Positions 1 to 33,157 of a stretch of 33,157 nt of DNA are shown piece by piece. The translations under genes were made by a program, and so were the position numbers. The notes below the pieces were generated by a model that worked only from the letters and a program-made list of their open reading frames with translations, had not been told where the DNA came from and made no database searches. This stretch comes from an uncultured Clostridia bacterium (GTDB taxonomy: Bacteria; Bacillota; Clostridia; Oscillospirales; Oscillospiraceae). Location: positions 1 through 33,157 of the forward strand of contig CAMNKQ010000005.1 in NCBI GenBank assembly GCA_946542465.1. The letters are read 5' to 3'. The stretch's first letter is position 1, and every line of letters begins with the position of its first letter.

Positions 1-1007
1 GCCTTTGCGATCGACAGAGAATGCGAGGTCTGGCACTGACCACGGGCGTATTTGTGGCACTGCATGGTGGGGCAGGCGGTGGAGGTATAGACCAGCGTGG
101 AGTTACAGGCGGAGCAGCGGCAGAGCCCTTTGAGCATCCAGTCAACGTGCTGCTCCCGGCGCTCATATCTGCTCCGGCCGGCCTTGCCTGCGGCGATCTT
201 CTCCTGTACAGCCTCCCACTCTTCGAGCGGGATCAGGGGGGCGAAATTCCCGTCCGTCAGATAACTGCCGGAGGCGTCCCCGCCGCGCTGATAGTTTGAT
301 TTCCCATTTTTAGACCAGCGGATCTTGCCAATGTAAACAGGATTGGTGAGAATGTACTCCACCCAGCGGTTTTCCGGGGGATTGCCCCGCCGGGTGCGAA
401 CGCCTTCAAGGCCGAGCTGCCGGGCTATGGCCTGCATCCCGGTACCGGCGAGATACTCGCGGAAGATCCGGCGCACCGTCTCAGCGTCGGCGTTGGGGAC
501 ATAGGCTTTTCCTTCAATGTCATAGCCGAAGGAGGGGATGGTCACGACCTCGCCGCGGCTGACCTTCTCGGCCATGCCGCGCTTGACCTCGCCGGAGAGG
601 CGGATCGAATAGAATTCGTCCATCCATTCGAGGATACGCTCGATCAGACTGCCGAAGGGGCCTTCAGCCAGCGGCTCGGAGATGCTGACAACGTCCACGC
701 CGGAGCGGGAGAGCATGGATTTGTAAACGATGCTCTCTTCCTGATTGCGGGCGAAGCGGCTGAACTTCCATACAAGGATCGTCTCAAAGGGGTGGTCCTT
801 TTCCTTTGCCCAGGCGATCATGCGCCGGAACTCCGGCCGCTTGGCTGCCGTCCGGCCGGAAATGCCGTCGTCCACGAACACAAATTCATCCGGAACGAGA
901 TAGTCATTCTTCGCCGCATAGTCGCGGATCAGCTTGAGCTGGCTGTCAAGGCTGTATTCATCCTGCCGCTCCGTGGAGACACGGAGATACGCGGCAGCAG
1001 TTTTCAT
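1..1007 (-). CDS. Serine recombinase/integrase, N-terminal portion (resolvase catalytic + recombinase domains); continues across the circular junction into 33102..32670
   Basis: Minus-strand translation from ATG at 1007: MKTAAAYLRVSTERQDEYSLDSQLKLIRDYAAKNDY...FVDDGISGRTAAKRPEFRRMIAWAKE...ILVWKFSRFARNQEES...; RBS-like AAGGTGA upstream; open to the window edge. Confidence 0.95.
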   Translation of the reverse strand, partial: MKTAAAYLRVSTERQDEYSLDSQLKLIRDYAAKNDYLVPDEFVFVDDGISGRTAAKRPEFRRMIAWAKEKDHPFETILVWKFSRFARNQEESIVYKSMLSRSGVDVVSISEPLAEGPFGSLIERILEWMDEFYSIRLSGEVKRGMAEKVSRGEVVTIPSFGYDIEGKAYVPNADAETVRRIFREYLAGTGMQAIARQLGLEGVRTRRGNPPENRWVEYILTNPVYIGKIRWSKNGKSNYQRGGDASGSYLTDGNFAPLIPLEEWEAVQEKIAAGKAGRSRYERREQHVDWMLKGLCRCSACNSTLVYTSTACPTMQCHKYARGQCQTSHSLSIAK

Positions 1008-1056
1008 AGGGTGTCACCTTCTTCAAACAAATACACAAAAAATACACAAATAACTG

Positions 1057-1085
1057 TTGACAAATACACATCGAGTGTGTATAAT
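1057..1085 (+). promoter_or_regulatory. hicAB promoter with internal palindromic operator
   Basis: TTGACA (1057-1062), 17-nt spacer, TATAAT (1080-1085); perfect dyad ATACACA-TCGAG-TGTGTAT (1064-1082) inside it; extra AAATACACA half-sites just upstream. Confidence 0.85.
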
Positions 1086-1108
1086 AATAGACGTAAGGAG
1101 GTCGATAT

Positions 1109-1282
1109 ATGAAGAGATCAGACCTGATAGCCTTATTGGAAAAGAACGGCTGGTATCTGAAACGCAACGGAACAAACCATGATATCTACACAGATGGCAA
1201 GAACATGGAGCCGATCCCACGACATCGCGAAGTTGCAGAGAATCTGGCCAAGGCGATTATCAAGCGGCGGGGGCTGAAATAA
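1109..1282 (+). CDS. hicA: HicA-type mRNA interferase toxin (57 aa)
   Basis: MKRSDLIALLEKNGWYLKRNGTNHDIYTDGKNMEPIPRHREVAENLAKAIIKRRGLK; RBS AAGGAGG; typical HicA dsRBD-like pattern with catalytic His (NHDIY). Confidence 0.9.
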   Translation: MKRSDLIALLEKNGWYLKRNGTNHDIYTDGKNMEPIPRHREVAENLAKAIIKRRGLK

Positions 1283-1322
1283 GCCCCCAACGGCCGCACG
1301 ACTATAAAAAGGAGGAGCGAGA

Positions 1323-1712
1323 GTGAAAGAAGCATATCCTGTTGTTTTAACACAGGAAGGAAAATGGACTCTGGTCTTTGTACCGGATTTCGAGATCAAT
1401 ACGGAGGGGAAGGACTATGCGGACGCGATGGAAATGGCGCGCGATGCGATCGGCCTTATGGGGATCACCATGGAGGACGATAAGCAGGCGTTGCCGCCGG
1501 CGTCGGATATGAAGGCCGTGGCAGCAGAGCATCCTGAGGGACTTGTCACGCTGGTGGACGTGGACTTCACTGAGTACCGCAAGGCGAATGATATGCGTAC
1601 CGTGCGCCGCAACGTATCTCTTCCACAGTGGCTGAATACACAGGCGGAGAAGTCCGGCATCAATGTGTCCGCTGTGCTTCAGAAGGCGCTGAAGGCGGAG
1701 CTGGGAATTTGA
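1323..1712 (+). CDS. hicB: HicB-type antitoxin (129 aa, GTG start)
   Basis: Partial RNase-H-like fold (YPVVLTQEG.WTLVFVPDFE...G.DYADAMEMARDAIGLM) plus C-terminal RHH-like (RNVSLPQWLNTQAEKSGINVSAVLQKALKAEL); directly follows hicA. Confidence 0.9.
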   Translation: MKEAYPVVLTQEGKWTLVFVPDFEINTEGKDYADAMEMARDAIGLMGITMEDDKQALPPASDMKAVAAEHPEGLVTLVDVDFTEYRKANDMRTVRRNVSLPQWLNTQAEKSGINVSAVLQKALKAELGI

Positions 1713-1739
1713 GAAGCAATTGAACAGAGCAGTATTTGT

Positions 1740-1769
1740 CCGCCCCGGGGAGACCCGGGGCGGGTTTTT
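1740..1769 (+). terminator. Intrinsic terminator of hicAB
   Basis: CCGCCCCGGG-GAGA-CCCGGGGCGG followed by GTTTTT. Confidence 0.85.
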
Positions 1770-1847
1770 ACAGATAAGCCGAGAGCGGGAGCTGCTTTTC
1801 AGGCCTCATGGCTGGCGTTCCCGGTTCCCATAGTATTTCTCCTCTCT

Positions 1848-1920
1848 GCCTGAAACAGGCAAAGCCCCCGGATTCGACTTCTCCTTATCGTGGAGAGCCT
1901 ACTTTCCGGGGGCTGTTTCA
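1848..1920. other. Highly structured intergenic element
   Basis: Nested dyads: TGAAAC(1851-1856)/GTTTCA(1915-1920), AGCCCCCGGA(1863-1872)/TCCGGGGGCT(1905-1914), TCTCC(1880-1884)/GGAGA(1892-1896); competing hairpin GCCTG-AAA-CAGGC (1848-1860). Confidence 0.6.
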
Positions 1921-2085
1921 TTACAGCAATGAGCAATAACTCACGCTATAGATCGTATTATGCACGCGGAAAGCAAAAAGTCAACAGTTTTAGAGAATTT
2001 AAGAATTGCACAGAGTGGCCGCAGATGGCTCAGAGTGCTCAGGGATAGAGATGTTTATTTACGGATGGCAGCGACCGGGGTGGAT

Positions 2086-3084
2086 TTATTTGGTCTTGTC
2101 CTCGATCAGCCGTTCAAGTACCTTGCCTGTCGCGAGACAGTCTGATAAAGACCTATGTGCATTTTGAAGGACAATACCGTAATAATCGCAGAGAGTACCC
2201 AGCTTATAATCTTCTACATCATAGTCATCGACGGGAACTGCGTAGCCGGAATCGCTGTCCCATTGTTTGGAGCGGGGAGAAGTCAGCGTATGTTTGGCCA
2301 AATCCAATGTGTCGATGTATTTGACATTATCAGGCAATTCTGCACCGCAACAGAACAAGAACTTGAGATCATAACTCAGATTGTGGCCGACAATGTTACA
2401 GCCGGAGATATACTCGGAAAAGGATGCAGCAACTTGGGAAAAATAAGGTTGATCCTTTACCATTTCATCTGTGATACTGTTCACCGCAGAGGCCTCAGGC
2501 GGAATCGGATTGCGAGAGCGAAGAAGCGTAGTAAAACAGGAAACAGGCTTGAAGCCTGCTTCGTAACGAATCGCAGAGACCTCAATGATATCATTGCCTC
2601 GTGGCGTGAGACCGGTGGTCTCAGTATCTACAACAACGAGCGGAAAGAGCTTTTCGATAACGGTTCTCCTTGTGATATTGGAAAACTTGATTTCCGGCAT
2701 GTCTGTAGGCTTTCTCCGTGTGGCTTTCGTTTCTGACAAGACTATTTCAACTTTGGGGATTGAATTAAGCTCCTCCTGAAAGGCGCTGGCTTTCAGCGAA
2801 TGTCTTTCTGCGTTTGCCGATTTATATGAATCGGGAGCTTTTTCAGGGGCCTGTTCAGCAGCAGGAGCCGGAGAGGGGACAGGAGCAGCTGTAGGAGTCT
2901 GTGCTGCAATAGGAGCAGCTGCCGAAGCGGCCCTCTTCTGTGATCTTTTTACCAGGAAGAAAAGCAGAACTGCCAGAGCCAAAATAATATATCCGTCTTT
3001 TTCGCCTGCGAATGCCAGAATCAGGCCAAAAGTAAAAACAAGAGCAATGGCGATGTACGCGAGGATCATCAGGACTTTTTTCAT
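2086..3084 (-). CDS. DnaQ/epsilon-like 3'-5' exonuclease with N-terminal transmembrane segments
   Basis: VVVDTETTGLTPRGNDIIEVSAIRYE...NIVGHNLSYDLKFL...AHRSLSDCLATGKVLERL (DEDDh Exo I-III motifs); N-term MKKVLMILAYIAIALVFTFGLILAFAG...YIILALAVLLFFLVKR has two hydrophobic helices. Confidence 0.9.
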   Translation of the reverse strand: MKKVLMILAYIAIALVFTFGLILAFAGEKDGYIILALAVLLFFLVKRSQKRAASAAAPIAAQTPTAAPVPSPAPAAEQAPEKAPDSYKSANAERHSLKASAFQEELNSIPKVEIVLSETKATRRKPTDMPEIKFSNITRRTVIEKLFPLVVVDTETTGLTPRGNDIIEVSAIRYEAGFKPVSCFTTLLRSRNPIPPEASAVNSITDEMVKDQPYFSQVAASFSEYISGCNIVGHNLSYDLKFLFCCGAELPDNVKYIDTLDLAKHTLTSPRSKQWDSDSGYAVPVDDYDVEDYKLGTLCDYYGIVLQNAHRSLSDCLATGKVLERLIEDKTK

Positions 3085-3104
3085 ATCTTTTCCCCCCCAT
3101 ATAT

Positions 3105-3749
3105 TTATCTTACCGCGCTGGTGAAGGCCACGGCCTTGCCCAGAATGCGGATGCTGCTGATTTCCTCACCGACATATATAAACGGCTCGTAATTGTGATT
3201 GGCAGGAGAGAGCACCAGTTTGTCAGGGTGAACGTAGACGCGCTTCAGGGTGGCCTCGTCGCCGATCAGCACGGCCGCGATCTCACCGTTCTCAACGGAA
3301 GGCTGCTGGCGAATATAGACGATATCGCCGTCGAAGATCCGTGCCTCGATCATGCTGTCGCCTTTGCATCGAAGAGCAAAATCAGCGATAACATGCTCGG
3401 GCATGGACACATCGCCTTCAATATTCTCAGCGGCAAGAATGGGCTCACCACAGGCAATGACGCCAAGGAGCGGGATGGTTTTCATTTTGGGCATTGGGAT
3501 GATATTATCCGGCAAGGGAGCAGGAGGGGAGAAGGTATACTTTCGCTCTACCTCAGTCCGACCGGTCAAATAGTCCATATCGACGTTGAAATAATCAGCG
3601 ATTGCCTCTAACATCTCAAACGCAGGTTCACGATGGCCGCGCTCGTACATTCCGACAGTGCTCTCGGATATACCGAGAACATCTGCAAGTTGCTTTTGGG
3701 TCAGATTGTTTTGCGTTCGCAACCGCTTTAAAACTTTTCCAAATGGCAT
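3105..3749 (-). CDS. CI/LexA-type repressor: XRE HTH + S24 peptidase
   Basis: MPFGKVLKRLRTQNNLTQKQLADVLGISESTVGMYERGHREP...; autocleavage-like ACGEPI; catalytic Ser in CKGDSMIEARIFDGDIVYIR; catalytic Lys in EATLKRV; start chosen at 3749. Confidence 0.93.
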   Translation of the reverse strand: MPFGKVLKRLRTQNNLTQKQLADVLGISESTVGMYERGHREPAFEMLEAIADYFNVDMDYLTGRTEVERKYTFSPPAPLPDNIIPMPKMKTIPLLGVIACGEPILAAENIEGDVSMPEHVIADFALRCKGDSMIEARIFDGDIVYIRQQPSVENGEIAAVLIGDEATLKRVYVHPDKLVLSPANHNYEPFIYVGEEISSIRILGKAVAFTSAVR

Positions 3750-3776
3750 TTCCATCACCTCACATTTATAGGTATA

Positions 3777-3870
3777 ACACGAAACGTGTGAAAAAGCAAG
3801 AAGAAAAAGCACAAAATGTGTTGACAAACAAATAACTGCGTGCTATATTATAGCCGCACGAAACGTGCGG
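3777..3870. promoter_or_regulatory. Lysis/lysogeny switch: divergent promoters with three operators
   Basis: O1 ACACG-AAA-CGTGT 3777-3789; O2 CACA-AAA-TGTG within 3809-3821; O3 CCGCACG-AAA-CGTGCGG 3854-3870; rightward promoter TTGACA(3821-3826)-N17-TATATT(3844-3849); leftward candidate TTGCTT-N17-TATACC containing O1. Confidence 0.88.
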
Positions 3871-3878
3871 GAGGTGAT

Positions 3879-4106
3879 ATGATGAGCAATGCAGAAATTG
3901 GAGCGAGACTGAGAGCGCTGCGCGGAGAAAAGCCGAGAGCCGAAGTTGCGGAAGCTGTTGGAGTCTCTGTTTCGGCCCTTCAAATGTACGAGAATGGGGC
4001 CCGTGTTCCTCGCGATCAGACTAAGATGGCGCTCGCTGTGTATTTCCATTCCACTGTGGAAGATATTTTTTTTAACAGCAAACCGCACGAATCGTGCGGA
4101 AACTAA
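3879..4106 (+). CDS. Cro-like XRE-family regulator (75 aa)
   Basis: MMSNAEIGARLRALRGEKPRAEVAEAVGVSVSALQMYENGARVPRDQTKMALAVYFHSTVEDIFF; RBS GGGAGGTGAT; divergent from the repressor. Confidence 0.88.
   Translation: MMSNAEIGARLRALRGEKPRAEVAEAVGVSVSALQMYENGARVPRDQTKMALAVYFHSTVEDIFFNSKPHESCGN
4083..4099. promoter_or_regulatory. Fourth repressor operator, intragenic at the 3' end of the Cro-like gene
   Basis: CCGCACG-AAT-CGTGCGG, same 7-3-7 perfect palindrome as O3 apart from the central base. Confidence 0.75.
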
Positions 4107-4137
4107 AAGGAGGTGAGCGGGTTTGACTGAAAAAGAA

Positions 4138-4165
4138 AACTGCCCGCCTGAAAAATCAGAGCGGG
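4138..4165 (-). terminator. Minus-strand intrinsic terminator of the 4180-4950 gene
   Basis: On the minus strand: CTGCCCGC-TCTGATTTTTCAG-GCGGGCAG followed by TTTTCTTTTT. Confidence 0.75.
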
Positions 4166-4179
4166 CAGGGGAGAGAGGA

Positions 4180-4950
4180 TTAAAAAGAACTGTCATCCTC
4201 TTGGGCATCTTCGATCTGATCCAATCGGCCGCGATCATCGGGATCATCATCAAGCTCAGACGAATCATCGATGTCCTCGACAGCTTCAGTGGGATCCTCG
4301 GCCAATTCACTCAGATCATGACTGATTTCTACAGCCGGATCGGGCTCCTCGCTGAGATCACCGATAAGATCGTCAACATCCTGGGCGGTCTCCAGTAACT
4401 GGTATAGTAAGGCTATTTTTTCGTCATTCTGTTCGATCATTTGCTCATTTTGCTCTTTGATCTGCTCGTTTTGGTCTGCTATTTGCTCAAGTTGAGCATC
4501 AGGGAGCTGGGCTGCGATAGAAAAGATGAGGGTAAGCAAAAGATTAAAAAGGACCATCCAGTCAGAGATAGATAAAGGACGACGCTCCTTCTGGGGCGTC
4601 TGATCAGGAGAGTCCGAAACATCCGGGAGGATTTCTTCAACCTCCTCCAGTTGTTCATCTGACATATACGGTTTTGCCCTGGATAATGTCAAAGCGACGA
4701 ACTCGCGCATTGTGATGGAGAGATTCTCGGAAGCACGGCGCATGGCAGACAAGTCATAAGATTTCAGTATTTCGGTAAGCCTCTGCGAAAAAGCAGAGTA
4801 TCCTCCGAGATCCTGATATCGCGGAAGCTGTTCGCCAAGCCGCTTTGCAGCTTCTTGCACCGCAGGATCTAACAGGGGCTTGGAAAGATCTGCACACCTT
4901 TTTAGGGCAGCAGTGAGAGCACTATAATCGGGCAACTGTTTATCATCCAT
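4180..4950 (-). CDS. Moron-like single-TM protein with coiled coil and very acidic C-terminus (256 aa)
   Basis: RBS AAAGGAG upstream of ATG at 4950; TM-like WMVLFNLLLTLIFSIAAQL; repeated Q/N-E heptads ADQNEQIKEQNEQMIEQNDEKI; acidic tail EDIDDSSELDDDPDDRGRLDQIEDAQEDDSSF; own promoter and terminator. Confidence 0.8.
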   Translation of the reverse strand: MDDKQLPDYSALTAALKRCADLSKPLLDPAVQEAAKRLGEQLPRYQDLGGYSAFSQRLTEILKSYDLSAMRRASENLSITMREFVALTLSRAKPYMSDEQLEEVEEILPDVSDSPDQTPQKERRPLSISDWMVLFNLLLTLIFSIAAQLPDAQLEQIADQNEQIKEQNEQMIEQNDEKIALLYQLLETAQDVDDLIGDLSEEPDPAVEISHDLSELAEDPTEAVEDIDDSSELDDDPDDRGRLDQIEDAQEDDSSF

Positions 4951-4985
4951 CTGATTTCTCCTTTATCGTTGGTGATCATATTTTG

Positions 4986-5015
4986 ATTTTAGCACAGGAG
5001 GAGAAATAAAGGCAA
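4986..5015 (-). promoter_or_regulatory. Minus-strand sigma70-type promoter for the 4180-4950 gene
   Basis: Minus strand TTGCCT - N18 - TAAAAT immediately upstream of the RBS and ATG at 4950. Confidence 0.65.
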
Positions 5016-5053
5016 GCCCTGGCGGAATACCATGAAAGAAGGGAGGTGGTCGT

Positions 5054-5269
5054 GTGGCGGAACGGAAGCCGAGGAAACCGAGAAAAGACGATATCACCGT
5101 GGTCGGGTACCTGATCCTGGAGGACGGCAGCATCATCCCCTGGGAGGAGCGGACGCCGGAGCAGGATCGGCGCTTCCGGGAGAACGCCACGAAACGACTG
5201 ACGGCCGTCATGAGCGATTACTATACCCAGCATCCGGAGGAATACGCGAAGCTCCGGTCACTGGAATAA
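5054..5269 (+). CDS. Conserved-looking small phage protein (71 aa)
   Basis: MAERKPRKPRKDDITVVGYLILEDGSIIPWEERTPEQDRRFRENATKRLTAVMSDYYTQHPEEYAKLRSLE; GTG start with GGGAGGTGG RBS. Confidence 0.65.
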   Translation: MAERKPRKPRKDDITVVGYLILEDGSIIPWEERTPEQDRRFRENATKRLTAVMSDYYTQHPEEYAKLRSLE

Positions 5270-5312
5270 AAGAGGAGGACTACATACGGAAATCAAAAGA
5301 CACGACCTGCTG

Positions 5313-5537
5313 ATGCAGGCGGCGGAGATCCAGGCGGCGAGAAAGTATCCGTCGCAGATCCAGACGGAGCAGTTGCTCCAGGCCCTCGGCGCAGTGACCG
5401 GTCTGGGACACGACAAGCTGTCCCTCCGCTTCACCGCACGGACGCTGGACAATCCCGGGGATCCCTTCGCGGCCCTTGTGGATTTCCTGGATGACGTGAT
5501 CGACGCAGAGAGCAAGGAAAGGACGAAGCACAAATGA
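5313..5537 (+). CDS. Hypothetical early protein
   Basis: 74-aa ORF in the co-directional early cluster. Confidence 0.55.
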   Translation: MQAAEIQAARKYPSQIQTEQLLQALGAVTGLGHDKLSLRFTARTLDNPGDPFAALVDFLDDVIDAESKERTKHK

Positions 5538-5743
5538 AAAACAACGAGACCGTGAGTCCGCTGAAAAAGGCGGAGGAGATCGACATGAACCGCGTCATCG
5601 AGGCCGTGGCGCACCTGACCGGGCGGAAGATCGCCGACGTGCGGGATTCCTGGCTGATCTGCCGGGAAGAGGCCAACGGCAACATCAAGACCGCGCTGCT
5701 GAACTTCGTCGCCGCGCATTTTGAGGCCCGGCGCTATGAGTAA
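5534..5743 (+). CDS. Hypothetical early protein (69 aa)
   Basis: ATGA overlap with the preceding ORF; MKNNETVSPLKKAEEIDMNRVIEAVAHLTGRKIADVRDSWLICREEANGNIKTALLNFVAAHF. Confidence 0.6.
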   Translation: MKNNETVSPLKKAEEIDMNRVIEAVAHLTGRKIADVRDSWLICREEANGNIKTALLNFVAAHFEARRYE

Positions 5744-6341
5744 GGGCAGAAAGCCGTGCCGGCGGGCCTGCAAATACCGCGGGGAGATCTGCCGCGGCGG
5801 TGGCTGCGATTACCTGCTCATGACGGGAAAGAGCCGCCTGAAGGCGGTGTATGACCTGCGGGGCGTGGATCGCCTGAGCGCTGAACAACTGCAGAAGGAG
5901 CCGCTGCTCCGGCCGGAAAACTGCCCGCTGTATGAAAAGCGCCAGCGCGGCCAGGCAAAGAAGAAACAGCGGCCGATCGCCCTGCCGGGCAGCCGGATCA
6001 GAATGCCGAAGCAGCCAAAGAAAGCCCACAACAAAGGCGTCTACAGCTTCAACACTGTGACTGCGCTGCTGCTTTATCAGCAGGGGCTCAATGATCAGCA
6101 GATCGCCAAGGCCTTGGGGACGCAGCGCTCCAATATCTTCTGGTGGCGCAAGGTGGGCGGCCTGAAAGCCAACTGCGAGCAACACAAGCAGACTTTCAGC
6201 GAGGAAGAGGCCAGCCGCCTGTACAAGGCCGGCCTGAGCGACAGTAAGATCGGCCAGGCTTTGGGCGTCACATCGCAAAGCATCTATAAATGGAGAAGGC
6301 GCCGGGGTCTGCCGACCAAGCAAGGAGGAAAAAACATATGA
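5736..6341 (+). CDS. HTH protein with two resolvase-like helix-turn-helix repeats and N-terminal Cys cluster
   Basis: YNTVTALLLYQQGLNDQQIAKALGTQRSNIFWWRKVGGL (as FNTVTALL...) and RLYKAGLSDSKIGQALGVTSQSIYKWRRRRGL are two tandem HTH-like segments; start chosen at 5736. Confidence 0.65.
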   Translation: MSKGRKPCRRACKYRGEICRGGGCDYLLMTGKSRLKAVYDLRGVDRLSAEQLQKEPLLRPENCPLYEKRQRGQAKKKQRPIALPGSRIRMPKQPKKAHNKGVYSFNTVTALLLYQQGLNDQQIAKALGTQRSNIFWWRKVGGLKANCEQHKQTFSEEEASRLYKAGLSDSKIGQALGVTSQSIYKWRRRRGLPTKQGGKNI

Positions 6342-6886
6342 AGCTGAAAAACGTGGGCGCCCTCTGCAAGAAGGCGAAAAGCATTATCCTCTTTGAGGAA
6401 GAGGATGGCCGCCAGTGGGCCGGAGAAGGCGGCGCGCTGTTCATCCTGCCGGAAAACCTGGGCCGCATGACGCCGGCGGCGCTCTGCACAATCTTTGATA
6501 TCCCCGTGGACAAGGCCGCGGAGATCTACACCGAGACCGGCGGCTTCCCGGGCGGCTATGACAGCGCGGACGATACCGACGAGGACGAGCTGGTCTTCGA
6601 TACATACCGCCGTGTGATGCTCGACGGGCGGGATATGGTACCGCTCCGGGAGCCGGGCGGCAAAGTCTACTTCATCCAGACGAAATACCTGAAGGCCGTG
6701 GACGACAGCGAGAACCTGCGCATGACGCTGCGCTATTCGGACGATGGCAAGCCCTATATTGCCGTCAAGGATGGAATGTTCCTCACTGCGATCATCATGC
6801 CGGTCAGGTTCCTGCCGGGATCCGCGGACTGGTTTGGCCAGATCTACAACGGCGCTGTAAAGGCCAGAATGGAGATCGCGCAATGA
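6338..6886 (+). CDS. Hypothetical phage protein (182 aa)
   Basis: MKLKNVGALCKKAKSIILFEEEDGRQWAGEGGALFILPENLGRMTPAALCTIF...; RBS AAGGAGG. Confidence 0.7.
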   Translation: MKLKNVGALCKKAKSIILFEEEDGRQWAGEGGALFILPENLGRMTPAALCTIFDIPVDKAAEIYTETGGFPGGYDSADDTDEDELVFDTYRRVMLDGRDMVPLREPGGKVYFIQTKYLKAVDDSENLRMTLRYSDDGKPYIAVKDGMFLTAIIMPVRFLPGSADWFGQIYNGAVKARMEIAQ

Positions 6887-7086
6887 GCGGGAGCGGGTGC
6901 TGCGATGGCTGCGCCGTGCTCGATTATGAGAAGCCGGTGAATCGCTATGATTGCTTCCGGGCTGTATGCTGCGACCCGGAAAAGCCGGCCATGGGCGCCC
7001 GCCGGGTGGTGGATACCGCCGTCACGAGAGAGCCGAAGAACATCACGAGACCGATCTGGTGCAGGGGAAAGCAGGTGGCGAAATGA
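6883..7086 (+). CDS. Small Cys-rich protein
   Basis: ATGA overlap; MSGSGCCDGCAVLDYEKPVNRYDCFRAVCCDPEKPAMGARRVVDTAVTREPKNITRPIWCRGKQVAK. Confidence 0.6.
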   Translation: MSGSGCCDGCAVLDYEKPVNRYDCFRAVCCDPEKPAMGARRVVDTAVTREPKNITRPIWCRGKQVAK

Positions 7087-7211
7087 AGAAGATCCGGGAA
7101 ATGATGGAGGACGCGCTCTTTTTCGCCGCCGCCATCCTGCTGGTGCTTGGCATGTGCGCCCTGTACTGGACGTGCCGCCTTGCCGGGATCGACCTGAGCG
7201 ATGATTTCTGA
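7083..7211 (+). CDS. Small membrane protein (42 aa)
   Basis: ATGA overlap; MKKIREMMEDALFFAAAILLVLGMCALYWTCRLAGIDLSDDF, one TM helix. Confidence 0.55.
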   Translation: MKKIREMMEDALFFAAAILLVLGMCALYWTCRLAGIDLSDDF

Positions 7212-7275
7212 ACAAAAAAAGGCCGCCCCGTTTGCGCCGGGACGGCCGAGGAATTGCAGACGTCAAATCACAAAT

Positions 7276-7301
7276 CCTGTGAGTGCATTATACCTCACAG
7301 G
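7276..7301. promoter_or_regulatory. Perfect inverted repeat upstream of the PcfK/AcrIIA9-like gene
   Basis: CCTGTGAG-TGCATTATAC-CTCACAGG. Confidence 0.6.
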
Positions 7302-7325
7302 GCCGGAATTTACAAGGAGGAAACT

Positions 7326-7706
7326 GTGAGCGTATTTTTAGAGCAGGCTCTTAAGAAGCTGGCCGAGAACGACAAGGCCGGCCGCTTCGACAACAAAGCC
7401 GCGGCCATGAAAAAGGAAGTGCGGAAGGCACTGGAGGAGTTCTGCCGGCAGGATGAGGAGTTCGCACAGGCAGTGGTTCAGGGCGGAAACTTCGTGGAGT
7501 GCATGCAGGCCGTGGCCAAAGGCGTCGGCAGCAGCATCAGCGATCTGGAGGCCTACCGCCGGGCGGTGCAGTTTTATTTTCCCGGTGCGGAGATCCGCTG
7601 GACAATGACGGTGGATCTGATCGGCGCCGCTGCCGATCCTGTGGCTCCTGCCGCCGATACGGATACCAAGGCCGGGATCATCCTGGACTTCACGCAGTTT
7701 CTGTGA
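7326..7706 (+). CDS. PcfK-like / AcrIIA9-like family protein (candidate)
   Basis: GTG start with AAGGAGG RBS; VSVFLEQALKKLAENDKAGRFDNKAAAMKKEVRKALEEFCRQDEEFAQAVVQGGNFVECMQAVAKGVGSSISDLEAYRRAVQFYFPGAEIRWTMTVDLIG...; pattern recall plus linkage to a PcfJ-like gene. Confidence 0.55.
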   Translation: MSVFLEQALKKLAENDKAGRFDNKAAAMKKEVRKALEEFCRQDEEFAQAVVQGGNFVECMQAVAKGVGSSISDLEAYRRAVQFYFPGAEIRWTMTVDLIGAAADPVAPAADTDTKAGIILDFTQFL

Positions 7707-7707
7707 G

Positions 7708-9429
7708 GTGAGCGGGATGGCAGTTACCGGATATAAAACCATGGACAAGAAGTCAGAGGACACCAATCAGATCTTCAAGGGCTTCCCGGACATCAATGCA
7801 GATGCCTGTACCCGGGAGACCAACAAGCTCTTCACTCCATATCTCTTTTTCCACTGGGTGCGCGGCCACAAGGAGATTGAGCTCTGGAGCAGCTGTTGTA
7901 ATCATCACGGCTCTATGCCGAATCCGCCTCGAACGGTTACGACAAAGGAAAAGATGATCCTATACGGCACGCATAACAGCGAGGCGATATGCCCATGGTG
8001 CGGCCAAACCGTCACGCTGAAAGAGTCGGGAAGGCTGGGAAAGAGGAAGAATCTCCTTGAGCACCACCCGGTGGTGATCCTGAAGGCCAGCAGAGGCAAG
8101 CTGTATGCCCGAGCCTATTGGGCAAGGAAAGACTATCAGGGAGAGCTGAACGCAATGCCGACGTTCTTTCTTGTAGGTGCCTATTGTTTTCAGAAGGGCA
8201 GCGCAGATCAAATCACACCGAACTGGTGGCGAGACGGCTACCACAAACAACACCTGGAAGGCAATTATGATCCAAACCATAGAGTAATCACTGAACCGTT
8301 CACCGAAGACTCATGCTGCGGGTACCGCTTTCCCTATACTGTCCTCGGGCTTGAAGAGATCGCAAAGAGCGATTTCAGATATTGCCAGTATGAGGCATTT
8401 GAAAAAAAGACTCCGGACGCGTTGAGGTGGGATCTGATAAAGTATCTGGCCGCGGCATCCATTTATCCGGCTCAGATCGAGATGCTGATGAAGTCCGGAT
8501 TTGATGAGATGGTGGTGGATCTGGTTTGCCGTCGGCGCAAGAACAGCAAAGTCATAAACTGGAGCGAGACGGACTACCTGAAAGCATTCGGACTCAATAA
8601 GCAGGAGATGCGTGAGTGGAGAGAGTCCGGATGCAGTTACGAATTGATCGGAGAATACAAAATGCTCCGAAATCGGAAGCTGACTACCAGCTTCCGGGAT
8701 CTGCATGAATTCAAAGAAGCCTTCGGATATCACACTGAAAAAGTCCTGCAGAGCTGCCGAAAATGGAAGGTGAAGCCCATAAAGCTGGGGCGGTACCTAA
8801 GCAAGTTCTGCGGCGGATGCCCGGCAGGTAGTCGTGACATCCTCGCCGCTTGGGAGCATTGGAAGGACTATGTGGACATGGCGAAAACTCTGGGCTGGGA
8901 TCTGAAGGAAGAGACGGTCCTGCTGCCGGTGGATTTGTACAGTCGGCACGACGAAGCCGCCCAGGAGCTGGCCCTGCGTAACGCCAGGGAGCAGGCTGCC
9001 AACCTGAAACAGGAGCGGGAGCTGGGACTCATTACCGTCCGAGCCAGGGTAGAGAAATACAACTTTGAAATGGGGGACTATTTTATTCGCGTAGCCGAGT
9101 GCGCCAGTGAAATCAGCCTGGAGGGGAAAACGCTGGAGCACTGTGTGGGCGGATATGCCGAGCGGCACATGGCCGGGAAAACCACGATCCTTTTCCTACG
9201 CAGGAAAGCGGCTCCCGACGCTTCCCTTTATACGATCGAGATGGATGGGAACATCCTTCGCCAAATCCATGGCTGGCGTAATGAAAGGAACGGCGCGCCA
9301 GATCCGAGAAAGACCATGGCGTGGATGCTCGATCCATGGCTGGACTGGCTAAAAAAGGGATCTCCAAGAAACAAAGACGGCAGTCCGAAGATGCCTAAGA
9401 AGAAAGAAAAGGAGAGCACTGCTGCATGA
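7708..9429 (+). CDS. PcfJ-like protein (573 aa)
   Basis: C-terminal LEHCVGGYAERHMAGKTTILFLRRKAAPDASLYTIEMDGNILRQIHGWRNERNGAPD is typical of PcfJ-like proteins; N-terminal CPWCGQ zinc-binding segment. Confidence 0.8.
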   Translation: MSGMAVTGYKTMDKKSEDTNQIFKGFPDINADACTRETNKLFTPYLFFHWVRGHKEIELWSSCCNHHGSMPNPPRTVTTKEKMILYGTHNSEAICPWCGQTVTLKESGRLGKRKNLLEHHPVVILKASRGKLYARAYWARKDYQGELNAMPTFFLVGAYCFQKGSADQITPNWWRDGYHKQHLEGNYDPNHRVITEPFTEDSCCGYRFPYTVLGLEEIAKSDFRYCQYEAFEKKTPDALRWDLIKYLAAASIYPAQIEMLMKSGFDEMVVDLVCRRRKNSKVINWSETDYLKAFGLNKQEMREWRESGCSYELIGEYKMLRNRKLTTSFRDLHEFKEAFGYHTEKVLQSCRKWKVKPIKLGRYLSKFCGGCPAGSRDILAAWEHWKDYVDMAKTLGWDLKEETVLLPVDLYSRHDEAAQELALRNAREQAANLKQERELGLITVRARVEKYNFEMGDYFIRVAECASEISLEGKTLEHCVGGYAERHMAGKTTILFLRRKAAPDASLYTIEMDGNILRQIHGWRNERNGAPDPRKTMAWMLDPWLDWLKKGSPRNKDGSPKMPKKKEKESTAA

Positions 9430-10526
9430 ATGAGCTGATGACAACGAACACAAAAGAACTGAGCCCAGAGCAGCTGGGCGGGGAGATCCGGCTGCTGACA
9501 CAGCAGGCGAGGCGCATGGCGCTGAGCTATGGTATCCAGATCGGGTACCGCCTGCACATCGCGCATGAGAAGGTCGGGCCGCACGGATGGGCGGAATGGC
9601 TGAAGAAGGAAACGGATTTCTCCGCGGCCTCGGCCTCCCGATTCGAGTCTCTCTATGAGGGCTACGGCGAGGATCAGGGGAACCTCTTCGGTGTGGGTAA
9701 TAAATTTCCAACGTTGGAAAATCTCAGTATTTCCAACGCTTTGAAGCTCCTTGCCGTGCCTGAGGAGGAGCGGGAGGAGTTCGCCACGGAGGTCGGCGCC
9801 GAGTTGCTTTCGGCGCGGGAGCTTGAGAAGGCGATCGCCGAGAAAAAGGCCGCCGAGGAGCGGGCGGAAACCCTTGAGCGGGAGCGGGATTCGGCAAGGA
9901 AAGAGCTCCAGACGGCAACCACGCGGCTGGAGGACACACAAAAGGCGCTTGTTCACTCTATGGAAACCGAAGGTGAGCTGACACGCAAGCTCTCCCAGGC
10001 CAAAAAAGACGTGCTGAAAGCCGATGAAATGGCCGAGAAGAATGAAAGAGAGTTGAAAGCCCGCATCCATGAGCTTGAGACACGCCCACAGCCCGTCGCC
10101 GTCGAGCGGGACGAGAAGGCCATCGAGGAGGCCGTGCAGGCCGCCAGAGCGAAGGCGGAGGCGGAAGCCGCCGAGAAGATCGGCGCCCTGAAGAAGAAGC
10201 TGGAGAAGGCAGAGAATGCCCGGGACAAGCTCAAGGACGCCGCAGACAAGGCCGAGGCCGGCGCTGCAGAGAAGATCGCGGCGGCGGAGAAGGAAACGGA
10301 GAAGGCACGCCAGGAGCTGGAGGCGGCGAAAAAGGAATTGAAGGCCTCAAACGGCAAGGTTGCCGCCTTCGGCGTCTATTTCAAAAGTGTGCAGGAGAAT
10401 GTAAACAGCATGATGGAGAAAGTGCGGGAGATCGGGGAGGAAGACCCGGAGACCGCCAGGAAGCTGTGCGGCGCTGCCCGCGTGATTCTCAACAAGGCCA
10501 TAGAAAGACTTGGAACGGAGGTATAA
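9426..10526 (+). CDS. DUF3102-like protein with long coiled coil
   Basis: LGGEIRLLTQQARRMALSYGIQIGYRLHIAHEKVGPHGWAEWLKKETDFSAASASRFESLYEGYGEDQGNLF followed by about 200 aa of E/K/A-rich coiled coil. Confidence 0.75.
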   Translation: MNELMTTNTKELSPEQLGGEIRLLTQQARRMALSYGIQIGYRLHIAHEKVGPHGWAEWLKKETDFSAASASRFESLYEGYGEDQGNLFGVGNKFPTLENLSISNALKLLAVPEEEREEFATEVGAELLSARELEKAIAEKKAAEERAETLERERDSARKELQTATTRLEDTQKALVHSMETEGELTRKLSQAKKDVLKADEMAEKNERELKARIHELETRPQPVAVERDEKAIEEAVQAARAKAEAEAAEKIGALKKKLEKAENARDKLKDAADKAEAGAAEKIAAAEKETEKARQELEAAKKELKASNGKVAAFGVYFKSVQENVNSMMEKVREIGEEDPETARKLCGAARVILNKAIERLGTEV

Positions 10527-10528
10527 CT

Positions 10529-11068
10529 ATGTTTTTCGATATCATCATGATCCCGTTTGACTCCTTCTGGCATAAAAAGTATATGGCCATGGAGCGGGAG
10601 CACAAGCGCAGCGAGAGCAATCTCCGCTATTCGGAGAGCATCCGGGAGGACCAGGAGGCCAATCTGTCAGAGCTTTCCAAAAAGGAATTTATGCAGGCGA
10701 AGGCGATCCGCGCCTTCGGGGACGAGCGGGAAAAGAACCGCGAGCTGGTGGAGACGTTGCAGCGGCAGCTCGGCGAATACCAGCAGCGCTATCTGAAATC
10801 CGAGCGGGAGAACAGGAGCCTCTCCGCAAAGCTGGAGGACGCCAGGCGAAATCTGGCGCAGGAGTATGACAACCGCGACCGTCTTGTGGAGGATATCGGG
10901 GAACTGACTTCCGAGCTGCGGGAGTATAAGGATCTCTGCCGGCGGCTCCGTGAAGATCTCGACGCGAGGGACGAGATGCTCGAAAGCCGCACGGCCGAGC
11001 TGGATGAATTGCGGGCGCAGTACGAAGCCATGATCCGGGAAGACGGAAGAGAGGCCATGGCGGGATGA
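10529..11068 (+). CDS. Coiled-coil phage protein
   Basis: MFFDIIMIPFDSFWHKKYMAMEREHKRSESNLRYSESIREDQ... long charged heptads. Confidence 0.6.
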   Translation: MFFDIIMIPFDSFWHKKYMAMEREHKRSESNLRYSESIREDQEANLSELSKKEFMQAKAIRAFGDEREKNRELVETLQRQLGEYQQRYLKSERENRSLSAKLEDARRNLAQEYDNRDRLVEDIGELTSELREYKDLCRRLREDLDARDEMLESRTAELDELRAQYEAMIREDGREAMAG

Positions 11069-11235
11069 ACACGATCCTGACGCTCTGCGCGAACTGCGCG
11101 GAGATCTACCGGGACGCGCCGGGCATGCGGGTGAAGCAAGTCATCGCCGCGACCACGGAGAAAAAGAAATACTGCGAGCATTGCCGGCGGAGAGGAAGCT
11201 TCAGCCGGTACCATGTCCAGAGCGGGAGGAAATGA
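11065..11235 (+). CDS. Small zinc-ribbon-like protein (56 aa)
   Basis: MNTILTLCANCAEIYRDAPGMRVKQVIAATTEKKKYCEHCRRRGSFSRYHVQSGRK; CxxC...CxxC; absent from the supplied ORF track. Confidence 0.65.
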   Translation: MNTILTLCANCAEIYRDAPGMRVKQVIAATTEKKKYCEHCRRRGSFSRYHVQSGRK

Positions 11236-11444
11236 GCATGTTTAACACCATCTGTCCGGAGTGCAACTCGAAGCTGGAGAAGCTGTACATAAGCACCCCC
11301 GTCGAGGGCTCGGAGAGGTGGGGCGTGTGCAAGCTCTGTTTTCAGCCGCGGATCCTGATGCAGTACGAGCAGACGCCGCGAAGGACTCAGTATAAAACGG
11401 CCCGCCCCGGCGGCGGTGAGCGGGCCAAGGCGGGGAGGAAGTAA
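11232..11444 (+). CDS. Small zinc-ribbon-like protein
   Basis: MSMFNTICPECNSKLEKLYISTPVEGSERWGVCKLCFQPRILMQYEQTPRRTQYKTARPGGG; CxxC...CxxC; ATGA overlap with previous stop. Confidence 0.6.
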   Translation: MSMFNTICPECNSKLEKLYISTPVEGSERWGVCKLCFQPRILMQYEQTPRRTQYKTARPGGGERAKAGRK

Positions 11445-11447
11445 ATA

Positions 11448-11879
11448 GTGCCGATTAAGAACTACACGACCAAAGTGCCTGCAGTCCAGACGGTAGGGGA
11501 GATTCAGGGACTTCTTGCCGCGCACGGTGCGCGTAAGGTCATGATGGACTATTCCGACAAGGGGAAGGTGGAGGCTGTCACCTTCGGTCTCATGCTCAAC
11601 GGCAACATGGCCGGATTCAAAATTGACGCCAGGCCCGAGGGTGTGATGGCGGTCATGAAGAAGGACGGCGTCCGCTGCGACGCCATCCAGGCTGAGCGGA
11701 TCGCATGGCGAAACGTGAAGGACTGGATCGCCGCCCAGCTCGCGCTTGTGGAGACCGAGCAGGCAACTATGGAGCAGGTTTTCCTGCCGTATCTGCTCGA
11801 CAGCGGAGAGAAGACGCTGTATGAGAAGGTCCTGGAGTCCGGTTTCATGCCGGCGCTTATGGAGGGACCAACAGCATGA
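11448..11879 (+). CDS. Conserved phage hypothetical protein (143 aa)
   Basis: MPIKNYTTKVPAVQTVGEIQGLLAAHGARKVMMDYSDKGKVEAVTFGLMLNG... resembles a recurrent Firmicutes phage family. Confidence 0.7.
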   Translation: MPIKNYTTKVPAVQTVGEIQGLLAAHGARKVMMDYSDKGKVEAVTFGLMLNGNMAGFKIDARPEGVMAVMKKDGVRCDAIQAERIAWRNVKDWIAAQLALVETEQATMEQVFLPYLLDSGEKTLYEKVLESGFMPALMEGPTA

Positions 11880-12397
11880 GCAAAGCTGTACTTATCAGCA
11901 TTCGGCCCAAGTGGTGCGAGCTGATTGCGAGCGGGAAGAAAACCATTGAAGTCCGGAAGACACGGCCCATGTTGGGAACTCCGTTCAAGTGCTACATCTA
12001 CTGTACGAAAGGCGAGCCTCTGATCTATTGCAGACCTTCGCAGCAAATTGGAAACGGAAAGGTCATCGGCGAGTTCGTGTGCGATCGGATCTTCCCGATC
12101 GCGGTCGAGCAGAACAGCCCATTCAGCGAAGAGCGGGGCGGCGGATACAGCGAGTCATATAGCGCAGAGGGCTTTCATGATTGCCTGTCCGACGAAGAAT
12201 TTGACAGCTACCTTGATGGGGAGAGCGGGTTCGGCTTGCACATTTCCAAGCTGAAGATCTATTTCCAACCGAAAGGGCTGAAAGAGATTCAGTATTACAA
12301 CACAAGCGTCGTTTTTGAGAATGGCTATCCGATACCAACGCATGAGATCAGGCGCCCGCCGCAGAGCTGGTGCTATGTGAGGGAGGTGAGTAGCTGA
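11876..12397 (+). CDS. ASCH-domain-like protein
   Basis: MSKAVLISIRPKWCELIASGKKTIEVRKTRPMLGTPFKCYIYCTKGEP...IGEFVCD (ASCH/PUA-like signature SIRPKWCELIASGKKTIEVRK). Confidence 0.8.
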   Translation: MSKAVLISIRPKWCELIASGKKTIEVRKTRPMLGTPFKCYIYCTKGEPLIYCRPSQQIGNGKVIGEFVCDRIFPIAVEQNSPFSEERGGGYSESYSAEGFHDCLSDEEFDSYLDGESGFGLHISKLKIYFQPKGLKEIQYYNTSVVFENGYPIPTHEIRRPPQSWCYVREVSS

Positions 12398-12738
12398 TGA
12401 GCTTGTATATTCCAACTATAAAGATGCCAATGACATGCAGCAAATGCAGAGATTCAGGCCTCAAGTTTGCAATAGACGCACTTGGGCTCAAGTGCCCAGA
12501 AAGAAAAGAACTATGGGGGCCGACAGAAGCAGAGCGGAAAGGCATACGCCGTGCGGATTGCCCTCTTATAGAGGTCCCGCCGCATGGAAGGCTGGGCGCT
12601 CTGGACGCGCTGAAAGCGCGTGCGACTAATCGCCTGTACGCATCCAATCATGGGAGCATGGCCGAGGCATACTATGCGGCACTTATTGATCTGATCGACG
12701 AAGAACCCACCGTTATCCCAGCAGACACGGGCGGCTGA
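12397..12738 (+). CDS. Hypothetical protein with N-terminal Cys motif
   Basis: MSLYIPTIKMPMTCSKCRDSGLKFAIDALGLKCPERKELWGPTEAERKGIRRADCPLIEVPPHG. Confidence 0.6.
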   Translation: MSLYIPTIKMPMTCSKCRDSGLKFAIDALGLKCPERKELWGPTEAERKGIRRADCPLIEVPPHGRLGALDALKARATNRLYASNHGSMAEAYYAALIDLIDEEPTVIPADTGG

Positions 12739-12753
12739 TGCCGCCTACTATAT

Positions 12754-12793
12754 GCAGGCCGCGTGCTTCACCGGGTCACGCCCGGCGGCCTGC
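12754..12793. other. Strong hairpin upstream of tRNA
   Basis: GCAGGCCGC (12754-12762) / GCGGCCTGC (12785-12793), perfect 9-bp stem; preceded by GGCGGC-TGAT-GCCGCC (12730-12745). Confidence 0.6.
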
Positions 12794-12891
12794 CTCCTTT
12801 GTACATAAGATCACATACCGGTAAGGGTCTCGCCTGCGTCGGACAGCGTCGCCAGGTACTGCGGTGCAATTCCGCTGAGCCGGGTTAATAT

Positions 12892-12967
12892 GGGCCGTTA
12901 GCTCAGTAGGTCAGAGCAGCTGACTCATAATCAGCAGGTCCAGGGTTCAAGCCCCTGACGGCTCACC
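12892..12967 (+). tRNA. tRNA with CAU anticodon (tRNA-Met, or possibly tRNA-Ile2), CCA encoded
   Basis: GGGCCGT...ACGGCTC-ACCA acceptor; D arm GCTCAGTAGGTCAGAGC; anticodon arm GCTGA-CTCATAA-TCAGC; T arm CAGGG-TTCAAGC-CCCTG. Confidence 0.93.
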
Positions 12968-13091
12968 ATAGAGGCCGCCTATGCGGCGGTCTCCTTGATC
13001 CTGATAACTGCATGAATCGCTGATTCGTGCAGCTATGAAGACCAAGGGAAGCGATAGACCATTATTCTTGAATCCATGGAGGCGAAAAGCC

Positions 13092-13256
13092 ATGACCAGA
13101 AAACGGCTTAAAAAGCTCCTGATGAGCAAAGGGCTCAAGAGGAATCTTGCGGAATGGATTTCCAGAGCACACAAGATCCCAAGCAACGCGGCATATTGGG
13201 AAAGCATAAAGCCTATGTTTTCGGAAAAATACTGGAAAGGATGGGAAACGGCATGA
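13092..13256 (+). CDS. Small protein, paralog of the next ORF (N-term MTRKRLKKLLMSKGLKRNLAEWI)
   Basis: 54-aa ORF; shared N-terminal motif with 13253..13528. Confidence 0.55.
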   Translation: MTRKRLKKLLMSKGLKRNLAEWISRAHKIPSNAAYWESIKPMFSEKYWKGWETA

Positions 13257-13528
13257 CCAGAAAACGCTTCATCAAACTATGCATGTCGAAAGGTTATAGC
13301 CGAAATAGTGCGGAAGCGCTTGCCGCTGATGCTTTAGCAGACGGAATGAGCTATGAGCAGGCCATGGAAACAGTCCTGCGGGTGGCAAACATCGACTGGG
13401 CGGAAGTAGGAGCGGCCATAAGCAGAACCATAGAAGCGATTGCTGAAGCTGTCAGAAAAGTGGCCATTGCTGCCGGACAAGCCATTGAAACGATTGGCCG
13501 CAACATTCGGGAGGCGGTTGAGCCGTGA
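13253..13528 (+). CDS. Small protein, paralog of the preceding ORF (MTRKRFIKLCMSKGYSRNSAEALA)
   Basis: ATGA overlap with the preceding stop; amphipathic Ala-rich C-term. Confidence 0.6.
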   Translation: MTRKRFIKLCMSKGYSRNSAEALAADALADGMSYEQAMETVLRVANIDWAEVGAAISRTIEAIAEAVRKVAIAAGQAIETIGRNIREAVEP

Positions 13529-14274
13529 AGATGAAACGCCGGATCTTCAGCGGCGCGGCATGCGACCAGATCGTCTACAGCGTAAGCGACCGTGTAAAGG
13601 AGCCGAAGAAGGCAAAGCCGCGGATCCGCTTCAAGAACGCTGAGGAGCGAGCCGAGCATCGGCGTCTGATCGCCAGGCGCTACCATGCAAGGCTGGTTAA
13701 TGCCAACTATGGGCCAAGCTCCTATTACAGCACACATACCTTCGACGATGAACATGAAGTGCATGAGTTTAAGGACGCCCGTGCGATCCGGGATGAGTTT
13801 TACCGTCAACTCAAAAAACGGTGCCCGGATGCGAAGATTAACATCTACATGGGGCGCGGAAAGTCCACGCATCGCATCCATTTCCATATGATCTCCGACG
13901 GGATCCCGGAGGAGGCAATCAAAGAACTCTGGATCTGGGGCAGCGTCAAGCACTGTACTCACTTGCGCGAGAACTGCCGCTATAACGGGATCGACTGCGG
14001 CCAGGATTACACCGGTCTTGCCAATTACCTGTTCGATCACTGGACGTCGGAGCAGGGCGGGCGCGTCCGATATAAATATAGTCGTAAGACGATCAAGATG
14101 CCGGACGCAGAAAAGCCCACCGAGTGCAAGGTGAACTATTCTCCCGAGCGCCCGCCGGTCGCCCCGAAGGGCTACCGGTTTCTATATGTGGACTATAACC
14201 ACTACGGTTATATGTGTTTCCACTATGTAAAAGAAGTACATAAGGTTCGGCGAAACAACAGGGCAGACGAATAA
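13525..14274 (+). CDS. HUH-family rolling-circle replication-associated protein (Rep)
   Basis: GRGKSTHRIHFHMISDGIPEEAIKELW (HUH metal motif HFH) and GQDYTGLANYLFDHWTSEQGG (candidate catalytic Tyr helix); matches the rep-type protein pattern seen in Firmicutes phages. Confidence 0.8.
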   Translation: MKMKRRIFSGAACDQIVYSVSDRVKEPKKAKPRIRFKNAEERAEHRRLIARRYHARLVNANYGPSSYYSTHTFDDEHEVHEFKDARAIRDEFYRQLKKRCPDAKINIYMGRGKSTHRIHFHMISDGIPEEAIKELWIWGSVKHCTHLRENCRYNGIDCGQDYTGLANYLFDHWTSEQGGRVRYKYSRKTIKMPDAEKPTECKVNYSPERPPVAPKGYRFLYVDYNHYGYMCFHYVKEVHKVRRNNRADE

Positions 14275-14348
14275 ATGAAGCCGCGCAGCGGCCTTTCCTT
14301 TAGCTTGTAAATGTGTAAAGTCCTGATAACAGAGAGGTGAGTATCAAC

Positions 14349-14753
14349 ATGAGCAAACCGAGAGAACCGTGGTGGGGCTACGTCAAGAATGTCCTCCGTG
14401 CCTATCCCGATTACAAGAGGGAGCTGGCACGGCTCAGATCTTCCGTCAAAATCACCCCGCGATATAACGCGAACGGCGGAGGCAGCGGGATCAGCAACCC
14501 GACCGAGGCACTCGCCATGCAGGAGCTCCCGCGAAAGGAACAGCTCCGACTTGAGGCGGTGGAGCGGGCGCTGGCCGAAACCTGGCGGCTGCCAAATGGC
14601 AGGTGGCGCTGCTCCATCATCGAACAGGTGTATTTCCGCAAGAGCCATACGCTGCAGGGCGCAGCGGATTACTGCCATGTGTCCTATGACACGGCGCTCA
14701 ACTGGCACGGTGATTTTATCCGCAAGGTAGCCGACGAACTTCATCTCCTTTGA
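14349..14753 (+). CDS. RinA/ArpU-like late transcriptional regulator
   Basis: WWGYVKNVLRAYPDYKRELARLRSSVKITPRYNANGGGSGISNPTEALAMQELPRKEQLRLEAVERALAET...YFRKSHTLQGAADYCHVSYDTALNWHGDFIRKVA. Confidence 0.75.
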   Translation: MSKPREPWWGYVKNVLRAYPDYKRELARLRSSVKITPRYNANGGGSGISNPTEALAMQELPRKEQLRLEAVERALAETWRLPNGRWRCSIIEQVYFRKSHTLQGAADYCHVSYDTALNWHGDFIRKVADELHLL

Positions 14754-14757
14754 AAGT

Positions 14758-14787
14758 TTGCCTTTAAAAGCCAGGAAACGGTTATAT
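14758..14787 (+). promoter_or_regulatory. Candidate late promoter ahead of HNH/structural operon
   Basis: TTGCCT (14758-14763) - N18 - TTATAT (14782-14787). Confidence 0.4.
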
Positions 14788-14822
14788 CATGGCACCATGC
14801 AAGATTGACGGAGGAAGCGGAG

Positions 14823-15164
14823 ATGGGCAGAAGAGCCGACCAGGTGGGAGAGCACCGGACAGCTTTCGACCGTAACAAGAAGAAGATCTACGCTACGCAG
14901 AAGCTGTGCGGAATCTGCGGCCAGCCGGTCGATTTCTCCCTGCGCTATCCCAACCCCATGAGCAAGACGGTCGATCATATCATCCCGATCAATCGCGGCG
15001 GCCATCCGTCCGATCTGGCCAACCTGCAGCTGGCACACCTCAGCTGCAACCGTCAGAAATCAGACAAGGTTCTGCAAGAGACTTCTCCGCCCGCGTCCGA
15101 GGGAATTATATCCAACCGAAATCTTCCGCAATCCTTCGATTGGGCAAGCTACAGGACAAGATAG
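14823..15164 (+). CDS. HNH endonuclease
   Basis: CGICGQPVD...VDHIIPINRGGHPSDLANLQLAHLSCNRQKSDK. Confidence 0.9.
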   Translation: MGRRADQVGEHRTAFDRNKKKIYATQKLCGICGQPVDFSLRYPNPMSKTVDHIIPINRGGHPSDLANLQLAHLSCNRQKSDKVLQETSPPASEGIISNRNLPQSFDWASYRTR

Positions 15165-15237
15165 GGGGGCGTACCCACCCCCGCGTACCCGCCCCCGAAC
15201 TTCGGCCTGTCACTACGCGAAAAAACACAGGGTAGAG

Positions 15238-16491
15238 GTGCCGATCATGGCCTACGAATACCGGGGGATTGAGTATCTCCGCCAGAAACTGAACAGAAAG
15301 CGAGTCCGTGTCCTGAGGCGCTATAACTTCTACGAGATGAAGGTGCTGGTGCGGGATCTGGGGATCTCCACGCCGCCGGAACTGCGCGGCTGGAACTCGG
15401 CGCTCGGCTGGTGCGCTCACGCGGTGGACGATATGGCCGACCGCCTGATTTTCCGGGAGTTTCGCAATGACATCTTCGCCATGAACGAGATCTATTTTGC
15501 GAACAATCCGGACACACTTTTTGATTCGGCCATTCTGTCGGCGCTGATCGCGTCCTGCTCCTTTGTCCGCGTTTATCGAACGGACGGGGAGCTGCCGGCG
15601 CTGGAGGTGATCGACGGCGCCAACGCTACCGGCGTCATGAACGAGAGAACCGGCCTCCTGGAAGAAGGCTATGCGGTGTTGGAGAGAAACAGCATGGGGC
15701 AGCCGACGCGAGAAGCGTGGTTCTCGAAGGAGAGAACCATCTTTTACGAGAACGGCCGACAGGGCGAGGAGCGGGAGCATCCGGCCGGTTGGCCGCTGCT
15801 GGTGCCGGTGGTTTTCCGGCCGGACGCGCAGAGGCCTTTCGGGCACTCGCGCATCAGCCGGGCGTGCATGTCCTACACCGAGGGCGCGATCCGGACCATC
15901 AAGCGATCGGAGATCTCCGCGGAGTTTTACAGCTTCCCGCAGAAGTATGTGACCGGCGTTGCCCAGGATGCGGAGTTTGCCGACAAGTGGCAGGCGGCCA
16001 TGAGCGCCTTTATCAAGTTCACGGTGGACGACGACGGAAACGACAAAGTCAAATTCGGCCAGTTCGAGCAGGCAAGCCAGGCACCGCACCTGGAGCAGCT
16101 CAGAATGTTCGCATCGCTCTTCGCGGGCGAGACGGCGCTGACGCTGGATGATCTCGGATTTCCGTCCGAGAACCCGAGCAGCCAGGAGGCCATCAAGGCA
16201 GCGCACGAAAACCTGCGGCTCAAAGCGAGGAAGGCGCAGCGCACCTTCGGAACCGGATTCCTCAACGCTGGTTTTCTCGCGGCCTGCCTCCGTGATGATT
16301 ACAGCTACAACCGTGATGCGGTCGCCATGACGCGCCCGATCTGGGAGCCTGTATTTGAACCGGATGCCTCCGGCCTCAACCTGATCGGCGACGGTGTGCT
16401 CAAGCTCAACCAGGCCGTGCCCGATTTCATCACCCGCGAAACGCTGCGCGACCTGACCGGGATCCAGACAGATGGGAGTGAAACCACATGA
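15238..16491 (+). CDS. Portal protein (SPP1 gp6-like)
   Basis: 417 aa; position before MuF-like gene; ...FGHSRISRACMSYTEGAIRTIKRSEISAEFYSFPQKYVTG...LGFPSENPSSQEAIKAAHENLRLKARKAQRTFGTGF. Confidence 0.85.
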   Translation: MPIMAYEYRGIEYLRQKLNRKRVRVLRRYNFYEMKVLVRDLGISTPPELRGWNSALGWCAHAVDDMADRLIFREFRNDIFAMNEIYFANNPDTLFDSAILSALIASCSFVRVYRTDGELPALEVIDGANATGVMNERTGLLEEGYAVLERNSMGQPTREAWFSKERTIFYENGRQGEEREHPAGWPLLVPVVFRPDAQRPFGHSRISRACMSYTEGAIRTIKRSEISAEFYSFPQKYVTGVAQDAEFADKWQAAMSAFIKFTVDDDGNDKVKFGQFEQASQAPHLEQLRMFASLFAGETALTLDDLGFPSENPSSQEAIKAAHENLRLKARKAQRTFGTGFLNAGFLAACLRDDYSYNRDAVAMTRPIWEPVFEPDASGLNLIGDGVLKLNQAVPDFITRETLRDLTGIQTDGSETT

Positions 16492-17255
16492 CAGACGCGG
16501 CGCCGGAGCTGCTGAAAGCCGTGAGCGGGCGTCTGCAGCGATACATAGCGACTGATAAAACGCTGGGGCCTCTTGCTTGGGCGATCCGAGACGGGAAAGC
16601 AGACTATCAGACGGTCAACCGATACGCAATCCGACTGGGAGAGCTCCTGTCGAAGGCACTTCGCCGGGAGATCTCCGCCGATAATCTCCCGGATGGGAAA
16701 ATGTATTACAACATCGCCGAGCGGGTTCTCGGTCCTTTGCTGGAAGGAAATCACAGGATGGTCGCCGACGCAGCCGAGGCGGCACAGAACGCAATGAACA
16801 AGGCGGCGGGAATTGGCTTGAAGGCAGTCCGCCCGGATCTTAACAAGAGCCGTGTGCAGGGCCTTGTGGAGAAGGTCTCCAGCTATGAGACCTACGCGGA
16901 AGCAGAGTGGGTCACGCAGGAGCCAGTGGTCAATTTCACACAAAGTGTGGTGGATGACGCGATACGGGAAAACGTAGCCGCCCAGGCCGAAGCGGGACTG
17001 AGACCGATCGTGACGCGAATCCCGGAGGCGGGGTGCTGCCAATGGTGTGCGGATCTCGCAGGAGAATATGCGTACCCGGTCGACCGGGATGTATACCGAC
17101 GCCACGAAAACTGCCGATGCCTGGTAATCTACGATCCGGGTAAGGGAAGACTGCAGAACGCCCACACAAAGGTGTTGTATGCGGAAGCCGCCCGCAAGGA
17201 CAGAAATGCGAGAATTGCGCGGGTGCTGGAAATCGAGCGTGGTTTGCGTGGGTAG
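16488..17255 (+). CDS. Phage minor head / MuF-like head morphogenesis protein
   Basis: CCQWCADLAGEYAYPVDRDVYRRHENCRCLVIYDPGKG signature; overlaps portal stop. Confidence 0.8.
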   Translation: MTDAAPELLKAVSGRLQRYIATDKTLGPLAWAIRDGKADYQTVNRYAIRLGELLSKALRREISADNLPDGKMYYNIAERVLGPLLEGNHRMVADAAEAAQNAMNKAAGIGLKAVRPDLNKSRVQGLVEKVSSYETYAEAEWVTQEPVVNFTQSVVDDAIRENVAAQAEAGLRPIVTRIPEAGCCQWCADLAGEYAYPVDRDVYRRHENCRCLVIYDPGKGRLQNAHTKVLYAEAARKDRNARIARVLEIERGLRG

Positions 17256-18651
17256 AAAACGCATCGGAAACCAAAAGCCTACCTTCTCAGCTCGCCTGCC
17301 ATACAGTAAGAGCCTCGGTGCAGAGGCAATTGCCCTGTATGAGTGCACAGGCCGCAAAGCCCGCAAGTGGCAGGCGATTCAGGTTAAAGACCTGATGGCG
17401 ATCACGCCGAAGGGCTTGTGGAAACACACCAAATACGGAATTGCCGTTCCGCGTCAGAACGGAAAAAATGAAATCGTGCTGATCCGGGAGCTGAAAGGCC
17501 TGGAGCGGGGCGAGAAGATCATCCACACCGCGCATTTGACTTCAACCGCACACGTCGCATGGGAACGACTGCTTGACCGGGTCGAAAAAGCCGGTCTGGT
17601 GGTCGTTTCGTCGTACAAGGCCCGCGGCAAGGAGCACATTGAGGTCGAGGGCGGCGGAAAAATCGAGTTCCGCACGCGAACCAGCAGCGGCGGCCTCGGT
17701 GAGTCCTTCGACCTGCTGGTCTATGATGAGGCCCAGGAGCTGACGCCAGATCAGGATGCAGCGCTAAAATACACCATTGCGGCCTCCGAGAATCCGCAGA
17801 CCATCTACACCGGAACGCCGCCGACTACCAACAGCGCAGGCACCGTCTTCAAAACCTTCCGTGATCAGATCCGCAAGGGTACAGCGCGAAACGCGGGATG
17901 GGCGGAGTGGAGCGTCACCGAGCATACGGATCCATGGGATCGAGAGGCTTGGTATGCCACAAACCCGAGCCTCGGCCAGGGACTCGCAGAGCGCACCATT
18001 GCGGACGAAATTGGAGAGGATGAGCTGGATTTCAACATCCAGCGCCTGGGCCTCTGGATCGAGTACAACCTGAAATCTACCTTCACCCGGCAGGAATGGG
18101 ACCGGCTGCTTTGCGAGACGCTCCCGGAACTGACCGGGCGCCTTTATATCGGCATCAAGTACAACAAGGACGCCGCGTCTGTCTGCCTCGCTGTGGCGGC
18201 GAGAACGACCGACGGGCGGTTTTTTACCGAAGTGGTGGACAGACGGGAGACCCGGCAAGGAAACGCCTGGATCGTCGATTTTTGCCGTCATGTGGCAGGC
18301 CACGCAAAGCGCATCGTCGTTGATGGAGCCAGCGGACAGCAGCTTCTCGCTGAAGATCTCAAAGCGGCGAAAGTGCAGAAGCCGTATTTTCCAACGGTGA
18401 AAGAAATCATTGCTGCAAACGCTTTTTTCGAGCAGCAGGTTTTCGGCGAAACACTTTGCCACATGGGGCAACCGGCGCTGAGGCAGATCGCGGAGAACTG
18501 CGACCACCGGCCAATCGGATCTAACGGAGGCTTCGGCTATAAGTCTATCCTCGAAGGCGCCGATGTGGCGCTGCTCGAAAGCGTGATCCTCGCCGTGTGG
18601 GCGGCAGAAAACTTCAAGGACCGCGGGAGCGGCCAGTCAATGAGTTGTTAA
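17239..18651 (+). CDS. terL: Terminase large subunit (TerL)
   Basis: Walker A-like VPRQNGKNEI, Walker B LLVYDEAQEL, motif III YTGTPPTTNS; C-terminal nuclease domain; GTG start 17239 or 17248 inside the MuF-like gene end. Confidence 0.9.
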   Translation: MVCVGRKRIGNQKPTFSARLPYSKSLGAEAIALYECTGRKARKWQAIQVKDLMAITPKGLWKHTKYGIAVPRQNGKNEIVLIRELKGLERGEKIIHTAHLTSTAHVAWERLLDRVEKAGLVVVSSYKARGKEHIEVEGGGKIEFRTRTSSGGLGESFDLLVYDEAQELTPDQDAALKYTIAASENPQTIYTGTPPTTNSAGTVFKTFRDQIRKGTARNAGWAEWSVTEHTDPWDREAWYATNPSLGQGLAERTIADEIGEDELDFNIQRLGLWIEYNLKSTFTRQEWDRLLCETLPELTGRLYIGIKYNKDAASVCLAVAARTTDGRFFTEVVDRRETRQGNAWIVDFCRHVAGHAKRIVVDGASGQQLLAEDLKAAKVQKPYFPTVKEIIAANAFFEQQVFGETLCHMGQPALRQIAENCDHRPIGSNGGFGYKSILEGADVALLESVILAVWAAENFKDRGSGQSMSC

Positions 18652-18653
18652 AG

Positions 18654-18682
18654 CAGAGCTCTTTGAGAGCCCTGCTTTTTCA
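18654..18682 (+). terminator. Intrinsic terminator after TerL
   Basis: AGCAGAGCTC-TTTGA-GAGCCCTGCT followed by TTTT (one mismatch in stem). Confidence 0.6.
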
Positions 18683-18739
18683 ATAGGTGAAAGCCAAAAA
18701 TACGGCATACCTCGCCGATAAGAGGGAGAAAGGAACACC

Positions 18740-19210
18740 ATGTCCGAATTCAAAGCAATCACCACGCAGGAAGACTTTGACAATGCGATCAAGGACCGCC
18801 TGGAGCGGGAGCGGCGCGCCGCTGCTGCGCCCTTTGCGGACTATCAGCAGATCAAAGCCGACCTTGCCACGCTCAAAACGCAGAGCGGGCAGAAGGACAC
18901 CACTATCGCACAGCTGCAGAAGGATCTCCAGGGCGCGAGGGCCGACCTTGCCAAAACGAGAATCGCCATGGAGAAGGGGCTGCCTGCGGAACTCGCCGCC
19001 CGCCTGACCGGTGAGACGGAAGAAGATCTCCGCAAGGACGCCGATACCCTCGCTGCGCTCTTCTCGGACAAAAAAGGAGGCGCGGAGCCGTCCCGCAGCC
19101 ATGAGCCCACCCGGGGTGCGCGAGCGGGAAAAGCGACGGACGATAAAGACGGCATCCCGACTGAGGCGTTTGCCTCAGTGCTTGCCGATCTCAATTTGGG
19201 AGGGAAATAA
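18740..19210 (+). CDS. Capsid scaffolding protein
   Basis: Acidic/charged coiled-coil 156 aa directly before major capsid: MSEFKAITTQEDFDNAIKDRLERERR...LPAELAARLTGETEEDLRKDADTLA. Confidence 0.8.
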   Translation: MSEFKAITTQEDFDNAIKDRLERERRAAAAPFADYQQIKADLATLKTQSGQKDTTIAQLQKDLQGARADLAKTRIAMEKGLPAELAARLTGETEEDLRKDADTLAALFSDKKGGAEPSRSHEPTRGARAGKATDDKDGIPTEAFASVLADLNLGGK

Positions 19211-19212
19211 AA

Positions 19213-20112
19213 ATGTCTAACATCGTAAACAAGGGCACGATGCTGCCCCCGGAAATCGCGCAGGGGATGATCAACCTCGTGCGCGGCAAGTCCAGTCTTG
19301 CCCGCCTGTCGGCGGCGCGTCCCGTTTCCTTCAACGGAAACGAGTTCTTTACCTTCAACTTCGACAATGAGGTCTCCATCGTCGGCGAGAGCGCCGCAAA
19401 GGTTAACGGCGGCGTCACTGTCGCGCCCGTGACCGTGCGGCCCTACAAGTTCGAGTACGGCGCCCGTTTCTCGGACGAGTTCATGATTGCGTCCGAGGAG
19501 TACCAGATGGACGTTCTGCGGCAGTTTGCCGAGGGCTTTGCAGCCAAGGCCGCCCGCGGCATGGATATCGCCGCCTTCCACGGCTTCAACCCGCGCGCGG
19601 GCGCCGCCTCCACTGTCGTGGGCACGAATCACTTCGATTCCGTCGTCACGCAGACCGCGACCACGACTGCCGACCCGAGCGTAGATGTCGAGACTGCCAT
19701 TGCTCTGGTGCAGGGGAATGAGCATGACGTGACGGGCATGGCCATGGCACCCGCCTTCCGGACCGCCCTCGCGCAGCTCAAGAAGAGCGGCACCAGCAAC
19801 GAGCCCATGTTCCCCGAGCTGGGCTGGGGCGCAACGCCCGGCGTGATCAACGGCCTGCCCGTCGACACCAACAGCACCGTCTCCTTCGGCGCCGGCACGA
19901 AGGACCGCGCTATCGTCGGAAACTTCCGCGACTTCTTCCGCTGGGGCTTTGCCAAGGGCATCTCCATCGAGGTCATCGAGTACGGCAACCCGGACAACGA
20001 CGCGACCGCCGGCGATCTCAAGGGACACAACCAGATTTATCTGCGCGGTGAGTGCTACATCGGCTGGGGCATCCTCGTTCCCGGCGCCTTTGCCCGCATC
20101 GTGGCTGCTTAA
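19213..20112 (+). CDS. Major capsid protein (HK97-fold type)
   Basis: 299 aa; SSLARLSAARPVSFNGNEFFTFNFDNEVSIVGESAAK...MAMAPAFRTALAQLK... Confidence 0.88.
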   Translation: MSNIVNKGTMLPPEIAQGMINLVRGKSSLARLSAARPVSFNGNEFFTFNFDNEVSIVGESAAKVNGGVTVAPVTVRPYKFEYGARFSDEFMIASEEYQMDVLRQFAEGFAAKAARGMDIAAFHGFNPRAGAASTVVGTNHFDSVVTQTATTTADPSVDVETAIALVQGNEHDVTGMAMAPAFRTALAQLKKSGTSNEPMFPELGWGATPGVINGLPVDTNSTVSFGAGTKDRAIVGNFRDFFRWGFAKGISIEVIEYGNPDNDATAGDLKGHNQIYLRGECYIGWGILVPGAFARIVAA

Positions 20113-20124
20113 GGAGGAGAGACT

Positions 20125-20301
20125 ATGAACACCTACAGAAACAAGCGCACCGGCGCCGAAGTGATCACGGAATCCAACGTGACCGGCGACGACTGGGAAC
20201 TGGTCAAGCCCAAGAAGGAGCCGAAAGGTAAAGGCAAGGAGCCCGACGCCAGCAAGGAGCCCGAAGGCGGCAAGGAGCCCGAAGGCGGCGAGGACAAGTG
20301 A
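20125..20301 (+). CDS. Small Lys/Glu-Pro repeat protein (58 aa)
   Basis: MNTYRNKRTGAEVITESNVTGDDWELVKPKKEPKGKGKEPDASKEPEGGKEPEGGEDK; RBS AAGGAGGAG; not in the supplied ORF list. Confidence 0.7.
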   Translation: MNTYRNKRTGAEVITESNVTGDDWELVKPKKEPKGKGKEPDASKEPEGGKEPEGGEDK

Positions 20302-20735
20302 GCGAGTCCTTCGCGACCGTCCAGGACGTGACGGCGCTGTTTCGCACGCTGACGCCCGCTGAATCTGAGCGGGCGTCGGTGCTGCTGCCGATTATCTCGG
20401 ATACGCTCCGCGAGGAGGCACACAAGGTCGGAAAAGACCTTGATGTGATGATCCTCGAGCGCAAAAGCTTCGCGTCCGTGGTTAAATCCGTCACCGTAGA
20501 TATCACGGCGCGCTGCATTATGACCCCGACAGAGGGCGCGCCCATGACTCAGCAGAGCCAGAGTGCTCTCGGCTACACCGTCTCCGGCACCTTCCTGGTG
20601 CCGGGGGGCGGCATGTTTATCAAGAATACGGAGCTGGCGCGGCTGGGGCTGCGCCGGCAGCAGGTGGGAGTGTTCAATCCCTATGTTACACGGAATCCCT
20701 GTAACCCTTTTGACCAAAACCCAAACGGGTGTTAA
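20298..20735 (+). CDS. Head-tail connector (Gp19/Gp15-like)
   Basis: MSESFATVQDVTALFRTLTPAESERASVLLPIISDTLREEAHKVGKDLD... Confidence 0.75.
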   Translation: MSESFATVQDVTALFRTLTPAESERASVLLPIISDTLREEAHKVGKDLDVMILERKSFASVVKSVTVDITARCIMTPTEGAPMTQQSQSALGYTVSGTFLVPGGGMFIKNTELARLGLRRQQVGVFNPYVTRNPCNPFDQNPNGC

Positions 20736-21339
20736 TGCGGCGGGGCGGCCGGTATACAGCTGGTCGCCCGTCACGGTCGAAAACGTACTCGTTGCGCCGC
20801 TGAACGAAGTCGACAGCACGCAAGGGCTGCTCTCGACAGGACACCGGGCGGTCTATCACATGGCAATTCCAAAGACCGACACCAATACATGGGAAGGACA
20901 GCTCGTACAGTTTTTCGGCAATACCTGGGCGGTTGTCGGCATCCCCACTCGCGGAATCGATGATCTGATTCCGGGCCCGTGGAATCAAAAGGTTGCTGTG
21001 GAGCTTTACCGCACCGGGGCCCATTCAATTGAAAGCTTGTGGGCAGACTCGGTTACTCTGTGGACCGAGGCGTTTCAGAAAGACGCCGCGGGCTATGATA
21101 TCGAGGGAGATCCTCAACCGCGAAATGTCACGGCAATCTTTACAGAAGGCGTCGACAGCACGGCATTCAGCCAGGATCAGAAGGCTGGACCGAGACGCTC
21201 AGCGACGGTTGAGCTTTGGTCAGAAGACTATCAAAGTGAGCAGCGGCTCATGCACAACGATGTGCTGTATGAAGTGCGTGAGTGCAAGAACACCGGACGC
21301 GGGACAGTCCTGCTGAAAATCGAGGAGGTGTGGCGCTGA
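20683..21339 (+). CDS. Head-closure protein, apparently two fused connector-like domains (218 aa)
   Basis: MLHGIPVTLLTKTQTGVNAAGRPVYSWSPVTVENVLVAP...GPWNQKVAVELY plus a second 100-aa segment AFQKDAAGYDIEGDPQPRNVTAIF...LKIEEVWR. Confidence 0.7.
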   Translation: MLHGIPVTLLTKTQTGVNAAGRPVYSWSPVTVENVLVAPLNEVDSTQGLLSTGHRAVYHMAIPKTDTNTWEGQLVQFFGNTWAVVGIPTRGIDDLIPGPWNQKVAVELYRTGAHSIESLWADSVTLWTEAFQKDAAGYDIEGDPQPRNVTAIFTEGVDSTAFSQDQKAGPRRSATVELWSEDYQSEQRLMHNDVLYEVRECKNTGRGTVLLKIEEVWR

Positions 21340-21680
21340 TGGATGTGGAAACCGCGCTGCAAGCGGCCATTTCTCCCATTTTCCCATGCGCGCCCAATGA
21401 GTACAAGGGCGAGGCGCTGGAATACGTCGTTTGGAACTGCTACACGGTCCCGCAGGTTTACGCCGAGGAAAAACCAGCAGCTGCCCGTTATCCCACACAG
21501 GTTCATTATTTCCTGCCGCATGGGAAGAACCCAAAGCCCGGAAAGCTCTCACTCCAAAGGGCACTGTTTGACGCCGGCTTCTCCTGGCCAAGCATCACCA
21601 ACGCAAGCGACAGCGAAGGACAGCACTACGTTCTGGAGTGTGATTTCGTGAACGCGGGAGGCGTCTATGGCGAGTCTTGA
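21339..21680 (+). CDS. Tail/connector component
   Basis: MDVETALQAAISPIFPCAPNEYKGEALEYVVWNCYTVPQVYAEEKPAAARYPTQVHYFLPHG... Confidence 0.7.
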   Translation: MDVETALQAAISPIFPCAPNEYKGEALEYVVWNCYTVPQVYAEEKPAAARYPTQVHYFLPHGKNPKPGKLSLQRALFDAGFSWPSITNASDSEGQHYVLECDFVNAGGVYGES

Positions 21681-22095
21681 AATCTCCGGTATGGATGAGC
21701 TGAACGCCGCCTTTGGACGGATCGCGGATATCCCGGATGGCGTGACTACACGTGCGCTCAACGAAATGGCCGAGATCGCTGCAAAAGAGATCAAGGCAAG
21801 CGGCGAGAGCATGGGTGTGCGGGATCCGGAGAGCGACGTTCATATCCTGGATAAAATCAAGCCGACCAAGGTCAAGCTCACTGAATCGGGCGGGTACCAG
21901 GATATTACCTTCTCCGGTACCCGCAAGCGCGGGGATAAGCGAGTGCCCAATGCCCTGATTGCTTTTGTGAATGAATTCGGGACAGATAAACAAGATGCAA
22001 GGCCCTTTGTGGGAAAAGCGATGAACAGCCACGGTGAGAAGATCGCAGACACCGGCGGTAAGGTCATCGGTGACTGGATCGAAAAGAATTTCTAA
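21667..22095 (+). CDS. HK97 gp10-like head-tail joining protein
   Basis: MASLEISGMDELNAAFGRIADIPDGVTTRALNEMAEIAAKEIK...FVNEFGTDKQDARPFVGKAMN. Confidence 0.85.
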   Translation: MASLEISGMDELNAAFGRIADIPDGVTTRALNEMAEIAAKEIKASGESMGVRDPESDVHILDKIKPTKVKLTESGGYQDITFSGTRKRGDKRVPNALIAFVNEFGTDKQDARPFVGKAMNSHGEKIADTGGKVIGDWIEKNF

Positions 22096-22106
22096 GGAGG
22101 AACACT

Positions 22107-22790
22107 ATGCCTCAGTTTAACCTTAAACACCTCCGCGCCGGTAAGTACAACAACAATAACGGCGCGGTCAGCTATTCTGACGCCGTCAAGATCGGCGACG
22201 CCATGAACGTCAACCTGGAGCTCCGCTTCGCCGAAGCACGGCTGTACGCCGAGGGCCGCCTGGCCGAGTACCTGCGCGAGGCAAGCGGCGGTACCGCTTC
22301 GATGGGCGTCAAGTATATCCTCGCTGCGGCTCAGACGCTGATGTTTGGCGTGCGCTCCCATACGCGCACGGTCAACAGCAAGGAGATCCCGTCCACGCAG
22401 TTTGGCGGGAATGATACCGGCTCCTATGTAGGCGTCTCGTTTTACGCCGACGACATGATCGACGGCGTCAAGAAGTACACCTGCGCTCTCGTGACCAAGG
22501 CGCGGTTTTCTTACCCCGCCATCACCCGCCGCACGAAGGGCGAGAACATCGAGTTCCAGACGCCGACCACGACCGGCGAATTTCTGCCAGATGATTCGAG
22601 CGATCTCAATCTGATCGAGGTTGCCGTCTGCGATACCGAGGACGACGCTGCTGCATGGTGCGATCTGGTGGTTAACTACACGGAGGAGGGCGGCACTCAG
22701 GCGAACACCAATCAGGAGGGCGGCACTCAGGCGAACACCAATCAGGAGGGCGGCGCTCAAGCGAACACCAATCAGGAGGGCGGCGCATGA
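22107..22790 (+). CDS. Major tail protein with C-terminal tandem repeats
   Basis: Position, 227 aa; ...GDAMNVNLELRFAEARLYAEGRLAEYLREASGGTASMGVKYI...; C-term (EGGTQANTNQ)x3. Confidence 0.85.
   Translation: MPQFNLKHLRAGKYNNNNGAVSYSDAVKIGDAMNVNLELRFAEARLYAEGRLAEYLREASGGTASMGVKYILAAAQTLMFGVRSHTRTVNSKEIPSTQFGGNDTGSYVGVSFYADDMIDGVKKYTCALVTKARFSYPAITRRTKGENIEFQTPTTTGEFLPDDSSDLNLIEVAVCDTEDDAAAWCDLVVNYTEEGGTQANTNQEGGTQANTNQEGGAQANTNQEGGA
22686..22790 (+). repeat. In-frame 30-bp tandem repeat, 3 copies + partial
   Basis: gagggcggcactcaggcgaacaccaatcag at 22686-22715, 22716-22745, variant 22746-22775, partial 22776-22787. Confidence 0.95.
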
Positions 22791-23137
22791 TTCGTCTGGA
22801 AGAAAAGCAGATTGAGCTGGACGGCAAGCGCTACACCCTGCGCTGCAATATGGCGGTACTGGAGGAGGTGGAGGAGGCCCACGGCGACATGGAGGCCGTC
22901 ATGGCCCTTACCGTGCGCCAGTCCTCAGTGGAATTCCTGGCTGCCATGCTGAACGATGACGCGCAGCAGCGGGGCCTGGATGTGGTATGGACGCCGGAAG
23001 CGCTCAAGCGCAAACTCTCCTATGCCATGCTGAAGGAACTTGACATTATGGGTATGGTATTTCGCGCGATTTCCCCCGCCGGCGCGGCTGAGCCTCAGCG
23101 TGAAGCGGAAGCCGCGCACGAAGACTCGGGAAACTGA
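22787..23137 (+). CDS. Tail assembly chaperone (gpG-like)
   Basis: 116 aa between major tail protein and tape measure; MIRLEEKQIELDGKRYTLRCNMAVLEEVEEAHGDMEAVMAL...; stop at 23135-23137 immediately follows slippery G_GGA_AAC. Confidence 0.85.
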   Translation: MIRLEEKQIELDGKRYTLRCNMAVLEEVEEAHGDMEAVMALTVRQSSVEFLAAMLNDDAQQRGLDVVWTPEALKRKLSYAMLKELDIMGMVFRAISPAGAAEPQREAEAAHEDSGN

Positions 23138-23340
23138 ACGAGCGGGCGAAGATCGACTTCGCCCGCTATCTCTCTATCTGGATGTTTGATTTGCACATGG
23201 AAGAGCAGATCTTCTGGAAAACGATGAACCCAGCCAGGCTGCACGCGTTGTACAGCGCATATTTTTTGCCTGCGCGCACCCAGGCGGCTCCTGAGCCGCA
23301 GAAGGCCGTCAGCCTGAGCGAATACCTCAGAGGAGGTTAA
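22787..23340 (+). CDS. Frameshifted tail assembly chaperone (gpGT-like), via -1 PRF at 23128-23134
   Basis: -1 frame from 23134 encodes LNERAKIDFARYLSIWMFDLHMEEQIFWKTMNPARLHALYSAYFLPARTQAAPEPQKAVSLSEYLRGG* with no own start/RBS; slippery heptamer + stem-loop. Confidence 0.85.
23128..23167 (+). promoter_or_regulatory. -1 programmed ribosomal frameshift signal
   Basis: GGGAAAC 23128-23134; 6-nt spacer; perfect 11-bp stem AGCGGGCGAAG(23141-23151)-ATCGA-CTTCGCCCGCT(23157-23167). Confidence 0.9.
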
Positions 23341-23341
23341 C

Positions 23342-25150
23342 ATGGCCACAAGGACTGTAAAAGCTCGCGTAGAGCTTGATGGTGAAGCACAATACAAGCA
23401 GGCGATGTCGGAACTGAGCAAGGGAAATGCTGTCCTTGGCTCTGAAATGCGCAAGCTGCAGGCTGAGTACAAGGGCAACAGCGAAAGCACCGAGTTCCTC
23501 ACCAAAAAGGGTGAGCTTCTCGAGCGCCAGCTTCTCCAGCAGAAAGACAAGGTCCAGACGCTGCGGGATGCGCTGGCCAACGCTGCGCAGCAGTACGGTG
23601 AAAGCTCCGATAAGACCCAGGACTGGCAGATCAAGCTGAACAATGCCGAAGCCGCCCAATACGACCTGGAGGCCGCGATCCGGGAGAACAACGATGCCCT
23701 GCAGGGCGAAAGTGATACTATGGTCGGCCTGGGCGATACCGTGGGTGATCTTGCTTCAAAGCTCGGTATCCAAATCCCGGATGGGGCAAAAAAAGCGCTC
23801 AATGGCATGCAAGGCTTATCAACCGGTACCGTAGCGGCTATGGGCGCGTCTGTGGCTGCTGTAGCCGCCCTCTATAAAGCTGTACAGCAACTTCATCAAA
23901 TGACGGTAGAGGCCGCAGCCAATGTCGACGAGATTCTCACGGAATCCATGACCTCGGGCTTGAGCACTCGCACGATCCAGCAGCTTAAGTATGCGGAAAA
24001 CCTGATTGATGTCTCCTACGGTACCATTACAGGAACATTGACCAAGCTCACCCGAAATATAGCAGAGGCGGACAGTGGAAACGCAGCGCTCGCCGAGAGC
24101 TTTGAGAATCTCGGCGCGTCCATATTGGACACCGACGGAAGCCTGCGCAGTGCGGAGGCTGTGTTTTATGACGTGATCGATGCGCTGGGAGGGATTGAAA
24201 ACACCACGCGGCGTGACGCTGCTGCAATGGAAATTCTGGGAAAGTCCGCGCAGGAGTTGAATCCTCTGATTATGCAGGGAAGTGCGGCTTTAAGGGATCT
24301 GGCTGCAGAAGCTGAAGCTACTGGATACGTCCTGGATGAGAGCCAGCTCAAAAAGCTTGGTGAAGTGGACGACGCCTATCAGGAGCTGCAGTTGCAGATT
24401 CAGGCAACGAAACAGCAGCTTGCTACTGAGTTTGCACCCGCCTCCAAGGAAGTCCTTGAAACTTTTGCAAAGCTCACTAAAGGAGCGGGAGACGCGCTGA
24501 CACAGTCCGGGCTTGTCAAGGGTGTGGGTGAGTTGGTGCAGTTCTCTTTGGCTCTTCTGCAACCACTGGGGGCGCTGCTTGGACTTGCCCCGGAGTTAAC
24601 ATCCGGCTTGCAGCCGCTTTATACAGTCCTTCACGCGATCGCTGGTGTTTTTGCCTGGATTGCCGACGTGGGGAATGCGGCGCTCGGTGTTCTTACCGGT
24701 TTTACTGCTGCAGGAAGGACGCGCTTTAATACTGCTTTAGGCTTAAATGCACAGTATGGGATGTATTCCAATCTGCAGCAATGGAATGGGACAGCGGCAC
24801 AGTATGAAGCCTGGCGCAATTCCTCGTATTCGGGAAGCCGAAACCCAAACTATGGTTATGATGCTGAAACTGGCCGCTATTATGACCGTGAGACCGGTAA
24901 TTATATCTACGGTTACAACGCCTCCGGCAACAGCAACTGGCGCGGCGGCATGACTTACCTGGCCGAAAACGGACCGGAGGCGGTATTTCTTCCAGCGGGC
25001 AGCCGGATCATGAACGCCCAGGAGACCAGGCAGGCCATGGGCGGCGACACCTTCTATATCACCATCGACCCAAAGAATGTGAAGGAATTCAACGATATTG
25101 TGGAGATTGCCCGCAGCGCCCGCGTGCTCTCACGCATGAAGGGAGGGTAA
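23342..25150 (+). CDS. Tape measure protein (602 aa)
   Basis: Coiled-coil N-term (YKQAMSELSKGNAVLGSEMRKLQAEY), hydrophobic centre, C-term MTYLAENGPEAVFLPAGSRIMNAQETR. Confidence 0.88.
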   Translation: MATRTVKARVELDGEAQYKQAMSELSKGNAVLGSEMRKLQAEYKGNSESTEFLTKKGELLERQLLQQKDKVQTLRDALANAAQQYGESSDKTQDWQIKLNNAEAAQYDLEAAIRENNDALQGESDTMVGLGDTVGDLASKLGIQIPDGAKKALNGMQGLSTGTVAAMGASVAAVAALYKAVQQLHQMTVEAAANVDEILTESMTSGLSTRTIQQLKYAENLIDVSYGTITGTLTKLTRNIAEADSGNAALAESFENLGASILDTDGSLRSAEAVFYDVIDALGGIENTTRRDAAAMEILGKSAQELNPLIMQGSAALRDLAAEAEATGYVLDESQLKKLGEVDDAYQELQLQIQATKQQLATEFAPASKEVLETFAKLTKGAGDALTQSGLVKGVGELVQFSLALLQPLGALLGLAPELTSGLQPLYTVLHAIAGVFAWIADVGNAALGVLTGFTAAGRTRFNTALGLNAQYGMYSNLQQWNGTAAQYEAWRNSSYSGSRNPNYGYDAETGRYYDRETGNYIYGYNASGNSNWRGGMTYLAENGPEAVFLPAGSRIMNAQETRQAMGGDTFYITIDPKNVKEFNDIVEIARSARVLSRMKGG

Positions 25151-25153
25151 AGA

Positions 25154-27205
25154 GTGGCTTTTGTTACAGTCAACATTCCCCTGCAGAAAAGCGCGCTGGT
25201 ATTCGAGGATGCACCCAACCTCAACTACCACGACAAAACTGCATATACGGCATACCTCAACCCTCCATCAGGGGAAGCCAGAAAAACGCTGCTGAAGTTC
25301 GGGCCGGTTCCGGAAGCCTATCGCTATATGGGCATTAACACCGCCTATATAAGCGCTTATTACTATGGCAACAAGAGCGGGAACCGAACGATAGTTCGGC
25401 CATACATCACGAAAAGTACCTGGAAGGATTTCGATGCAGGATCCATCAACTGGAATAGCACCCCGGCTTTCTCGCAATGGTTTGCTCCGGGGGTTGGCTA
25501 CACGTTCCCGGATGCGACTACTGGAATCCGTCTTTCGACGCCGAGATCTTTCTATTCGGATTACGACGAGTCTCTCATGGCAAAGCGCATGGCGAGCGAG
25601 GTCGTTTCCCTTTTCCCCTATCTTACTTCTGCCAGCCAGTCGGACAGCATTATTCTGAGGAATGACAGCACAGAACCGATCGAGCTTGTCGTGCAGTTTA
25701 ATGATGGGATTACAGTTCGCTCCAAAATAACGGCTTCTGATAAGACAAGCGGTTACGTGGATCCTACTGTATCCAATGTCTTCTCCTGGTCTTTTGAAGA
25801 AAACGCACTCACTTTGCACGCAATCGGACCATGGGACCAGCAGACGGCAACGTTCTACTGGAGAGCAGCAGGTGAGTCAAGCTGGAACAGCATTCCGGCA
25901 GGTACAGTATCGCAGGTAACAATTCCCGCGAATACTTTCCCCCTTGGCACTGTCGAGTGGTATGTGGCCGGCACGGATACACAGGGAACTTCCTCGCAGA
26001 CGGAAGTTTTCACCGTTTCCACCACGGCGGCTCTGTCCGATGCCATGCCGGTTTCACCCATGGATACGCTGGTCAATAGTGATGCCCCGGTTACATTCGC
26101 TTGGTCTGTTTCCAACGCAAACAACCCTTTGCAGACAGGCGCGGATCTCCAGTACAGCGCCGACGGCGGCAGCACTTGGGCACAGATCGGCCATGCCGAC
26201 GGCAATGTGAGAAGCCTGGAAGTCGCTGCCGGGGTCATGCCTGGTGGATCCATCCAATGGCGTGTGCGCTCCTATAACATCGATGGCGTGGCCGGACCCT
26301 GGAGCACACCCGCGTCCTTCTATTACATCGGCGCGCCGGCGGCTCCCATCGTCTCTGCTACCGAAGTGCCATTTACCACGGTGACTTGGACGGCAGCTGG
26401 CCAGCAGGCGTATGAGGTTATCATTGACGGTGTATCCTCCGGCATTCAATTTGGGACTGGAAAGAGCTACACGGTGCCGGAACCGCTGATTGACGGCGGG
26501 CACAGCGTCCAGGTGCGCGTACAGGGCATTTATGGTCTCTGGTCTGCAGCTGGAGCTACGAACATAACGGTTCAAAACCAGCCGGGCGACGAGATCAGTC
26601 TGAACGGCACGTCTGATCTGGACACCGTCTTAAACTGGAGCACCGAAGGCAGCACCTTGCCCTTCCTGATCTATAGGGACGAAAAGCGTATCGGTCAGAC
26701 TGACGGGTTGAGTTTCCGAGACCGCTTTGTCCTGGGCGAACACAGCTATTACGTGCTGGTGAAGCTTGAAAACGGAAACTACACCCGGAGCAATATTTAC
26801 ACCGGCACAATGACAGCGGACGGAGTGCAGATCTCGGCCGCCGCGGGCGGAGACTGGATCAAGCTCAGACTGTCCGAGAACAGCGCGAGCGCTCAGGCCT
26901 TCGCCTCCGATCGCTCTTCGAGCCTGCGCCATGTAACGGGTGCTGTTTATCCGGTGCTGGAGTTGGGGCAATTTCAGGATTTGAGCGGGAGCTACGATGT
27001 GGCTTACCCAGACCATGCCCAGGCGAAAGCCTTTGAAGCGTTGTTCGGACAGGTCGTGATCGTCAAATCCCGAGGGGATAACGTGATGATCGGGGCCATG
27101 ACCAAGCTCAACAAAACGCAGGGTGATTTTTATATTTCCTATTCCTTCACCCTGCAGCAGATCGAATGGGAGGATTTCGTCGATGACACGGACGCTGGGA
27201 TTTAA
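25154..27205 (+). CDS. Tail protein with N-terminal DNRLRE-like and internal Ig/FN3-like domains (683 aa)
   Basis: DKTAYTAYLNPPSGEARKTLLKFGPVPEAYRYMGINTAYISAYYY...; repeated WSxxxNxL...YxWR..G...W FN3-like segments. Confidence 0.7.
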   Translation: MAFVTVNIPLQKSALVFEDAPNLNYHDKTAYTAYLNPPSGEARKTLLKFGPVPEAYRYMGINTAYISAYYYGNKSGNRTIVRPYITKSTWKDFDAGSINWNSTPAFSQWFAPGVGYTFPDATTGIRLSTPRSFYSDYDESLMAKRMASEVVSLFPYLTSASQSDSIILRNDSTEPIELVVQFNDGITVRSKITASDKTSGYVDPTVSNVFSWSFEENALTLHAIGPWDQQTATFYWRAAGESSWNSIPAGTVSQVTIPANTFPLGTVEWYVAGTDTQGTSSQTEVFTVSTTAALSDAMPVSPMDTLVNSDAPVTFAWSVSNANNPLQTGADLQYSADGGSTWAQIGHADGNVRSLEVAAGVMPGGSIQWRVRSYNIDGVAGPWSTPASFYYIGAPAAPIVSATEVPFTTVTWTAAGQQAYEVIIDGVSSGIQFGTGKSYTVPEPLIDGGHSVQVRVQGIYGLWSAAGATNITVQNQPGDEISLNGTSDLDTVLNWSTEGSTLPFLIYRDEKRIGQTDGLSFRDRFVLGEHSYYVLVKLENGNYTRSNIYTGTMTADGVQISAAAGGDWIKLRLSENSASAQAFASDRSSSLRHVTGAVYPVLELGQFQDLSGSYDVAYPDHAQAKAFEALFGQVVIVKSRGDNVMIGAMTKLNKTQGDFYISYSFTLQQIEWEDFVDDTDAGI

Positions 27206-28229
27206 GTACAATGTGCTGCGCTCCGGCGCGATCTTCTCCCGACTGATCGCCTTGCCGGACGCAAGCGCCCCCACTATCCGCATGAACGACAGCGGGCCGA
27301 TCAAGACGTCTTTTTCAGGGACGTTCCTGCCAAATGCCAAGGTAGATCTGCTCTCCGATGAAGTGCAGCCGGTGATGGTGATCGACGGGGTAGAGCATCC
27401 GCTCGGCGTGTTCCTGGTAACGACTGTGTCGGATTCGCAAGGGGATACCGCAAAGTCGATCAGCGTGGAAGCGTACGACCGTGCATGGCGGCTGGAAAGC
27501 ACCAAGACAGAGACCATGATCTACTTTGCTGCCGGTACAAACTATCTCGAAGCGGTTAAGGGCCTTTTGACCGCGGCAGGCATTACCAGCGTAATCGAGA
27601 CGCCAACCGCCGCCTCCCTTACAGAGGCCCGGCAGGAGTGGGACGTGGGAACCTCGTATCTCACGATCGTCAACCAGCTCCTTGGCGAGATCAACTATAA
27701 GGAGATATGGTTTAACCAGGACGGCGTGGCTATCCTGGAGCCGGTGAAAACGCCGACCGCCGAAAATATTACCCATACGCTTGACAGTGAGAAGGTGAGC
27801 AGCCTGTTGCTTCCTTCTCTGCGCCGGGAGACGGACGCCTTCTCCGTGCCCAATGTTTTTATCTGCGTCTGCTCCAATCCAGATAAGGACGTTCCGCTCG
27901 TGGCCACTGCAGTAAACGACAATCCCGCATCGCCGTTATCGACGGTACGGCGCGGACGCCGGATCTGCACGGTGGAGTATGTGGATACTATCGCAAGTCA
28001 GAACGAGCTGCAGGCCTATGCCGATCGGCAGCGGGACAGCTCCATGATCCGCGGAGAAACACTAATCGCGCAGACCGCGCTGCTTCCCGGATTCGGTGTT
28101 GACGATGTAACGGCGCTGCATTTTAACGATTTCTCCGGGGTTTGTTTGGAACGCGCCTGGACCATGGAGCTGAGTGTGGGCGGGACAATGTCCCACACGC
28201 TTGAAAAGGTGGTGTATGCCCTTGAATGA
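27183..28229 (+). CDS. Baseplate hub/tail-associated protein
   Basis: MTRTLGFKYNVLRSGAIFSRLIALPDASAPTIRMNDSGPIKTSFSGTFLPNAKVDLLSDEVQPVMVIDGVEHPLGVFLVTT. Confidence 0.75.
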   Translation: MTRTLGFKYNVLRSGAIFSRLIALPDASAPTIRMNDSGPIKTSFSGTFLPNAKVDLLSDEVQPVMVIDGVEHPLGVFLVTTVSDSQGDTAKSISVEAYDRAWRLESTKTETMIYFAAGTNYLEAVKGLLTAAGITSVIETPTAASLTEARQEWDVGTSYLTIVNQLLGEINYKEIWFNQDGVAILEPVKTPTAENITHTLDSEKVSSLLLPSLRRETDAFSVPNVFICVCSNPDKDVPLVATAVNDNPASPLSTVRRGRRICTVEYVDTIASQNELQAYADRQRDSSMIRGETLIAQTALLPGFGVDDVTALHFNDFSGVCLERAWTMELSVGGTMSHTLEKVVYALE

Positions 28230-28455
28230 ATTCTTTTTCGCGTCTCAGAAACTGCAGCAGCCGACGCAGTTCTATCTTGCCACAGTTGGCAGCGTTTCTG
28301 CATCGGGCACAACGATCACCTTTGACGGACAGACAGAACCGACGACAAAACGCTACAAACACCTGATAGCCGGCACGGCGCTTGCAGCCGGGGATCGGGT
28401 GCTCGTGCTCAGAACAAACGGGTCCTTCGTGATCCTCGGCAAAATCGGCTTTTAG
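28216..28455 (+). CDS. Small tail protein (79 aa)
   Basis: MPLNEFFFASQKLQQPTQFYLATVGSVSASGTTITFDGQTEPTTKRYKHLIAGTALAAGDRVLVLRTNGSFVILGKIGF. Confidence 0.7.
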   Translation: MPLNEFFFASQKLQQPTQFYLATVGSVSASGTTITFDGQTEPTTKRYKHLIAGTALAAGDRVLVLRTNGSFVILGKIGF

Positions 28456-28475
28456 GAAAAAGGAGACCAGGAAAT

Positions 28476-30080
28476 ATGCTGACAATTGTAATTCGTGGAA
28501 GGATGGCCTGCGGCCGCGCGGATAACGATCCGATCACGAGCGGGAGCGTCGGCTATCCCGTGCATTTTGATTTTTCCCCGGAGTGGGAGGATTTGATCAA
28601 AAACGCTGTATTCATCGGAAGCGGCATTACTTTTGAGGTCCCGCTGATCAATACCGATGAGACGATCATTCCACATGAGGTTCTGGCGGATGCCGGGAGC
28701 AGCCTGCTGATCGGAGCCTATGGAGCAACACCTGACGGCTCGGTCGTCATGCCTACTGTATATGTGAAGATCAGCCAGATCAATGCCGGCGCCGTTCCGC
28801 CGATCGTGAGCCCGTCTGTGCCTACGCCGTCTTGGGCAATCCAGGTACAGGCTGCGGCGGAGAAAACGCTCAGCGCTGCGGAAGGCTCTGCCGAAGACGC
28901 TGAGGCATGGGCGGTAGGGGAGAGAAACGGCGAGCCAGTCACAGAGGACGATCCGACATACCACAACAACGCGAAGTATTACGCCAAGCAGGGAGGCGGG
29001 CCGGGTGGAGCCGTGCAGTCCGTCAACGGTAAGACAGGGCATGTTGAGCTCAATGCCGAGAATGTGGACGCTCTGCCTTCTGGGACAACACTTGATGAGA
29101 TCTCCGACGGTGCGACCTATAAGCGCGCGACCGCCGCGCAGCTGCGGCAGATCGCGGATAACGCCGCCGAGCTCCAGGCGCAGGACGGAAAGATCGAGGC
29201 ACTGGAAAGCGGCGTGGCTGATATTGAGGCCGTGATTCCGAACCAGGCAACGCCTCAGAATCAGCTTGCGGATAAGAGTTTTGTCAACAGCTCTATCAAC
29301 AGCAGCGCGGCCTTCTTTCGCGGCGCTTTTGCGACTCGCGCGGCCCTCTTTGCCGTCGCCTGGCAGACCGCAGATCCCAGCGCGGCGAACTACGTCAGCA
29401 ACAACGACTATGCTTATGTTGCGGACGATGAGACACACGACGATGAAGCATGGCGTTATATCTACGTGCTTCAGCCCGGCGGTACCTCAAACGGATGGCA
29501 GCCGCAGTTTCGCGTCAATGAATCTCCGCTGACGGCAGCGCAGCTCGCAGCGCTTAACTCCGGAGCGACGGCGGAGCTGATTGAACAGATCAGCAAAAAT
29601 GCAGCTGCAATTGCGCTCAAATACACCAAACCTGCTGTCGGCATCCCCGCGTCTGATCTCGCGCCGGGAGTTATCCCGTCCGTTCCCAACCCATCTTCCG
29701 CCACGCCCGAGATGGACGACGTCCCGTCTGCCGGCTCATCTGCTGCCTACGCCAGAGGCGACCACGTTCACCCGAGCGACACTTCCAAGGCCGACAAGGT
29801 GACGGAAGTCACGGTCTCCACGGCCGGCGCGGTCACGCAGGCGCTCGACCCTGAAAAAATCTATCACTTCACCGGGGCCTTGACGGCGCTGACGATCACG
29901 CTCAACGCCCCCGCCGCGGGCCAGCTCGCCCACTACCGCTTTGACTTCGACAGCGCTTCGACCGCTCCGACCGTGACGATCCCGAACACGGTCGCGATGC
30001 CGGGCGGCTTCACGGTCGAGGCAAGCAGGCACTATGAAATCGACATCCTCAACGGTTACGGGGCGGTGATGGCGTGGTGA
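28476..30080 (+). CDS. Tail fibre / upper baseplate protein
   Basis: AVQSVNGKTGHVELNAENVDAL collar-type motif; PEMDDVPSAGSSAAYARGDHVHPSDTSKADK fibre motif. Confidence 0.8.
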   Translation: MLTIVIRGRMACGRADNDPITSGSVGYPVHFDFSPEWEDLIKNAVFIGSGITFEVPLINTDETIIPHEVLADAGSSLLIGAYGATPDGSVVMPTVYVKISQINAGAVPPIVSPSVPTPSWAIQVQAAAEKTLSAAEGSAEDAEAWAVGERNGEPVTEDDPTYHNNAKYYAKQGGGPGGAVQSVNGKTGHVELNAENVDALPSGTTLDEISDGATYKRATAAQLRQIADNAAELQAQDGKIEALESGVADIEAVIPNQATPQNQLADKSFVNSSINSSAAFFRGAFATRAALFAVAWQTADPSAANYVSNNDYAYVADDETHDDEAWRYIYVLQPGGTSNGWQPQFRVNESPLTAAQLAALNSGATAELIEQISKNAAAIALKYTKPAVGIPASDLAPGVIPSVPNPSSATPEMDDVPSAGSSAAYARGDHVHPSDTSKADKVTEVTVSTAGAVTQALDPEKIYHFTGALTALTITLNAPAAGQLAHYRFDFDSASTAPTVTIPNTVAMPGGFTVEASRHYEIDILNGYGAVMAW

Positions 30081-30544
30081 ATCTTCTGAGAAGAAGAGAG
30101 ATGGTGCTGTCGAGCGAAGCACCCGCAGACCCGCTTCACCCGCTTGTTAATGGTAGCTATAAAGGTTCGACTGGCAGTAGCGGCGATACGAAAGTAACAC
30201 TTGGCAACCATGTCTATATTTACAAACGATATGGCGATGCCAACTGGAATGGCTTAGTCCCTTTGGAATCGACCTTTACGCTTTCTGTTGGCGATGTTGT
30301 CGATTATCGCATCAATGTCACTCGTTGCACAGGATGCACTTGGGGATTGCAACTCCAAGATACAAGCGCCGCTAGCATGACCGTAAAAAGCGGCATTACC
30401 GAAGTCGGCGAGTATACTGGACGCTTAACCATTTCCGTTGCTCGTGAAATGGCAAAGCATCGATATTATTGCACCAGCGGCTCAACCAAGAAATACTTCG
30501 AATACGACCTTGAAATATATGTCAACGGTGTCCGCTACATCTAA
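30077..30544 (+). CDS. Variable tail-tip / putative receptor-binding protein
   Basis: MNLLRRREMVLSSEAP leader, then a compositionally distinct beta-rich domain; follows fibre gene; supplied ORF starts at 30074. Confidence 0.6.
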   Translation: MNLLRRREMVLSSEAPADPLHPLVNGSYKGSTGSSGDTKVTLGNHVYIYKRYGDANWNGLVPLESTFTLSVGDVVDYRINVTRCTGCTWGLQLQDTSAASMTVKSGITEVGEYTGRLTISVAREMAKHRYYCTSGSTKKYFEYDLEIYVNGVRYI

Positions 30545-30556
30545 GGAGGGCAGACA

Positions 30557-30835
30557 ATGTACGGAAAACTTATCAAGGGCGAACTGCAAATCGCCCCTAA
30601 AAAACTGAACGGCGACGGCGTGATCGTCTACAACCCTCCCGCAGAGATGTATCTCGCCGCAGGGTACAAGCCCGTCACCTTTACCGACGCGCCCGATGCG
30701 CCGAGCGGCTATACCTGCGAAAGCGGCTGGGAGGAGCAGACGGACGCCATCGTGCAGACCTGGGCGCTCATGCCGCTGCCCGACGACATTGACGAGGCGG
30801 AAGCCTATGACATCATCTTCGGAGGTGCGGAATGA
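30557..30835 (+). CDS. Small tail-region protein
   Basis: MYGKLIKGELQIAPKKLNGDGVIVYNPPAEMYLAAGYKPVTFTDAPDAPSGYTCESGWEEQTDAIVQTW. Confidence 0.75.
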   Translation: MYGKLIKGELQIAPKKLNGDGVIVYNPPAEMYLAAGYKPVTFTDAPDAPSGYTCESGWEEQTDAIVQTWALMPLPDDIDEAEAYDIIFGGAE

Positions 30836-31233
30836 AACGGGAACACGCATACAAGCTGCGGGACACGCTGCATAAGGCGGTCGTTTCCCTCTCCGACGGG
30901 GACGCGCTGGAGGGCGTTGAACTGTTCCCGCCGTGGGCGGCGGATACTGCGTATGAAGCCGGCGTTCGCGTCAGATACATGGGGAAGCTGTACCGCTGTG
31001 AGCAGACCCACAGCTCGCAGGAAGGCTGGGAGCCGCCCGCCATCCCCGCGCTGTGGACCGACGTGGCAGAGCCGGGTAAGATCCCCGTCTGGCGGCAGCC
31101 CACAGGCGCGCAGGACGCATATCGCATCGGCGATCTGGTGCATTATCCCGACGCGGACGGGCCTGTCTACCGCTGCACCATCGACTACAACGTATACGCT
31201 CCCGACGTGGCTGGCTGGGAGGTTGTGCTATGA
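30832..31233 (+). CDS. Carbohydrate-binding (CBM5/12-like) tail protein
   Basis: AYEAGVRVRYMGKLYRCEQTHSSQEGWEPPAIPALWTDVAEPGKIPVWRQPTGAQDAYRIGDLVHYPDADGPVYRCTIDYNVYAPDVAGWEVV. Confidence 0.85.
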   Translation: MKREHAYKLRDTLHKAVVSLSDGDALEGVELFPPWAADTAYEAGVRVRYMGKLYRCEQTHSSQEGWEPPAIPALWTDVAEPGKIPVWRQPTGAQDAYRIGDLVHYPDADGPVYRCTIDYNVYAPDVAGWEVVL

Positions 31234-31997
31234 GCAAAAAGACTGGCGTGGGCCTGGCGGCCTACGCAAAGGCCCAGCTGGGCAAGCCCTACTGGTGGGG
31301 CACCTTCGGCCAGACGGCCACGCCGCAGCTGCTCGCCCAGAAGCGGCAGCAATACCCCAGCTACTACACGGCCAACGATTTCAACTCTCAGATGGGCAGG
31401 CGCGTCCACGACTGCGTGGGGCTGATCAAGGGCTATCTCTGGAGCGAGACACCGGAGAGCGCGCCGCAGTACGGCCTGACGCCGGACGTGGCCGTCTCGG
31501 GCCTGTACGCGGCCTGCAGCCGCAAGGGCGACATCGGCAGTATCCCGGAGATCCCCGGCGTCTGCGTGTTCAAGAAGGACATGGGGCACGTCGGCGTTTA
31601 CATGGGCCAAGGCATGGTCGTGGAGGCGCTGGGACATGCCTACGGCGTCGTCACGTCGGCGCTCGGCTCCCGGCCGTGGGCCTATTGGGGCATGCCGAAG
31701 TGGATCGACTACGGCAGCGGCGCCGAGGATCCTGACGAGGGCACGCCGCAGCCGCAGCCGGCAGGCCCGACCTGCACGGTGACGCTGCCGCTGCTCAAAC
31801 GCGGCGCCACCGGACCGGCTGTCGAAGCTGCGCAGGAGCTCCTGCAGCTGCGCGGCTATGAGCTGCCGCTCTGGGGCACGGACGGCGACTTCGGCGATGA
31901 GACCGCCGCGGCCGTCGACGCCTGCCAGGCCGACCACGATCTGACGGTGGACACCGAGATCGGCCCGGACACCTGGGCGAAGCTTATTACTCTGTAA
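31230..31997 (+). CDS. Endolysin: NlpC/P60-like peptidase + peptidoglycan-binding domain
   Basis: RVHDCVGLIKGYLW (Cys), GHVGVYMG (His); C-term LLKRGATGPAVEAAQELLQLRGYELPLWGTDGDFGDETAAAVDACQ. Confidence 0.9.
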   Translation: MSKKTGVGLAAYAKAQLGKPYWWGTFGQTATPQLLAQKRQQYPSYYTANDFNSQMGRRVHDCVGLIKGYLWSETPESAPQYGLTPDVAVSGLYAACSRKGDIGSIPEIPGVCVFKKDMGHVGVYMGQGMVVEALGHAYGVVTSALGSRPWAYWGMPKWIDYGSGAEDPDEGTPQPQPAGPTCTVTLPLLKRGATGPAVEAAQELLQLRGYELPLWGTDGDFGDETAAAVDACQADHDLTVDTEIGPDTWAKLITL

Positions 31998-32022
31998 TCT
32001 TTTATTTTGGAGGTATATACAA

Positions 32023-32520
32023 ATGAAAGACACTATTCTTGCGGTCATTGGCATTGTCGGCGCTTTCATCGCCCACATCTTCGGCGGGTGGAATGCGGCC
32101 ATGGGAACGCTGCTGATTTTCATGGGCATCGATTATGTCTCCGGACTGATCGTGGCCGGCATCTTTCACGCATCGCCCAAGAGCGAGGGAGGAGCGCTGG
32201 AGAGTAAAGCGGCCAGCAAGGGACTGATCAGAAAAGGCATGGCTCTGCTGGTGGTGCTGATCGGTGCGCGTCTGGACCTCCTGCTGGGGACGGATTACAT
32301 CCGGGATGGAATCATCATCGCTTTTGTGGTCAATGAATTGCTGAGCATCGTGGAAAACATGGGCCTCATGGGCGTACCCTTCCCGGAACCGCTGAAAAAT
32401 GCTATTGAGCTTCTGAGAGGGAAGGCGTCGGGTGTACCTATCCCGGAACCGCAGACGGAGGAAGGCCGGCGTACTGAAGCGGAAGCCGACGCCACGCATG
32501 ATAAAGACATCGCTACATAA
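32023..32520 (+). CDS. Phage holin (toxin-secretion/lysis holin family)
   Basis: MKDTILAVIGIVGAFIAHIFGGWNAAMGTLLIFMGIDYVSGLIVAGIFHASPKSEGGALESKAASKGLIRKGMALLVVLIGARLD... Confidence 0.92.
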   Translation: MKDTILAVIGIVGAFIAHIFGGWNAAMGTLLIFMGIDYVSGLIVAGIFHASPKSEGGALESKAASKGLIRKGMALLVVLIGARLDLLLGTDYIRDGIIIAFVVNELLSIVENMGLMGVPFPEPLKNAIELLRGKASGVPIPEPQTEEGRRTEAEADATHDKDIAT

Positions 32521-32523
32521 CGC

Positions 32524-32555
32524 AAATCCCCGGAGCAGCGCTCCGGGGATTTTTT
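32524..32555 (+). terminator. Strong intrinsic terminator of late operon
   Basis: AAATCCCCGGAGC-AGC-GCTCCGGGGATTT TTT. Confidence 0.92.
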
Positions 32556-32556
32556 C

Positions 32557-32584
32557 TTGCCTTATTTGGAATATGTGTTATACT
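32557..32584 (+). promoter_or_regulatory. Promoter-like sequence driving at most a very short transcript
   Basis: TTGCCT - N16 - TATACT with extended -10 TGT, followed within 10 nt by a terminator-like hairpin. Confidence 0.45.
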
Positions 32585-32591
32585 ATTCATG

Positions 32592-32632
32592 CCGATAAGC
32601 TTTTCACGGGTGTGGAAAGCTTATCGGTTTTT
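32592..32632 (+). terminator. Terminator-like long hairpin / dyad beside integrase 3' end
   Basis: CCGATAAGCTTTTCAC-GGGT-GTGGAAAGCTTATCGG (12 perfect bp + near-complementary extension) followed by TTTTT. Confidence 0.7.
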
Positions 32633-32669
32633 GCAATCCGGGCCACCGTACTGTAAAAGCTGATGATAA

Positions 32670-33102
32670 TCAGTTGTAAAAATATACGGCCAGGCGCTTG
32701 GCGGGTTTGTCATACACAATGTAAGAGACCACGGTTTTCAAGGCGGCATTTTTGGCCGCTTCGTTTTGCTCGGGATCCCGGATGATCGCAAGCACGGCCT
32801 GCACCTTTTTTGAGAAGGCGAGCGGGTCAAGGGTCTTGGAGCGGGCCTCGGCTCTGCTGTGCTCGGCCTGTCGCTCCAGCTCGTCGATTTTGGCAGAGAT
32901 CTCTTTCTTTCGCTGGGCATATTCCTGCAGCGTGTAGACCTCGGCCTCATAAGCCTCCTGGATCCGGCGGATCTTCACACGCTCAACCGCGATTAGATGC
33001 TCATAGTCCGGTGAAGCTGCGTCCTGCTTGATGGTGTGCGGCGCGATCGGGAAGCTCATCGTGGCCACGCAGTTTTCCAGAAATGCGATCACGAGACGGT
33101 TT
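32670..33102 (-). CDS. Serine recombinase, C-terminal portion (coiled-coil tail); same gene as 1..1007 on the circle
   Basis: Reading frame is continuous with 1007..1 across the duplicated 55-nt end; total 1440 nt, 479 aa; ends ...IVYDKPAKRLAVYFYN*. Confidence 0.9.
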
Positions 33103-33157
33103 GCCTTTGCGATCGACAGAGAATGCGAGGTCTGGCACTGACCACGGGCGTATTTGT
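33103..33157 (+). repeat. Terminal direct repeat of 1-55 (circular assembly overlap)
   Basis: gcctttgcgatcgacagagaatgcgaggtctggcactgaccacgggcgtatttgt is identical at both window ends. Confidence 0.97.

Follow-up and report, generated by a model that had tools for sequence, protein, structure and literature searches.

Does the short gene between the major tail protein and tape measure genes of this clostridial contig encode one protein or two? In the window, by which we mean the whole 33,157-nt stretch of DNA that was analysed, the frame that we call G ends at a stop codon directly behind a heptamer of the slippery type, and the original prediction was that a -1 programmed ribosomal frameshift at this point joins G to a downstream segment, T, to give an analogue of gpGT. 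In phage lambda, gpG and a minority product, gpGT, are made via -1 frameshifting, the tape measure being bound by G and the tail tube subunit by T (PMC5009743). The frameshift is a conserved property of the tail genes of dsDNA phages (Levin 1993; Xu, Hendrix and Duda 2004; reviewed in PMC5009743). On the sequence evidence set out below, we consider it very likely that the locus encodes the tail assembly chaperones of a siphophage-like (pro)phage, a pair of the G/GT type produced through -1 programmed ribosomal frameshifting, and it adds another case to a kind of frameshift that is already well known in phage tail genes.

Layout of the locus and the G protein

The arrangement of the predicted elements is given in Table 1. 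The slippery heptamer, with TGA right after it, proved correct to the base, and the coordinates of the 6-nt spacer, of the perfect 11-bp stem with its 5-nt loop, and of the -1 frame that stays open for 68 residues past the shift point all held.

Table 1 Features of the candidate frameshift locus and its neighbours (positions in the window)
Feature	Coordinates	Strand	Basis
Major tail protein	22107..22790	+	phrog_88, E 6.1e-19; TIGR01603 just under cut-off
G, zero-frame tail assembly chaperone, 116 aa, ATG start, TGA stop	22787..23137	+	ORF; phrog_2115; fold matches
Slippery heptamer G_GGA_AAC, in phase with G	23128..23134	+	sequence; in-phase heptamer in 6/6 relatives
T segment, -1 frame, 68 aa + TAA stop	23134..23340	+	conserved protein, -1 frame of six relatives
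6-nt spacer, TGA stop of G as its first bases	23135..23140	+	sequence; 6-7 nt in 7/7 loci
Stimulatory hairpin (putative), 11-bp stem, 5-nt loop	23141..23167	+	folding, relatives, covariation, recoding
Tape measure protein	23342..25150	+	several tape measure PHROGs, e.g. phrog_8462, E 5e-32

Because the open reading frame of G ends TCG GGA AAC TGA, the heptamer lies in the X_XXY_YYZ phase. The -1 frame runs without a stop over 23104-23337 and ends at TAA (23338-23340), so the frames of G and T overlap by just ~33 nt. GGGAAAC by itself is not rare in the window (4 seen, 4.85 expected); among the 120 XXXYYYZ heptamers on both strands of the window, the one at 23128-23134 is the only one followed by a stem of at least 9 bp at a spacing of 5-8 nt.

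PHROG matches in the window place a major tail protein upstream of G/T and a tape measure protein downstream. Where the major tail protein gene encodes the C-terminus, a 30-nt tandem repeat is present in three copies (22684-22784); each unit encodes 10 aa, about NQEGGTQANT, and the last copy reaches the start of G. Upstream of the structural genes, at 7708-10523, are genes for a PcfJ-like protein (PF14284) and then a DUF3102 protein, families that are associated with plasmids and other mobile elements.

Profile searches matched G to phrog_2115, annotated as a tail protein (E 3.3e-5), with the match spanning only the N-terminal half of the window protein; six of the seven G proteins considered here match this family (best E 1.5e-10). 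Against Pfam, G fell under the gathering cut-offs of both Phage_TAC_11 (15.6 vs 27.8 bits) and Phage_TAC_12 (13.2 vs 26.2 bits). We also modelled G with AlphaFold (mean pLDDT 83, from an alignment of only 4 sequences) and compared the model with the structures in BFVD, where the matches were named tail tube protein or tail assembly chaperone (E 8e-8 to 1e-3); N15 GT was among the weaker fold matches (E 0.066), and the comparison with PDB returned nothing significant. As modelled, the fold of G matches those of annotated phage tail assembly chaperones.

Conservation in six relatives

Six relatives were drawn from whole genomes, genome contigs and phage records, giving seven loci with the window: L005 (ONQJ01000001.1), L006 (CALXEH010000004.1), L007 (CALXCW010000028.1), L003 (G187), L021 (G1055), and L020, the human faecal phage MT836035.1. 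This phage was the one real relative recovered from the phage records with a GT fusion as query (K for N at the junction), and G alone as query had no match among 50,697 such records. Weaker T matches (L012, L013, L014, L016 and L022) were inspected and had no T-like frame in the right layout.

Identity to the window across the six relatives is 28-44% for G and 40-59% for T. In every one of them T is a conserved protein in the -1 frame of G, with an in-phase heptamer within the overlap and a stem 6-7 nt downstream; we also looked for homologs that encode T as an independent gene with its own ribosome-binding site and found none among the six. The heptamer is GGGAAAC in L005, AAAAAAC in L006, L007, L020 and L021, and AAAAAAA in L003. 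TGA adjoins it in the window, L005, L006 and L020, and the zero-frame stop lies 18 nt further on in L007 and L021 and 27 nt further on in L003, three loci in which the stem still starts 6 nt past the heptamer. The spacer measures 6 nt in six loci and 7 nt in L020, with stems of 9-11 bp and loops of 5-20 nt; the spacing between heptamer and stem is therefore constant, although the position of the zero-frame stop shifts among loci. This conserved layout, together with the synteny with major tail protein and tape measure genes, supports reading the product as a gpGT analogue.

T itself had no family match in profile searches that included Pfam and PHROGs. Its end (23325-23344) overlaps a purine-rich sequence, AGAGGAGG, ahead of the tape measure start at 23342, and the T segments of the relatives likewise end in two or three glycines. 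These conserved C-terminal glycines may reflect the AGAGGAGG site rather than the function of the protein.

A putative stimulatory hairpin

The arms AGCGGGCGAAG (23141-23151) and CTTCGCCCGCT (23157-23167) form 11 Watson-Crick pairs around the loop ATCGA. Folding of 23135-23175 gave a minimum free energy of -22.1 kcal/mol (z -4.8), which was equalled by none of 200 shuffles. The arms covary across the seven loci, with 74 of 77 positions paired. When arms were re-matched among loci, 74 pairs out of 77 were reached by one of the 5040 permutations, namely the true matching, in a test that ignores the kinship of the seven related loci.

Alternative explanations

The change of frame could be a sequencing or assembly error, or the mark of a decayed gene, such that G and T are truly one continuous frame. 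The contig analysed belongs to a draft assembly that is 68% complete and split into 159 contigs, but the same -1 offset and an in-phase heptamer recur in six independent, diverged loci, and the probability that we give to this explanation is close to nil. It is very unlikely, too, that T is expressed as a gene in its own right, with translation beginning internally through re-initiation or coupling past the stop of G: the ATG codons present in T at 23182, 23197 and 23224 have no Shine-Dalgarno sequence ahead of them on inspection of the window, their Met positions are not conserved, starting at them would lose the conserved IDFARYL part of the protein, and the slippery site and stem would be left unexplained. 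The same observations bear out the earlier claim that T lacks a start of its own.

A further explanation accepts that the heptamer promotes frameshifting and takes the hairpin for a by-product of the T protein sequence with no stimulatory role. Random synonymous recodings of T speak for it to a degree, in that they yield 8-10 of the 11 pairs by chance and reach the full pair number in 2.5-14% of cases; the T protein motif is partly self-complementary, so pairs arise by chance and the pair count is weak evidence for the stem. The folding energy is stronger evidence for selection on the stem than the pair count, and it points the other way: among 2000 recodings for each locus, the observed energy was reached by 2 for the window, 8 for L005, 72 for L006, 8 for L007, 20 for L020 and 2 for L021, that is, by at most 1% in five of the six loci tested and by 3.6% in L006. 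In addition, the stem arms covary, and the 6-7-nt spacing is kept where the 5' arm encodes other residues and where loops vary from 5 to 20 nt. We therefore judge the by-product explanation unlikely. What argues for programmed frameshifting, as read from the sequences, is the combination of heptamer, phase, spacing, covarying stem, conserved -1-frame protein and synteny.

The GAGCGGG motif

The original prediction also called unusual a copy of GAGCGGG at the base of the hairpin. There is indeed a copy starting at 23140, one of 40 in the window, and a functional link to the hairpin is unsupported. All 40 copies are on the + strand and none is on the - strand, against 8.5 expected over both; they lie between 225 and 32845, are spread over the three coordinate phases as 18/13/9, and make GAGCGGG both the commonest and the most strand-skewed heptamer of the window. 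We rejected the link since the motif is spread along the window and the corresponding place differs in relatives (AAGCGGG in L005, ACCAGGC in L006). As the commonest heptamer of the window, and one not conserved there in relatives, GAGCGGG at the stem base looks coincidental, a chance overlap with a strand-polar motif.

Across 400 kb of the same draft genome its density is 4.2 per 10 kb, against 12.1 in the window, and the strands are mixed. We compared its polarity in L045 and L046 (G187:C8), L050 (MT836035.1) and L043/L044 (G197:C4). One relative's contig is also polar (29 vs 1, favouring the tail-gene strand), as is MT836035.1 (8 vs 0), but another relative, with a single copy in 40 kb, does not show this; the polarity varies among relatives and is perhaps host-dependent. 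GAGCGGG contains AGCGG, which we take to be the Chi site of Bacillus AddAB, and the motif may act in a Chi-like or some other strand-polar way. As a side observation, this motif with its strand polarity is the more curious finding; the frameshift site itself opens no new question.

Comparison with known systems and implications

Under the proposed mechanism, most ribosomes would stop at TGA 23135 and release G, and a minority would pause on meeting the hairpin, when GGA occupies the P site and AAC the A site. These paused ribosomes would slip one base back onto GGG AAA and resume at CTG 23134, yielding a GT protein of about 184 aa. By analogy with lambda, G would lie along the tape measure, the T part would recruit the tail tube protein, and the ratio of G to GT would be important for assembly.

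The lambda heptamer is G_GGA_AAG. The window resembles lambda in its position between tail tube and tape measure genes, in the -1 offset, in an X_XXY_YYZ heptamer near the end of G, and in a T without a start; unlike lambda, its heptamer ends in C, TGA adjoins it, and a strong, conserved stem lies 6 nt downstream. Also in contrast to lambda gpG/gpGT, its T has no detectable sequence similarity to known families; among PHROGs, phrog_2115 matches six of the seven G proteins and none covers T. A different likeness is to the haloarchaeal viruses HCTV-1 and HCTV-2, whose g-t genes are recorded with G_GGA_AAC and A_AAA_AAC (PMC5009743), the two heptamers of most of our seven loci; these viruses have archaeal hosts, and the comparison covers the heptamers.

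In E. coli, a final C has been reported to make a heptamer less shifty than a final G (PMC5009743; PMC4066793), which may be why the strong stem has been kept. AAC-ending heptamers are found in six of the seven loci, with TGA directly 3' in four, a spacer fixed at 6-7 nt and a strong stem. A tentative reading, which we think more doubtful than probable, is that this clostridial phage family uses 'eukaryote-type' AAC-ending heptamers and that its frameshifting relies mainly on the hairpin and slow termination; if true, the family would contrast with E. coli systems that rely on a shifty AAG codon. For uncultured clostridial phages, the locus is a clean and conserved instance of predicted frameshifting in a tail chaperone gene, with a T segment that has no family in the databases searched. 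The seven sites, with their covarying stem and constant spacing, can aid annotation and the modelling of frameshift stimulators in bacteria.
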